Source: Gaiellales bacterium (GTDB lineage: Bacteria; Actinomycetota; Thermoleophilia; Gaiellales; JAICJC01). From it: 48,836 nt of DNA. Of the stretch, positions 1 to 48,836 are shown piece after piece. The notes under the pieces are model-generated. The model did not search any database, was not told where the DNA came from, and worked only from the letters and a program-made list of their open reading frames with translations. The position numbers and the translations under genes are program-made. The DNA lies in contig DASUHM010000059.1 of NCBI GenBank assembly GCA_036273515.1, positions 1 through 48,836 of the forward strand. The letters are read 5' to 3'. The stretch's first letter is position 1. Each line of letters starts with the position of its first letter.

Positions 1-266
1 CGGGGCAGGTCGATGCTCGTGAACACGGTCTTGAAGTTCGACCACACGAACGGGTGCGGGATGATGCTCGCCGAGAGCGCCTGCTGGTCGGTCATGAGCG
101 CCGTCAGGAGCATGAAGATGACGGGCAGGGCGAACGCCAGCGAGACCGCGATCAGCACGGCGTGGTTCGCCACGGCCATCAGCAGCCGTCTGCGGCGGAC
201 GGCGGCGGGCAGCTGCCGGGTCTGGGCGACGGCGGCTATGACAGGCCTCCGCCGTAGTGCACCCAC
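1..266 (-). CDS. Carbohydrate ABC transporter permease, MalG-type (3' part cut off by window edge)
   Basis: This is the N-terminal part of an inner-membrane permease of the binding-protein-dependent sugar importer encoded just upstream. The visible frame has a basic N-terminus, a first membrane helix around LIAVSLAFALPVIFMLLTAL, and the family-typical sequence leading to HPFVWSNFKTVF. The rest of the protein, including the EAA loop, lies outside the window. The first in-frame GTG (266) overlaps the end of the MalF-type gene by about 30 bases. An ATG at 179 is the alternative but would leave almost nothing before the membrane helix. It is the last visible gene of the ROK-regulated operon. Confidence 0.8.
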   Translation of the reverse strand, partial: MGALRRRPVIAAVAQTRQLPAAVRRRRLLMAVANHAVLIAVSLAFALPVIFMLLTALMTDQQALSASIIPHPFVWSNFKTVFTSIDLP

Positions 267-1339
267 TTGCGGGCGGTCGCGAACAGGATCGCCGTCGTCG
301 CCATCGTGGCGATGAAGAGCACCCACGCCATCGCGGCGGCGTAGCCCATGTGGAAGTAGGTGAACGCCTGCTGGTAGAGCCAGACGCCGTAGAACAGCAG
401 CGACCCCTGCGGGTCGCCCGGCGACGTCCCGGCCGTCGTCGACGAGACGAACGCCTGGTCGAAGTACTGGAACCCGTCGATCACCCCGATCACGAGCGTG
501 AAGAAGATGACCGGCGTGATCATCGGCAGGGTGACGTGGCGGAACCGCTGCCACGCGTTCGCCCCCTCGATTGAGATCGCCTCGTAGAGGTCGCGGGGGA
601 CGTCGAGGAGGCCGGCCAGGTAGATCACGATCGCGTCGCCGATGCCCCAGAGGCCGAGCACGATCAGCGCCGGCTTCGCCCAGGTCGGGTCGTAGAACCA
701 GAGCGGCGCGTTCAGGCCGGGGATCGTCTCCAGGACGCGGTTCACCGGGCCTGTCGTCGGGTTCAGGAGGTAGACGAAGACGAGGGCCGCCCCGACCGTC
801 GGCGCCAGCGACGGCATGAAGAAGAGGGTGCGGTAGACGTTCACGCCCCGCTTCGGCCGGGTCAGCAGCATCGCCGTCAGCATCGCGACGACGATCCGCA
901 GCGGCACCGAGACAAGGATGATCCAGGCGGTGTTCCGCACCGCCCGCCAGAAGTACGGGTCGGACTCGTGCTGGCCGTGGATCGTCCCGATCCCGAACAT
1001 GAAGCGGTAGTTGTCGAGGCCCACCCAGCTCGGCGCCGTCAGCAGGTCGTAGTGGGTGAACGAGTAGTAGAGGCTGAGCAGCATCGGCCAGGCCGTGAAG
1101 AGCACGAAGCCGATGATCCACGGCGAGAGGAACGCGAGCACCGTGGCGTACTTGCGAAGCGCGACCCGCCGCCGCGCACGCCGGCGCTCTGCCGGCGTGC
1201 GCCCGGGGAGGGCGGCGGCCGCCGCCGGAAGGGCGACGGGATCGGCTACGGGGTCTCCCCCTGCTGGATCTGGTTGTCGATGTTGGTGTCGAGCTGTTGC
1301 AGGCCCTGCTGGAGGTTCGAGATGTTCCCCGCCTGCCAT
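236..1339 (-). CDS. Carbohydrate ABC transporter permease, MalF-type
   Basis: Inner-membrane permease pairing with the MalG-type subunit to import a sugar or oligosaccharide delivered by the adjacent lipoprotein. Six membrane segments can be followed, starting with VLAFLSPWIIGFVLFTAWPM after an Arg-rich cytoplasmic stretch. The EAA-loop signature that contacts the ATPase is seen as EAISIEGANAWQRFRHVTLP. No ATPase is encoded in the visible part, so a shared MsiK-type ATPase is likely (inference). The start is unresolved. The only ATG in frame (1339) overlaps the binding-protein gene by 94 bases and encodes an atypical Pro/Gln/His-rich leader, and no GTG or TTG lies between it and the first helix. 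The functional N-terminus is probably near 1240 with a non-standard start. Confidence 0.87.
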   Translation of the reverse strand: MAGGEHLEPPAGPATARHQHRQPDPAGGDPVADPVALPAAAAALPGRTPAERRRARRRVALRKYATVLAFLSPWIIGFVLFTAWPMLLSLYYSFTHYDLLTAPSWVGLDNYRFMFGIGTIHGQHESDPYFWRAVRNTAWIILVSVPLRIVVAMLTAMLLTRPKRGVNVYRTLFFMPSLAPTVGAALVFVYLLNPTTGPVNRVLETIPGLNAPLWFYDPTWAKPALIVLGLWGIGDAIVIYLAGLLDVPRDLYEAISIEGANAWQRFRHVTLPMITPVIFFTLVIGVIDGFQYFDQAFVSSTTAGTSPGDPQGSLLFYGVWLYQQAFTYFHMGYAAAMAWVLFIATMATTAILFATARKWVHYGGGLS

Positions 1340-2598
1340 TTGGCGTCGAAGTCGTCTGCCAATTGGGCATAGCCGGCCCCGGTTGGCAGGAGCGGCGGGT
1401 ACATGGACGACTTCGGGTTGTTCCAGATGTCCACGAACGTCTTGAACTGCGCGCCGAGGTGGAGGTCAGGCGAGTCACCCGACGCCTTCGTCGTCGGCAC
1501 GTTGCCGAGCTCGTTCGCAAGCGAGACGAGGTAGGGCGTGTCGGTGGCCAGGAACTTCACGAGATCCCACGCCTCCTGCGGGTGCTTCGAGCCCTCGGGG
1601 ATGCCGACGATCGTGCCGCCGACGCGGCCGGAGCCGTAGAGCGAGGGATCCGCCGCCGGGAAGGGCGCCGTCCCGTAAGGCAGGTTGGGGTGCTCGCGGC
1701 GGATGAAGGCCGTGCGCCACTCGCCGTCGAACACCATCGCCACCTTGCCGGTCTCGAAGGCGTTCGTGGGGTTGAACTCGGAGTTCGTGTACGTCGCGTA
1801 GAACTTCTGCAGGTTCGAGTAGCCGTACCAGTCGACGAGCGACTTCTGCCACTCGAACGCCTGCGTCCAGGCCGGATCGGTCGCGAGCTGGGCCTTGCCG
1901 CTCGAGTCGAACCACTGGGCGCCGAACGCGTGGCCGATGTCGGCGATGTCGAGCTCCTCCCACAGGTTCAGCGGGACGAAGCCGGCCACCTTGATCGAGC
2001 CGTCGGGGTTCTTCACCGTGAGCCTCTTCGCGTCGGCGGCGAGCTCGTCCATCGTCTGCGGCGGCGAGGTGATGCCCGCCTTCTTGAACATGGCGGCGTT
2101 GTAGTAGAGGCCGTACGCGTCGGTCAGCGACGGCAGCGCGCACTGCTTCCCGTCGATGTTCGTGTAGCTCTGCGTGGCCGGGGCGAAGTCCGAGATCGAC
2201 ATGTGGTCCTTCTGCATGAAGGGCTTCAGGTCTTCCCAGAGGCCGCTCGAGCAGTACTGGCCGGCGTACTGCGGGGTGAACCCGACGGCGACGTCAGGCG
2301 CATTCCCGCCCTTGATGGCGGCGATCAGGTTGGGGTCGAACGTATCCTGGTCGGGGTTCGGCTGGAGCTCGAGCTTCACATGGATCCAGGGGTACTGCTT
2401 CTCGAACGCCGCGATGCCGTTCTCGAACGGCTTCGCCTCCTCCTGGGCGTACTGGTGCCAGACGGTCAGTGTGACCGGCGAGTGCGAGCCGCTCGAACTC
2501 GCTCCGCTCGAGCCTCCGCCTCCGCCTCCGCCGCATGCGGCCGCCAGGGCGACCGCGAGCACGCCCGCGGCGCCGAGCAGTGTTCTTGCTGGTCTCAT
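1246..2598 (-). CDS. ABC transporter sugar-binding lipoprotein (family 1 extracellular solute-binding protein)
   Basis: Secreted, lipid-anchored substrate-binding protein of 450 residues, of usual family length. Residues 1-22 form a lipoprotein signal (GVLAVALAAAC), with the lipobox Cys followed by a Gly/Ser linker. The mature part has the classic start VTLTVWHQYAQEEAKPFENG and the middle motif AMVFDGEWR, typical of oligosaccharide-binding proteins. The start ATG overlaps the stop of the ROK regulator (ATGA), so the two are translationally coupled. The two permease genes follow. The sugar cannot be read from the sequence. Confidence 0.92.
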   Translation of the reverse strand: MRPARTLLGAAGVLAVALAAACGGGGGGGSSGASSSGSHSPVTLTVWHQYAQEEAKPFENGIAAFEKQYPWIHVKLELQPNPDQDTFDPNLIAAIKGGNAPDVAVGFTPQYAGQYCSSGLWEDLKPFMQKDHMSISDFAPATQSYTNIDGKQCALPSLTDAYGLYYNAAMFKKAGITSPPQTMDELAADAKRLTVKNPDGSIKVAGFVPLNLWEELDIADIGHAFGAQWFDSSGKAQLATDPAWTQAFEWQKSLVDWYGYSNLQKFYATYTNSEFNPTNAFETGKVAMVFDGEWRTAFIRREHPNLPYGTAPFPAADPSLYGSGRVGGTIVGIPEGSKHPQEAWDLVKFLATDTPYLVSLANELGNVPTTKASGDSPDLHLGAQFKTFVDIWNNPKSSMYPPLLPTGAGYAQLADDFDAKWQAGNISNLQQGLQQLDTNIDNQIQQGETP

Positions 2599-3824
2599 CT
2601 CGCCTCTCCTCCCGTCATGGCGATGGGCATCCGAGTGAACAGCGACTCCTGTGCGGCGGCGAGCGCGGTCGCGACCGCGCCGTGCAGGACGACCTCGTCT
2701 CCGAGGGCCGAGACGGCCAGGTGCGGCCGAAACGGCGAGATCCGGTGCAGCTCGCGCTCGATCGGCTCCCGCAGCAGGTCGCCGCCGTTGCCGGCGATGC
2801 CGCCGCCGAGGACGACGAGTTCGGGGTCGAGCACGGGGACGACGGCGGCGATCGCGAGCGCGATCCGGCCGGCGATGTCATCGACGACGGCGAGTGCCGC
2901 GGCCTCCCCGCGGCGGGCGGCCGCGAAGACGCTCTTCGGCGTCGCCGAGCGCAGGCCGTGGTCGCGGGCGAGCTTGCGGGCGGCGGCGGCCGAGGCGGAC
3001 TCCTCGAGCTGGCCGCGGCGGCGGTAGGCGGGGTCGTGCGGGTCGCCGGGGCCGACCGGCAGGTAGGCGATCTCGCCGGCGGCGCCCGATGCGCCCCGGT
3101 AGAGCTGGCCGCCGACCACGATCCCCAGGCCGATCCCCGTGCCGACCCAGAGGAACACGAAGCTCTCGACGCCGCGGCCGACGCCGCGCGCCCGCTCGCC
3201 CAGGGCGGCCAGGTTGACGTCGTTGTCGAACGTGACCTTGGAGCCGAGCTCGGCCGCGATCGCCTCGAGCAGGCCCTGCTTGCCGCCGGGCAGGTTGGGG
3301 CTGAGCGCGAGGTGGGTGGCGGAGGGATCGAGCACGCCCGGGAGGCCGACGGTGGCGTGGGTGATGCGCGTCCAGTCGATCCCGCGCTCCCGGGCGAGGC
3401 CGTGCGCGAGCGCGCTGATCTGGGCCACGGTGGCGGCGGTGCTGCGCTGCGCGCGCTCGTCGCGGCGGGCCCGCACCGTGCCGGTGATGTCGGCGAGCGC
3501 CGCCCGCACCCAGTGGCTGCCGACGTCGATCCCGACCACCCAGCCGGACTCGGGATTCAGGCTGTAGACGACGGCGCCCGGCCCCTTGGGTCCGCGGGCG
3601 CGGCCCGACTGGTGCACGAGCCCCGCGTCCTCGAGGCCGGAGAGGGCCTGCGAGACGGTCGGCTTGGAGAGCCCGCTGCGGCGGGCCGCCTCGGCCCGCG
3701 ACATCGCCCCGTCGCGGCGGATCAGCTCGAGCAGGCTGCGCTCGTTGATCGCCCGCAGCAGGCTCGGCGTCCCGGCCGCGAATTCGGGCGCTGCCTCACC
3801 GGAGTAAGGAAACTTTCCTGACAA
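2595..3824 (-). CDS. ROK-family transcriptional repressor
   Basis: Sugar-responsive regulator of 409 residues: an N-terminal winged helix-turn-helix (about residues 25-85, SRAEAARRSGLSKPTVSQAL) and a C-terminal sugar-kinase-like ROK domain with GIDVGSHWVRAAL, the FDNDVNLAALGE segment and WVGTGIGLGIVVGG. The Cys-rich zinc motif found in many ROK proteins is absent (the region reads YRRRGQLEE), so ligand handling may differ. It is the first gene of the operon and overlaps the binding-protein start by four bases. The start is TTG at 3824. A palindrome straddles this start codon, suggesting autorepression. Confidence 0.92.
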   Translation of the reverse strand: MSGKFPYSGEAAPEFAAGTPSLLRAINERSLLELIRRDGAMSRAEAARRSGLSKPTVSQALSGLEDAGLVHQSGRARGPKGPGAVVYSLNPESGWVVGIDVGSHWVRAALADITGTVRARRDERAQRSTAATVAQISALAHGLARERGIDWTRITHATVGLPGVLDPSATHLALSPNLPGGKQGLLEAIAAELGSKVTFDNDVNLAALGERARGVGRGVESFVFLWVGTGIGLGIVVGGQLYRGASGAAGEIAYLPVGPGDPHDPAYRRRGQLEESASAAAARKLARDHGLRSATPKSVFAAARRGEAAALAVVDDIAGRIALAIAAVVPVLDPELVVLGGGIAGNGGDLLREPIERELHRISPFRPHLAVSALGDEVVLHGAVATALAAAQESLFTRMPIAMTGGEAR

Positions 3825-3830
3825 TACTCC
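3801..3830. promoter_or_regulatory. Probable ROK operator over the start codon of the ROK gene
   Basis: An inner perfect palindrome AGGAAAcTTTCCT (3807-3819) is flanked by the outer arms GGAGTA (3801-3806) and TACTCC (3825-3830). The inner motif closely resembles AGGAAA-n-TTTCCT operators described for actinobacterial ROK repressors such as CsnR (from memory). The site covers the TTG start codon and the first codons of the ROK gene at the head of the operon, so binding would block the whole transport operon. Function is inferred. Confidence 0.6.
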
Positions 3831-3881
3831 GGGGAGGATAGGCCCCCGCCCGGCGTGAAGTCAAGGGTTCGCGCCACAAGC

Positions 3882-3909
3882 CAATCGGCGTTCGATGAAA
3901 CGCCAATTG
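3882..3909 (-). terminator. Hairpin after the Rho-N-like gene
   Basis: Arms CAATCGGCGTT (3882-3892) and AACGCCAATTG (3899-3909) pair with one mismatch around a 6-base loop, ten bases beyond the stop of the gene at 3920-4255 and before the divergently placed ROK promoter region. There is no clear U-tract, as is common in GC-rich actinobacteria. Confidence 0.5.
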
Positions 3910-3919
3910 CGAGAGGGCG

Positions 3920-4255
3920 CTACGTGCGCGCGTCGACGGCGCGCTGCAGCTGCGCCTTGTTCATCTTCGAGCGGCCCTTGACGCCGTGCTGGCGGGCCTC
4001 GTTGTAGAGCTGGGCCTTCGTCCGGCCGCGCGGGCCGGCCTTGCCCGACCGCAGGCCGCCGCGGCGGGACGAGCTGATGTCGTCGGTCGAGCTGCGCGAG
4101 GCCGTCTTCGACTGGCCGCGCTGGGCGCGCTCCTTGTTGACCGTGCGCGCCGCGATCTCCTTCGCGCGCTTGGTCGACACGCCGGAGTCGCGCTCGCTCT
4201 CGACGATGTGCTCGTACTTGCGGTCCTGCGTGTCTGTCCACTCAGCTCGCGGCAT
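3920..4255 (-). CDS. Small basic conserved protein with C-terminal Rho-N/SAP-like helix-extension-helix segment
   Basis: A 111-residue basic protein seen widely in actinobacteria and often labelled plasmid stabilisation protein. The N-terminus (EHIVESERDSGVSTKRAKEI) and the middle (RSSTDDISSSRRGGLRS) are the conserved blocks. The C-terminus (LYNEARQHGVKGRSKMNKAQ) resembles the small nucleic-acid-binding repeat of Rho termination factor N-termini. The ATG at 4255 follows GGAGG by 8 bases, so it is preferred over the GTG three codons earlier. It overlaps the preceding gene by 14 bases. Its biochemical role is unknown; nucleic-acid binding is inferred. Confidence 0.75.
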   Translation of the reverse strand: MPRAEWTDTQDRKYEHIVESERDSGVSTKRAKEIAARTVNKERAQRGQSKTASRSSTDDISSSRRGGLRSGKAGPRGRTKAQLYNEARQHGVKGRSKMNKAQLQRAVDART

Positions 4256-4559
4256 TGCGGCCACCTCCCTGCGCGACCGGCTCGTCGAAGTCCGTCCGCA
4301 CGGATGCGACGATGCGGGCGGCCTGATCGAGGGTCGCGCCGCGCTGCACGAGGTCTTCGATGCGGTGGACGAGGTCGGAGTGATTCCCGTCGAGCCACGC
4401 CGCCCGAACGACGCGCGAGGCGATCTCCGGCTCGTATCCGAGCTGTCCCAGCCGCTCCTCCTGCCAGTCCTGCACCCGCGCCTCCTCGGCCGCGTCGGCC
4501 TCGGTGGCGGTGGTGCCGGCCGTCTCGGTATCTCGTGGGGTCCGGAAACGCATCTTCAT
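4242..4559 (-). CDS. Conserved hypothetical protein (105 aa)
   Basis: Small acidic, mostly helical protein with no membrane segment and no recognised catalytic motif. The core WQEERLGQLGYEPEIASRVV and the later HRIEDLVQRGATLDQAARIV look like two helical modules that would suit a structural or regulatory partner. It starts at ATG AAG ATG (4559) and its 3' end overlaps the Rho-N-like gene, so the two are probably made together. Function is not recognised. Confidence 0.7.
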   Translation of the reverse strand: MKMRFRTPRDTETAGTTATEADAAEEARVQDWQEERLGQLGYEPEIASRVVRAAWLDGNHSDLVHRIEDLVQRGATLDQAARIVASVRTDFDEPVAQGGGRNAAS

Positions 4560-4642
4560 CCGCAGGTTCCCGGCCCGGACCGGTGCGAAACGTGTTGCCG
4601 GTCACGGCAGGGACGCCGTGCCGCGCGGCGAACAGCCGACGT

Positions 4643-5134
4643 GTGGCCGATCGCGACGACCCCGGCGAAGGGCCCGACCCCGGCGAGAGCGAGGACGCGC
4701 GCCAGAACCGGCAGCTCACCGAGCTCCTGAACGAGCTCCGCGTCGCCCTCCCGGGCGTGCAGATGATGTTCGGCTTCCTGCTGGCGGTCCCGTTCAGCCA
4801 GCGCTTCACCGTGCTCTCCGATGCACAAAGCGCGCTCTACTACGCCGCCTTCCTGTCAGCCGCGGCGGCGTCCGTCTGCTTCATCGCGCCCACCGCGTTC
4901 CATCGCATCGTCTGGCAGCGCGGAGCCAAGCGCCGGCTGCTCGGCGTCTCGAACGTCCTCGCCATCATCGGGACGGTGTTCCTGGCCGTCGCCATCACGT
5001 CGGTCATGCTCTTCATCACGAGCTTCCTCTACGGCTCGTCCCTGGCCGCGGTCGTCGGCGCCCTGGCCGTGGCGGCGTTCGTCGGGCTCTGGTACGTGCT
5101 GCCCATCGCGGTGCGGCTCGGCGCCTACCGCTGA
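4643..5134 (+). CDS. DUF6328-type membrane protein
   Basis: A 163-residue membrane protein with an acidic N-terminus (VADRDDPGEGPDPGESEDAR), then ELLNELRVALPGVQMMFGFLLAVPF, a first membrane segment, a short loop with AFHRIVWQRGAKRR, and two further helices ending RLGAYR. This matches my recollection of the DUF6328 family, which has no assigned biochemical role. The GTG at 4643 is chosen because the conserved region begins soon after it and longer frames would run antisense through the divergent gene. The CDF transporter starts 27 bases downstream. Confidence 0.75.
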   Translation: MADRDDPGEGPDPGESEDARQNRQLTELLNELRVALPGVQMMFGFLLAVPFSQRFTVLSDAQSALYYAAFLSAAAASVCFIAPTAFHRIVWQRGAKRRLLGVSNVLAIIGTVFLAVAITSVMLFITSFLYGSSLAAVVGALAVAAFVGLWYVLPIAVRLGAYR

Positions 5135-5161
5135 CGCCCCCCGGGTACTACCGCGAGGACG

Positions 5162-6076
5162 ATGGGCGAGAGCCGCATCACCATCCTCTACGCGCTTGCC
5201 GCGAACGTCGTGCTCGCCCTCGCGAAGCTCGTCGCCGGGCTCCTCTCCGGCTCGGCCGCGCTGCTGGCCGAGGCGGCGCATTCGATCGCCGACACGGTCG
5301 ACCAGCTCGCGCTGCTCTTCTCGCTGCGGATGGGCCGGCGGCCGCCGGACGACGAGCACCAGTTCGGGCACGGCATGGAGCGGTTCTTCTGGGCGTTTCT
5401 CGCCGCGGTGTGGATCTTCCTCGCCGGCGCGGTCTTCTCCATCGGCCAGGGCGTGCTCGCGCTGCGCAACCCCGGGTCGGGCGGCAGCCCGGTCGTCGGC
5501 CTCGCCGTCCTCGCCGTGGCCCTGGTCGCGGAGGGCACATCGCTCGTCCGCGCCGCCCGGCAGGTGCGCAGCGGCGCCCGCCGTTCCCGCGACCCGCTCG
5601 GCCGGTACGTGCGCGAGCTGCGCGATCCGGCGCCGCGGATCGTGCTGCTCGAGGACGGCGCAGCCGTCATCGGCATCGTGCTCGCCGCCGCCGGCCTGAT
5701 CGCCCGGGAGCTGACCGGCAGCGAGGTCTTCGATGCGGCCGCCTCGATCGCGATCGGCGTGCTCCTGATCGGTGTCGCGATCGCCATTGGCTCGCATGCC
5801 CGGGACCTTCTCCTCGGCGAGTCGGCCCGGCCGGAGGTGCGGGAGGCGATCGAGGCGGCCGCCCTCCGCCATCCCGCGGTCGAGGCCGTCCCGGCGCTGC
5901 TGACGATGCACATCGGTCCGGACGACCTGCTGGTCGCCGCCAACATCGAGCTGCGCGACGAATTGACGGTCACCGACGCCGAGCGGGTCGCCGACGAGAT
6001 CGCGGCCGACCTGCGTGAGGCCGAGCCGAGCGTGCACCACGTCTTCCTGCAGCCGTCGCCCGGACGGCCCGCCTGA
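5162..6076 (+). CDS. Cation diffusion facilitator (CDF) family metal exporter
   Basis: Predicted divalent-metal/proton antiporter of 304 residues with six membrane helices and a C-terminal cytoplasmic ferredoxin-like domain. The helix 2 metal site is visible as HSIADTVDQ (His40, Asp44), and the helix 5 site as LLEDGAAVIG, where Glu-Asp replaces the His-x3-Asp of zinc-type members. The loop HQFGHGMERFFWAF is also typical. The C-terminal region has VEAVPALLTMHIGPDD and ends HHVFLQPSP. The altered helix 5 motif makes metal specificity uncertain (Fe, Mn, Co or Zn are possible). Confidence 0.92.
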   Translation: MGESRITILYALAANVVLALAKLVAGLLSGSAALLAEAAHSIADTVDQLALLFSLRMGRRPPDDEHQFGHGMERFFWAFLAAVWIFLAGAVFSIGQGVLALRNPGSGGSPVVGLAVLAVALVAEGTSLVRAARQVRSGARRSRDPLGRYVRELRDPAPRIVLLEDGAAVIGIVLAAAGLIARELTGSEVFDAAASIAIGVLLIGVAIAIGSHARDLLLGESARPEVREAIEAAALRHPAVEAVPALLTMHIGPDDLLVAANIELRDELTVTDAERVADEIAADLREAEPSVHHVFLQPSPGRPA

Positions 6077-6117
6077 GTCGTGGTTTCGGGGTGCCCAACC
6101 CAGGGCACACACGCCGT

Positions 6118-6528
6118 ATGACCACTGAAGAGAACAACCAGCGCTCGATGCGGGAGCTGATCGACAAGCTCTCGACAGACGCGCGCGAGCTCGTCCGTGC
6201 CGAGGTGAGCCTGGCCCGGGCCGAGCTGGAGGAGAAGGCCAGGCGCCTGGCTGCCGGAGGCGCCCTGGTGGCCGCCGGGGCCGTCCTCGGGCTGGTTGCG
6301 CTCGGCGCGCTCACCGCGACGGCGATCATCGCGCTTTCCAACGTCGTCTCGACGTGGCTGGCCGCGCTCATCGTCACCGTCGTCGCCGTCGTGCTCGCGG
6401 GCATCCTGCTCCTCGTCGGCACCAAGCTGCTGCGGCGGGGCGTGCCGCCCGCGCCCACGGCGTCGGTCGACCAGATGAAGGAGGACGTGTCATGGGTGAA
6501 AGCCCGAGCGCGCTCCGGCGCGACGTAG
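6118..6528 (+). CDS. Phage-holin-like (Actino-holin superfamily III) membrane protein
   Basis: A 136-residue protein with an amphipathic N-terminal helix (LIDKLSTDARELVRAEVSLA) followed by two membrane helices (AAGGALVAAGAVLGLVALGA and LAALIVTVVAVVLAGILLLV). This is the common actinobacterial chromosomal family named for resemblance to phage holins. It usually sits next to DUF3618, as it does here, with a 37-base overlap. No other phage gene is nearby, so a membrane-stress or envelope role is more likely than lysis. ATG 6118 is preferred to an upstream in-frame start because the conserved part begins after it. Confidence 0.85.
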   Translation: MTTEENNQRSMRELIDKLSTDARELVRAEVSLARAELEEKARRLAAGGALVAAGAVLGLVALGALTATAIIALSNVVSTWLAALIVTVVAVVLAGILLLVGTKLLRRGVPPAPTASVDQMKEDVSWVKARARSGAT

Positions 6529-6701
6529 ACGAGGCCCGCGACGAGCTCGGCGAGACCGTCGAGGAGCTGGCCTACCGGGTGACCGCGCCGAAGCGGCTGG
6601 CCGCACGGCTGAAGGCCGAGGCAGCATCGCCGACCGGCGCTGCCGTTGCGGTGGGCGTCGCGACGGCGCTCGCCCTGGTCGTGGTCTGGCGCCGGGCCTG
6701 A
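6492..6701 (+). CDS. DUF3618 protein
   Basis: A 69-residue protein with the DUF3618 core: ALRRDVDEARDELGETVEEL, then YRVTAPKRLAARL, and a single C-terminal membrane helix ending WRRA. The family often partners holin-like and Asp/Arg-rich envelope proteins, but its function is not known. Translation starts inside the end of the holin-like gene, which suggests coupling, and the stop lies 10 bases before the GTG of udgX. Confidence 0.85.
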   Translation: MGESPSALRRDVDEARDELGETVEELAYRVTAPKRLAARLKAEAASPTGAAVAVGVATALALVVVWRRA

Positions 6702-6711
6702 GGAAGGCCCG

Positions 6712-7341
6712 GTGCCGGCGGCCCGCCCCGAGGGCGCGGAGCGTTACGTGCCGCAGCGCCGCAGCCTCGGCCGTATGCGCGAGGCGGTGCAGGCGTGCCG
6801 CGGCTGCGAGCTCTGGCGCGATGCCACCCAGGCGGTCTTCGGCGAGGGCCCGGCCCATGCCGAACTCGTCTTGGTCGGCGAGCAGCCCGGCGACCAGGAG
6901 GACCGTCAGGGCCACCCGTTCGTCGGTCCCGCCGGACGGCTGCTCGACCGGGGTCTCGAGTCGGCCGGCATCGAATCGGCGGCGGTCTACCGCACGAACG
7001 CCGTGAAGCACTTCAAGTGGGAGCCGCGCGGCAGGCGCCGGATCCACAAGTCGCCGTCGCGCTGGGAGGTGGCCGCCTGCGGCCCCTGGCTCGCGGCCGA
7101 GCTCGACGCGCTCACGCCGGAGGTGCTCGTGCTGCTCGGCGCCACCGCCGCGCAGGCCGTCTTCGGCGCCGGCTTTCGCGTCACGCGCGAGCGCGGCCGC
7201 CCGCTCCCCGGCCCGGCGGGCGCGACCGCCGTCGCCACCGTCCACCCGTCGGCCGTGCTGCGCGCCCGGGATGAGGACCGCGAGCAGGAGATGGCGTACT
7301 TCGTCGCCGACCTGCGGGCCGCGGCGGCGCTGCTCGGCTAG
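6712..7341 (+). CDS. udgX: UdgX, uracil-DNA glycosylase forming a covalent DNA adduct
   Basis: A 209-residue iron-sulfur uracil-DNA glycosylase. CxxC at residues 29-32 plus a Cys near 123 fit the cluster site. The uracil-site motif reads GEQPGDQEDRQGHPFVGPAG (residues 56-75), with the UdgX-specific GEQPG. The diagnostic R-loop is RRRIH (108-112), equivalent to KRRIH in the mycobacterial enzyme, whose His becomes covalently linked to DNA after uracil removal. The last motif is HPSAVLR. The sequence parallels Mycobacterium smegmatis UdgX closely. The GTG at 6712 follows AGGAAGG. Its stop overlaps the convergent MFS stop. Confidence 0.93.
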   Translation: MPAARPEGAERYVPQRRSLGRMREAVQACRGCELWRDATQAVFGEGPAHAELVLVGEQPGDQEDRQGHPFVGPAGRLLDRGLESAGIESAAVYRTNAVKHFKWEPRGRRRIHKSPSRWEVAACGPWLAAELDALTPEVLVLLGATAAQAVFGAGFRVTRERGRPLPGPAGATAVATVHPSAVLRARDEDREQEMAYFVADLRAAAALLG

Positions 7342-9188
7342 CGCTCGACGGGCGCGATGACGTTGCGGGAGACGCGCCGCACGCGGCCCTCGCGCAGCGC
7401 CTCCTGCAGGGCCATCCGGAAGCGGCCCGGGCCCCAGTAGCGGGCACCGACGAGCTGCGCCAGATGGCGCCGCTCGGTGGGGCCGGTGCCGTCGAGCGTT
7501 CGCTCGATCGCCTCGATCTGCGGCTCGAGGCCGGCGGTGACGTCCGACGTCGACCCGGTGCCGGCCATCATGGGCGCGTAGAACGCGCCGCCCGGGCCGG
7601 GGCGGTAGCGGCGGCGGCCGGCCCGCTCCCACGCCTGCCGGCGCTGCGCCCGCTCGCGGATCCGACGATCGCGCTCGGCGGCCGCCCGGCGCGCCCTGGC
7701 CTCGTCGTCGTCCTCCTCGCCGGCCGTCGCCTCGCCGCCCTCGCCCTCGGCCGCCTCGGCGGTGATCGGGGTCGCGACGTCCTCGAGCGACTGCTGCTCG
7801 GCGCGCACGCCGAAGAAGATCTCGGCGATGCCGCCGACCGCCATCACGGCAGAGCCGATGTAGAACGCGGTGGCGACGTCGCCGCGCACCCCGGTGGCGA
7901 TCAGATGCGCGAACAGGAGCGGCCCGACGATGCCGCCCGCCGCCGTGCCGAGGGCGTAGAAGAACGCGATCGCGAGCGCGCGCGTCTCCATCGGGAAGAT
8001 CTCGCTCACCGTCAGGTAGGCGGCGCTGGCGCCGGCCGACGCGAGGAAGAACGTGACGACGATGCCGAGCTCGAACCACCACTCGGACGCGATCGTCCCG
8101 TTCGCGAAGAGGTACGCCAGGACGGCACCCGAGATCGCCGCCCCGAGGTACGTGATCGTGATCATCGGCTTGCGGCCGACGGTGTCGAAGAGCCGGCCGA
8201 GGACGAGCGGTCCAGCGAAGTTGCCCGCCGCGAAGATGATCAGGAACACCGGCACGAACGCGGCCGAGACGCCGAAGAACGTCGAGAACAGGATGCCCAG
8301 GTTGAAGGTGATGCCGTTGTAGATGAACGCCTGGCCGACGAAGAGGGCGAGACCGAGCACCGCGCGGCGCGGGTACCTGCCGAACCCGGTGCGGGCGATC
8401 TCGCGGAACGGGATCGTCTTGCGCTGCTCGACCTTGATGCTCTCGTCGGGCTCGTCCAGGTCCTGCCCGGTCTCGCGGGCCACGTCCTGCTCGATCTTCG
8501 ACACGATCGCCTCGGCTTCGTCCTCGCGGCCGTGGATGAAGAGCCAGCGTGGGCTCTCGGGGATGCTGCGTCGCACGAGCATGATCGCGAGGCCGAGCAC
8601 GGCGCCGACCCCGAAGCACAGCCGCCAGCCCACGTCGGTCGCGAAGACGGACGAGAGGAAGAAGATCGCCGCCGCCGATCCGGCCATCGCGCCGAACCAG
8701 TACGAGCCGTTGATGATCAGGTCGACCCGGCCCCGGACGCGGGCGGGGATCAGCTCGTCGATCGCCGAGTTGATGGCCGCGTACTCGCCGCCGATGCCCG
8801 CCCCGGTCAGGAAGCGGAAGAGATAGAAGTACCAGGCCGCGAACGCGAAGGCCGTCGCGACGGTGGCGAGGATGTAGACGGCCAGCGTGATCATGAAGAG
8901 CTTCTTGCGCCCGAACCGGTCGGTCAGCTGGCCGAAGAAGAGCGCCCCCAGGCAGGCGCCGGCGACATACATCGCCGCCGCCACGCCGATCTGGCCCGTC
9001 GTCAGCTCGATGCCGCTGCCCTTCACCGTCAGCTGGGTGGCGACCGAGCCGACCATCGTCACCTCGAGCCCGTCCAGCACCCAGACCGTGCCGAGGCCGA
9101 TCACGACCATCCAGTGGAACCGGGCCCATGGCAGGCGGTCGAGCCGGGCGGGGATGTTGGTCTCGAGCGTGTGTGCGTCGGCGCTCAT
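7338..9188 (-). CDS. MFS transporter, sugar-porter-like, with long C-terminal cytoplasmic extension
   Basis: A 616-residue major facilitator. Residues about 25-455 carry twelve membrane helices with family motifs GQLTDRFGRKKLFM, FRFLTGAGIGGEY, PESPRWL, LFDTVGRKP and SEIFPMETRALAIAF, as in metabolite:H+ symporters related to sugar porters. A charged central loop lies between helices 6 and 7. After helix 12 comes an unusual tail of about 150 residues: first acidic (EDVATPITAEAAEGEGGEA), then Arg-rich, then a possibly folded end (VGARYWGPGRFRMALQEALR). Substrate unknown. The start is ATG 9188; the gene is divergent from the small Cys protein at 9254. Confidence 0.9.
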   Translation of the reverse strand: MSADAHTLETNIPARLDRLPWARFHWMVVIGLGTVWVLDGLEVTMVGSVATQLTVKGSGIELTTGQIGVAAAMYVAGACLGALFFGQLTDRFGRKKLFMITLAVYILATVATAFAFAAWYFYLFRFLTGAGIGGEYAAINSAIDELIPARVRGRVDLIINGSYWFGAMAGSAAAIFFLSSVFATDVGWRLCFGVGAVLGLAIMLVRRSIPESPRWLFIHGREDEAEAIVSKIEQDVARETGQDLDEPDESIKVEQRKTIPFREIARTGFGRYPRRAVLGLALFVGQAFIYNGITFNLGILFSTFFGVSAAFVPVFLIIFAAGNFAGPLVLGRLFDTVGRKPMITITYLGAAISGAVLAYLFANGTIASEWWFELGIVVTFFLASAGASAAYLTVSEIFPMETRALAIAFFYALGTAAGGIVGPLLFAHLIATGVRGDVATAFYIGSAVMAVGGIAEIFFGVRAEQQSLEDVATPITAEAAEGEGGEATAGEEDDDEARARRAAAERDRRIRERAQRRQAWERAGRRRYRPGPGGAFYAPMMAGTGSTSDVTAGLEPQIEAIERTLDGTGPTERRHLAQLVGARYWGPGRFRMALQEALREGRVRRVSRNVIAPVER

Positions 9189-9253
9189 TCGGGCGGCTGG
9201 TACCCACCGATAGGCCGTGCATAACCGGCGCTCCGGGCGGGTATCTGCACCCG

Positions 9254-9496
9254 ATGCTCCGCTGCCGCCTGCTCGGCCATCGCTACCGGTTCACCGCCTC
9301 GGGGACCGAGATGCGGTGGACGTGTGGGCGCTGCTGCCACCCGGGGGGCGTCAAGCAGTACTCGACTCCGCAGGACGCGAGCCGCTTTGCGGCGGCCTTC
9401 GATCGCGAAGACCGGCAAGACCTGGGCCGGCGGGCGCCGCTGATCGGCCTCCTGCCGCTGCGGCTGGCGCGTATGCTGCGGCGCCGCCTGGCCTGA
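9254..9496 (+). CDS. Small conserved protein with a Cys pair
   Basis: An 80-residue basic protein beginning MLRCRLLGHRYRFTASG. The Cys-x2-Cys-Cys arrangement in RWTCGRCCHPGG suggests a small metal-binding or zinc-ribbon-like unit. The region AFDREDRQDLGRRAPLIGLL recurs, as I recall, in small uncharacterised proteins of soil actinobacteria. The ATG at 9254 is chosen because upstream codons are antisense to the MFS start. Function not recognised. It converges on the GH15 gene three bases downstream. Confidence 0.6.
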   Translation: MLRCRLLGHRYRFTASGTEMRWTCGRCCHPGGVKQYSTPQDASRFAAAFDREDRQDLGRRAPLIGLLPLRLARMLRRRLA

Positions 9497-9499
9497 TCG

Positions 9500-11365
9500 T
9501 CAGGCCCGCGGCCCGGTCACGTCGGCGAGGTCGGAGGAGTGGCGGGCCAGCGCGGATGCGGCGGCGATGTGGGAGAGGTGCGTGAGCGCCTGGGGGTAGT
9601 TGCCGAGCATGCGCTCGCTGCGCGGGTCGTACTCCTCGGAGAAGAGCCCGAGGTCGTTTGCGGTCGCCGTGGCGCGGTCGAACGCGGCCGCGGCGTCCTC
9701 GAGCCGGCCCTGCCCCGACAGGCACTCGGCCAGCCAGAACGTGCAGGCGACGAACGTCGCCTCGCGGCCGGGCAGGCCGTCGGAGGCCTTGTAGCGGCGC
9801 AGCAGCCCGCGCTCGTCGAGCTCGTCGACGACCGCGGCGACGGTCCCCACCATCCGCTCGTCCGCCACGTCGACGAACCCGGTGTTGGGGAGCAGGAGCA
9901 GCGCCGCGTCGATCTCGTCGGAGTCGAACGCGCGCCGGAAGGTGTTGCGGCGCCGGTCGTAGCCGTGGCGCTCGACCGCCCGCGCGATCCGGTCGCGCTC
10001 GCGCTTCCAGCGCCGCAGCGGGCCGCGGCGCATGCATTCGTCCGCCAGTGCCAGCGCGCGGTCGAGCGCCGCCCAGCACATCACCGTCGAATGGACGAAC
10101 CGCGCCGGCCGGTTGCGCAGCTCCCAGATGCCCGCGTCGGGCTCGCTCCAGCGTGCCGCCGCCGCGTCGGCCAGGTCGCAGATGAAGCGCCACATGTCGT
10201 CGTCGGGCGAGTGCCCGCGCCGGTGCCAGCGCCAGGCCAGCAGCGCCAGCTCGCCCAGGACGTCGTTCTGGCGCTGGAGGGCGGCGGCGTTCCCGATCCG
10301 CACCGGGGTCGAGCCGCGGTAGCCGGCCATGTCGACCTCGAACTCCATCAGCCGCCGCTCACCGCCCACCCCGTAGGCGATCTGGAGCTCGTCGACATGG
10401 CCGGCGGAGCTGCGCTGGATGAAACGGCGGAAAGAGTCCGCCTCCTCGTCGAACCCGAGCTCCGCCAGCGCCCGCGCCGCCAGCGTCGAGTCGCGGATCC
10501 AGGAGAAACGGTAGTCCCAGTTGCGGGTGCCGCCCTCGACCTCGGGCAGCGAGGTGGTCGCCGCCGCTGCGATCGCGCCGGTCTCGGCGTTCGAGAGCCC
10601 CTCGAGCACCATGGCCGAGAGGAGCACGGCGCGGTCGCGCGGCGCCCGGGACGTGAGGTGGGCATCGCGCAGCCAGCGCCGCCACCAGGTCGTCGTCTGG
10701 CGGACCCGTGCCTCGAGACGGCCGGCGTCGAGCTCGTCGATGCCGCCGTCGAGCCGGTGCGGCCGCAGGTACCGCACCGAGAACCAGGCCCGGTCGCCCG
10801 CGGCCAGCGAGAACGTGCCGTGCACGGCGTGCTCGGCCTCCTCGAGCTCGACGTCCGACCAGATCACGATCGCGTCGTCTCCGCCGATGGCCACGTGCCG
10901 GTCGGGGGCGTCGCGGCGCACCCACGGCCGCACCTCGCCGTAGTCGAACCGGGGCACGATCTCGACGCTCATCCGTACGCTCCCCCGCCTGCCCTCGACG
11001 AGGCGGATCAGGTGCCCATCGCCGTCGGCGCCCCCGTCCCGCCGCAGCGCCAGCAGGTCCGTCACCTCGACCTCGCCGGAGCGCGTGCGCATGGTCGTCC
11101 GCAGGACGAGCGTGTCCTCCACGTACTCGCGGTCGATCTCGTGGTCGGCGGTGGGCCGGATCGACATGTGCCCGCCGCGCTCCGCGTCGAGGAGCCTCCC
11201 GAACGTGCTCGACGCGTCGATCCGCGGCACGCACCACCAGTCGACGCTGCCCGACCGGCTGACCAGGCAGGCGGTGCGGCGGTCGCTCAGGAACGCGTAG
11301 TCGGCGATCGCGGCGTGGGAGTCCTCGGTTCCGGGGTCCGCCGCGCGCCGGCGCCGTCCGCTCAT
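9500..11365 (-). CDS. Glycoside hydrolase family 15 protein (glucoamylase or trehalase type)
   Basis: A 621-residue cytoplasmic enzyme with an N-terminal beta-domain (AIADYAFLSDRRTACLVSRS then WWCVPRIDASSTFGRLLD) and a C-terminal alpha6/alpha6 barrel. Catalytic-barrel signatures are TRNWDYRFSWIRDSTL, GIWELRNRPARFVHSTVMCW and LGLFSEEYDPRSERMLGNYP, the last carrying the catalytic acid/base region. Actinobacterial relatives hydrolyse trehalose or alpha-glucans; which applies here cannot be told. The ATG at 11365 overlaps the stop of the damaged SDR gene (ATGA), so they were once translationally coupled. Confidence 0.92.
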   Translation of the reverse strand: MSGRRRRAADPGTEDSHAAIADYAFLSDRRTACLVSRSGSVDWWCVPRIDASSTFGRLLDAERGGHMSIRPTADHEIDREYVEDTLVLRTTMRTRSGEVEVTDLLALRRDGGADGDGHLIRLVEGRRGSVRMSVEIVPRFDYGEVRPWVRRDAPDRHVAIGGDDAIVIWSDVELEEAEHAVHGTFSLAAGDRAWFSVRYLRPHRLDGGIDELDAGRLEARVRQTTTWWRRWLRDAHLTSRAPRDRAVLLSAMVLEGLSNAETGAIAAAATTSLPEVEGGTRNWDYRFSWIRDSTLAARALAELGFDEEADSFRRFIQRSSAGHVDELQIAYGVGGERRLMEFEVDMAGYRGSTPVRIGNAAALQRQNDVLGELALLAWRWHRRGHSPDDDMWRFICDLADAAAARWSEPDAGIWELRNRPARFVHSTVMCWAALDRALALADECMRRGPLRRWKRERDRIARAVERHGYDRRRNTFRRAFDSDEIDAALLLLPNTGFVDVADERMVGTVAAVVDELDERGLLRRYKASDGLPGREATFVACTFWLAECLSGQGRLEDAAAAFDRATATANDLGLFSEEYDPRSERMLGNYPQALTHLSHIAAASALARHSSDLADVTGPRA

Positions 11366-12209
11366 CTGCGCCGCGCGAGCCACGTGGCGGCCGCTGCGCC
11401 GGCGCCCGCCGCCGCGGCGGTGGCCAGGTGGCGGTGCGTCACGAACCAGGTCTCGGCGTCGCCGTCGCTGGCCTCCGCATCGAAGCGGCCGTGCATGCCG
11501 TTGTCGCAGTCGGCGTCGACCGGCTCGAGCAGGTTGTCGGGGCGGCCGTTGTCGTCCGGCTCCGACGTCAGCTGCGCGGAGTAACCGGTCCGGGCCAGGG
11601 AGCGGTCGGCCGCGGCCGAGGCAAGCTTGTCGCCGACGATCGCGAGCACTGTCGAGCGGCCGACGTAGACCTCCTTGCGGTGGTGCTCGGACGCCCACAC
11701 GATCGCGCGGGCGGCCACCTCCGGCTGGAAGATCGGCGGCACCGGCTGCGGCCGCTTGTCCATCCTGTCGCGGCTCCAGCCGAACTGGGGCGTGTTCAGC
11801 GCCGGCACCTGCACCATCCTCAGGTGCACGGGGCTGCGCTCGTGCAGGAGCTCGCAGCGCACGGCCTCGGTGAACCCCTGGATGGCGTGCTTGCGCCGCA
11901 GGAGGGCGACTGCAGCATGGTGCCGTGAACGGTGCCGAGGTAGGTGACCTCGGTCGAGCGCCGGAACTCCTCGGCGGTGATCTCGTGCAGCCGCGCGAAG
12001 ACGGTCGCCATCGCGTTGTCCACCCACACGTCGATCGGGCCGATCCGCTCCTCGACCGCGGCGGCGGCCTGCTCCACGGCGTCCGCGTCGGCGACGTCGG
12101 TCTGGACGCGTGCCAGCAAGCCCACCCGGTCGCCACGGGAGGCGAACGCGACCGCTGCGGCGCGGCCGACACCCGCCGATGCCCCGGTGACGACGACCGT
12201 CCGACTCAT
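11362..12209 (-). pseudogene. Short-chain dehydrogenase/reductase, frameshifted and internally deleted
   Basis: The N-terminal frame (12209 down to about 11890) begins SRTVVVTGASAGVGRAAAVA with the TGxxxGxG cofactor motif. The rest (KHAIQGFTEAVRCELLHERS, then a C-terminal segment with a membrane helix) is in another frame down to 11362. Two blocks of about 25 residues expected in this SDR family are missing. One lies between GLLAR and VQTDVADA. The other lies between GTVHGTM and LQS and would carry the catalytic Ser. The expected YCGAK active-site block reads as SCGA with one base lost, so Tyr is also gone. Either a decaying gene or local sequence error. Confidence 0.75.
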
Positions 12210-12316
12210 CGCAGCTCGATCTACCCTGGAGCGGGACGCGGGTAAACGTCCGGCGAACGGGTTTGGGCGGTCCGACCGCCTGGGAATCCCTCCCGAACCC
12301 CGATCGGAGGTCGACG

Positions 12317-12580
12317 ATGAGTGGTCCCGAGCAGCCCGCTGAGCCCGAGCAGCCCGCTGAGCCCGAGCCCGCCACGCAGCCCGACGGCGAGCCCACCCGC
12401 TACGCCCCCACAGACTCCATGGCTCGCCATGAGGGCGTCGAGGGCCACGACGACCAGCGCGACCGCCACATCCGCGAGGTGAGCGCCGAGCTGAACCGCC
12501 GCTCGGACTTCATCCAGGAGCTCCGTGAGCACGCGGAGAAGCACCGCAACCGGGTGCCACCCCCTGATCGGTCCGGCTGA
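12317..12580 (+). CDS. Small Pro/Glu-rich hypothetical protein
   Basis: An 87-residue protein starting at ATG 12317 behind CGGAGG. The N-terminal third holds a tandem repeat of EQPAEP and is probably disordered. The remainder, HIREVSAELNRRSDFIQELR, is highly charged and helical. No recognised domain. The coding potential rests on the ribosome-binding site, the length and the conserved-looking helical end. It converges on the polyamine-type binding protein gene 7 bases away. Confidence 0.55.
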   Translation: MSGPEQPAEPEQPAEPEPATQPDGEPTRYAPTDSMARHEGVEGHDDQRDRHIREVSAELNRRSDFIQELREHAEKHRNRVPPPDRSG

Positions 12581-12587
12581 GGCCCGG

Positions 12588-13694
12588 CTACGCGGCTTTG
12601 AACTCGCCCCAGATGGCCGTGCGCTTGTTCAGGCCCTCCGGGGTGGTGTAGAGGATCTCGTAGTTGTCGAGGATCCGCGGGCCGAAGACGACCAGCGGGT
12701 CCTTGGCCGTCTCGCCGACGAGCGGGAACGACGCCGGCGTGCCGACCTCGTACTGGACGTACTCCATCTCGCGCGCGTTCACGGCCGGCTCGAGCATGTA
12801 GTTGATCCAGGCGTGAGCGGCGACCGGGTCGGGCGCGTAGGCCGAGATGGCCCAGTTGTCGATCCAGATCTCGGAGCGGCCGTCGGGCGCGATCACCTTG
12901 ATGTCGCCCTGGGCCTTGCGGGCGTCGCGGATGCGGATGCCGTCGCCGGAGTACGTGATGCCGAGGTCGATCTTCCCGGCGATGAAGTCGTCCAGGTAGA
13001 CCTCGTTGATCGTGCTCACGTTCGGCCGCACCTTCAGCAGCAGGTCGCGAGCGGCGTTCAGCTCCTTGTCGCTCTTCGTGTTCATCGAGTAGCCGAGCGC
13101 GTTCAGGGCCACGCCGATCACCTCGGCCGGGCTCTCGATGAAGTTCACCGTCAGGCCCTTCGCGGTGGGCAGGAAGTCGAAGAAGTCCTTCCAGGTGCGC
13201 AGGTCGGCCTTGATCTTGTCGGTCTTGATCGTGAAGCCGGTGATCCCGGTGTCCTTCATCACGGAGTACTTGTTGCCGGGGTCGTAGGACAGCGTGCGCC
13301 AGTGCGGCGCCAGGTTCTTCAGGTTCGGGATCAGGCTGTGGTCGAGCGGCATCAGGAGACCGAGGGTCTTCTCGATCCGGACGTGGTCGGCGTCGGGGAC
13401 GATGATGTCGTAGACCGCCTGGCCCTTCGTCGTCTGGAGCTTCGTGAGGAGCTCCTCGTTCGACGTGTAGTTGGACTCCTTGAACGCGACGCCGTACTTC
13501 TGCGTGAACTCCTTCGCGTTCTTCGGGTCGTGGTACTGAGCCCAGTTGTAGAAGAGGAGCTGGTTCTCGATCTTCTTCTTGTCCAGGGCCGAGCCCGCGA
13601 TGGAGGGGGCGCTGCCGCCGCCGCCGGTGGAGCCGCCGCACGCGGCCGTCGCGATCGCGAGCGCGCCGGCGCCGAGCAGCTCGCGCCGGTTCAG
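12588..13694 (-). CDS. Spermidine/putrescine-type ABC substrate-binding lipoprotein (PotD-like)
   Basis: Extracellular binding protein of about 368 residues. The N-terminal region NRRELLGAGALAIATAACGG is a twin-Arg-like lipoprotein signal with lipobox Cys. The mature part has LLFYNWAQYHDPKNAKEFTQ, GQAVYDIIVPDADHV, YSGDGIRIRDAR and the DNWAISAYAPDPVAAHAWIN segment typical of PotD. No ATG, GTG or TTG exists in frame between an upstream stop and the signal peptide, so the start is uncertain; CTG at 13694 would give a signal of normal size. No permease or ATPase gene is adjacent, so it is an orphan. It is divergent from the XRE-cupin regulator. Confidence 0.82.
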   Translation of the reverse strand: MNRRELLGAGALAIATAACGGSTGGGGSAPSIAGSALDKKKIENQLLFYNWAQYHDPKNAKEFTQKYGVAFKESNYTSNEELLTKLQTTKGQAVYDIIVPDADHVRIEKTLGLLMPLDHSLIPNLKNLAPHWRTLSYDPGNKYSVMKDTGITGFTIKTDKIKADLRTWKDFFDFLPTAKGLTVNFIESPAEVIGVALNALGYSMNTKSDKELNAARDLLLKVRPNVSTINEVYLDDFIAGKIDLGITYSGDGIRIRDARKAQGDIKVIAPDGRSEIWIDNWAISAYAPDPVAAHAWINYMLEPAVNAREMEYVQYEVGTPASFPLVGETAKDPLVVFGPRILDNYEILYTTPEGLNKRTAIWGEFKAA

Positions 13695-13765
13695 GACGCC
13701 GAGGCGCCGGCCATCACGGGTGTCGTCCGCCTTTGCGATTGCGTAGAGATACAGGAAAGTTGCGC

Positions 13766-14383
13766 ATGAGTCAACGGCCTGGTATTCCAGATGGAGTGAC
13801 CATCACCAATGGAATGTCCGTCCGCCTCGGCGGCCGCCTGCGCCACGCCCGCGAACAGCGCCAGCTCTCGCTGGGCGACGTGTCCGAGCGCACGGGCCTT
13901 TCCCGCGGCTTCCTCTCCCGGGTCGAGCGCGACCAGACCAGCCCGTCGGTGGCCTCGCTCGTGGCCGTGTGCGAGGCGATCTCGCTCCCGCTCGAGCGCC
14001 TCTTCGCGACGCCGAGCTTCACGGTCGTGCGCGCCGCCGACCGGCCGAAGGCGGCCCTGCCCGGCGCGGCCGTGGTCGACACGCTGATCACGCCGCCGCA
14101 CGAGCCGCACGTCACCGTCGTCGAGACGCTGGCGGCCCCGGGCGGGTCGGGGGGTGACGGCTACTACACGATCCCGAGCGAGTGCGAGGTCTGCTACGTC
14201 CTCGAGGGCACGATCGAGCTCGAGATCGACCGCGAGGTGTTCGCCCTCGCCCGCGGCGACGCGGTCACCTTCGGCGCGACCGTCCCGCACACGTGGCGCA
14301 ACACGTCCGCCGCCGAGGCGCGGGTTGTCTGGGTGATCGCCCCGGCGCTGCCCGATCCGCGTGGGCAGGCGGTCGTCCCCTAA
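13766..14383 (+). CDS. XRE-family regulator with C-terminal cupin domain (PuuR-like)
   Basis: A 205-residue regulator: helix-turn-helix at about residues 18-72 (LGDVSERTGLSRGFLSRVER, then SPSVASLVAVCEA) and a small cupin at about 115-195 with SECEVCYVLEGTIELEIDRE and a GDAVTFGATVPHTWRN second cupin motif. Proteins of this architecture (PuuR, SutR) sense small metabolites; PuuR controls polyamine use. That fits the divergent PotD-like gene, which is inferred to be a target. The ATG at 13766 follows AGGAAAG with good spacing. Confidence 0.9.
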   Translation: MSQRPGIPDGVTITNGMSVRLGGRLRHAREQRQLSLGDVSERTGLSRGFLSRVERDQTSPSVASLVAVCEAISLPLERLFATPSFTVVRAADRPKAALPGAAVVDTLITPPHEPHVTVVETLAAPGGSGGDGYYTIPSECEVCYVLEGTIELEIDREVFALARGDAVTFGATVPHTWRNTSAAEARVVWVIAPALPDPRGQAVVP

Positions 14384-14471
14384 CCGGTTCAGGGTAGGCA
14401 GCCCATCCTCGGAACGTCGTAATCGTGCTCCTGGCGCCGAATTTCGGCGTCGTGGCGTCGATGACGGAGTC

Positions 14472-14897
14472 ATGAGCGAAACCCAGCAACTCGTCATCTT
14501 CTCCCTCGCCCGCGAGGAGTACGCCCTGCCGATCACGCGGGTTCAGGAGATCATCCGCTACACGGAGCCGCGCAGCGTCGCGTCGTCGTCCCCGTGGATC
14601 CGCGGCGTCATCAACCTGCGCGGCAAGATCGTCCCGGTCTGCGACCTGGCCATGCGCCTCGGCCTCAGCCACCAGCACTCCGACAGCGCCAAGATCGCCG
14701 TCGTCGAGACCCGGGGCGGCACCGCCGGCGTGGTCGTCGACAGCGTCGAGGAGGTGCTGACGGTCTCCGCCGACCAGATCGAGGCGGTCGGGAGTGCCGA
14801 CTCCGACTATGTCGACGGCGTCGCCAAGCTCGACCAGCGCCTGCCGATCCTCCTGAACCCCGACGGCCTTCTCGCCGGTATCACGCTCGCAGTCTGA
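14472..14897 (+). CDS. cheW: CheW-type chemotaxis scaffold protein, orphan
   Basis: A 141-residue single-domain CheW protein: QQLVIFSLAREEYALPITRV, VQEIIRY, then the strongly conserved SPWIRGVINLRGKIVPVCDL and SVEEVLTVSADQIEAV. CheW couples chemoreceptors to the CheA kinase at the membrane array. No receptor, CheA or flagellar gene lies in the window, so its partners must be elsewhere. The ATG at 14472 is preceded by a GGAG-like site. Its stop codon is part of a perfect 31-base palindrome. Confidence 0.92.
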   Translation: MSETQQLVIFSLAREEYALPITRVQEIIRYTEPRSVASSSPWIRGVINLRGKIVPVCDLAMRLGLSHQHSDSAKIAVVETRGGTAGVVVDSVEEVLTVSADQIEAVGSADSDYVDGVAKLDQRLPILLNPDGLLAGITLAV

Positions 14898-14925
14898 ATA
14901 CACGGGGTCAGACCCCGTGTATTCA
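14895..14925. repeat. GGGGTCAGACCCC palindromic element, copy 1
   Basis: Perfect inverted repeat of 15-base arms around a single central A (left arm TGAATACACGGGGTC, right arm its complement). The TGA stop of cheW is its first three bases. It can act as a transcription terminator hairpin, but the same core recurs at three other places in the window, so it is a repeat family resembling REP sequences. Confidence 0.8.
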
Positions 14926-14961
14926 CGGAAGGCGGTGCGGGGCCGGTAGTACCCTTCGCCC

Positions 14962-15813
14962 GTGATGCGCGCGTGCGACGTTCGAGCTCGAGTGGACGCC
15001 GCGGTCGCGCAGGGGCGGATGGGCGACCGGCTGTGGCTGTACGCCACGTACCACTGCAACCTGCGCTGCTCCTACTGCCTCACCGAGAGCGGCCCCCGCA
15101 TCCGCCGCCGCCGCCAGCTCGGCGGCGAGGACATGCTGCGGGCGGTGCGCGAGGCGGCGCCGCTCGGCCTGCGCCGCGCCGGCCTGACGGGCGGCGAGGC
15201 GTTCATGCTGCCGGACATGCCGGCCGTGCTGGCCGAGATGGCCGCGGTCGTGCCGACGACCGCGCTCACGAACGCGACGCTCTTCACCGACCGCCTGCTC
15301 GGCCGGATGGAACCGCTGGCCGGGAACGACGGCTTCTCGCTGCAGGTGTCGCTCGACTCGGCCGAGGCGGACCACAACGACCGCCTGCGCGGGCCGCGCA
15401 ATTTCGCCCGCGTGTGTGATGCCGTCCCCGCCCTGCGCGAGCGCGGCATCCGGGTGCGGATCGCGACGACGGTCGACGACCAGACGCCGTCCGACCTGGC
15501 CCGGCTGTGCGAGCTTCACCGCGGGTGGGGCATCCCGGACTCCGACCACGTCATCCGGCCGGTCGTCCGGCGCGGCCGGGCGGCCGTGCGCGGGATGGGC
15601 GTCGAGCCGGCCGCCGGCGACATCCTGCCCGAGCTCACCATCACCTCCGAGGGCGCCTTCCTGGATCCGTTTGCGCCGACCGTCCGGCGCGGCGTCACGG
15701 ACGTCGACCGGCGGGTGAGCACCGAGACGGCGCCGATGATCGCAGCGGTCGAGGCGTTCCTGGCCGCCGTCGCCGCCCGGCCGGGGGCCGACGCCGAGAG
15801 GAACATCCGGTGA
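14962..15813 (+). CDS. Radical SAM protein (283 aa), substrate unknown
   Basis: Contains the radical SAM iron-sulfur motif CNLRCSYC (Cys32, Cys36, Cys39) after WLYATYH, and a TGGEAF motif (GGE at 77-79) for S-adenosylmethionine binding. The half-barrel continues through SLQVSLDSAEADHNDRLRGP and VRIATTVDDQT. No SPASM or other C-terminal Cys cluster is seen, so it is a minimal enzyme. GTG 14962 is taken as start, with the ATG codon directly after. Its stop overlaps the GTG of the glycosyltransferase-like gene. Neighbours recall the TIGR04282/04283 context sometimes called arsenosugar synthesis, but nothing arsenic-specific is visible. Confidence 0.88.
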   Translation: MMRACDVRARVDAAVAQGRMGDRLWLYATYHCNLRCSYCLTESGPRIRRRRQLGGEDMLRAVREAAPLGLRRAGLTGGEAFMLPDMPAVLAEMAAVVPTTALTNATLFTDRLLGRMEPLAGNDGFSLQVSLDSAEADHNDRLRGPRNFARVCDAVPALRERGIRVRIATTVDDQTPSDLARLCELHRGWGIPDSDHVIRPVVRRGRAAVRGMGVEPAAGDILPELTITSEGAFLDPFAPTVRRGVTDVDRRVSTETAPMIAAVEAFLAAVAARPGADAERNIR

Positions 15814-16481
15814 GCGTAGGCCCTGCCCTCCGGTCGGAGGGCGAGCCGCCGAAGGTCCTGATCGCCGCCAAGGCACCCGTGCCGGGGCGGGTGAAGACGC
15901 GCCTTACGCCGCCGCTCTCGCCCGAGCTGGCGGCGCGCCTGGCCGAGGCGTTCCTGGCCGACGTGCTGGCGGCCGCCCGGGCCGTCGACCCGGCCGCCGG
16001 CTTCCTCTGCCCGCCCGCGGACGCGGCCGACCTGCGGGAGCGGTTCCCCGGCGCAGCCATCGTCGAGCAGTCCGGCGCCGGCCTGACGCCCGCGCTCGCG
16101 ACCGGTCTTGCGACGGGCGCCGTCGTCGTCGCAGGCGACGCGCCCGCGATCCGCCCGGAGACGATCGCCGAAGCGCTGGCCTCGACCGCCGATCTCGTGC
16201 TGGCGCCGTCGCACGACGGCGGCTTCGGCCTGATCCGCCTGCGCGGCGACGCGGCCGCCCTCTTCGCCGGCATCGCCTGGTCGACCGGCTCCGTGCTCGA
16301 CCAGACCGTCGCCGCCGCGGAGGCGCTCGGTCTCGCCGTGGAGCTGCTCGAGCCCGTCCCCGACGTCGACACGGTCACCGACCTGGCCGGGCTCGACCTG
16401 TCCCGGATCGCCGCGACGCGGGCGGTGCTCGGGTCATCGACGTGGGATCCGGCACACGTCGCCGGGGCGCCGGGGGGATAG
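15810..16481 (+). CDS. TIGR04282/DUF2064-type glycosyltransferase-like protein
   Basis: A 223-residue GT-A-fold nucleotidyl-sugar-type protein: VLIAAKAPVPGRVKTRLTPP near the N-terminus is the family hallmark, followed by GAVVVAGDAPAIRPETIAEA and APSHDGGFGLIRLR and the region FAGIAWSTGSVLDQT. The family is often named for arsenosugar biosynthesis, but members occur widely without arsenic genes. GTG 15810 overlaps the radical SAM stop by four bases, indicating coupled translation and probably a shared pathway. Confidence 0.87.
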   Translation: MSVGPALRSEGEPPKVLIAAKAPVPGRVKTRLTPPLSPELAARLAEAFLADVLAAARAVDPAAGFLCPPADAADLRERFPGAAIVEQSGAGLTPALATGLATGAVVVAGDAPAIRPETIAEALASTADLVLAPSHDGGFGLIRLRGDAAALFAGIAWSTGSVLDQTVAAAEALGLAVELLEPVPDVDTVTDLAGLDLSRIAATRAVLGSSTWDPAHVAGAPGG

Positions 16482-16490
16482 GGTTGGGGC

Positions 16491-17645
16491 ATGAGCGTGA
16501 TCGAGCATCCGGCCGTCGACGACGGCCTCTGGAGCACGATCGCCTCCCACTCGGACTCGGTCGACCGCGAGGCGCGGTTCCCGGCCGAGGCCGTCGCGGG
16601 GCTGGCCGACGCCGGCCTCCTCGCGCTCGGCGTCCCGGCCGAGCTGGGCGGCCCCGGCGGCGGGCCGGCCGAGGTGGTCGCCGCGGTCGAGCGGGTCGCA
16701 AGCGCCTGCTCGTCGACGGCCATGGTGTACGTCATGCACGCGATCGCGGCGCAGACGCTGATCGCCGGTGCCGCCGACCACGGAGCGAACCAGGACGTGC
16801 TGCGCGACATCGCGAGCGGCCGCCACCTGACGACGCTGGCTTTCTCCGAGCCGGCCACCCGCAGCCACTTCTGGGCGCAGGCCTCGCGGGCCGAGCCGGA
16901 CGGCAACGCCGTGATCGTGTCCGCGCACAAGTCGTGGGTCACTTCGGCCGGCCACGCCGACTCCTACGTCACCGCCACCGGCGCGCACGGGTCGCCCGAC
17001 CCGCTCGTCACCGAGCTCTACCTGATCCCGGCGGCCACGCCCGGGATCGAGGTGGGCGGGCCGTTCGACGGCCTCGGCCTGTGCGGCAACGCGTCGAGCG
17101 CGATCGAGTTCGCCTCGGTGCGGGTCGACGCGTCGCGGAGGCTGGGCGCACCGGCTTCTGGCATGTCGCTGATGATGGAGGCGACGCTGCCCTGGTTCGT
17201 GCTCGGCTGCGCCGCCTGCTGCGTCGGCCTGGCCGGCGCCGCTGTGGCGATGGCCGCCGATCACCTGGCGGGGGCGCGGCTCGAGCACCTGCAGACGCCG
17301 CTCAGCGGCATCGCGATGAACCGCGCCCGCCTGGCCGAGGCCAAGATCCGGCACATGCAGGCCCGCGCGCTGCTCTACGAGGTGGCGGGTCAGGTCGCGG
17401 CCGGCGATCCGGCCGCCCAGGTCGGCGTGCTGGCGCTGAAGGCGGCGGCCGCCGAGATGGCGATCGCCGTCACCGACGAGACGATGCGGGTGTGCGGCGG
17501 CGCGGCCTTCTCGCGCCACCTGCCGCTCGAGCGGCTCTTCCGCGACGCCCGCGCCGCGACGGTGATGGCGCCGACGAGCGACGTGCTGCGCGACCTCATG
17601 GGCCGGGCCCTCACGGGCCAGCCCCTCTTCGACACCGATGGTTGA
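16491..17645 (+). CDS. Acyl-CoA dehydrogenase family protein
   Basis: A 384-residue flavoenzyme of ordinary family length. Visible segments include LGVPAELGGPGGGPAEVVAA, the FAD-contact stretch TTLAFSEPATRSHFW, KSWVTSAGHADSYV, the helical C-terminal domain with MNRARLAEAKIRHMQARALL, and VCGGAAFSRHLPLERLFRDA. In place of the usual catalytic Glu pattern the last part reads RDARAATVMAPTSDVLRDLM, typical of the group that includes nitroalkane/sulfur-type and hydroxylase-like members, so the substrate is uncertain. It starts 9 bases after the TIGR04282-type gene, likely the same operon. Confidence 0.9.
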   Translation: MSVIEHPAVDDGLWSTIASHSDSVDREARFPAEAVAGLADAGLLALGVPAELGGPGGGPAEVVAAVERVASACSSTAMVYVMHAIAAQTLIAGAADHGANQDVLRDIASGRHLTTLAFSEPATRSHFWAQASRAEPDGNAVIVSAHKSWVTSAGHADSYVTATGAHGSPDPLVTELYLIPAATPGIEVGGPFDGLGLCGNASSAIEFASVRVDASRRLGAPASGMSLMMEATLPWFVLGCAACCVGLAGAAVAMAADHLAGARLEHLQTPLSGIAMNRARLAEAKIRHMQARALLYEVAGQVAAGDPAAQVGVLALKAAAAEMAIAVTDETMRVCGGAAFSRHLPLERLFRDARAATVMAPTSDVLRDLMGRALTGQPLFDTDG

Positions 17646-17757
17646 TCGGTAAGTCCCGCGCGCCTGGACGTCAGAACGCCGGCGGGGGTTCGGGTCGCTG
17701 CTGGAACCGTCGCATAGCTTCGTCCTCCGTCGCGGCCCATATCCCCGATCAACCATC
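17637..17757. repeat. 13-bp inverted repeat spanning two convergent stop codons
   Basis: GATGGTTGATCGG at 17637-17649 and its exact complement at 17745-17757 face each other across about 95 bases. Each arm contains the last codons and stop of a convergent gene (acyl-CoA dehydrogenase and TIGR04283-type glycosyltransferase), both ending Asp-Gly-stop. It could fold into a long stem-loop in transcripts from either side. Confidence 0.6.
17671..17715 (-). CDS. Possible 14-residue peptide with strong ribosome-binding site
   Basis: Between the two convergent genes, an ATG at 17715 lies 8 bases after a consensus GGAGG (17724-17728 on the opposite strand) and encodes MRRFQQRPEPPPAF, then TGA. It is on the same strand as, and about 30 bases after, the glycosyltransferase gene. 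It may be a small translated peptide, a leader, or chance. It has no resemblance to known PQQ or mycofactocin precursors. Confidence 0.25.
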   Translation of the reverse strand: MRRFQQRPEPPPAF

Positions 17758-18420
17758 TCGGGCCGGCGGGTACATCCGCGCGAGCCGCTCCGGCGGCACC
17801 CGCAGGGTGTAGAGCAGCTGGATCAGCCAGTTGCGCGCGAGCGCGCGGGCGTGGCCGTCGCTGCGGTGGCGGCGGGCCGACGTCGTGACCGCCAGCGGGA
17901 CGATGACGAGGCCACCGGCGCGGCGCAGGCGGGCCGCCAGGTCGCGGTCCTCCATGATCGGGAGCGGCCGGTAGCCGCCGACCCGCTCGAACGCCTCCCT
18001 CGAGACGAAGAGGGACTGGTCGCCGTAGACGATCTTGAGCAGCCGCGAGCGGGCGTTCACCATCCGCTCGACGAGCGGCCGCGGCCGGTCGAACCCGATC
18101 CGGAAGGCGCCCGCGCAGCTCCGCCGGAGCGCCGCGTCGATCGCCGTCCCGGCGTCTGGGGGCAGGTGCGTGTCGGCGTGCAGGAAGACGAGCACGTCGC
18201 CGCCCGCCGCCGCCGCGCCTGCGTTCATCGCCTCCGCCCGCGCGCCCGGCGTCTGCAGAACGCGGGCCCCGGCCGCGGCGGCCGCCGCGGCGGTGCCGTC
18301 TCCGCTGCCGGCATCGGCCACGATCACCTCCGCGCCGGGCAGCGCCGCCCGGGCCGCGACGATCGTCTCGGCCACCGTCGCCGCCTCGTCCAGCGTCGGG
18401 ATCACGACCGAGAACCTCAC
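17749..18420 (-). CDS. TIGR04283-type family 2 glycosyltransferase
   Basis: A 223-residue GT2 enzyme: FSVVIPTLDEAATVAETI at the N-terminus, VIVADAGSGDGTAAAA, LVFLHADTHLPPDAG with the metal-binding HADT, and VGGYRPLPIMEDRDLAARLR carrying the catalytic-base ED. GTG 18420 overlaps the DoxX stop (GTGA). The TIGR04282-type partner is on the opposite strand 1.3 kb away; such pairs often co-occur. It carries no membrane helix, so it probably acts at the cytoplasmic face on an unknown acceptor. Confidence 0.9.
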   Translation of the reverse strand: MRFSVVIPTLDEAATVAETIVAARAALPGAEVIVADAGSGDGTAAAAAAAGARVLQTPGARAEAMNAGAAAAGGDVLVFLHADTHLPPDAGTAIDAALRRSCAGAFRIGFDRPRPLVERMVNARSRLLKIVYGDQSLFVSREAFERVGGYRPLPIMEDRDLAARLRRAGGLVIVPLAVTTSARRHRSDGHARALARNWLIQLLYTLRVPPERLARMYPPARDG

Positions 18421-18872
18421 GCCCGGCCCTGCCAGCGGTCGAGGCTCAGGCGCGTGTTCGAGGGGACGAGCGCCAGCATCACGCTGACGGCGACGAAGAG
18501 CGCGTACCCCCACGCCCACTCGTTCGGCGCCCGGATGGTGAGCACGGTGATCGCGATCGACTGGGCGAGGCCGACCACAGCGCCGAGGCGGGTGTGCCAC
18601 CCGAGCAGCAGGAGCACGCCGGCGACGAGCTCGATCCCGAAGACGATCCATCCGAACAGCGTGAAGTGGGGGATCACCGTGTCTGCGACCAGCCGCCGCA
18701 GCGGCTCGGAGATGGCGTGATGCTCGGCCTGGTGGAAGGAGTACATGAGCCCGCGCGGCTGGTCGCGGCCGAAGCCGGGCGGCAGCTTCCAGGTCAGGTT
18801 CGAGAGCCACAGCACGCCCATGAAGATGCGCAGGCACGCCAGCGCGAGGGCCGTGCGGTCGCGGTCGCGCAC
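18417..18872 (-). CDS. DoxX-family membrane protein
   Basis: A 151-residue protein with four membrane helices: ALACLRIFMGVLWLSNLTWK, then a loop ending VIPHFTLFGWIVFGIEL, the hallmark VAGVLLLLGWHTRLGAVVGL, and WGYALFVAVSVMLALVPS. DoxX-like proteins are linked to quinone or redox functions but most are uncharacterised. GTG 18872 shares one base with the stop of the arrestin-like gene, and the glycosyltransferase start overlaps its stop, so the three are co-translated. Confidence 0.85.
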   Translation of the reverse strand: MRDRDRTALALACLRIFMGVLWLSNLTWKLPPGFGRDQPRGLMYSFHQAEHHAISEPLRRLVADTVIPHFTLFGWIVFGIELVAGVLLLLGWHTRLGAVVGLAQSIAITVLTIRAPNEWAWGYALFVAVSVMLALVPSNTRLSLDRWQGRA

Positions 18873-19678
18873 TAACAGATGTCGAACCGCAGCGGAGTGG
18901 CGACGGCGCACTCGAGCCGGCCGAACCGGCCCCGCCGCCGCACCTCGATCTCGTAGCGCCAGGAGATGATGTGCCCCTCGACGGCCGTCGGCAGGCCCGT
19001 GGGCAGCGCGAACGAGAACGGGTGCCAGGTGCGGTCGGGCTCCCAGTCGAACGCGATCGCGTCCGACCACAGGAGCTCGCTCCGCCACAGCGGCGGCTGG
19101 CGGTGGTTGCGGATGCGGAAGTTCGTGCGCCAGATCTCCTGGCAGCGCGCCAGCACCTCGAGCCGGGGGACGCCGCCGTGCACGTGCACGCGCCCGTCGA
19201 TGTGGCCGCCGCCCTCGAGCAACGCGTCGGCGAGCTCGATGTGGAAGTGGCGGGCGGGGAACGAGGCGATCATCCGGTCGTACAGGTAACCGGCCTCGTG
19301 GATGGGCCGCTCGCCGCCCTCGATCTCGAGCGGCAGGGTCACCTGGATGCGGCGCCGGCCGGACACCGGGCTGCGCGCGCGGACGGCGAACCCGAGGTTG
19401 CAGCGGCGGCCGGCGCGCACCGGCGGCGTCTGCTCGGGGATCGCGAGCTCGAAGCGGGCGCGGCCGGCGACCGGGTCGACGCGGGTCGACCCCATCGGCG
19501 TCGCCAGCTTGCCGGCCGGGCAGGTCTCGATCCGCAGGAGCGTCACGTCGGCCGGGCCGTCGAGGTCGCGCAGCTCGCCCTCGAGCGGGCCGCCGGCGAC
19601 GACGGCCGTCGGACCGACCTCGAGCTGGAACGGGTGCTCGGTTGCGCTCTCTCGTCTGTGCAGCAGCGCCACGCCCAA
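18872..19678 (-). CDS. Arrestin-like beta-sandwich protein, function unknown
   Basis: A 268-residue soluble protein rich in beta-strand patterns. The sequence is arranged as two beta-sandwich halves: FQLEVGPTAVVAGGPLEGEL and later EGGGHIDGRVHVHGGVPRLE, both with the extension-then-Gly pattern of arrestin/Spo0M-like domains. WRSELLWSDAIAFDWEPD and HPFSFALPTGLPTAVEGHI fit the same fold. This is pattern-based inference. The start is TTG 19678, or GTG two codons later, behind AGGAGGT. It lies 39 bases after the phosphoesterase gene. Confidence 0.6.
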   Translation of the reverse strand: MGVALLHRRESATEHPFQLEVGPTAVVAGGPLEGELRDLDGPADVTLLRIETCPAGKLATPMGSTRVDPVAGRARFELAIPEQTPPVRAGRRCNLGFAVRARSPVSGRRRIQVTLPLEIEGGERPIHEAGYLYDRMIASFPARHFHIELADALLEGGGHIDGRVHVHGGVPRLEVLARCQEIWRTNFRIRNHRQPPLWRSELLWSDAIAFDWEPDRTWHPFSFALPTGLPTAVEGHIISWRYEIEVRRRGRFGRLECAVATPLRFDIC

Positions 19679-19717
19679 CCTCTCTCGCGTACCTCCTGGA
19701 CGGTAGCCGACCCCGGG

Positions 19718-20689
19718 CTATCCGGCCGTAAGCAGAAAGTCCATGCAGGAGCCGTCGCCGGCCAGGTCGACGATGGCCCCGCGCAGGACGTCCGCGGAGT
19801 ACTCGCTGCCCGGGTTCAGGCACAGGCTCGGGCCGATCTTCTGGGCGCCGCGCGACTCGTGGATGTGCCCGTGCAGGCCGACGGTGGGCTGGTAGCGCTT
19901 GATCGCGTCGCGCACCGCCCGGCTGCCGACGGGGATGAAGCTCGGCCGGCCGCCGTGCAGGACCGGCTTCAGGTTCGCGTCGAGCTCGGGCGCCGTATCG
20001 AGCCCGGAGTTGTAGGGCGGGTTGTGGAAGTTGCAGACCGACGCGCGGCCCGGCTCGACCCGGTCCATCATGGCCGCGATGCGCTCCGCCAGCTCGTCCT
20101 CGGGATACTCGCGCTCGGTGTCCCACGGCGTCGGCGTGACGTCGCCGATGCTCGCGAGCACCGCCGGGCCGAGGTCGTACAGGTCGCGCTCCGGGCACTC
20201 CACCCGCTCGTTGCGGGCGAGCACCCCGTCGATCTCGACCGGGTCGTCGTTCCCCGGCGTGATGATGCAGCGCACCTTCGGGTCGAGCCGTTCGTCGGCG
20301 AGCGCGCACCAGCCCTCGAGCTGGGCGGTGATCTCGCGCCGGAAGAGCCCCTCCAGGTAGGGCCTGTCGGAGGCGATCCGCTCCACCTCGGCCGTGTCCA
20401 TCTCGACCGGGTAGAAGCCGAGCATGTTGATCTCGGAGCGCAGCCGCTCCTCGTCGGCGACCGGCACCGCGACCCGCTCGCCGCGCACCTCCGCCGAGAT
20501 CACGCCGTCGTGCGTCCGCAGCGGGACGAGGCCCTTGCCGGCGACGTCTCCGCCGAGCAGGAGCACGTCGGCGTCGTACGCCGACGCGGCGTTCACGAAC
20601 TTGCGGAAGCACCGGTCCGACCCGTGCACGTCCGTCGCGAAGAAGATGCGCAGCGCGCGCGTCGTGCTCTTCTTCCTGCGGAACGGCAC
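19718..20689 (-). CDS. Metallophosphoesterase (calcineurin-like)
   Basis: A 323-residue dinuclear-metal phosphoesterase. Ligand motifs occur in order: FATDVHGSD (Asp20, His22), LLGGDVAGKG (Asp48), ITPGNDDP (Asn), CNFHNPPYNS (His) and VGLHGHIHESRG (His-x-His). The C-terminus has NPGSEYSADVLRGAIVDL, close to Rv-type and archaeal phosphodiesterases. The substrate is unknown; nucleotides or phosphodiesters are possible. GTG start. It is 17 bases downstream of the APC permease on the same strand, so likely co-transcribed. Confidence 0.9.
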   Translation of the reverse strand: MPFRRKKSTTRALRIFFATDVHGSDRCFRKFVNAASAYDADVLLLGGDVAGKGLVPLRTHDGVISAEVRGERVAVPVADEERLRSEINMLGFYPVEMDTAEVERIASDRPYLEGLFRREITAQLEGWCALADERLDPKVRCIITPGNDDPVEIDGVLARNERVECPERDLYDLGPAVLASIGDVTPTPWDTEREYPEDELAERIAAMMDRVEPGRASVCNFHNPPYNSGLDTAPELDANLKPVLHGGRPSFIPVGSRAVRDAIKRYQPTVGLHGHIHESRGAQKIGPSLCLNPGSEYSADVLRGAIVDLAGDGSCMDFLLTAG

Positions 20690-20706
20690 CGGTCAGACCG
20701 CTCCGG

Positions 20707-22335
20707 TCATTCCGGCGGCAGCTCGCGCATCGCGAGGTCGATGTCGATCGACGACGACCGCCGCACGCCGCGCGCGATCAGGTAGACGACGGGCCCGGCC
20801 GCCAGCACGAGCACCAGGGTGGAGACGCTCTGGACGCTGAACTTCCCGAACACGCTCGAGTGCGTGACGATCAGCCCGATCACGATCAGTGCGAGGATGG
20901 TCGTGAGCCCGCCGGCGATCGCCGACTTCGGGATCCCGGCCAGCCGGTCGACGTCGTTCGTGCCCGGCTTCAGGATCAGCTCCGGGCGCCGGTACGGCAG
21001 GAGCAGCGCCGAGACCGCGCCGGCGAGCAGGATCAGCGCGACGAACAGGCTCAGGTTCGCGACGATGTTCGCCAGGTTCACGTAGGTGGCCAGGATCGAG
21101 AACCCGATGCCGCCCGCCAGGGCGATGCACGTGGCGATCAGCGGCGTGCCCGTGCGCTCGTCGATCTTCGCCACGGACACCGGCAGCAGCCGGTCGAAGG
21201 CGAGCGCGAAGAGGACGCGGGTGACGACGGCGACGAAGGCCAGGTCGACGGCCAGCTCGGCGCACGGGACGGCGATCGAGAACAGGATCTTCGTGATCGG
21301 GTCGCCGGAGAGGACGAGCCCGTAGCCGAGGCCGCCCGCCTGGGCGGACAGGTTCGAGATCTTGCCGTAGGCGTCGCCGTTCACGGCGTTCAGGTTCGCC
21401 TGGGCCTGCATGAAGTCGAGGCCGACCCGCCAGCGCAGGAGCATCCAGATCCCCACCCAGACGACGACCAGCAGGACGATGCTGATGACCGACGCCCAGA
21501 CGTACGTGCGTCCCGGCCGCTTCAGCTCGCCGCCGACGTAGTACGAGTAGAGCACGCCGTTGTAGTTCAGCACCATGAACGGCACGACCAGCAGCGACGC
21601 CGTCAGGCTGATGCCGGTGACCACCCCGTTCGCCTTGGCGGCCGAGAGCACCGCGTTGTAGGCGTTGGGATGCTTGCTGAAGCTGCCGAACGACGACACG
21701 AAGTCGCTGTGGCTGTGGGCGAGCAGGATGATGCCGAGGGCGACGAACGCGAGCAGCTGGATCACGACGAGGCCGAGGATGATCTGGGCGACCCGGCGCA
21801 GCGGCAGCAGCGAGAGCAGCCCGACGATCAGGAGCATGCCGACGCAGATGAGCGCGATCGCGCCCTTGCTGGTCACGTGGTTCGCGCCGGCCGCGATGGT
21901 GGAGCTCGAGAACGCGTCGCCGAGGCCGGTCAGGGCGAACGGCATGAACGCGGCGGTGAACTGCGCGTTCGCGGCCAGGATGTAGGTGAACGCGACGGCG
22001 ACGCTGACGCCGACCATCGCCCCGAGCACCGGCGAGATCACGCGCGAGACGTAGACGTACTCGCCGCCCGCGCGCGGGATCGCCTGGAGCAGGTAGCGGT
22101 AGGCGAACATGCCGACGAACCAGATGCCGGCCGCGAGCAGCAGCGGCAGGATCATGTCGGGGTGGCTGAAGCTCGTCAGGCCGGCGCTGAAATTGATGAA
22201 GGTGTTGACGACGGCGACCGACGCCAGCGCGATGGCTGTCGCGGCCGGAATTCCGAGCTCACGCACAAGCCCCGAGGACTGGCGTGTGAAGAGCCCACTG
22301 CTTGCCCCTGCCTCGGGCGTGCCCGTCGTGCTCAT
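20707..22335 (-). CDS. APC-superfamily amino acid permease
   Basis: A 542-residue transporter with about twelve membrane helices. Helix 1 is LGIPAATAIALASVAVVNTF, and the loop YLLQAIPRAGGEYVYVSRVI is the family motif for substrate and gate residues. VPFMVLNYNGVLYSYYVGGELKRPGR lies in the mid region, with AFDRLLPVSVAKIDERTGTP towards the C-terminus. ATG 22335 follows GGAGGGG. A GGAACGTTCC palindrome sits 20-33 bases upstream, identical in core to that before the adjacent dehydrogenase, so LacI control is likely. The substrate may be an amino acid or an organic cation. Confidence 0.9.
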   Translation of the reverse strand: MSTTGTPEAGASSGLFTRQSSGLVRELGIPAATAIALASVAVVNTFINFSAGLTSFSHPDMILPLLLAAGIWFVGMFAYRYLLQAIPRAGGEYVYVSRVISPVLGAMVGVSVAVAFTYILAANAQFTAAFMPFALTGLGDAFSSSTIAAGANHVTSKGAIALICVGMLLIVGLLSLLPLRRVAQIILGLVVIQLLAFVALGIILLAHSHSDFVSSFGSFSKHPNAYNAVLSAAKANGVVTGISLTASLLVVPFMVLNYNGVLYSYYVGGELKRPGRTYVWASVISIVLLVVVWVGIWMLLRWRVGLDFMQAQANLNAVNGDAYGKISNLSAQAGGLGYGLVLSGDPITKILFSIAVPCAELAVDLAFVAVVTRVLFALAFDRLLPVSVAKIDERTGTPLIATCIALAGGIGFSILATYVNLANIVANLSLFVALILLAGAVSALLLPYRRPELILKPGTNDVDRLAGIPKSAIAGGLTTILALIVIGLIVTHSSVFGKFSVQSVSTLVLVLAAGPVVYLIARGVRRSSSIDIDLAMRELPPE

Positions 22336-22354
22336 CTCTATCCCCTCCAGATGG

Positions 22355-22368
22355 ATGGAACGTTCCAG
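22355..22368. promoter_or_regulatory. LacI-type operator 1
   Basis: ATGGAACGTTCCAG, with the perfect core TGGAACGTTCCA (22356-22367), lies upstream of the APC permease. Next to it is the TAGCTT -10-like hexamer for minus-strand transcription (complement near 22374-22379). The central CG palindrome is typical of LacI-family operators. Identical core to operator 2. Confidence 0.7.
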
Positions 22369-22419
22369 GGCGAAGCTACCAGGCGCACGTGACGGTTGCA
22401 ACCCTCCCGTTCGGCGGTG

Positions 22420-23454
22420 TCACGCTGCGTGCGCTGCGGGCGGCGTCCAGGGCCAGTCCGGCCCGACCTCGAGCGGCTCTCCGCCGCTTGCGCTGGCCCG
22501 CGCGGCGACGGCGATGGCGACGGCGAAACGGTCGTCGGTGAGCGTCGCGTTCGGCGTCTCCTCGCCCCGGCAGGCGGCGCCGAAGTCGTCCATCTGGGCC
22601 TGATAGGCGGCGGCGAACCGGTCGCGGCAGTCGGCCGGGAAGCGCGGCTCCATGGCGGGCCCGAGCACGGTGACGCCGGTGCCGGTGGCGGCCTGGGCGA
22701 GAACGACCGAGCCGTCCGGGCCGATCACCTCGCAGCGGATCTCCATCCCGAGGGTCGAGGTGCGCGACAGATGTGTGGTGGCGACGGCGGCGCCGAGGCC
22801 GATGGTGATGTGGGCGTTGTCGAGGCCGGACTCGAGGTAGACCGGGTTCTGCACGAGCGCGTAGGCGGTCGTCGGGTCGGCGTCGAGCAGCCATCGGGCC
22901 GTGTCGAAGTCGTGGACGCCGAGGTCCATGATGAGGCCGCCGGCGGGGCCGTCGTCGGCGCTCGGCGGGAAGTCCTCGCGGCTGGCCAGCTGGACGGCGA
23001 ACGGCGTGCCGATCGCACCGGCGGCGACCGCCCCCGCCACCTCGCGGAAGCCGGGATCGTGGCGGCGGTGGTAGGCCACGCGCACCACCGAATCGGGGTG
23101 CGCGGCGGCGGCCGCCTCGATGCGGGCGTGGTCGGCGAGCGAGATCGCCCCCGGCTTCTCGAGCAGCAGGTGCTTCCCCGCCTCGAGCACCCGCACGGCA
23201 TGGTCGGCATGGTCGGCGGTGCGGGTGCAGACGACGATCGCGTCCACGTCGTCGCTTCCGATCAGCTCGTCCATGGTCAGCAGGCGCACGGCCGGGTCGA
23301 GGGCGCCGACGCGGTCGCGGATGGCGCGGCCGCGCGCCGAGGCGACGCCGACGAGCTCCACCGCCTCGCTGCGCATGGCGCAGCCGCGGTGCACCGCCGA
23401 GATGAACCCCGTTCCGGCGATGCCGAGCCGGATCGGTGCAGGACGAGCTGGCAC
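22420..23454 (-). CDS. Gfo/Idh/MocA-family dehydrogenase
   Basis: A 344-residue NAD(P)-dependent sugar or polyol dehydrogenase. The Rossmann start is IRLGIAGTGFISAVHRGCAM, the family motif EKP occurs in GKHLLLEKPGAISLADHA, the DLGVHDFDTARWL segment carries the substrate-site Asp-His pair, and VAYHRRHDPGFREV is the other catalytic-domain marker. Myo-inositol 2-dehydrogenase-like enzymes share these, but the exact substrate cannot be read. GTG start behind GGGAGG. Divergent from the LacI gene, with operator 2 in the shared promoter. Confidence 0.9.
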   Translation of the reverse strand: MPARPAPIRLGIAGTGFISAVHRGCAMRSEAVELVGVASARGRAIRDRVGALDPAVRLLTMDELIGSDDVDAIVVCTRTADHADHAVRVLEAGKHLLLEKPGAISLADHARIEAAAAAHPDSVVRVAYHRRHDPGFREVAGAVAAGAIGTPFAVQLASREDFPPSADDGPAGGLIMDLGVHDFDTARWLLDADPTTAYALVQNPVYLESGLDNAHITIGLGAAVATTHLSRTSTLGMEIRCEVIGPDGSVVLAQAATGTGVTVLGPAMEPRFPADCRDRFAAAYQAQMDDFGAACRGEETPNATLTDDRFAVAIAVAARASASGGEPLEVGPDWPWTPPAAHAA

Positions 23455-23469
23455 GGAGCCTCCCTGTCG

Positions 23470-23483
23470 ATGGAACGTTCCAT
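23470..23483. promoter_or_regulatory. LacI-type operator 2
   Basis: Perfect 14-base palindrome ATGGAACGTTCCAT between the divergent dehydrogenase and LacI genes. On the minus strand a TAGCGT -10-like hexamer (23485-23490 complement) immediately precedes it, the same arrangement as at operator 1. It can regulate the dehydrogenase and the repressor's own gene. Confidence 0.75.
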
Positions 23484-23548
23484 GACGCTACCAGAGCCGG
23501 GTCGGCGTCCGGACTACACTTTCACGCCCCGATGCCACGAGAGATCAG

Positions 23549-24616
23549 GTGACCGCCGTTCCCCCAACCGACGACCATGCCGGCGCGCGGCGGCGGCGGG
23601 ACGTGACGATCTTCGACGTCGCCCGGGCGGCGGGCGTCTCGAAGTCGACGGTCTCGAACGTCGTCCGCGGCGTCGACGAGGTGTCGGCCGCCACCCGCCA
23701 GCGCGTGCTCGAGGCGATCGAGTCGCTGAACTACACGCCGAACGGCATCGCCCGCCAGTTCGTGCGCCGCCGCACCACGATGATCGGCGTGCTCGTCGGC
23801 GACCTCGGCAACGCCTACCATGCCCAGCTGGCGCGGGTGGTCGAGCGGGCGCTCTTCCGGGCCGGCTACACGGCGGTGTTCTGCAACATCGAGGGCGAGG
23901 AGGAGCTCGCGGTCGCCGGTGTCGACGCGCTCCTCGAGCAGCGCGTGGCCGGCTTCCTGCTGCTCGCCTCCATCGAGCGCACGCCGCAGCTGCCGGCGTC
24001 GCTTCGGCGCACCGGAGTGCCCACGGTCATCATCGGCCTGCGCCAGGAGTGGACCGACTCCGTGGGGCCGCACGACCGCGAGGGCGGCCGGCTGGCGACG
24101 CAGCACCTGGTCGACCTCGGCCACCGCCGCATCGGCTACGTGCGCACGGCGATGGTCGAGGCCGGCGGCGACCGCGCCCGCCACGCCGGATACCGGGCCG
24201 TGCTCACCGGCGCGGGGTTCGAGCCGCCGCCGGGGATGCGGTGGGATCAGGGCGCGGACACGATCCGGGTCGGCCGCACCGAGATGTCGCTGCGCGACGC
24301 GCTGCGCGGGCCGGACGCGCCCACGGCGGTCTTCGTCTGGAACGACTTCGCCGCGATCGGGCTGATCGAGGCCTGCGAGGCGGCGGGGATCGGCGTGCCC
24401 CGCGACCTGTCGGTGGTCGGGTTCGACGACATCGCGGTCGCCGGCCTCGCCCGCATCTCCCTGACGACCGTCGCCCAGCCGCTCGACTTCCAGGCGGAGC
24501 GGGCGGTCGAGATCCTGCTCGCGCGCATGGACGGCCGCGCGCCCGAGAAGCCGCGCCACCTGACGGTGCCGGTGGAGCTGCGGGTGCGGGGGTCGACCGC
24601 GGCGCCGCGCCGCTAG
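23549..24616 (+). CDS. LacI-family transcriptional repressor
   Basis: A 355-residue regulator: the helix-turn-helix at about residues 18-65 reads VTIFDVARAAGVSKSTVSNV, followed by the hinge LNYTPNGIARQFVRRRTTMI. The periplasmic-binding-like sensor domain includes IGVLVGDLGNAYHAQLARVV, VFVWNDFAAIGLIEACEAAG and LSVVGFDDIAVAGLARISLT. GTG 23549. It is flanked by the three GGAACGTTCC-type palindromes and almost certainly controls the dehydrogenases and APC permease around it. Confidence 0.93.
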   Translation: MTAVPPTDDHAGARRRRDVTIFDVARAAGVSKSTVSNVVRGVDEVSAATRQRVLEAIESLNYTPNGIARQFVRRRTTMIGVLVGDLGNAYHAQLARVVERALFRAGYTAVFCNIEGEEELAVAGVDALLEQRVAGFLLLASIERTPQLPASLRRTGVPTVIIGLRQEWTDSVGPHDREGGRLATQHLVDLGHRRIGYVRTAMVEAGGDRARHAGYRAVLTGAGFEPPPGMRWDQGADTIRVGRTEMSLRDALRGPDAPTAVFVWNDFAAIGLIEACEAAGIGVPRDLSVVGFDDIAVAGLARISLTTVAQPLDFQAERAVEILLARMDGRAPEKPRHLTVPVELRVRGSTAAPRR

Positions 24617-24630
24617 GCTGCACCCGAGGC

Positions 24631-24644
24631 TTGGAGCGTTCCAG
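24631..24644. promoter_or_regulatory. LacI-type operator 3
   Basis: TTGGAGCGTTCCAG, one base off the perfect TGGAACGTTCCA of operators 1 and 2, lies 14-27 bases before the start of the next dehydrogenase gene. Presumed repressor site within the leader. Confidence 0.6.
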
Positions 24645-24657
24645 GGAGGCGCGGAGA

Positions 24658-25677
24658 ATGCGGGTGCTGTTGTGCGGCGCGGGCCAGGTCGGCTCGCTAC
24701 ACGCGGGGAATCTCGTCCGGGCTTCGGGCGCATCCGAGGTGCTGATCGCGGACGTCGACGCGGCCCGCGCGGAGGCGCTCGCGCTCCAGGCCGGCGCCCG
24801 CCCGGCGCCGGCGGACGACGCGTTCTCGGCGCAGCCCGACGCCGTGGTGGTTGCGGCGGCGACGCCCGCCCATGCCGGCCTCGTGCGCGCCTGCATCGCC
24901 CGCGGGATCCCCTGCTTCTGCGAGAAGCCGCTCTCGGCCGAGGTGGACGAGACCGTCGAGCTGGTCCGTGAGGTGGAGGCGGCCGGCCTCTCGGTGCAGG
25001 TCGGGTTCATGCGCCGCTTCGACCCCGCCCTGCGCGAGCTGCGCGAGCTGATCGCCGGCGGGGATCTCGGCCGTGTGCACACGCTCCACGTCGCCTCGCA
25101 CGATCACGAGCCGCCGCCGGAGGAGTACGTGGCCCGCTCCGGCGGGATGTTCCGCGACCAGCTCATCCACGACTTCGACATGATCCGCTGGGTCACCGGC
25201 GCCGAGGTGCGCTCCGTCTACGCGGCCGGCGCGGTGCGGGCGATCGAGTTTGCCGAGCGCTACGGCGACGTCGACACGTGCGCCCTCGTGCTCGAGCTCG
25301 ACGGCGGGACTCTCGTGCTCGTCGCCGGCACACGCGAGGACGGCCGCGGCGAGGACGTCCGCATCGAGGCGATCGGGTCGAAGGAGAGCGCGGCGGCCGG
25401 CATGAACGCGCGCACGCCGCTTCGGCTGCTCGACCCGATCGGGGTGGCCGATGGCTACACGCCGTACGGCAGCGCGTTCGACCGCTTCGCCGCCGGCTAC
25501 GCGGGCGAGATCGACCACTTCCTCGAGGTCGCCGCCGGCCGGGCGCAGAGCGCCTGCACCCCCCGCGACGCGCTCAACACGCTGCTGGTCGCCGAGGCGG
25601 CCGAGCGGTCACGCCTGGCCGGCGCACCGGTCAGCGTCCGCCACGCCGACGAGCTTCTCGGTGAACAAAGGGTCTGA
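24658..25677 (+). CDS. Gfo/Idh/MocA-family dehydrogenase, inositol-dehydrogenase-like
   Basis: A 339-residue NAD-dependent oxidoreductase: MRVLLCGAGQVGSLHAGNLV, then the EKP motif in IPCFCEKPLSAEVDETVELV, FMRRFDPALRELRELIAGGD, and RDQLIHDFDMIRWVTGAEV with the catalytic Asp-His-type site. FDRFAAGYAGEIDHFLEVAA is the usual C-terminal helix. ATG 24658 with GGAGG upstream and a LacI-type operator in the leader. The stop TGA falls inside a degenerate GGGTCTGACCCC element. Probably oxidises a polyol or sugar together with its neighbours. Confidence 0.92.
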   Translation: MRVLLCGAGQVGSLHAGNLVRASGASEVLIADVDAARAEALALQAGARPAPADDAFSAQPDAVVVAAATPAHAGLVRACIARGIPCFCEKPLSAEVDETVELVREVEAAGLSVQVGFMRRFDPALRELRELIAGGDLGRVHTLHVASHDHEPPPEEYVARSGGMFRDQLIHDFDMIRWVTGAEVRSVYAAGAVRAIEFAERYGDVDTCALVLELDGGTLVLVAGTREDGRGEDVRIEAIGSKESAAAGMNARTPLRLLDPIGVADGYTPYGSAFDRFAAGYAGEIDHFLEVAAGRAQSACTPRDALNTLLVAEAAERSRLAGAPVSVRHADELLGEQRV

Positions 25678-25690
25678 CCCCGGTTATTCA
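25662..25690. repeat. GGGGTCAGACCCC-type element, degenerate copy 2
   Basis: Centre AGGGTCTGACCCC with outer TGAA and TTCA arms. The stop codons of both convergent dehydrogenase genes (plus at 25675-25677, minus at 25684-25686) lie inside it. Less perfect than copy 1, but the same outer TGAA...TTCA frame and core. Confidence 0.6.
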
Positions 25691-26793
25691 GGCTTGCCCG
25701 CCAGCCTGTACATGTCCGTCAGGACGGCCTGGTCGATGCGGGCCTGCTCCGGCGGGGTGCGGCACTCCTCCGCGCCGAGCATGCAGCGGTGGAAGTGCAC
25801 CAGCTCGCGCTGGTAGGCCTCGTCGTAGGAGTCGAACGCGTTCACGTCGCGGCCCTCCGTCCCCGCCCGTGACACCGCGTACGTGGTCGGCGCCTGGCGC
25901 AGCCACGGCGACGGGATCGAGAGCGTGCGGACCGAGTCGTCGAAGTAGAGCGTGATCCGCTCGTCGTACTCGTGCAGCGCGACCAGCTGGATCCAGGCGC
26001 TGTCCCAGCGGGCGCCGTTTCGCAGCCGTACCGAGCCGCTCAGCGCCTCGCCGCCCGCCCAGGCGTCGCCGGCGATCACCGGCGCGGGCAGCGGCTCGCC
26101 CATCCGCGCGAGCATCCCGTGCACCATGTTCACCTGGTGGACGAGGCTCCCCAGGAAGCCGCCGGAGAAGGCCTTGACCGCGTCGACCGCGTCCGTGCCG
26201 ACCGCCGCCCGCACCTGGGCGGCCTCGTCGGCCCGGCCCCCCTCGATCACGTCGGCCGGCACGTCGCTGCCGCGGGCGAGATCCTCCGGCCCGAAGTACG
26301 GCCCGAACTCCGGGTCGTGGACGAGCACGCTGATGTAGCGCAGCGTCTCGGTCGAGTCGGGCAGCTCCGAGACGAGCCGCTCGTACGCGACGTCGAAGCG
26401 GTTGTTGTAGGCGACCTGCACCACCCGCCCGGCCCGGTCGCGGGCGGCGACGATGGCGTCGGCGTCGGCCGGGACGATGCAGAGCGGCTTCTCGCAGAGG
26501 ACGTGCAGGCCGGCGTCGAGCGCCGCCAGCACGGTGCTCGCATGGGTCGCGTTGGGCGCGCAGATGACGACGGCGTCGAGCCGGCCGACCGCGACCGCCT
26601 CCTCGGCGGTGGCAACCCGGTGCGGGATCCCGAAGCGGTCGCCGACCCGGTCGCGCACCGACGGGCTCGGGTCCGCGACGACGGCGAGCTCGAAGCGGTC
26701 GCGCAGGAGCGCCAGGTGGGGAAGGTGCATCGCCTGGGCGATCAGCCCGGCCCCGATCACCCCCACCCGCTTGCGATCGCTCCCGGCCGTCAC
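25684..26793 (-). CDS. Gfo/Idh/MocA-family dehydrogenase
   Basis: A 369-residue oxidoreductase: KRVGVIGAGLIAQAMHLPHL, the EKP motif in GLHVLCEKPLCIVPADADAI, QVAYNNRFDVAYERLVSELP, and a domain with FSGGFLGSLVHQVNMVHGML. It is longer than the two dehydrogenases nearby and carries an insert around EFGPYFGPEDLARGSDVPAD. GTG 26793. It is convergent with the previous gene and divergent from the sugar ABC importer, so it may act on the imported sugar (inference). Confidence 0.9.
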   Translation of the reverse strand: MTAGSDRKRVGVIGAGLIAQAMHLPHLALLRDRFELAVVADPSPSVRDRVGDRFGIPHRVATAEEAVAVGRLDAVVICAPNATHASTVLAALDAGLHVLCEKPLCIVPADADAIVAARDRAGRVVQVAYNNRFDVAYERLVSELPDSTETLRYISVLVHDPEFGPYFGPEDLARGSDVPADVIEGGRADEAAQVRAAVGTDAVDAVKAFSGGFLGSLVHQVNMVHGMLARMGEPLPAPVIAGDAWAGGEALSGSVRLRNGARWDSAWIQLVALHEYDERITLYFDDSVRTLSIPSPWLRQAPTTYAVSRAGTEGRDVNAFDSYDEAYQRELVHFHRCMLGAEECRTPPEQARIDQAVLTDMYRLAGKPE

Positions 26794-26812
26794 GCGCGCA
26801 AGCCTAGAAGGT

Positions 26813-26840
26813 TTGGAATGCACCGGGGTTGGGGTAACGT
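26813..26840 (+). promoter_or_regulatory. Possible promoter of the sugar ABC importer
   Basis: TTGGAA (26813-26818) and TAACGT (26835-26840) are spaced by 16 bases, a reasonable -35/-10 pair for an actinobacterial housekeeping sigma. They lie about 50 bases before the binding-protein start. Weak evidence. Confidence 0.3.
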
Positions 26841-26887
26841 TCGCGCGGTGTGGGCCATCTGACCGTGGAAGTGGGAGGGGCATCGCG

Positions 26888-28102
26888 ATGGGGAACTCAC
26901 GCAGACGGTTGCTGGGCCTTGGCCTGGCCGGCGTCATCCTGACGGTGGCCGCGGGCTGCGGCTCGTCGGGCGGCAGCTCGAGCGGAGGCGGCTCGGGCGC
27001 CAAGGTGAACGTGCCGAACCTGAGCGCCTCGGCGTTCAACGTGGACTTCACCGAAATGCAGAAGCTCAAGGGCCTTGCCTCCGAGGGCAAGGGCATGATC
27101 GGCGTCCTGCTTCCCGACACCACGTCGTCGGCGCGGTACGTCGAGTTCGACGCGCCGTACCTGAAGGACGCGTTCCAGGCGGCCGGGCTGAACTCGAGCG
27201 AGTACAAGATCGACAACGCCCAGGGCAGCACGAGCACGATGCAGCAGCAGGCGGAGGCGGACATCACCGCCGGCGCGTCGGTGCTGCTCGTCGACCCGCT
27301 CGACCCGGGCTCCGGCGCCGCCATCGAGTCGAACGCCGAGTCCAAGGGCGTGAAGGTGATCGACTACGACCGCCTCGTCACCGGCGGCCCCGCCGATCGC
27401 TACTACGTCAGCTTCAACAACGTCCAGGTCGGCAAGCTGATCGGCCAGGGCGAGGTGAGCTGCATCCAGTCGTGGGGCGTGAAGAACCCGAACATCCTCG
27501 TGATGGACGGCGACCCCACGGACAACAACGCGAAGCTGTTCGCCCAGGGCTACAACGGCGTGCTCGCTCCGCACTTCGCGGACAACTCCTACGTGAAGGT
27601 CGGCGAGCCGGCCGGCACGTGGGACCCGCCGACCGCGGCGACGACGTTCGAGCAGCAGTTCACCGCCCACAAGAACATCAACGCGGTCATCACGCCGAAC
27701 GACGACAACGCGAACGCGGTCATCTCCGTCCTCCAGAAGGACAAGATCCCGCCGAAGACGTTCCCGACCACCGGCCAGGACGCCTCGCCCTCGGGGCTGC
27801 AGAACATCCTCAAGGGCTACCAGTGCGGCACGGTCTACAAGCCCATCTACGAGGAGGCCCAGGCCGCTGCGGCACTCGCGCTCTACCTCCGCGCGGGCCT
27901 GAAGCCGCCGTCCACGCTGGTGAACTCCGAGACGATGGACACGACGCTGAACAAGAACATCGCGTCCGTGTACACGGTCCCGCACTGGGTGACGACCTCC
28001 AACATGGCCTCGACCGTCGTGAAGGACAAGGCCGTTCAGGTGTCGCAGCTGTGCGCCGGAGCCGCCCTGCAGAAGGCCTGCCAGGCGGCCGGGATCAGCT
28101 GA
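26888..28102 (+). CDS. Sugar ABC transporter binding lipoprotein (XylF/FrcB-like)
   Basis: A 404-residue lipoprotein: signal LGLGLAGVILTVAAGCGSSG with lipobox Cys near residue 23, then a Peripla_BP_4-type fold with GMIGVLLPDTTSSARYVEFD, ADITAGASVLLVDPLDPGSG and GVKVIDYDRLVTGGPADRYY, typical of pentose and xylose binders. NAVITPNDDNANAVISVLQK and TTGQDASPSGLQNILKGYQ complete the second lobe. ATG 26888 follows GGGAGGGG. First gene of a binding protein, ATPase, permease operon. Confidence 0.92.
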   Translation: MGNSRRRLLGLGLAGVILTVAAGCGSSGGSSSGGGSGAKVNVPNLSASAFNVDFTEMQKLKGLASEGKGMIGVLLPDTTSSARYVEFDAPYLKDAFQAAGLNSSEYKIDNAQGSTSTMQQQAEADITAGASVLLVDPLDPGSGAAIESNAESKGVKVIDYDRLVTGGPADRYYVSFNNVQVGKLIGQGEVSCIQSWGVKNPNILVMDGDPTDNNAKLFAQGYNGVLAPHFADNSYVKVGEPAGTWDPPTAATTFEQQFTAHKNINAVITPNDDNANAVISVLQKDKIPPKTFPTTGQDASPSGLQNILKGYQCGTVYKPIYEEAQAAAALALYLRAGLKPPSTLVNSETMDTTLNKNIASVYTVPHWVTTSNMASTVVKDKAVQVSQLCAGAALQKACQAAGIS

Positions 28103-28167
28103 GAATCCGGCCTGGCGCGCCGGGCCGCCCCTGACGGCGGCCCGGCGCTCCGGCGGGTGAGGCCACG

Positions 28168-28977
28168 ATGAACGACACTGCGAACGATCCGATGGCGAGC
28201 GGCGGCACCGACGGGCCGCTGCTGCGCCTGCAGCGCGTCTCGAAGAACTTCGGCCCCGTGCAGGCCCTCGTCGACGTCGACTTCGACATCCGCGCCGGCG
28301 AGGTGACGGCGCTCGTCGGCGACAACGGCGCGGGCAAGTCGGTGCTGATCAAGTGCATCGCCGGCATCCACTCGCCCGACCACGGCGAGCTCGTGTGGGA
28401 GGGCCGGCCGGTACGGATCCGCACTCCGCGCGACGCCGCCCTGCTCGGCATCGACACCGTCTATCAGGACCTCGCGCTCTGCAACAACCTCGACATCGTC
28501 CAGAACATGTACCTGGGCCGCGAGCGGATGCAGGGGCTCGTGATGGACGAGGAGGCGATGGAGACCGAGGCGGGCAAGACGCTCGCGAGCCTCGCGGTGA
28601 CGACTGTGCGGTCGATCCGCCAGCCGGTCGCGTCGCTTTCCGGCGGCCAGCGCCAGTCCGTCGCGATCGCCAAGGCCGTGCTGTGGAACTCCAAGCTCGT
28701 GATCATGGACGAGCCGACCGCCGCGCTCGGCGTCGCCCAGACGCGGATGGTGCTCGACCTCGTCCGCCGCCTGGCCGACCAGGGCCTCGCGGCCATGATC
28801 GTCTCGCACAACATGAACGACGTCTTCGAGGTCGCCGACACGATCGCGGTGCTCCGGCTCGGGCGGATGGTGGCGGTGCGGCCCGCATCCGAGCTCGACC
28901 CCCAGATCGCGGTCGACCTGATGACGACCGGCAAGTCGACCAGGACGCCGAAGGCGGCGTCCTCCGGGGAGGGCTGA
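28168..28977 (+). CDS. Sugar ABC transporter ATP-binding protein, single-domain (FrcA-like)
   Basis: A 269-residue ATPase. Walker A is GDNGAGKS, the Q-loop region is DTVYQDLALCNNLDIVQNMY, the signature is LSGGQRQ, Walker B is VIMDEPTAAL and the H-loop region is IVSHNMNDVF. Most xylose and ribose importers use a tandem two-domain ATPase of about 500 residues; this one has a single domain as in FrcA-type fructose systems, and would function as a dimer. It ends five bases before the permease gene. Confidence 0.92.
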   Translation: MNDTANDPMASGGTDGPLLRLQRVSKNFGPVQALVDVDFDIRAGEVTALVGDNGAGKSVLIKCIAGIHSPDHGELVWEGRPVRIRTPRDAALLGIDTVYQDLALCNNLDIVQNMYLGRERMQGLVMDEEAMETEAGKTLASLAVTTVRSIRQPVASLSGGQRQSVAIAKAVLWNSKLVIMDEPTAALGVAQTRMVLDLVRRLADQGLAAMIVSHNMNDVFEVADTIAVLRLGRMVAVRPASELDPQIAVDLMTTGKSTRTPKAASSGEG

Positions 28978-28982
28978 TCCAG

Positions 28983-30290
28983 ATGTCGCAGGTCGACGAT
29001 CCCGCCCGCGGTGAGGGCGCCGCCCCCGACGAGGAGCTGACCGAGGCGGCGGCACGCAAGGCCGACCTGGCCGTCCCGGCCGAGATCACGGCCGGATCGG
29101 TCGGCGAGTACCTGCGTTCCTCCGTCGCCCGGATGAGGGCAGGCGAGAGTGGCGTGTTGCCCGTCGTGGGCGGCCTGATCGTGATCTCGATCCTGTTCCA
29201 GTCGCTCAACTCGAACTTCCTCACCGCCCAGAACCTGGTCAACCTGCTCGTGCAGGGCGCGGTGTTCTGTCTGCTGGCGATGGGTGAGGTGTTCGTGCTG
29301 CTGCTGGGCGAGATCGACCTCTCGATCGGCTTCGTCGCCGGCGTCGGCGGTGTGATCATGGCCGACACCGTCGGGCCGAACTACGGCTGGCCGTGGTGGG
29401 TCGCGATCGGCGCCGCGCTGGTCGCCTGCGCCGCGATCGGCCTGATCCAGGGGCTGATCATCACCCGCATCGGGTTGCCGTCGTTCGTCGTCACGCTGGC
29501 CGGCCTCCTGTTCTGGCAGGGGATGCTGCTGCACATCCTCGGGAACGGCGGAACCTTCCCGGTCAACGAGTCGATCATCAACGACATCACGAGCTCGAAC
29601 CTCACGAACACCGAGGGCTGGATCGTGCTCGTCGTGATCCTGGCGATCTATGCCGCCCTGGTCTGGAGGCGCGACGCCAAGCGCCGGGCGGCGGGCCTGG
29701 TGGCGCCGCCGCCGACCGTGACGTTGCTGAAGATCGCCGCCGCGGTCGCCGCCGGCGTCGCGCTCGTGCTGCTCTGCAACGCCGACCGTGGCATCCTCGA
29801 GCCGATCTCGGGCGTCCCCTGGGTCGTCCTGCTCGTGCTCGGCGTGCTGGCGGTGTGGACGTTTCTGCTCGGGCGGACGAAGCTCGGCCGCTACCTGTAC
29901 GCGATCGGCGGTAGCGCCGAGGCCGCTCGCCGCGCCGGGATCAGCGTGGCCTGGGTGCGCACCTCCGCCTTCGTGCTGTGCTCCCTCACGGCCGGCATCG
30001 CCGGCGTCGTCTACACGTCGCGGCTGCGCTCGATCTCGACCACGGTCGACGGCGGCACCCTCGTCCTCTACGGGATCGCGGCCGCGGTGATCGGCGGCAC
30101 GAGCCTGATGGGCGGCCGCGGCAAGGCGCTCCACGGCGTGCTCGGCGGCATCGTGATCGCGGCGATCGACAACGGGATGGGCCTGCTCGGCTACACCGCC
30201 GCGACCAAGTACATGGTGACGGCGTTCGTCCTGCTGGTGGCGGTGACGATCGACGCGCTCACCCACCGCGGCCGGGTCGCCGGCACCTGA
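28983..30290 (+). CDS. Sugar ABC transporter permease (XylH/FrcC-like)
   Basis: A 435-residue BPD_transp_2-type permease. A hydrophilic N-terminus (residues 1-55) precedes about ten membrane helices. Markers are FLTAQNLVNLLVQGAVFCLL, VLLLGEIDLSIGFVAGVGGV, RIGLPSFVVTLAGLLFWQGM and RYLYAIGGSAEAARRAGISV, and the end has GTSLMGGRGKALHGVLGGIV. It is longer than ribose permeases owing to an insert with an extra helix pair in the middle, as in XylH. Likely imports a pentose or related sugar. Confidence 0.92.
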   Translation: MSQVDDPARGEGAAPDEELTEAAARKADLAVPAEITAGSVGEYLRSSVARMRAGESGVLPVVGGLIVISILFQSLNSNFLTAQNLVNLLVQGAVFCLLAMGEVFVLLLGEIDLSIGFVAGVGGVIMADTVGPNYGWPWWVAIGAALVACAAIGLIQGLIITRIGLPSFVVTLAGLLFWQGMLLHILGNGGTFPVNESIINDITSSNLTNTEGWIVLVVILAIYAALVWRRDAKRRAAGLVAPPPTVTLLKIAAAVAAGVALVLLCNADRGILEPISGVPWVVLLVLGVLAVWTFLLGRTKLGRYLYAIGGSAEAARRAGISVAWVRTSAFVLCSLTAGIAGVVYTSRLRSISTTVDGGTLVLYGIAAAVIGGTSLMGGRGKALHGVLGGIVIAAIDNGMGLLGYTAATKYMVTAFVLLVAVTIDALTHRGRVAGT

Positions 30291-30369
30291 GCCCGGCAGG
30301 TCGATCTCGACCGGCTCATCGAAGGTCGCCTGAACCGCCACGGCCGGTAACGTACGATTGATTCCGCCG

Positions 30370-30402
30370 GTCCGGTGTGAGATAACGCTGCCTTCACCGG
30401 AC
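30370..30402. promoter_or_regulatory. Inverted repeat before the small membrane protein gene
   Basis: GTCCGGTG (30370-30377) and CACCGGAC (30395-30402) form an 8-bp stem with a 17-base loop, 19 bases upstream of the ATG at 30422. A TACGAT -10-like hexamer lies at 30353-30358, so the repeat would be in the leader: an operator or an RNA hairpin. A second small palindrome (GGTCGA TC TCGACC) follows the permease stop near 30299. Confidence 0.4.
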
Positions 30403-30421
30403 AACGAAGGGCGGGCAGCCG

Positions 30422-30778
30422 ATGGACGAGAACTGGTCGCAGAAGGTGAAGCGCGTCGGTGGCTTCCTGATTGTCGCGCTGGGCCTGGTTGCGGTTATTG
30501 CCATCGCCGCGACTGCCATCATCGTGGCTCGTTCGTCCAGCTCGGCCGTTGCAAGTATCGCCACCGGGTCATTCACGATGATCGGCACCGTCGTGGGCGC
30601 GTATTTCGGCGTGAAGGTTGGCAAGGATAGTGGCCAGGAAGCGACAGACAGGGTCGTAGAGCAAGCGAAGGACACAGCGGATCAGGTCGCACAGCACGCC
30701 AAGGCGACCGCAATCCTTGCGGCGAGCCTTCACCCGGACGAGGCGGACGATGCGCTGAAGAAGGCGGGTCTCCTCTAG
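30422..30778 (+). CDS. Small membrane protein with helical tail
   Basis: A 118-residue protein: a short charged N-terminus, a first membrane helix (GGFLIVALGLVAVIAIAATA), a turn, a second membrane segment (SIATGSFTMIGTVVGAYFGV), then a long hydrophilic helix (VVEQAKDTADQVAQHAKATA) and the end HPDEADDALKKAGLL. The paired-helix plus coiled tail design suits an oligomerising or partner-binding protein. No family recognised. Codon use is less GC-biased (many GTT, ATT, GCG/GCA mixes) than the neighbours. It precedes the patatin gene by 85 bases on the same strand. Confidence 0.7.
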   Translation: MDENWSQKVKRVGGFLIVALGLVAVIAIAATAIIVARSSSSAVASIATGSFTMIGTVVGAYFGVKVGKDSGQEATDRVVEQAKDTADQVAQHAKATAILAASLHPDEADDALKKAGLL

Positions 30779-30863
30779 CCGTTCGTGGAACGCGGATATC
30801 CGCCGTGTGGTGGTATCAGCAGATGTCAGAAGATCGACCAGGGCGATGACGAGGAGGTCTTCG

Positions 30864-33323
30864 ATGACGACTGATCCCGGCGACACCGGCGCGCTAAAGG
30901 AGTTGCGCCTTGCGCTCGTCTGCTACGGCGGCGTCAGCCTGGCCGTGTATATGCACGGCCTCGCCCAGGAGCTCCACCGCCTCGTCATCGCCTCGACGCC
31001 TGAAAAGCACGCCCCGGACGGCACGACCCAGGCGATCTATCGCGAGCTGCTCGACGAGCTGGCCACACAGGATGGCGTGCGGACACGCGTCGTGATCGAC
31101 ATCATCTCGGGGACGTCCGCCGGCGGGATCAACGGCGTCAGTCTGGCGCGGGCGCTCGCCCAGGATGGCGAGCTCACGCCGGTCCGGGACCTGTGGCTCG
31201 AGCATGCCGACATCACGAAGCTCCTGCGCGAGGAGTACCGCCGGCTTGCGGCAGACGTCTTGCCGACGATCGGAGACGTCGTGCCCAGCGTCGCGAAACT
31301 GCGCCTCCCCGGGGTCGAGACGAAGTCGAAAAACGTCCTGGAGAAGGGGCGTCACGCGCTCCGCGCAGCATTTGCCTTTCGGCGCGACGTCGCCGGCGCG
31401 GCCAAGGCCGGGTCCGTGTTGCACGGCGATCAGCTCTCATATCTCATCGCCGACGGGCTTCGAGGCATATCCCGCGACGGGGCCGGTACGACGCTCATGC
31501 CGCCCGGTCACCAGCTCGACCTGTTCGTGACGATGACCGATCGTTTCGGGTACGCCCAGCACGTCCCGCTCGGCAACCAGTACGTCACGGAGATGGCGAA
31601 CCGCCACTTCAACACCTTCACTCGCAACGAGGAGCGCAACGACTTCGCGGCCGACGCCGTCGACATGCTCGGGTTTTCGGGCCGCGCAACGTCGTCCTTC
31701 CCCGGCGCGTTCGAGCCGATCAGCATGGATGCGTTCGCGGATGACGTGGGCAATGCGCCCGCACCTTCGGGGCGCGGTATCTCGTGGCCGCCCACGCAGG
31801 TCGAGTACTTCTATCGCGTGTATGCGTTGCGTCTTGCCGAGAGCATGACGCCGCCCGGATCGGACGAAGAGAAGGAGATCCGGCGGCGGACGTTCGTCGA
31901 CGGCGGTGTGCTCGACAACTATCCGTTCGACCACGCGATCGACGAGATCCGCCGGCGGCCGGCCGGCCGCCAGACGCGGCGATGGCTGCTCTACCTCGAG
32001 CCCGATCCGATGCGCCGACCCGATGACGAGCTCCACGTCGAGGTGGAGCATCCGTCGATTCGGACGATGCTCTCGGCCCTCAAGGCCGCCGGAAGCGACA
32101 TTCCTCTGCAGGAGCCGATCCGCGACCAGGTCACACGGCTGGAGAGCATGAACGACGCGGCCAGGCGGCTGCAGGATGCGATCGCGTCGACTCCGCTCCC
32201 GAGCGGCCCGGCGGACACGCAGACGCCCGCCTACGTGGCCTACATGAGCTGGCGGCTCGAGACCGTCAAGGAGGGGCTCACGGATGCAATTTGCCGTGTG
32301 CGGTTCTTCCCGTCGGAGACGAACCAGGCGACCGCCGTGAGCGTCGTCGTCGACCGTTGGGTGCGTGCCCGCTACCCCCTCTCGGTCGGTCGCCGCGGCG
32401 GGCTCAACCCGGCTGCCGTCGACTTCCTCACCGCACTCGACATCGGGCGGGAGCGACGGAGGTTGCGGTTCCTGGTCGACGCCGTGATCGAGCTCTACCC
32501 GCCGCAGGGGGAGGAGGCGTCGGCGGGGGCGCCGCCTCGACAGGAGCTCGACGCGGCCAAGCGTCTCCTCTACGGCGGCATTCGGGAGCTCGACCTCACG
32601 CTTGACGCGGCGAGTCGCGATGCTGCGATCCAACAACGGCTCGAGGAGCTCTTTCCCGACTCGATCTCGCGCGATCTCCTCGGCCCCGCGGACGACGCCC
32701 AGGGGATCGGGACCATCACGCCCTCGACGAGGGACGCGCTCGTGAACGGGCCGGAGCTCGCGGAGGCGCTCGAGCTGGTGAGGACTCGGCTTGCAGATGG
32801 CTTGGGCGGCCGAACCTTCGAAGCCCATGCCCGTGACGTCTTCGAGCGGTTGATCGACATGGCCGGCGGCTGGGGCAACGCCGTCATCGCCGACCTCACG
32901 GCCAGGTTCGAGTGGTTCGACCAGTGGGACATGGCCCTCTATCCGGTCAGGGATGCGAACGGCGTCGGCGAGCAGGACATCGTCGGCATCGCACGCATCA
33001 GCCCGCGCGACGCGCGGCTGCTCGCGCCCCGAGGGTCGCAATCCGAGATCCGGAGCTTCTACGAGCGCAAGCTGAAGGGGACGGCCTTCGGCCACTTCGG
33101 CGCGTTCCTCGAGGCGGGCTGGCGGCAGAACGACTACCTGTGGGGCCGGTTGGACGCGGCGGAGCGACTCGTGCGCGTCGTGGTCAACGATCCCGAGAAG
33201 GAGGCGGATATCAGCCGGTACTGCAAGCGTCTGTTCGAGGCGATCGTGGCGGAGGAGGAGGGGCACCTCCCCGCCGCTGCGGACACCGTCCGGGACGTGC
33301 GCGGACGGATCGACCTGATGTAG
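30864..33323 (+). CDS. Patatin-like phospholipase with large C-terminal region (DUF3376-type)
   Basis: An 819-residue protein. The N-terminal patatin domain has the oxyanion motif CYGGVSLAVYMHG (Gly22-Gly23), the nucleophile elbow GTSAGG (Ser85) and the catalytic DGG (Asp346), all intact, so it should be an active acyl hydrolase. After about residue 360 there is a long region of helical character (IRTMLSALKAAGSDIPLQEP; FGHFGAFLEAGWRQNDYLWG) resembling DUF3376 proteins of actinobacteria. ATG 30864 follows GAGGAGGT. Codon use and context differ from the flanking metabolic genes. It pairs with the membrane protein just upstream. Confidence 0.88.
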   Translation: MTTDPGDTGALKELRLALVCYGGVSLAVYMHGLAQELHRLVIASTPEKHAPDGTTQAIYRELLDELATQDGVRTRVVIDIISGTSAGGINGVSLARALAQDGELTPVRDLWLEHADITKLLREEYRRLAADVLPTIGDVVPSVAKLRLPGVETKSKNVLEKGRHALRAAFAFRRDVAGAAKAGSVLHGDQLSYLIADGLRGISRDGAGTTLMPPGHQLDLFVTMTDRFGYAQHVPLGNQYVTEMANRHFNTFTRNEERNDFAADAVDMLGFSGRATSSFPGAFEPISMDAFADDVGNAPAPSGRGISWPPTQVEYFYRVYALRLAESMTPPGSDEEKEIRRRTFVDGGVLDNYPFDHAIDEIRRRPAGRQTRRWLLYLEPDPMRRPDDELHVEVEHPSIRTMLSALKAAGSDIPLQEPIRDQVTRLESMNDAARRLQDAIASTPLPSGPADTQTPAYVAYMSWRLETVKEGLTDAICRVRFFPSETNQATAVSVVVDRWVRARYPLSVGRRGGLNPAAVDFLTALDIGRERRRLRFLVDAVIELYPPQGEEASAGAPPRQELDAAKRLLYGGIRELDLTLDAASRDAAIQQRLEELFPDSISRDLLGPADDAQGIGTITPSTRDALVNGPELAEALELVRTRLADGLGGRTFEAHARDVFERLIDMAGGWGNAVIADLTARFEWFDQWDMALYPVRDANGVGEQDIVGIARISPRDARLLAPRGSQSEIRSFYERKLKGTAFGHFGAFLEAGWRQNDYLWGRLDAAERLVRVVVNDPEKEADISRYCKRLFEAIVAEEEGHLPAAADTVRDVRGRIDLM

Positions 33324-33361
33324 AGCGCGAGCCGCCCCCCGGCCCTCCCTATACTCGGGCC

Positions 33362-34267
33362 ATGGCGGCACCGCAGACGAGCGCGATCTCCCTGCGGGGC
33401 GTGGTCAAGCGGTTCGGTCCGGTGACGGCGGTGAACGGCCTCGACCTGGAGGTGCCGGCCGGGACCTGTTTCGGGCTGCTCGGGCCGAACGGCGCGGGCA
33501 AGTCGACCACGATGCGGATGCTGACCGGGCAGGCCCGCGCCGACGAGGGCGAGATCCGCGTGATGGGGCATGTGCTGCCGGCGGGGTCGAAGCAGGCGCG
33601 GATCGAGATGGGCGTCGTCCCCCAGCTGGACAACCTCGACGTCGAGCTGACCACCCGTCAGACGCTGGGCGTGTTCGCCCGGATCTACCGGGTGCCGGGC
33701 CGGGAGCGGCGCGCGGCCGTCGACCGCGCCCTCCAGATCGCGAATCTGACCAACCGCGCCGACACCCGCGTTTCCGAGCTCTCGGGCGGGATGCGGCGCC
33801 GGCTCCTGATCGCCCGCGGGCTGATCCACGAGCCGCGGCTCGTCCTGCTCGACGAGCCCACGGTCGGGCTCGACCCGCAGGTGCGGCAGGAGCTGTGGGG
33901 GCTGATCGACCGTCTGCGCACGTCCGGCGTGACGGTGCTGATGTCGACGCACTACATCGAGGAGGCCGAGCGCCTCGCCGATACGGTGGCCGTCATGTCG
34001 CACGGGCGCATCGTCGCGCTCGGCCGGCCCGAGGAGGTCGTCCGCGCCGAGGCCGGCGAGCAGGCGCTCGAGGTGTACGGGACGCCCGAGCACCTCGAGT
34101 CGGTCGTACGGCAGGCCGAGGAGGCCGGCTGGCGCACGCGCCGCAGCGGCCCCGCGGTCGTGATCGTACGGGCGGAGCAGCTCGACGGCGAGGCCCCCGA
34201 CGGCGTGCGCCGCCCCGCCAATCTCGAGGACGCCTTCGTCATGCTGACCGGGGAGCAGATCGAGTGA
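33362..34267 (+). CDS. ABC-2 type exporter ATP-binding protein (DrrA/NodI-like)
   Basis: A 301-residue ATPase: Walker A GPNGAGKS, signature LSGGMRRR, Walker B LVLLDEPTVGLDP and an H-loop in MSTHYIEEAE, with a C-terminal extension (LEVYGTPEHLESVVRQAEEA) typical of drug and lipid exporters. ATG 33362. The stop overlaps the GTG of the permease gene by four bases (GTGA), so the two subunits are co-translated. Substrate unknown. Confidence 0.92.
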   Translation: MAAPQTSAISLRGVVKRFGPVTAVNGLDLEVPAGTCFGLLGPNGAGKSTTMRMLTGQARADEGEIRVMGHVLPAGSKQARIEMGVVPQLDNLDVELTTRQTLGVFARIYRVPGRERRAAVDRALQIANLTNRADTRVSELSGGMRRRLLIARGLIHEPRLVLLDEPTVGLDPQVRQELWGLIDRLRTSGVTVLMSTHYIEEAERLADTVAVMSHGRIVALGRPEEVVRAEAGEQALEVYGTPEHLESVVRQAEEAGWRTRRSGPAVVIVRAEQLDGEAPDGVRRPANLEDAFVMLTGEQIE

Positions 34268-35052
34268 CTGCGCCCGCCCATCGCGTGCGCCGGCTCGAGC
34301 CGGCCGCCCTGGCCGGCGTCATGAGCCGCGACATCGTCCTCTTCGGCCGCTACTGGAAGGCGACCACCTTCTCGTCGGTGGTGCAGCCGACGATCTACCT
34401 GCTTGCGTTCGGGCTCGGGTTCGGCTCGCTCGTCTCGCATGTCGAGCACGTGCGCTACGTCGAGTACGTCGGCACGGGCGTCGTCGCGACGGCCGTGCTC
34501 TTCTCGTCCGCATTCCCCGGGATGTTCAACACCTTCATCCGCTGGAAGTTCCAGCGCACCTATGACGCCGTGCTGGCGGCGCCGGTCGACGTCGAGGAGC
34601 TGATCACCGCAGAGGTGCTCTGGATCTCGGTGCGCGCCGGCGTCTACGGCGTGGCGCCGCTGATCGTGGCGATGGCGTTCGGCCTCTCGCCCAACGTGGG
34701 GATGCTGCTCGTGCCGTTCGCCGGCTTCGTGACCGGATTCGGGTTCGCCTGCTTCGGCGTGCTGGTGGCCGCGGTGGCGAAGACGATCGACAACTTCAAC
34801 TACGTGACGAGCGCCGTGCTGACGCCGCTCTTCCTGGTCGCGGGGACGTTCTTCCCCATCTCGACGTTCCCGCCCGTCCTGCGCGCGATCGCCGAGCTCA
34901 ACCCGCTCTACCACTGCGTGCAGCTCGTGCGCGACGCCGCGCTCGGCCTGCTGAGCGTCGACGACCTCGGGCACGCGGCCTTCCTGATCGCCTTCGCCCT
35001 GGTGATGTGGCGCGTCGCCGTGTGGCAGATGGAGAAGAAGCTGATCGACTGA
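34264..35052 (+). CDS. ABC-2 type transporter permease
   Basis: A 262-residue membrane subunit with six helices: FSSVVQPTIYLLAFGLGFGS in the first helix region, GTGVVATAVLFSSAFPGMFN, TYDAVLAAPVDVEELITAEV, then FVTGFGFACFGVLVAAVAKT and the ABC-2 signature PLFLVAGTFFPISTFPPVLR. GTG 34264 overlaps the ATPase gene. Matches the NodJ/DrrB group. It ends two bases before the convergent DUF72 stop. Confidence 0.9.
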   Translation: MTAPAHRVRRLEPAALAGVMSRDIVLFGRYWKATTFSSVVQPTIYLLAFGLGFGSLVSHVEHVRYVEYVGTGVVATAVLFSSAFPGMFNTFIRWKFQRTYDAVLAAPVDVEELITAEVLWISVRAGVYGVAPLIVAMAFGLSPNVGMLLVPFAGFVTGFGFACFGVLVAAVAKTIDNFNYVTSAVLTPLFLVAGTFFPISTFPPVLRAIAELNPLYHCVQLVRDAALGLLSVDDLGHAAFLIAFALVMWRVAVWQMEKKLID

Positions 35053-35053
35053 G

Positions 35054-35773
35054 CTAGGCGAGGAGCGCCTGCAGCCGCTCCGCGTTCCGCACCGCAAACC
35101 CCTCCCAGTCGTTGTTGAAGTAGACGTACACGTCACCCCGCCGGCCCCATGCGCGGATGCGCTGCGCCCACTCGCGCAGCTCGGTTTCGGAGTAGTTGCC
35201 GCGCCGCCCGCGCGCTCCGTAGTGGAAGCGCACATACATCCAGTCCGCGGTCGGCTGGAGCGTCTGGAAGGGCCGCGTCGGATGGTCGCCGACCACGAGC
35301 GCCGCACCGGCGTCCGCCAGCATCGCGTGCACCTCGGGGCAGAACCACGACGGGTGGCGGAACTCGAAGCAGTTGCGGCCCTCGGGCAGCGCACGCAGCG
35401 CCGCGGCCAGTCGCTCGTCGTCGCGCGGGAAGCTCTCGGGCAGCTGCCAGAGGAGCGGCCCGAGCTTGCCCGCCGTGGCCAGCGGCTCGATCCGGCGCAT
35501 CAGCAGCGCGACGTTCGCCGCCACGTCGCGCAGGCGGCGGATGTGGGTGACGTAGCGGCTCATCTTGACGGCGAACACGAACCCGTCCGGCGCGCGCTCC
35601 GCCCAGAGCTGCGCCATGCGCAGCGTCGGCAGCCGGTAGAACGACGCGTTCACCTCGACCGTCGGGAAGCGCTCGGCGTAGAGGCCGAGCCAGCGGCTCG
35701 CCGGCGCGCCCCCGTAGACCGGATCGTGCCAGTGCGCGTAGCTCCAGCCGCTGCACCCGATCAGGGTCGCCAC
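35054..35773 (-). CDS. DUF72 protein (YecE-like TIM barrel)
   Basis: A 239-residue soluble protein of the DUF72 family: IGCSGWSYAHWHDPVYGG at the N-terminus, LGLYAERFPTVEVNASFYRL, FVFAVKMSRYVTHIRRL, LGPLLWQLPESFPRD, and near the end WMYVRFHYGARGRRGNYSE and VYVYFNNDWEGFAVRNAERL. The fold resembles an endonuclease-IV-like TIM barrel but the activity is not established. GTG 35773 is chosen because the family starts here. It follows the double-VOC gene by five bases. Confidence 0.9.
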   Translation of the reverse strand: MATLIGCSGWSYAHWHDPVYGGAPASRWLGLYAERFPTVEVNASFYRLPTLRMAQLWAERAPDGFVFAVKMSRYVTHIRRLRDVAANVALLMRRIEPLATAGKLGPLLWQLPESFPRDDERLAAALRALPEGRNCFEFRHPSWFCPEVHAMLADAGAALVVGDHPTRPFQTLQPTADWMYVRFHYGARGRRGNYSETELREWAQRIRAWGRRGDVYVYFNNDWEGFAVRNAERLQALLA

Positions 35774-35778
35774 GGCGG

Positions 35779-36510
35779 CTATCCGTCGTTGTGGCAGACG
35801 ACCTCGACGTTGTTCCCGTCGGGGTCGAGGACGAACGCGCCGTAGTAGCCCTCGTGGTAGACGAGGCGCTCGCCCGGCGCCCCGTGGTCGCGATAGCCCG
35901 CGCCGGTGGCGGCGGCGTGGAAGCGGTCGACGGTCGCGTTGTCCGGGGCCGGGAACGCGATGTGCAGGTGCTCCGTCGGCCGCGCGCCGGCGAGCACCGA
36001 GAACGATCCGGACGCGCCCGCGAAGCGCGCGCGCTCGGGCGTGTCCAGGCGCAGCTCGAACCCGGCGTGCGGCGCGACCGTCGCGTAGAAGGCGCGGGAC
36101 GCGGCCACGTCGGCGACCCGGATCCACAGGTGGTCGATGATGCCGCCCGAGCGCAGCGTGTCGTGGTGGACGGCCTCGGCGCTGTTGCCGTCGGGGTCGA
36201 GCAGGAACCCGCCGTAGTAGTCGTCGCCGTATTCCGGGCGGGGACCGGGCGCGCCGTCGTCCCGGTACCCGGCCCCGGTTCCGGCCTCCCAGAACCGGCC
36301 GACATGCTCGCGGCTCGGGGCGACGAAGCCGATGTGCAGCCCGCGCGTTGCGGGATGGGTGCCGTCGACCGCGTACATGCCGAGGTCCTCCCACATGGCG
36401 CCGTCGGTGTCCGCATGGGACTTCGAGATCCGAAGCGGCTCGAGCACGGTGTCGTAGAAGCGCTCCGTCGCGCCGCGGTCAGAGGCGCGAATCGTCACGT
36501 GGTCGAACAT
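35779..36510 (-). CDS. VOC-family protein with two glyoxalase/dioxygenase domains
   Basis: A 243-residue tandem VOC protein. The first half starts FDHVTIRASDRGATERFYDT and ends with YYGGFLLDPDGNSAEAVHHD; the second starts IIDHLWIRVADVAASRAFYA and ends YYGAFVLDPDGNNVEVVCHN. Each half has the His near the start and the Glu near the end expected of metal-binding VOC proteins. Members include glyoxalases and antibiotic-binding proteins; no specific activity can be given. Co-directional with DUF72. Confidence 0.9.
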   Translation of the reverse strand: MFDHVTIRASDRGATERFYDTVLEPLRISKSHADTDGAMWEDLGMYAVDGTHPATRGLHIGFVAPSREHVGRFWEAGTGAGYRDDGAPGPRPEYGDDYYGGFLLDPDGNSAEAVHHDTLRSGGIIDHLWIRVADVAASRAFYATVAPHAGFELRLDTPERARFAGASGSFSVLAGARPTEHLHIAFPAPDNATVDRFHAAATGAGYRDHGAPGERLVYHEGYYGAFVLDPDGNNVEVVCHNDG

Positions 36511-36570
36511 CGCTTCGATCGTACCCGGCTCCCCGCCGGGCCGAACTTCGCGAGACCCGGGGCCGCCGCC

Positions 36571-37647
36571 CTACTGCGTCAGCTCGACGGTGAACGCCGT
36601 GTTCGACTGTGGGTTGTAGGGGCCGGTGGTGCCCATGGTGGCCGAGGTGTCGAGCGTGACGAACACGCCGTTCACCTCCTTGCCGTCGCTGTTTCCGCAG
36701 TACGTGGGATGGGCGGGGTCGCCGCAGCTCGTGATCACGAACCAGGCGAAGCCGACGACGGTCATCGGCGCGCTCGTGCCATCGGGCCATGCGCTCTGGC
36801 CGCTCTGGTTCGTGAGGACGGGGATGATCACGAGCTGCGGACTGTTGGGGTCGAGGAGCGTCGCCGTCCCGTCGGCCTGGAACCGGACGATCTGGTTCAG
36901 CGACTCCCAGCTCGTGATCCGCTGGTTCAGGCCCTGGGCCGTGGGGCCGCTGTTGTTGCCCGGCTTCGTCGGGATCGTCTCGCCGACCGAGACCGGGCAG
37001 ACCGCCGTCGATCCGGCGATCTCGTCCGAGTAGATGCTGGCGCCGTTTGGCACCGGGCAGTTGGCGTTGTTCACGTAGGGGAGGCTGATCGCGCCGTTGT
37101 TCGCGTTGGCCGTGTCCTTGGTGTAGATCGGGTACGGCTGGCCGGGCGTGTAGCTGCCCTGAAGCACGCCCCACGGCATGACGCCGATCCCGTTCATCTG
37201 CGTGAACGACTCGATCGTCGCCCGCGCCTTCCCCGACACGGTGACCGAGTGGATCCCGAAGATCCCCGCGAAGCCGGCGTTCACGCTGCGCGACGCGGTC
37301 ACCGTGACGGAGTCGTTCGGCGCCAGATTGCTCGTCGACGACACGGCGTGCGAGTCGGCGGGCTTGCCGTTGTTCGCGTACTCGCTGTTGGCGTAGCTGA
37401 TCGACGTGCCCGAGCCGCCCGGGATCCCGGTGGCGCCTGCCAGCGCCGCGGCGTCGGCCGCGCTCTGAACCTGGGAGCGGTTCACCGACCACAAGCCGTA
37501 GTCGATAACGAACGCGGCCACGCCGAGGAGCGACATGAGAAACAGGACGAGGAGCACGACCGCCTGCCCGCTTTCCGAACAGCTGCGACGTGCTCGCTCG
37601 TCCCGCCGGCGGCAGGAGGTAGAGGAGGAGTGCCATCCGTGACCCAT
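36571..37647 (-). CDS. TadG-like secreted/pilus-associated protein
   Basis: A 358-residue protein. The N-terminal membrane helix (GQAVVLLVLFLMSLLGVAAF) and the following SQVQSAADAAALAGA match the TadE/TadG Flp-pilus assembly group. The large C-terminal part (APNDSVTVTASRSVNAGF and many Asn/Gly/Thr residues) should lie outside the membrane. The four Cys pairs suggest disulfides. No other tad or pilus gene is visible, so it is an isolated gene. ATG 37647 is preferred to an upstream in-frame codon. It is divergent from the sigma factor gene. Confidence 0.82.
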   Translation of the reverse strand: MGHGWHSSSTSCRRRDERARRSCSESGQAVVLLVLFLMSLLGVAAFVIDYGLWSVNRSQVQSAADAAALAGATGIPGGSGTSISYANSEYANNGKPADSHAVSSTSNLAPNDSVTVTASRSVNAGFAGIFGIHSVTVSGKARATIESFTQMNGIGVMPWGVLQGSYTPGQPYPIYTKDTANANNGAISLPYVNNANCPVPNGASIYSDEIAGSTAVCPVSVGETIPTKPGNNSGPTAQGLNQRITSWESLNQIVRFQADGTATLLDPNSPQLVIIPVLTNQSGQSAWPDGTSAPMTVVGFAWFVITSCGDPAHPTYCGNSDGKEVNGVFVTLDTSATMGTTGPYNPQSNTAFTVELTQ

Positions 37648-37808
37648 GCAGCGAAACGGACCCCGACGGCGGCCGTTCCCTGCGGTCTGCCTACGCAAAT
37701 CCCCCACCGGAGTGACACCCAGCTGCTAGCGAAATGAGGAGTTCCGCCGATAATTTGGAGAGGGGCGCAGGAATTCTCCCGCCCCCGTGTCAGGGAAGGT
37801 GTGCAGAG

Positions 37809-39263
37809 GTGCTGGACCAGGACTCGCGGACAGGCGCGCGACTCACGTCGCTGTACGAGGCGTATGCCGCCGACGCGTTCCGCTACGCGCTGCACCTCAC
37901 CGGGCGCCGCGAGGACGCCGAGGACGTCGTCCAGCACGTCTTCATGCAGGCACACGCGACGCTCCTGGGCGGGCGCGAGCTCGTGAACCCGCGGGCCTGG
38001 CTCATCAAGGCGACGAAGCATCGCTCGCTGAACCTGCTCCGCGACCGCCGCGACACGCCGTCGGCCGAGGTCGATGCGCCGGTGCCGTTCGCGTCCGGCG
38101 AGAGCGAGGCCGAGGTGCTCGCGGAGGTGCGGGCGGCGCTGTGGTCACTGCCCGAGACCCAGCACCACGCCTTCGTGCTGCGGCACTGGAGCGGCCTCTC
38201 CCAGGATGAGATCGCCGAGGTGCTTGCGACGACGCCCGGCGCCGTCGAGTCGCTCCTCGTGCGGGCCAGGGCGACCCTCGTCGCCGAGCGTGACGACACC
38301 GACTCCGAGTGCGCCGGCGTGCGCAGCCGGCTCGCCCGCATGCTCGCGCCGACGCCGGCGCACGAAGCGCACCTGGCCGGCTGCCGGCGCTGCCGCACGG
38401 CGCAGTCGCGGCTGCTGCGGGCGTCCGAGTTCGCCACGGCATTCGCGCTCGTGCCCAGCCCCCACGTCCTCGGCGCACTCGCCTCGGCGATCCCCGGGTT
38501 CGGCGCCTCGGGCGCGGCCGCCGGCGCGTCGGCGACCGGCGCTGCAGTCGGCACCGGAAGCGGCGGTGCGGCCGTCTCGACCGTGTCGGCCGCGACGAAG
38601 GCCGGGCTGCTCACCAAGGTCGCCATCGCTGCGACCACCGCTGCGGTGGCGGTGACGGCGGTGCACCCACTGCGCACCGCCGTCACCCATGCCCTCTTCC
38701 ACCGCAACTCCGCCGGCGCGGCGGCGATCGCGCCGAAGCGCGCCGCGGCCCCTCCCGTGTCCTCGCACGCGGCCGGTACGGCCGGCGCGGCCGGGACGGC
38801 GTCGCGCGGCGGGCCGCCGGCCACGAAGGGGAGCGGCGCCCCGGCGAAGGGCGGGCCCGGAACGACGCCGCCCGGCAAGGGGCCGGGGCACCCGGGTCGT
38901 GGTGGGAACGGCGGCGCGGGCGGCGGGAACGGCAACGGCAACGGCGCCGGGAACGGCAACGGAAGTGGCGCGGGCAACGGGAACGGCCAGGGATCCGGCG
39001 CGACCCACGGCAAGTCGGGGGCCGCACCCGGCCGCACGAAGGCCCCGGGCGGCGCCGCGACGGGCAAGGGCGCGACGAACGCCAACGGCTCGAAGGCCAA
39101 CGGTGGCGGCGACGCCTCCAAGCCTCCCGCCAAGACGAAGGCCACGGCGACGACCGACCCCGGCACCGGAGGCACGACCACGTCGCCCGCCGGCGGTGGC
39201 AACGGCGACGGCGCCGCGAACGGCAACGCCGACGGCAACGGCAAGGGGAACGGCAAGGCCTGA
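37809..39263 (+). CDS. ECF-type sigma factor fused to zinc-finger anti-sigma motif, membrane helix and Gly/Asn-rich tail
   Basis: A 484-residue protein. Sigma region 2 occupies about residues 10-80 (LYEAYAADAFRYALHLTGRR) and region 4 about 105-155 (LPETQHHAFVLRHWSGLSQD). A ZAS-type zinc motif His188-x3-Cys192-x2-Cys195 (AHEAHLAGCRRCR) follows, with Cys168 as possible fourth ligand. Then come an Ala-rich membrane helix (about 268-288) and a long extracellular-looking tail rich in Gly, Asn, Lys and Pro. A sigma factor and its membrane anti-sigma domain thus appear fused. GTG 37809 follows GGGAAGG; ATG 37734 is less likely. Confidence 0.85.
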   Translation: MLDQDSRTGARLTSLYEAYAADAFRYALHLTGRREDAEDVVQHVFMQAHATLLGGRELVNPRAWLIKATKHRSLNLLRDRRDTPSAEVDAPVPFASGESEAEVLAEVRAALWSLPETQHHAFVLRHWSGLSQDEIAEVLATTPGAVESLLVRARATLVAERDDTDSECAGVRSRLARMLAPTPAHEAHLAGCRRCRTAQSRLLRASEFATAFALVPSPHVLGALASAIPGFGASGAAAGASATGAAVGTGSGGAAVSTVSAATKAGLLTKVAIAATTAAVAVTAVHPLRTAVTHALFHRNSAGAAAIAPKRAAAPPVSSHAAGTAGAAGTASRGGPPATKGSGAPAKGGPGTTPPGKGPGHPGRGGNGGAGGGNGNGNGAGNGNGSGAGNGNGQGSGATHGKSGAAPGRTKAPGGAATGKGATNANGSKANGGGDASKPPAKTKATATTDPGTGGTTTSPAGGGNGDGAANGNADGNGKGNGKA

Positions 39264-39272
39264 CCGCAGGAA

Positions 39273-39848
39273 ATGCGGCGCTCGCGTGTCTGGTCACGCG
39301 TGGGTCGCGGCGACTGGACAGGATCGCGCACCTCGCAGGGGCCGGCGCAGCTCCCGAGGCTGATCGAGGCGAGCTTCGCCCAGCTTCAGGAGGACATGGT
39401 CCGCTACCTGCGGACGGTGGCCGGGGCGGACGTTGCCGAGGACGTCGCCTCGCAGGTGTGGGTCGAGGTGGTCGGTCGTGCCTCGGAGTTCCAGGGCGAC
39501 GAGGCGGCGCTTCGGCGGCTGGTGTTCGCCACCGCCAGGCGGCGGGCGCTCGACCAGCACAGGCGCTGGTGGCGGCGGAAGGTCAACCTGCACCCGCCGG
39601 GCGATCGCGTGCTCGAGCTGGCAGCCTCGGAGGATCCCGAGGTCATCGAGCGTGACCGCGCGCTCACGTGGATCGCCCGCCTGCCGAGGGCCCAGGCGGA
39701 AGTCGTGCTGCTGCGCGTGATCGGGGATCTCAGCACCGGGGAGGTCGCGGAGATGACCGGCCGCTCGCCCGGTGCCGTGCGCGTCCTCCAGCATCGCGCC
39801 CTTCGCCGCCTGGCCTCCGACCTGCGCCGCGCTCGCGGCGAGGTGTAA
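39273..39848 (+). CDS. ECF-type RNA polymerase sigma factor
   Basis: A 191-residue sigma factor: region 2 with DMVRYLRTVAGADVAEDVAS and RRLVFATARRRALDQHRRWW, region 4 with ALTWIARLPRAQAEVVLLRV and TGEVAEMTGRSPGAVRVLQH (helix-turn-helix). It directs RNA polymerase to a small promoter set. It follows the fused sigma gene by 9 bases and precedes a membrane protein, its presumed anti-sigma factor, by 3 bases. The first 25 or so residues are atypical, so the true start may be further in. Confidence 0.88.
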   Translation: MRRSRVWSRVGRGDWTGSRTSQGPAQLPRLIEASFAQLQEDMVRYLRTVAGADVAEDVASQVWVEVVGRASEFQGDEAALRRLVFATARRRALDQHRRWWRRKVNLHPPGDRVLELAASEDPEVIERDRALTWIARLPRAQAEVVLLRVIGDLSTGEVAEMTGRSPGAVRVLQHRALRRLASDLRRARGEV

Positions 39849-39851
39849 CGC

Positions 39852-40646
39852 ATGGGCCGGCTCGCGCGTTCTCTCCTGTGCATGGGCAAGCCCCGACTCG
39901 ACATGACCACCGCCGACAGGATCCTCGCGGGCACCGTCGATCCTGCCGACGCACCACCGGGGTACGAGGCGCTGGTCGCGTTGATCGCGGCCGCGCGCAC
40001 GCCACATGCGCCCACGACCACCGTGGCGTCCGGCCGCGCGCCGGCGCCGCGTCGTCAGAGGAGGCACTACATGCTCGCAGCCCCGCCGTTCCGGTCCCGT
40101 CTGTCCATCGCCGCCGCGGCCGCGACGCTTGCGCTCGCGTCCGGCACCGCCTACGCGACGGGCCTGCCCGCAGCCGCATCGGCGACTGCGCGCGGCGTCC
40201 TGCACTCGCTCGGCGTCTCGACCGACTCGCCTGCGAAGACTCCCTCGCAGCCGGCCGGGACGCACGGAGCGGCCGTCTCGTCGACGGCGCGGGCGACGAC
40301 GGCGACCGGGGCGGCGAAGGGCGCGGAGATCGCTGCGCTCGCGAGCAACGGGCGAAGCAAGGCCGGCCAGGGCGGCGATGAGTCGACGACCGCGAAGGGC
40401 GGCGCCGACGCGAAGGGATCCGGTCACGGGCACGGGGCCGAGATCTCGGCGCTGGCGCACTCCACCACGGGCACGGCGGGCGTCAAGGGTGCGACCATCT
40501 CCGCAGCTGCGAGCAACGGGCGAAGCCACGCCGGCCAGCATGGCCAGAACGGCCACAGCGGGGGCTCGAACGGATCGGCCTCCGCGGCCGGCAACCACGG
40601 CGGTGGCGGCGGACAGGGGGCCGGCTCCGGCCACGGAGGGTCGTAG
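39852..40646 (+). CDS. Probable membrane anti-sigma factor with low-complexity exported tail
   Basis: A 264-residue protein. The cytoplasmic N-terminal part (DRILAGTVDPADAPPGYEAL, then VALIAAARTP) resembles the short regulatory part of actinobacterial membrane anti-sigma proteins. A membrane helix follows at about 85-107 (LSIAAAAATLALASGTAYAT). The rest is Ala/Gly/Ser/His-rich and contains the repeat unit ASNGRSxAGQ twice and related GAEISALA/GATISAAA segments. It lacks a clear zinc motif. It starts three bases after the sigma stop and is inferred to hold that sigma at the membrane. Confidence 0.65.
   Translation: MGRLARSLLCMGKPRLDMTTADRILAGTVDPADAPPGYEALVALIAAARTPHAPTTTVASGRAPAPRRQRRHYMLAAPPFRSRLSIAAAAATLALASGTAYATGLPAAASATARGVLHSLGVSTDSPAKTPSQPAGTHGAAVSSTARATTATGAAKGAEIAALASNGRSKAGQGGDESTTAKGGADAKGSGHGHGAEISALAHSTTGTAGVKGATISAAASNGRSHAGQHGQNGHSGGSNGSASAAGNHGGGGGQGAGSGHGGS
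40341..40538 (+). repeat. Imperfect 30-base direct repeat within the anti-sigma-like gene
   Basis: Copies at 40341-40370 and 40509-40538 start GCGAGCAACGGGCGAAGC and end GCCGGCCAG, differing at two of thirty positions. They encode the Ala-Ser-Asn-Gly-Arg-Ser-x-Ala-Gly-Gln unit of the exported tail. Confidence 0.75.
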
Positions 40647-40697
40647 CCGCCGCACCGCCGTGGTTCGGCGTGGCGTCCCGGCGGGAACAGGGACGAC

Positions 40698-41654
40698 ATG
40701 CCGAGGTACGGCTATACCCTCTACTGCGAGGGCAACCCACCGCAGGATCTCGTCCGCCAGGCCGTTGCCGCGGAAGAGGCCGGGTTCGATTTCCTGGTCA
40801 TCTCCGACCACTACCACCCCTGGCTGACCAGCCAGTCGCACTCGGCCTTCGCGTGGAGCGTGCTCGGGGCGGTGGCCCAGGCCACCGAGCGGATCGAGCT
40901 CGCGACCATGGTGACCTGCCCGATCATGCGCTACCACCCGGCGATCGTCGCCCAGATGGCGGCGACGGTCGCGGTGCTCTCGGATGAGCGGTTCACGCTC
41001 GGCCTCGGCGCGGGCGAGCGGCTGAACGAGCACGTCGTCGGCCGCGGCTGGCCGCCCGTCGACGTCCGCCACGAGATGCTGCGCGAGGCGGTCGGCGTGA
41101 TCCGGCAGCTGTGGGACGGCGGCTATGTGACGCACCGCGGCGAGCACTTCGTGGTCGAGGACGCGCGGGTGTTCGACCTGCCCCGGCGGCGCATCCCGAC
41201 CTACGTCGCCGCCGGCGGCCCGATGGCGGCCGAGCTGGCCGCCGACATCGCGGACGGCGTTTGCGCGACCGAGCCCGACGAGAAGATCGTTTCCGCATAC
41301 CTCGAGGCGGGCGGCGACCCTGCCGGGACGTGGGGCCAGGTCGTGCTCGCCTGGGCCGGCGACGCGGAGGCCGGGCTGGCCGACGCGCACGCCCAGTTCC
41401 GCTTCGCCGCCGGCGGCTGGAAGGTGCAGTCCGAGCTGCCGAACCCGGTCAACTTCGACGCCGCCACGGCGACGATCGAGCCGGAACGCCTGGCCGACCT
41501 GTTCCCGGCCGGGCCGGACACCGACCGCCATGCCACCGCCGTGCGCAAGTTCGCCGACGCCGGCTTCGAGCACATCGCGGTCGCCTACCCCGGCGCCGAC
41601 GTCGACGGCTTCATGGCGTTCTGGCGCGAGCGGCTCGAGGCGGCCGTTCGCTAA
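40698..41654 (+). CDS. F420-dependent LLM-class oxidoreductase (TIGR03557-like)
   Basis: A 318-residue luciferase-like TIM-barrel flavin/F420 enzyme: YGYTLYCEGNPPQDLVRQAV at the N-terminus, FDFLVISDHYHPWLTSQSHS, ELATMVTCPIMRYHPAIVAQ, FTLGLGAGERLNEHVVGRGW and IPTYVAAGGPMAAELAADIA, all close to F420-dependent glucose-6-phosphate-dehydrogenase-like proteins. Coenzyme F420 use is inferred from family. The substrate is unknown. It starts 51 bases after the anti-sigma-like gene and is followed by a Gfo/Idh dehydrogenase. Confidence 0.9.
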   Translation: MPRYGYTLYCEGNPPQDLVRQAVAAEEAGFDFLVISDHYHPWLTSQSHSAFAWSVLGAVAQATERIELATMVTCPIMRYHPAIVAQMAATVAVLSDERFTLGLGAGERLNEHVVGRGWPPVDVRHEMLREAVGVIRQLWDGGYVTHRGEHFVVEDARVFDLPRRRIPTYVAAGGPMAAELAADIADGVCATEPDEKIVSAYLEAGGDPAGTWGQVVLAWAGDAEAGLADAHAQFRFAAGGWKVQSELPNPVNFDAATATIEPERLADLFPAGPDTDRHATAVRKFADAGFEHIAVAYPGADVDGFMAFWRERLEAAVR

Positions 41655-41679
41655 CATCGCGCCCGTCGGAAGGGGTGCG

Positions 41680-42708
41680 GTGGAGCACGTCCGCGTCGGC
41701 GTCATGAGCGCCGCGAACATCGGCCGCAAGGTGGTCATCCCGTCCATCCTGCGCGCCCGCAACGCCGAGCTGGTCGCGCTCGCGAGCACGAGCGACGCCG
41801 GAGATCGGTTCCTGCGCGAAACCCGCCTCAAGACGCGCGACGGCCGGCCCCTCCGCGACGCCGTGCGACTGCACGGGAGCTACGCCGACCTGCTGGCCGA
41901 CTCGGACGTCGACGCCGTCTACATCCCGCTCCCGAACCACCTCCACGCCGACTGGTCGAAGCGGGCCGCCGACGCCGGCAAGCACGTCCTCTGCGAGAAG
42001 CCGGCGGCGCTGAACGCCGCCGAGACGGCCGACATGATCGACCACTGCGACGGCCGCGGCGTCGTCTGGATGGAGGCGTTCATGTACCGCTTCCACCCCC
42101 AGTGGCGCACCGTGCGGCGGCTGCTCGACGAGGGCGCGATCGGCGACCTGCGCGCCGTCGTCGCCGTCTTCACCTTCACGGTGCACGACCCGAAGAATGT
42201 CCGCCGCGTGCCGGAGTACGGCGGCGGATCGCTCTACGACGTCGGCGCCTACTGCATCAACGTGTCGCGGTGGATGTTCGGCCGCCCGCCCGTCGCGGTC
42301 AGCGGGTCGGCGCTGCCGAGCGCCGAGGGCGTCGACGAGGACTTCCGCGGCGTGCTCGACTTCGGTGAGGGCGGCTCCGCGCTCATCCTCTCCAGCCTCG
42401 CACAGCCCTACCGCCACCACGTCCGCCTGCTCGGCACCGAGGGCGACATCACCGTCCCGCAGGCCTTCGTCGTCCGTCCCGACGACGAGGTCCGGGTGAT
42501 CCACACGGACGCCGGCGGCCGCGAGGAGGCGCACGCGATCGACGCCGCCGACGAGTACCAGCTCGAGGTCGAGGACTTCGCCGACTGCATCCTGAAGAGC
42601 CGCGCCCCGCGGGTCGTCTCGCACGCTGACACGCTCGCGAACATGCGCGCCATCGACGCGCTCTACGCGTCGGCCGCTTCGGGCGAGGCCGTCCGGCTCG
42701 CGGACTGA
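41680..42708 (+). CDS. Gfo/Idh/MocA-family dehydrogenase
   Basis: A 342-residue oxidoreductase: VRVGVMSAANIGRKVVIPSI, the EKP motif in GKHVLCEKPAALNAAETADM, WMEAFMYRFHPQWRTVRRLL and GGGSLYDVGAYCINVSRWMF, close to xylose, glucose-fructose and dihydrodiol-type dehydrogenases. GTG 41680 follows GGAAGGGG. It is only 10 bases before the ECF41-like sigma gene, suggesting a shared transcript. Confidence 0.92.
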   Translation: MEHVRVGVMSAANIGRKVVIPSILRARNAELVALASTSDAGDRFLRETRLKTRDGRPLRDAVRLHGSYADLLADSDVDAVYIPLPNHLHADWSKRAADAGKHVLCEKPAALNAAETADMIDHCDGRGVVWMEAFMYRFHPQWRTVRRLLDEGAIGDLRAVVAVFTFTVHDPKNVRRVPEYGGGSLYDVGAYCINVSRWMFGRPPVAVSGSALPSAEGVDEDFRGVLDFGEGGSALILSSLAQPYRHHVRLLGTEGDITVPQAFVVRPDDEVRVIHTDAGGREEAHAIDAADEYQLEVEDFADCILKSRAPRVVSHADTLANMRAIDALYASAASGEAVRLAD

Positions 42709-42718
42709 GGCGCCGGCG

Positions 42719-43645
42719 ATGCCCGAGGCCCACGACGACCTGCGGCCGCTGCTCTTCTCGATCGCCTACCGCATGCTCGGAAGCGTGGTCGAGGCCGAGG
42801 ACATGGTGCAGGAGGCCTACGTTCGTTACCAGCGGGCCGTCGGCGAGGGCACCGCGGTCGACGACCCCAAGTCGTACCTCTGCGCCGTCACGACGCGCCT
42901 GTGCATCGACCACCTGCGCTCGGCCCGGGTGCGCCGCGAGAGCTACGTCGGGCCGTGGCTGCCGGAGCCGCTCCTGACCGGCACGGTCGTTCCCGACGGC
43001 GCCCGGATCGTGGAGGACGCCGACTCGGTCTCGATGGCGTTCCTGCTCGTGCTCGAGCGGTTGACGCCCGTCGAGCGGGCGGTGTTCCTGCTCCACGACG
43101 TCTTCGACTACGGCTACGGCGAGATCGCCGAGATCGTCGCGCGCAGCGAGGACAACTGCCGCCAGCTGGCCGCCCGCGCCCGCCGCCACGTGCGCGAGGA
43201 GCGGCGCCGCTCCGAGACCTCGGCCAGCCGCCGCGAGGCGCTCGCCGACCGCTTCTTCGAGGCGGTGAACGAGGGCGACATGGACGGCCTGGTCGAGCTC
43301 CTGGCCGAGGACGTCGCCGTGGTCGGCGACAGCGGCGGCGTGCGGCCGATGTGGCCGCGCCCGATCGTCGGCCGCGACCGGGTGGTGGCCCTGCTGGCCG
43401 GTCCCGGCGCCCAGCCTGGCCGGCTCGACATGACGATGCGGCGCACCGAGATCAACGGCGCCCCCGGCGCGCTCGTCACGGACGCGAACGGCGGGCTGCT
43501 CTACGCCATCCTGCTCGACGTCGCGGCGGGCGGGATCATCGAGACCGTGCGGACGGTGCGGAACCCGGCCAAGCTCGCCCACCTCGGCCCCGTCGGCGAC
43601 CTGCGCGCGGTCATGCACTCCCGTGGGGCCGGCCGGGAGGGGTAA
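42719..43645 (+). CDS. ECF41-type sigma factor (SigJ-like) with C-terminal SnoaL-like domain
   Basis: A 308-residue sigma factor: region 2 with LRPLLFSIAYRMLGSVVEAE and DMVQEAYVRYQRA, region 4 with LERLTPVERAVFLLHDVFDY and YGEIAEIVARSEDNCRQLAA, then a SnoaL/NTF2-like domain from about residue 175 (RREALADRFFEAVNEGDMDG). In ECF41 proteins this domain, with a DGGGK motif, controls activity in place of an anti-sigma factor. Here the motif position reads GDSGGVRPMW, a departure. No classic COE-type partner gene is next to it; the neighbour is the Gfo/Idh enzyme. Confidence 0.92.
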   Translation: MPEAHDDLRPLLFSIAYRMLGSVVEAEDMVQEAYVRYQRAVGEGTAVDDPKSYLCAVTTRLCIDHLRSARVRRESYVGPWLPEPLLTGTVVPDGARIVEDADSVSMAFLLVLERLTPVERAVFLLHDVFDYGYGEIAEIVARSEDNCRQLAARARRHVREERRRSETSASRREALADRFFEAVNEGDMDGLVELLAEDVAVVGDSGGVRPMWPRPIVGRDRVVALLAGPGAQPGRLDMTMRRTEINGAPGALVTDANGGLLYAILLDVAAGGIIETVRTVRNPAKLAHLGPVGDLRAVMHSRGAGREG

Positions 43646-43657
43646 CCGGCCGGCCCC
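43625..43657. terminator. Strong GC-rich hairpin between convergent genes
   Basis: GGGGCCGGCCGG (43625-43636) pairs perfectly with CCGGCCGGCCCC (43646-43657) around a 9-base loop that includes the stop codon of the sigma gene. It lies 15 bases before the convergent exporter stop, so it can terminate both transcripts. No U-tract. Confidence 0.75.
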
Positions 43658-43671
43658 AGGAAGCCCGTTCG

Positions 43672-45129
43672 TCAGGCAGCCACCGGCTCGGTCGCCTCTT
43701 CGGCGACCTGCTCCGGCGCCACCCCGCGCGGCACCATGGTCAGGGTGGCCAGGAGCCCCAGGGCCGCCAGGCCGGCACCGACCAGGAACGCGATCGAGAA
43801 GCCGTCCACGTCCGCCCGCAGCAGCAGGTCGGGAGCGGGGCTGTGGCTGGTCAGGTAGTCGCTCACGCGCGTGAACGCGACCGTCGAGAGGATCGCCGTG
43901 CCGAGGGCGCCGCCGATCTGCTGCGACGTGTTGATGATCCCCGACGCGATGCCGGCGTCGTTCATCTCGACGCCGACGAGCGCCGCGATCGTCACAGGCA
44001 CGAACGAGAAGCCGAGGCCGACGCCGGCGAGGATGAAGCCCGGCGCAAGGTCGGTCAGGTACGAGCCGTTGACCGAGACCTGGCTGAAGTACAGCAACCC
44101 TGCCGTCGTCAGCGCCATGCCGACGGCGAGCACGGTGCGCACGCCGATCTTCGTGACGAGCGCCTGCGATGCCGCGGCCGACACGATGATCGTGCTCGCG
44201 ACGAGCAGGTAGCCGATGCCGGTGCGCATGGCCGAGTAGCCGAGCACCTGCTGCATGTAGAGCGTGAGCAGGAAGAACATCGAGAAGATCGATGCGCCCA
44301 GCATCAGGCCGACCACGTTGGCGCCGGCCAGCGACTTGTTCCGGAACAGCCGCAGCGGCATGAGCGGGGACTCGGCCCGCTGCTCCGTGAAGATGAAGCC
44401 GCCGAGGAGCACGGCCGCACCGATGAACATCGCGATCGTGCGCGGCGCCGTCCACGAGTGGTCGACGGTCTGCACGAGCGCGTAGACCAGCAGCGACAGC
44501 CCGGCGGTCACGAGCACGGCTCCGAGCAGGTCGAAGCTGCGCCGGCCGGCCGTCTCGATCCGGCTCTCGCGCAGGTAGCGGGGGCCGAGCGCGATCACGA
44601 GCGCGCCGACCGGGACGTTGATGTAGAAGATCCACGACCAGTTCAGCTGGTCGGTGAGGACGCCGCCGAGGAGCACGCCGGCCGCGCCGCCGGTGCCGGC
44701 GATCGCGCCCCAGATGCCGAGCGCCTTGTTGCGCTCAGCACCCTCGGAGAAGGTCGTCATCAGGATCGAGAGGGCGGCGGGCGAGATGATCGCCGCGCCG
44801 ACGCCCTGCACGGCGCGTGCCGCGATGAGCATGCCCTCCGATGTCGAGAGCCCGCACACGAGCGAGGCTCCCGAGAAGAGGACGAGGCCGGCCAGGAACA
44901 TGCGCCGGCGGCCGAGCAGGTCGGCCGCCCGGCCGCCTAGCATGAGCAGGCCGCCGAACGTGAGGGTGTATGCGTTGATGACCCATTGCAGATCGGTCTC
45001 TTTGAAGTCGAGCGCGTTCTTGATCGTGGGCAGGGCGACGTTGACGATGGCGATGTCGAGCACCACCATGAACTGGACCATGCAGAGGAGGAGGAGCGCG
45101 ATCCCCTTGCGGTCTTGGGTGGTAGGCAT
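43672..45129 (-). CDS. MFS multidrug exporter, DHA2 type (EmrB/QacA-like)
   Basis: A 485-residue drug:H+ antiporter with fourteen predicted membrane helices. It has the helix 1 motif FMVVLDIAIVNVALPTI, motif A GGRAADLLGRRRMFLAGLVL, motif B AARAVQGVGAAIISPAALSI and motif C GAIAGTGGAAGVLLGGVLTD followed by NWSWIFYINVPVG. ATG 45129 is preferred to the upstream in-frame ATG, because the intervening part is the operator region. Divergent from a TetR gene with a clear operator between. Exports unidentified hydrophobic compounds. Confidence 0.93.
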   Translation of the reverse strand: MPTTQDRKGIALLLLCMVQFMVVLDIAIVNVALPTIKNALDFKETDLQWVINAYTLTFGGLLMLGGRAADLLGRRRMFLAGLVLFSGASLVCGLSTSEGMLIAARAVQGVGAAIISPAALSILMTTFSEGAERNKALGIWGAIAGTGGAAGVLLGGVLTDQLNWSWIFYINVPVGALVIALGPRYLRESRIETAGRRSFDLLGAVLVTAGLSLLVYALVQTVDHSWTAPRTIAMFIGAAVLLGGFIFTEQRAESPLMPLRLFRNKSLAGANVVGLMLGASIFSMFFLLTLYMQQVLGYSAMRTGIGYLLVASTIIVSAAASQALVTKIGVRTVLAVGMALTTAGLLYFSQVSVNGSYLTDLAPGFILAGVGLGFSFVPVTIAALVGVEMNDAGIASGIINTSQQIGGALGTAILSTVAFTRVSDYLTSHSPAPDLLLRADVDGFSIAFLVGAGLAALGLLATLTMVPRGVAPEQVAEEATEPVAA

Positions 45130-45155
45130 GATCAGCGAGTCTCCAGGCTGGTTGT

Positions 45156-45184
45156 TTACGATACAGTCCTGTGGTGTATCATAA
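45156..45184. promoter_or_regulatory. TetR operator between exporter and tetR genes
   Basis: TTACGATACA (45156-45165) and TGTATCATAA (45175-45184) are inverted 10-base arms with one mismatch around 9 bases. A TATCAT -10 hexamer at 45178-45183 with TTTACG 17 bases upstream is the likely tetR promoter. A TATCGT -10-like hexamer is on the other strand. Both promoters are therefore covered. Confidence 0.75.
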
Positions 45185-45194
45185 TTCGCACGAC

Positions 45195-45785
45195 ATGGCA
45201 ATCTCCCACCCCATCCCACGCTCTCCCGGCCGGCCCCGTAACGAGGTCGCCGACCGCAAGATCATCGAGGCCACCCTCCGGCTCCTGAGCACGGAGGGGT
45301 ACGACCGCACCTCGATCGAGTCCGTTGCGGCCGAGGCCCGGGTCACCCGGGCCACCGTCTATCGCCGCTACCCGACCAAGGCCGACATGGTCACGGCGGC
45401 CGTGTGCACGATGGCCGGACCCGACGAGCCGTGCGAGTGCCCGGATCTGCGCACGACCCTGGTCGAGCTGCTGCGCGGCTTCCACGCCGCTGTCGGCCCG
45501 TCCGACGGGATCTCGATCGCCGCGTCGCTCTACCTCCAGCGGCACGACCATCCGGAGATGCTCGAGTCGTTCCGCGAGACGGTCACCAAGCCCTGCCGGC
45601 TGAAGATGGCGGCGGTCGTCCAGCTCTCCCGCGAGAAGGGCGAGATCCATCCCGACACCGACCCCGAGGCGGTCGTCGAGATGCTGATCGGCTCCTACCT
45701 CTACCGCACGTTCGCCGGCGTGCCGATCCCCGACGACTGGCCGGAACAGGCCGTCGCCGCGGTGTGGCGCGGCCTCGAGCCCTAG
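45195..45785 (+). CDS. TetR-family repressor
   Basis: A 196-residue regulator with N-terminal helix-turn-helix at about residues 18-62 (KIIEATLRLLSTEGYDRTSI, then RVTRATVYRRYPTKADMVTA) and a TetR C-terminal ligand domain (PCECPDLRTTLVELLRGFHA; EAVVEMLIGSYLYRTFAGVP). Divergent from the DHA2 exporter, it most likely represses it and itself through the operator in between. ATG 45195 is chosen: an upstream GTG (45171) lies inside the operator and before the likely -10. Its stop adjoins a REP-like element. Confidence 0.9.
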   Translation: MAISHPIPRSPGRPRNEVADRKIIEATLRLLSTEGYDRTSIESVAAEARVTRATVYRRYPTKADMVTAAVCTMAGPDEPCECPDLRTTLVELLRGFHAAVGPSDGISIAASLYLQRHDHPEMLESFRETVTKPCRLKMAAVVQLSREKGEIHPDTDPEAVVEMLIGSYLYRTFAGVPIPDDWPEQAVAAVWRGLEP

Positions 45786-45852
45786 TCGGGGTCAGACCCC
45801 GAACGCCGGCCGTCACACTTTCGTTGCACTTCCGTTCGGGGTCTGACCCCGA
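45786..45852. repeat. Inverted pair of GGGGTCAGACCCC elements (REPIN-like)
   Basis: TCGGGGTCAGACCCCGAACG (45786-45805) and its exact complement (45833-45852) flank a 27-base spacer. Each is itself palindromic around the GGGGTC-A-GACCCC core. It fills the whole gap between the convergent tetR and c-di-GMP genes and can fold into a cruciform or a terminator in either direction. Confidence 0.8.
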
Positions 45853-47907
45853 TCAGGCGGCGTCGGAGAGCGCTTCGCCGTCCAGGCCGAGCACGGCGAG
45901 AAGGGCGTCGACCACCTGCGGGTCGAAGTGCGCGCCGGAGCTGCGGCGCAGCTCGGCGGCGGCCTCCTCCGGCGAGCGGGCGGCCGAGTAGGGCCGGTCC
46001 GTGGTCATCGCCGAGTAGGCGTCGGCGGCGCAGACGATGCGGGCCTCGATCGGGATGGCCTTGCCCGCCAGGCCGTCCGGGTAGCCGCCGCCGCCGAAGC
46101 GCTCGTGGTGGTGGCGCACCGCCCCGGCGGCATCCTGCAGTGCGGACACGCGGCGGACGATCGCGTCGCCGTGCACCGGGTGCGTCTTCATGACCGCCCA
46201 CTCGTTCTCGTCGAGGGCGCGCGGCTTGGTCAGGATCCGCTCGGGGATCGCGATCTTGCCGACGTCATGCAGCCAGCCGCCGATGCGGCACAGGAGGGCG
46301 GCGCCGACCGGCAGCTCCAGGTACTCGGCCGTGCGCATCGCGAGGGCCGCCACCTGCTCGGCGTGCGCCTCGGGGATGCCCTCGCGCAGGCTGCTGGCGT
46401 AGGCCAGCGCGCGCGCCATCCCGACCACCTCGGGCTCGCGGCTCGACGCCGCGCGGCCACCGGCCTCGGGGCGGAGCGCGACCCGGTTTCGGCCCCGGTA
46501 CTTGGCGGCGTAGAGGCGGGCGTCGGCGCGCTCGACGAGCGCGTCCAGGCTGGCCGCCCCGTCGGACGCGAGCGTCGCGCCAATTGACGTCGTGAGCAAC
46601 ACGCGGATGTCGGCGTGCGCGATCGGGGTCGCGCAGACGGCCTGCCGGAGCCGCTCGGCCCGCTCGGCCAGCTCGGCCTCGGACGCGACGTCCCCGAGCA
46701 GCACCGCGAACTCCTCGCCGCCCCAGCGGGCGAGGTGGTCGGCCGGCCCGATGCCCGACCGCAGCCGCGCGGCCAGCTCTGCCAGGACGGCGTCGCCGAC
46801 GGCGTGCCCGTAGACGTCGTTGATCTGCTTGAAGTGGTCGGCGTCGATCAAGAGCAGCGCCGAGCGATCGGGAGCGGATGCGAGCAGGTCGGAGGCGAGC
46901 TGGGCGAAGTGGCGGCGGTTGTAGGCGCCGGTCAGGTCGTCGGTGTTCGCGCGCCGCTCGGCGTCGGCGCGCGCCTCCTCGAGCTCGATCAGGCTCTGCC
47001 GCAGCTGGTCTTCGAGCCGCCGCCGCTCGGTGTCGTCCGAGACGATGCCGCTGACCTCGTAGGTGCCGTCGGGGCGGGGGCGACACACTGCACGGTCGTG
47101 CACCCAGCGCGTGACACCGTCGAGGCCGATCAGCCGGTAGAAGACCTCGCGGTCCTCGCCGCGGCTGAGCGCCGTGTTGAAGTCGTCGTAGGCGGCGCGG
47201 TCGTCGGGGTGCACGGCCCGGTCCCAGTTCACCATCTCCGGGTCGGGCTCGGCGCCGCCCAGCAGGCGATCGCCGCCCGGGCCCTGGAAGAGCTCCTCGA
47301 AGCTGCCGTCCTTCGGCGACGCCAGGGCGAGATAGACGTGTGCGCCGACGACGTCGAGGAGGCCGGTGAAGCGATCGTGCGCCTCGGCCGCGGCGGCGGT
47401 CGCCTCTTCGCGCGCCGTCAGGTCGGAGATGATCCCGTCGATGAGCATGCCGCCGTCGCCCTTCGGCCGCGGGCGGGCGCGGTCGCGCAGGACGCGGGTG
47501 ATGCCGTCGACGCCCTCGATGCGGTAGGTGACCTCGGCGTCCTCGCCGTCGAGCAGGCGGCGGTTGAACGCCTCGTAGGCGGCCCAGTCCTCGGCCAGGA
47601 TGCGCGACTCCCAGAACTCGCCCGGCGCGACGTCCGCCGGCACCTCGCCACCGAGCAGCGAGCCGAGGGTCACGTCGGACGCATGGTCGACGTACGACCC
47701 GGACGGGGTGATCTCGCCCGCGTACACGTGCTCCTCGAAGAGGTCGAGGATGCGCGCGAGCTGCGCCTCGCCGGTCAGGCCGCGGCCGCCCGGCCGCTCG
47801 CCGACGACTGCCCGGCGCACGGCCGCCTGCATGCGAGCAAGCGCGGCCCGCACCGGATCCAGCGGTGGAGTTTCGGAGCTCGGAGGTATGGGCGCACGAC
47901 CGTCCAC
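45853..47907 (-). CDS. PAS-PAS-GGDEF-HD-GYP cyclic-di-GMP signalling protein
   Basis: A 684-residue soluble sensor. Two PAS-type domains (about 50-175 and 185-310) each end in the PAC-like strand and linker. A GGDEF domain (about 320-490) has DDLTGAYNRRHFAQLASDLL and the active site WGGEEFAVLL. An HD-GYP phosphodiesterase domain (about 505-684) has LHDVGKIAIP, HHHERFGGGGYPDGLAGKAI and ADAYSAMTTDRPY. Both synthase and hydrolase motifs look intact, so it may be bifunctional. No membrane segment; the PAS domains presumably sense ligand or redox state. The start is GTG 47907, with a weak site upstream. Confidence 0.92.
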   Translation of the reverse strand: MDGRAPIPPSSETPPLDPVRAALARMQAAVRRAVVGERPGGRGLTGEAQLARILDLFEEHVYAGEITPSGSYVDHASDVTLGSLLGGEVPADVAPGEFWESRILAEDWAAYEAFNRRLLDGEDAEVTYRIEGVDGITRVLRDRARPRPKGDGGMLIDGIISDLTAREEATAAAAEAHDRFTGLLDVVGAHVYLALASPKDGSFEELFQGPGGDRLLGGAEPDPEMVNWDRAVHPDDRAAYDDFNTALSRGEDREVFYRLIGLDGVTRWVHDRAVCRPRPDGTYEVSGIVSDDTERRRLEDQLRQSLIELEEARADAERRANTDDLTGAYNRRHFAQLASDLLASAPDRSALLLIDADHFKQINDVYGHAVGDAVLAELAARLRSGIGPADHLARWGGEEFAVLLGDVASEAELAERAERLRQAVCATPIAHADIRVLLTTSIGATLASDGAASLDALVERADARLYAAKYRGRNRVALRPEAGGRAASSREPEVVGMARALAYASSLREGIPEAHAEQVAALAMRTAEYLELPVGAALLCRIGGWLHDVGKIAIPERILTKPRALDENEWAVMKTHPVHGDAIVRRVSALQDAAGAVRHHHERFGGGGYPDGLAGKAIPIEARIVCAADAYSAMTTDRPYSAARSPEEAAAELRRSSGAHFDPQVVDALLAVLGLDGEALSDAA

Positions 47908-47971
47908 GGCAGTGCTCGGGTCATCGGCGTCCGATCCCGGAGATTGAGACTTCCGCGACGAGCGCGGACCG

Positions 47972-48583
47972 TCAGCGCGGAGCCGGGAAGAGGTCGTGCA
48001 CGGCCGCGCGGACGTAGCCGGCGACCTCGTCGGGATCGGCGTCGCCGTACATCGCGCCCGCGCCCATCAGCGCGGCGAACACGGCTCCGATCGAGCAGGC
48101 CATCCGCACCCTGTCCGGGAGCGGGATCGCGGGGCTTGCAAGGAAGCGGCGGAAGCGCTCCTCGATGTCCTCGTTCTCGGCCTGGTGGCGCTCGTTGGCG
48201 ACGATCGCCTCGAACGCGCTCTGGTTGCGCTGGTGGACGAGGAAGAGGTCGCGGTTGGCGAGCACCTGGTCGATGAACGCATCGACGATCTGCGGCCACG
48301 CCGCGGCGGCCAGAGCGTCGTCCCCGAGGGCGTCCAGCTGGTCGAGCAGGTCGTTGCCGAGCGCGTGCAGGCGAAGGTGCAGCTCGAGGAGGATGTCCTC
48401 CTTGCGCTCGAAGTGGTAGTAGAGCGCCGCCTTGGTGACGCCGAGGCGCTCGGCGATCTCGCGCAGCGAGGTCTTGTCGTAGCCCTGCTCGTTGAAGAGC
48501 TCGAGGGCGACGTCGAGGATACGGTCGCGCATCTCGCCGCGGGGCCGGCGCTTCGTTGGACGGGTCTCGGACGCCTCGCTCAT
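47972..48583 (-). CDS. TetR-family repressor of the adjacent ABC exporter
   Basis: A 203-residue regulator: the helix-turn-helix at about residues 20-66 reads [20 protein letters not shown] then [20 protein letters not shown], followed by an all-helical ligand domain ([20 protein letters not shown]). The ATG at 48583 lies 89 bases from the divergent ABC ATPase start. Two repeats of a TetR-like operator lie in the gap, consistent with autoregulation and exporter control (inference). Confidence 0.9.
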
Positions 48584-48599
48584 ACCGCGAATCGTACCT

Positions 48600-48665
48600 T
48601 ACTTGACGGCCGGCTAGTACGTGGCTACGCTGAGCCCAGACTGATTACTTGCCGACCGGTAAGGA
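48600..48665. promoter_or_regulatory. Two TetR-like operator repeats
   Basis: TACTTGACGGCCGGCTAGTA (48600-48619) and TACTTGCCGACCGGTAAGGA (48646-48665) are direct repeats of one another and partly palindromic. They share TACTTGnCGrCCGG followed by AGkA. The second overlaps the ribosome-binding AAGGAG of the ABC gene. Confidence 0.6.
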
Positions 48666-48671
48666 GTATCG

Positions 48672-48836
48672 ATGCACGAGTTGATGATCGAGGCAGAGGG
48701 GCTGCGAAAGCGGTTCGGGCCCACCGTCGCGCTCGCCGGGCTCGACCTGGAGGTGCCCCGCGGCGCCATTCTGGGCGTGCTCGGCCCCAACGGCGCGGGC
48801 AAGACGACCGCCGTTCGCATCCTGACGACGCTGACC
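48672..48836 (+). CDS. ABC exporter ATP-binding protein, DrrA-like (3' part cut off by window edge)
   Basis: The first 55 residues of an ATPase: [20 protein letters not shown], then [20 protein letters not shown] with Walker [10 protein letters not shown] and VRILTTLT. This matches daunorubicin-resistance-type exporters. ATG 48672 follows AAGGAG. The signature and Walker B lie beyond the window. Confidence 0.88.

Follow-up and report, generated by a model that had tools for sequence, protein, structure and literature searches.

A predicted local LacI-family regulon with a rare palindromic operator and IolG-like dehydrogenases in a Gaiellales genome

INTRODUCTION

In Bacillus subtilis, the core iol operon has a separate repressor, IolR, which belongs to another family than the LacI proteins. 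IolQ (DegA)/iolX of the same species is the closest described system to the locus reported here: a LacI-family repressor adjoins a (scyllo-)inositol dehydrogenase gene and governs a side branch of inositol use (PMC5504672). In the available part of that paper, the IolQ operator is AGAAARCGCTTKCK and not the TGGAACGTTCCA of our locus, and IolQ does not bind the yisR–iolQ promoter, which is a further difference. Moreover, the IolQ regulon as described there has no permease, whereas the regulon predicted here includes one.

LacI-type IolR regulators form seven orthologous groups in a comparative survey of LacI regulons, and share with our system the control of inositol use and even palindromic operators with a central CG (PMC4052901, as far as its accessible text goes). 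Sites in that survey mostly lie 30–140 bp before the start codon, and those of our locus are closer (14–20 nt); the comparison of our LacI with the seven groups is one by description. IpsA of Corynebacterium is also LacI-type and is released from DNA by myo-inositol; it differs in its targets, which are genes of inositol synthesis and of the cell wall, and in acting partly by activation (PMC3899939, in the part available). Operators of the GGAACGTTCC type are also described for the actinobacterial cello-oligosaccharide repressors CebR2 and CelR, although with the consensus TGGGAACGTTCCCA, which has a third G, and with cellobiose transport genes as targets (PMC9953190 and PMC3377646, in the accessible sections). 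Within the accessible text of the literature searched, TGGAACGTTCCA appears in no paper; GGAACGTTCC does occur, for example in cellobiose repressor sites with the extra G.

Here, we describe a lacI locus in a contig of 48,836 nucleotides (hereafter the window, which is the entire contig C59 of an assembly of 4.07 Mb in 98 contigs).

RESULTS

Three predicted operators around lacI

An initial annotation of this DNA had placed three near-identical palindromes around lacI, and both their number and their positions were exact: two copies of TGGAACGTTCCA (O1 and O2) and one copy with a single change, TGGAGCGTTCCA (O3; Table 1). All three have a central CG, each lies directly 5′ of the ribosome-binding region of its own gene, and together they flank lacI on both sides. 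O2 precedes lacI as well, at 66 nt from its GTG (23549, +), and O3 falls within the 41-nt gap between lacI and gfo2. Hence, the window LacI follows the rule of the comparative survey, namely an operator that is an even palindrome, centred on CG and close to the target genes (PMC4052901, in the part available).

Table 1. Features of the lacI locus in the window. Genes are simple script calls from open frames and GC position, with uncertain starts; operators are predicted.
Feature	Position	Strand	Remarks
APC-type amino acid permease, 542 aa (P0002)	20707..22335	-	Pfam AA_permease, AA_permease_2
Operator O1, TGGAACGTTCCA (predicted)	22356-22367	.	20 nt 5′ of permease ATG (22335, -)
-10-like TAGCTT	22373-22378	-	5 nt before O1; preceded by TGG (extended -10 type); read from sequence
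gfo1, Gfo/Idh/MocA dehydrogenase, 344 aa (P0003)	22420..23454	-	Pfam; IolG-like
Operator O2, TGGAACGTTCCA (predicted)	23471-23482	.	16 nt 5′ of gfo1 GTG (23454, -)
-10-like TAGCGT	23485-23490	-	2 nt before O2; preceded by TGG; read from sequence
lacI, LacI-family repressor, 355 aa (P0001)	23549..24616	+	Pfam; recognition helix SKSTVSNVVR
Operator O3, TGGAGCGTTCCA (predicted)	24632-24643	.	14 nt 5′ of gfo2 ATG (24658, +)
gfo2, IolG-like Gfo/Idh/MocA dehydrogenase, 339 aa (P0004)	24658..25677	+	TIGR04380
Third Gfo/Idh gene (P0005), without operator	25684..26793	-	Pfam N-terminal domain
Sugar ABC transporter, without operator	26888..30290	+	Pfam/NCBIfam; neighbour

Taken alone, the number of window matches at up to two mismatches is modest evidence against chance (3 versus 0.77 expected, with 3 reached by 5 of 100 shuffles). 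Perfect 12-bp palindromes of any sequence are also common in the window (51 copies), and the telling point is therefore the recurrence of one same palindrome at promoters. Across the 4.07 Mb genome, O1 and O2 are the sole exact copies of the 12-mer; both stand at gene starts, and their number is 13–37 times over the expectation of 0.05–0.15 copies per 4.07 Mb (Markov models of order 1–3 built from the window). Thus, the palindrome is not repeated at unrelated genes, in line with the earlier claim.

One-mismatch matches stand at three places genome-wide, namely O3, GGGAACGTTCCA on contig C11, and C23:26336. GGGAACGTTCCA lies 32 nt before another Gfo/Idh gene and is a plausible further operator, overlooked in the initial annotation. 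The regulon had been called compact; with the candidate site on C11 it is not fully compact. The match at C23:26336 was ruled out as an operator, being inside a long reading frame which we take, by eye, to be NuoF-like.

The TAGCkT boxes reported just before the palindrome are indeed present at O1 and O2, and TTGCAA lies at 22396-22401, 17 nt upstream of the TAGCTT box. However, a scan of the region for sigma-70 consensus found no promoter, so these boxes stay suggestive. If they function, they would put O1 and O2 at about the expected start of transcription, which fits repression by obstruction.

Gene products of the locus

LacI has the domains of its family, an N-terminal helix-turn-helix (PF00356, 70.9 bits over a cut-off of 27) and a periplasmic-binding-protein-like effector domain (PF13377, Peripla_BP_3, 122.1 over 26.5), and scores under the cut-off of every named NCBIfam subfamily. 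The permease exceeds the Pfam cut-offs of AA_permease (63.3 bits, cut-off 24.6) and AA_permease_2 (45.7 bits), and no NCBIfam model above its own cut-off. No close relative of it was found in 151 genomes, where the best-scoring other protein had 28% identity.

IolG (TIGR04380, curated cut-off 355) is the best NCBIfam model for gfo1 and gfo2 and also the best match of the C11 Gfo/Idh gene, with all three under the cut-off (172.9, 265.2 and 162.3 bits, respectively). Inositol dehydrogenases are marked by a Lys (EKP), Asp-x3-His, motif III (GFM/NRRY/FD) and motif V; YGY in motif V denotes the myo/chiro group, the alternative being a positively charged residue in the final position of the motif (PMC9603128, in the accessible part). 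By eye, gfo2 keeps EKP, DQLIH and GFMRRFD, that is, the catalytic residues and motif III of IolG. Its motif V is RGE, aligned to the YGY of its closest solved chains, 3ezy (a dehydrogenase) and 4hkt and 3euw (inositol dehydrogenases), and departs from that of IolG. In gfo1, EKP and DLGVH are present and motif III is absent, again by eye, and its nearest solved relatives include 1,5-anhydrofructose reductases.

Downstream of gfo2 stand two neighbours that the initial annotation had overlooked. Relatives of P0005 at 43–59% stand in iol loci. The sugar ABC transporter comprises a binding protein (26888-28102), an ATPase (28168-28977) and a permease whose frame ends at 30290.

Core inositol genes and other LacIs of the genome

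The core inositol pathway of this genome lies on contig C90, where iolB (266.9 bits) and iolD (883.9) exceed their cut-offs and iolC falls just short (299.7 versus 300), together with an iolE-like gene and a LacI of its own, of helix SVGTVSNVLH. A genome-wide search found no exact TGGAACGTTCCA in this cluster. TGAAACGTTTCA, single among the matches listed, lies about 25 nt 5′ of the iolC frame as cut, and is likely the operator of the C90 LacI, unlike that of the window LacI. A similar arrangement is seen in G003, a genome of the same family as the source, whose iol cluster carries TTGAAACGTTTCAA and a LacI of helix SVATVSNVLH.

None of iolB, iolC, iolD and iolE stands in the window locus or under TGGAACGTTCCA. 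Since the core iol genes on C90 stand with another LacI, the window LacI would work like an IolR without being the IolR of this genome. A Pfam search gave seven LacI helix-turn-helix genes in the genome, with helices SKSTVSN (window), SAQTVSN, SVGTVSN, HPGTVSR, STATAAR, STAGVSY and AMSSVSR; only the window LacI has Lys-Ser, by which we mean Lys and Ser in specificity positions 1 and 2 of the helix.

Relatives of the window LacI

Among the matches listed from 151 genomes, the nearest LacIs of the same helix were those of G068 (47.6%), G112 (43–45%), G095 (42%) and G102 (40%), all with SKSTVS, and G120 (41%) has a different helix (matches of <180 columns were dropped). A profile of the five SKSTVS proteins run over 129 genomes of the order scored these five at 524–562 bits, the runner-up reaching 273. 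The two genomes of the same genus yielded no SKSTVS LacI. Further relatives in named genomes came from five loci, (nearly) full-length at 31–33% with one short match at 42%. In a tree of 67 LacIs, the five SKSTVS proteins form one clade (100/96), whose sister (99/97) comprises the iol-cluster LacIs of C90 and G003. The clade itself also holds the iol-locus LacIs of G112 and G095. The same tree separates several types of iol-locus LacIs, which rules out treating all iol-adjacent LacIs as one group.

In G112, the SKSTVS LacI gene stands inside an iol operon, in the order iolD–iolE–lacI, with iolB (263.3, cut-off 205), iolD (927.4, cut-off 715) and an iolE-like gene. TGGAACGTTCCA precedes the iolE-like gene, and the one-change TGGAACGCTCCA lies in the iolB–iolD gap. 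TGGAACGCTCCA is also found in the iolD–iolB gap of G115, and the variant at O3 is the same as in these two gaps. The corresponding gap has CGGAACGTTCCA in G095 and G102. A second LacI (helix ..STASRAL) stands beside iolB–iolD in G095, G102 and G115, and could own the gap sites of these three genomes; no SKSTVS LacI was found in G115 (genome 70% complete). In G092, an exact TGGAACGTTCCA stands between two divergent Gfo/Idh genes, one of which shares 46% identity with the C11 Gfo/Idh gene across 149 aa.

The G068 LacI, with its locus cut by a contig end upstream (that of G102 is also cut), has no site at up to three mismatches at its locus, and no TGGARCGYTCCA was among the matches listed for the genome. 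Its neighbours are genes for an amidohydrolase, a Rieske protein and a TIM-barrel protein and not core iol genes. Exact copies of the 12-mer within a gene (G099), within a small predicted frame (G033) and over the start codon of a small frame (G010) were not counted as support.

Association of helix and operator across the phylum

Extending the search to 396 genomes of the phylum added no member to the SKSTVS clade; the next-best matches were 17 LacI loci, of which 10 encode a Lys-Ser helix. For association analysis, we excluded LacIs with <250 aligned residues or with a gapped helix and collapsed near-identical rows, leaving 83 distinct proteins. Exact TGGAACGTTCCA was present within 1.5 kb for 6/16 Lys-Ser LacIs and 0/67 others (Fisher 2e-5), a value that overstates independence because the genomes are related. 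With the same proviso, 4/14 versus 0/67 had the exact site when the window and G112 were set aside (p 6e-4). At up to one mismatch, a site was found within 1.5 kb for 8/16 Lys-Ser LacIs and 2/67 others; the other eight Lys-Ser LacIs had none within this distance.

Eight of the 10 Lys-Ser loci from the phylum search were widened (L272 and L274 were left out). Every one of them had a site at up to one change, and six had an exact site, amounting to 18 sites versus 0.3 in simulations (10 per locus). Four of these site-bearing loci are inositol catabolic clusters. Three exact sites in G360 flank iolG (395.3 over 355) and an iolE-like gene, which adjoin iolB (312.0) and iolD (924.9); five sites in G230 surround iolD (835.1); and sites in G203 and G228 lie in the gap between iolD (844.7 and 848.9, respectively) and an IolG-like gene (313.6 and 316.4, <355). 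The G407 locus has sites, and no iol gene was recognised in the 8.5 kb seen.

Over 27 sites at up to one mismatch, GGA and TCC never varied, and the position second from the centre held A or, rarely, G, although this near-invariance is partly built in because the sites were chosen at up to one mismatch. TGGAGCGCTCCA was not used as the same operator, being widespread: at least 58 of 151 genomes match TGGARCGYTCCA, mostly as TGGAGCGCTCCA. The 10-mer GGARCGYTCC is likewise too frequent for reading the regulon, at no fewer than 15–41 copies per genome. Camas et al. (PMC2978694) describe a code by which a pair of helix residues determines a pair of operator bases, and the pairing of Lys-Ser with GG is a rule of the same kind, although the LacIs here mostly lack the Arg of the main group in that study, as far as its accessible text describes it.

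DISCUSSION

Comparison between genomes gives good support to a LacI regulon at O1–O3. The initial annotation had tied these sites to the LacI encoded beside them, and this tie is backed by the Lys-Ser helix, which goes with TGGAACGTTCCA across many genomes. The substrate guess of that annotation fared unevenly: the inositol-like half is favoured because iol clusters elsewhere carry the same site, and the amino-polyol half has no direct support.

Direct observation covers O1–O3 and how rare they are, the families of the genes, the phylogeny of the LacIs and the association of helix, operator and iol genes. From these we consider it probable that the locus is a local satellite circuit of inositol type, which would take up an inositol isomer or derivative and carry out its first oxidation. 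In such a circuit, a dimer of the window LacI (23549-24616) would bind O1 and O2, both TGGAACGTTCCA, as well as the one-change O3, and would keep RNA polymerase from transcribing the permease gene, gfo1 and gfo2; it may damp lacI as well. An inositol-type ligand would release LacI, the regulated genes would then import and oxidise the compound, and the product may feed the core iol pathway on C90, under a sister LacI with a different likely operator. Several observations count against this account: the siteless G068 locus, a second type of LacI beside iol genes in some genomes, the eight of 16 Lys-Ser LacIs with no site nearby, the two same-genus genomes in which no SKSTVS LacI appeared, the G407 sites next to no recognised iol gene, the IolG scores of gfo1 and gfo2 below cut-off, the RGE of gfo2 and the permease without close relative.

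That the palindrome recurs by chance, without a regulatory role, is scarcely credible: the window count at up to two mismatches is mildly above shuffles and 12-bp palindromes are common, but the excess of exact copies at gene starts, in the window alone, and conservation of the site at iol promoters in other genomes speak against it. Control by another LacI or a global regulator, with the adjacent LacI controlling something else, would agree with the TGGGAACGTTCCCA-like sites of CebR2 and CelR (PMC9953190 and PMC3377646, in the sections available) and with the fact that some iol loci bearing such sites also have a second type of LacI. We regard it as very unlikely, given that none of the other six LacIs of the genome has a Lys-Ser or STASRAL helix, that the sites lie on both sides of the window lacI, and that the exact site goes with Lys-Ser LacIs (6/16 versus 0/67).

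A third explanation accepts the regulon and changes its ligand to one unrelated to inositol, such as a sugar, another cyclic polyol or an aromatic precursor, with helix and operator inherited from an inositol repressor. The gene neighbours of the nearest LacI in G068, the low IolG score of gfo1 and the reductases among its solved relatives agree with this, and the core iol cluster already has its own LacI. However, gfo1, gfo2 and the C11 Gfo/Idh all match IolG best, and the operator stands at up to one change at iol genes in at least eight other genomes, and we therefore hold an unrelated ligand to be rather unlikely. An inositol-type ligand thus remains our preferred reading. A more specific form of it is a nitrogen-bearing inositol (inosamine or a similar aminocyclitol), taken up by the amino-acid-type permease and oxidised by the dehydrogenase with Glu for the substrate-binding Tyr, with Lys-Ser and GGAACGTTCC as the general pair of inositol repressors in the phylum; this is speculative and we give it little credence.

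LacI-type inositol regulators were known before, and the regulon predicted here adds to this known type of switch. If the simple rule between Lys-Ser helix and TGGAACGTTCCA holds, inositol regulons may be read off genomes. Moreover, one genome appears to hold two sister repressors of inositol type with apparently different operators. The repressor pair of C90 and the window would thus offer a clean case for studying the divergence of a duplicated repressor and its operator.

Predicted operator sites and LacI types at inositol loci

In the source genome, the gene of the inositol 2-dehydrogenase (IolG)-like Gfo/Idh dehydrogenase on contig C11 (Table) has a 46% identical counterpart in G092, which adjoins an exact copy of TGGAACGTTCCA, the predicted operator of the window LacI. 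At the core inositol catabolism (iol) cluster, a single TGAAACGTTTCA palindrome lies immediately upstream of the iolC frame (L149 6095), and G003 carries this palindrome at its own iol cluster (L161 8236). A second LacI type with the helix ..STASRAL adjoins iolB-iolD in G095, G102 and G115 (L159, L164 and L157), and these regulators form a separate clade.

Coordinates of predicted operator sites and LacI loci
Feature	Position	Context
GGGAACGTTCCA	G000 C11 21526-21537 (L003 1501-1512)	32 nt upstream of additional IolG-like Gfo/Idh gene
Core iol cluster of G000	C90:25000-43020 (L149)	LacI of its own, helix SVGTVSN
Exact TGGAACGTTCCA, n=5	G230 C111 (L285) 7935, 10159, 16183, 16400, 17426	Single 18-kb iol locus
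Lys-Ser LacI locus, SKSTVSK	G407 C84 (L287) 2311, 2343, 6329	2 exact sites and near copy TGGAACGATCCA (n=1)

In the window, a third Gfo/Idh gene and a sugar ABC transporter are divergently oriented at 25684-30290; the dehydrogenase has no clear catalytic Asp-x3-His pattern, and the transporter ATPase is short (269 aa). Relatives of this dehydrogenase are contained in iol clusters of other genomes. A distinct sugar locus at 1246-3824 comprises a ROK-family regulator gene followed on the same strand by an ABC sugar-binding protein gene.

Elsewhere, the density of the TGGAACGTTCCA array in G230 is unusually high. No iol genes were recognised on the 8.5-kb contig of G407 that encodes a LacI with Lys-Ser at the first two specificity positions of its recognition helix. 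Possibly, the same operator type serves a different substrate in this genome.

What the first reader, a model, noticed from the sequence alone, without database searches (positions are those of the whole stretch)
37809..40646. Sigma factor fused to its own zinc anti-sigma motif and membrane tail, next to a split version of the same system
The first protein has sigma regions 2 and 4, then a His-x3-Cys-x2-Cys zinc motif, a membrane helix and a long Gly/Asn-rich tail. The next two genes encode a separate sigma factor and a membrane protein with a similarly low-complexity repeat tail. A fused and a split sigma/anti-sigma system side by side suggest duplication followed by fusion or fission, with exported low-complexity domains as possible wall or surface sensors. 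Some C-terminally extended membrane ECF groups (ECF52/53-like) are known, but this pairing with Gly/Asn/His-rich tails looks unusual.
Basis: partly seen in the sequence, partly recalled or inferred. Interest (0 to 1): 0.68.

Follow-up and report, generated by a model that had tools for sequence, protein, structure and literature searches.

The report
Membrane-tethered fused sigma factor, plus neighbour
One protein joins a gene switch (sigma factor) to a zinc-binding domain that probably locks it and to a likely membrane anchor with an exported tail; this design is common across the bacterium's class, and the separate sigma factor next door is an unrelated neighbour, not a split copy.

Summary
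Gene A (37809-39263) encodes sigma regions 2 and 4, a C-x19-H-x3-C-x2-C motif, a moderately hydrophobic segment and a 196-residue G/A/N-rich tail in one open frame. Genes B (sigma factor) and C (membrane protein, low-complexity tail) follow 9 and 3 bases later. Orthologues of A are fused in one frame in nearly all relatives, and the sigma4-zinc junction was found in 206 of 299 genomes of the class (84 of 114 genera), up to 11 copies per genome. The fusion is therefore an ordinary, class-wide Thermoleophilia-type design, close in layout to ECF52/53/48. By tree it is not the NPCBM-bearing ECF52-like group. B belongs to a different, well-supported clade of split sigma factors, with SigD/ShbA-like best matches. 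C has no zinc motif. In three relatives A and B-C lie on different contigs. 'Duplication then fusion or fission' is not supported. Best model: A is held in cis by its zinc domain at the membrane and released by proteolysis (inferred). New points: fused relatives in the phylum carry PASTA, NPCBM or Ig-like domains in the tail's place, and A or B-C modules sit beside TadE/G-like genes at 4 of 11 loci in the family.

The parts
37809..39263 (+). Gene A: fused ECF sigma factor - zinc domain - probable TM - Gly/Ala/Asn-rich tail, 484 aa, GTG start
   Evidence: orthologue conservation begins near this start
37851..38051 (+). sigma region 2 of gene A
   Evidence: PF04542 hit at these coordinates, 44 bits
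38124..38279 (+). sigma region 4 of gene A
   Evidence: PF08281 1.1e-13
38310..38393 (+). ZAS-like zinc motif of gene A, C168-x19-H188-x3-C192-x2-C195
   Evidence: four ligands invariant across homologues; zf-HC2 only 10.7 bits in A itself, 30 bits, over cut-off, in homologue L048
38607..38663 (+). probable membrane-spanning segment of gene A (residues 267-285)
   Evidence: KD mean 1.83; similar segment in orthologues
38673..39260 (+). G/A/N-rich tail of gene A, inferred to be outside the cell
   Evidence: composition and codon-position GC; AF2 pLDDT below 50 for residues 211-308
39273..39848 (+). Gene B: split ECF-type sigma factor, 9 bases after A (start may be GTG 39300)
   Evidence: PF08281 2.2e-12; best PDB matches 9isn 1.6e-12 and SigD region 4 3vep 1.3e-9; separate clade
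39852..40646 (+). Gene C: probable membrane protein partner (likely anti-sigma) of B, no zinc motif
   Evidence: paired with B in G001, G002, G003, G004
40260..40376 (+). first copy of the ~40-residue repeat in C's tail
   Evidence: 9.2e-16
40425..40544 (+). second copy of the repeat, ending in the near-invariant AS-G-[KR]SHAG
   Evidence: 2.6e-18
36571..37707 (-). TadE/G-like (Flp pilus-assembly-like) protein, divergent from A; possible target or partner
   Evidence: PF13400 5.4e-11, PF09977 2.5e-5; next to A or B-C in relatives

Best explanation
Gene A is a one-protein signalling device: an ECF sigma factor whose C-terminal zinc (ZAS-like) domain acts as a built-in anti-sigma factor and is followed by a membrane anchor and a disordered exported tail. 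At rest the sigma part is held at the membrane by its own zinc domain. A change at the cell surface or wall, read by or through the tail, leads to proteolytic cutting near the membrane, and the freed sigma part directs RNA polymerase to its promoters. Genes B and C form a separate sigma/membrane anti-sigma pair of different ancestry that has come to lie behind A in this genus and is probably co-transcribed. Shown here: domain order, conserved zinc ligands, class-wide fusion, separate ancestry of B, pairing of B with C. Inferred: membrane insertion, in-cis inhibition, proteolytic release, the signal, and C inhibiting B.
For: Domain order in one frame. Zinc ligands invariant and homologues over the zf-HC2 cut-off. 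Junction model present in 206 of 299 class genomes. Fused relatives in the phylum carry known exported sensor-type domains at the tail's place: NPCBM (L275, 3.3e-27), PASTA (L280, 1.7e-17), Ig-like Big_7 (L281, 1.2e-8). The review PMC8999054 assigns the same layout (ECF48/52/53) to regulation by proteolysis, and IutY is an experimentally shown case. Truncating the extension of ECF52 SCO4117 leaves activity (PMC5826349). The genome encodes M50 site-2-type proteases. B in its own 99* clade, paired with C in relatives.
Against: The zinc domain of A itself is below the zf-HC2 cut-off, and AF2 plus Foldseek did not confirm the fold. The hydrophobic segment is only moderately hydrophobic. M50 proteases occur in all 14 control genomes, so their presence says little. 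G004 has a copy that ends right after the zinc domain, without membrane part. No experiment exists for this clade.
Confidence: 0.68

Rival explanations
1. A and B-C arose from one system by tandem duplication followed by fusion or fission.
For: They are adjacent, both encode a sigma factor plus a membrane segment and a low-complexity tail; AU test does not quite reject an A+B clade (p = 0.055).
Against: Separate clades; 33% identity and E = 8e-5 between A and B sigma parts, no closer than to other sigma factors; C lacks zinc ligands; modules unlinked in G001, G003, G004; B-C-like pairs also exist in family f3 (G025), so the B lineage is older than the adjacency.
Confidence: 0.06
2. The zinc domain of A is a cytoplasmic redox or metal sensor that changes shape and releases sigma without any cut; the tail is only a wall-spanning or condensate-forming filler.
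For: CHCC ligands typical of redox-sensing ZAS proteins; tail sequence less conserved than the rest (31-60% identity in the tail against 52-79% in sigma); G004 copy lacks membrane part and tail.
Against: A long exported-type extension is kept in almost all homologues and is replaced by real sensor-type domains in others; in membrane-bound anti-sigma domains the zinc motif is thought often to be structural (PMC7406223).
Confidence: 0.15
3. A, B and C form one interlocked circuit: A's zinc domain or C's cytoplasmic part also binds the other sigma factor.
For: Tight gene spacing (9 and 3 bases) and same order in G002:C68.
Against: A and B-C occur separately in other members of the family.
Confidence: 0.11

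Closest known systems
ECF52 (SCO4117 of Streptomyces coelicolor)
   Same: ECF sigma - zinc finger - TM - low-complexity extracytoplasmic part in one protein, Actinomycetota (PMC5826349)
   Different: A has no carbohydrate-binding domain, tail is G/A/N- not Pro-rich, and its sigma part is far from the NPCBM-bearing homologue L275 in the tree
ECF53 and ECF48
   Same: Described as sigma fused to a likely ZAS domain and one or two TM helices, extension up to 400 residues (PMC8999054)
   Different: Reference sequences were not held, so sequence membership could not be tested
IutY (ECF243) of Pseudomonas putida
   Same: Sigma factor fused to a membrane anti-sigma; released by proteolysis (PMC8999054)
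   Different: Iron-uptake surface signalling responding to a siderophore; no zinc motif or low-complexity tail is described in the passages read
SigD-RsdA of Mycobacterium tuberculosis / ShbA
   Same: B's sigma part has ShbA as best NCBIfam model and SigD region 4 among its best PDB matches; C, like RsdA, is a zinc-less protein with one hydrophobic segment
   Different: B is far below the ShbA model's cut-off (66 of 209 bits); RsdA family PF16751 does not match and profile comparison of C with RsdA gives 0.5% probability

Membership tests
ECF sigma factors with fused ZAS and membrane extension (ECF48/52/53 kind) | sigma2 and sigma4 in one frame with a zinc (H-x3-C-x2-C) motif | tested here: met
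ECF sigma factors with fused ZAS and membrane extension (ECF48/52/53 kind) | membrane helix after the zinc motif | tested here: inconclusive
   KD 1.83, conserved position; no dedicated topology predictor available
ECF52 | C-terminal carbohydrate-binding (NPCBM) domain | tested here: not met
   no such Pfam hit in A, present in L275
ECF52 | sigma domain within the ECF52 clade | tested here: not met
   L275 falls with L284 and L282 in a 100-supported group, separated by a branch of 1.78; L275 taken as ECF52 by its NPCBM layout, not by name
ECF53 / ECF48 | sequence in the published group | not testable with these tools
   group models and the 2021 classification paper are not held
Class I zinc anti-sigma domain (ZAS, PF13490) | profile score over cut-off | tested here: not met
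   A 10.7 bits against 22.2; homologues over the cut-off (L048 30.0 bits)
Class I zinc anti-sigma domain (ZAS, PF13490) | helical fold like RsiW/ChrR | tested here: inconclusive
   helices 143-178, 183-191, 193-214 predicted at moderate confidence, but Foldseek matched region 4 only
RsdA (C as anti-SigD) | RsdA_SigD_bd domain PF16751 | tested here: not met
   no hit in own genome; hhalign 0.5%

The most novel reading that the evidence does not exclude
Thermoleophilia run a large, so far unnamed family of one-protein surface receptors in which sigma factor, inhibitor and membrane sensor are fused and the exported part is exchangeable: disordered low-complexity tails here, PASTA, NPCBM or Ig-like domains in other Actinomycetota. 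In the window's family this system, together with the B-C pair, watches over Tad-type pilus or surface proteins encoded next to it, with the disordered tail acting as a wall-depth or tension gauge.
Probability: 0.15. Interest if true: 0.65.

Novelty: new variant of a known kind. Interest (0 to 1): 0.38.

Why it matters
Fused sigma/anti-sigma proteins have been studied in very few cases (IutY, SCO4117). A class with up to 11 copies per genome, and relatives with swapped exported domains, gives a natural series for asking how a tethered sigma factor is inhibited in cis and what its outer part senses. It also corrects the picture for this locus: the neighbouring split pair is not the ancestor or product of the fusion.

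Tried and rejected
Sequencing-error or misjoin explanation: rejected, the fused frame recurs in relatives and codon-position GC is coding throughout. B-C as split A: see the tree. C as RsdA: not supported. Structure as proof of a zinc finger: inconclusive. Shared promoter upstream of A: one conserved block between the window and L029, no clear sigma consensus, not pursued. C's tail repeat as a widespread domain: only the own genome and two other genomes of 149 had hits, one of them in a secreted-looking protein. The single genome-contig scan mostly fetched generic sigma factors because its patterns fell on sigma motifs.

Full report
What is there. Gene A (37809-39263, GTG start, 484 residues) has sigma-70 region 2 and region 4, then C168-x19-H188-x3-C192-x2-C195, a Gly/Ala linker, a hydrophobic segment at 267-285 and a 196-residue tail rich in Gly (30%), Ala (20%) and Asn (9%). 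Third-position GC stays at 0.91-0.94 along the whole frame, so the tail is coding. Gene B (39273-39848) is a plain sigma factor. Gene C (39852-40646) is a likely one-span membrane protein with no family hit.

Is it more than chance? The four zinc ligands are invariant in homologues down to about 28% identity. The same layout in one frame was found in relatives of the order. A model of the sigma4-zinc junction matched 206 of 299 genomes of the class, in 84 of 114 genera, often with several copies (G054: 11), mostly in long open frames and with most of the junction covered; the weakest matches may be partial. Named members come from Solirubrobacter pratensis (L071) and a Thermoleophilia MAG (L074). 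In 296 genomes of the phylum 70 had a match, many of them partial or plain sigma factors, but some fully fused.

Is the neighbour a split version? In a tree of 89 sigma domains A lies with the fused proteins (55 rows, support 82; inner set of 34 rows starred at 95), and B lies with nine other split sigma factors in a starred group (99). Holding A and B together costs 27.8 log-likelihood units, AU p = 0.055, so this is strong but formally borderline (only 147 columns). C aligns with the partners of B's orthologues and has no zinc ligands. A and B-C are adjacent in the window and in two places of G002 (with C detected at one of them), but on separate contigs in G001, G003 and G004. Adjacency is thus a local event. 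A true tandem of fused sigma factors does exist elsewhere: in family f3 and in L070, L072, L074 a fused sigma without zinc ligands precedes one with them.

How it probably works. The layout predicts a sigma factor held at the membrane by its own zinc domain and freed by proteolysis. This is the mechanism given in the literature for ECF48/52/53, experimentally shown for IutY, and partly tested for SCO4117 (PMC8999054, PMC5826349). For A itself inhibition, cutting and signal are inferred. AlphaFold2 with eight sequences gave a confident sigma2, moderate sigma4 and zinc-domain helices, and a disordered tail start. A second model and Foldseek search recovered region 4 but not an anti-sigma domain, so the zinc fold rests on sequence: A scores 10.7 bits on zf-HC2, below the cut-off, while homologue L048 scores 30.

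What the tail may do. Across orthologues the tail keeps its character but less of its sequence (31-60% identity), and other members have Pro/Thr-, Lys/Glu- or Ser-rich tails. In other Actinomycetota the same place carries NPCBM (L275), PASTA (L280) or Ig-like domains (L281), and within the order L042 has a weak SH3 match. C's tail is different: it has a repeated block ending in AS-G-[KR]SHAG that is conserved across its family.

Neighbourhood. A TadE/G-like gene lies next to A in the window, in G002:C68 and in G001:C189, and two flank B-C in G004:C5. That is 4 of 11 module loci, three of them independent; about 5e-4 for at least 3 of 10 within 5 kb by a simple binomial. This was noticed after the fact and needs testing in more genomes.

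Compared with the known. A works like ECF52/53-type proteins, but fails two ECF52 tests (no NPCBM; sigma part far from the NPCBM-bearing group). ECF48/53 membership could not be tested. B's best models are SigD/ShbA-like but below cut-off, and C is not detectably RsdA. Verdict: a real and well-built system, ordinary for its class, a new variant of a known kind; the split-and-fused pairing is most likely coincidental.

Noticed in passing
window 42719-43645: A third sigma factor within 6 kb: an ECF41/SigJ type with a SnoaL-like domain (TIGR02957, 347 bits), outside the A and B clades in the tree.
   Followed up: partly
window 36571-37707; L029 7002-8078; L032 5403-6410; L065 1-820 and 2447-3604: TadE/G-like genes sit beside A or B-C modules at 4 of 11 loci of the family.
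   Followed up: partly
L043 4613-7077, L044 4252-6640, L040 4792-7230, L070, L072, L074: Conserved tandem of two fused sigma-TM-tail genes, the first without zinc ligands, the second with them.
   Followed up: partly
L280 745-2397; L275 659-2833; L281 595-2886; L042 805-2781: Fused sigma-zinc-TM proteins whose exported part is PASTA, NPCBM, Ig-like or (weakly) SH3; no paper found on a PASTA-bearing ECF sigma in the held library.
   Followed up: partly
window 40260-40544; L245 1075-1869: C's tail repeat (HG..[IV]S..A ... AS.G[KR]SHAG) partly recurs in a secreted-looking protein of another genome (NHGKYVSAVAHAAPKGKLHGSVVSTVAKSDLGKK).
   Followed up: no
L031 3165-3791 (G004): An A orthologue that stops right after the zinc domain: a soluble sigma-ZAS form or a broken gene.
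   Followed up: partly
G054 (class member): Eleven matches to the fused sigma-zinc junction in one 4.4 Mb genome.
   Followed up: no
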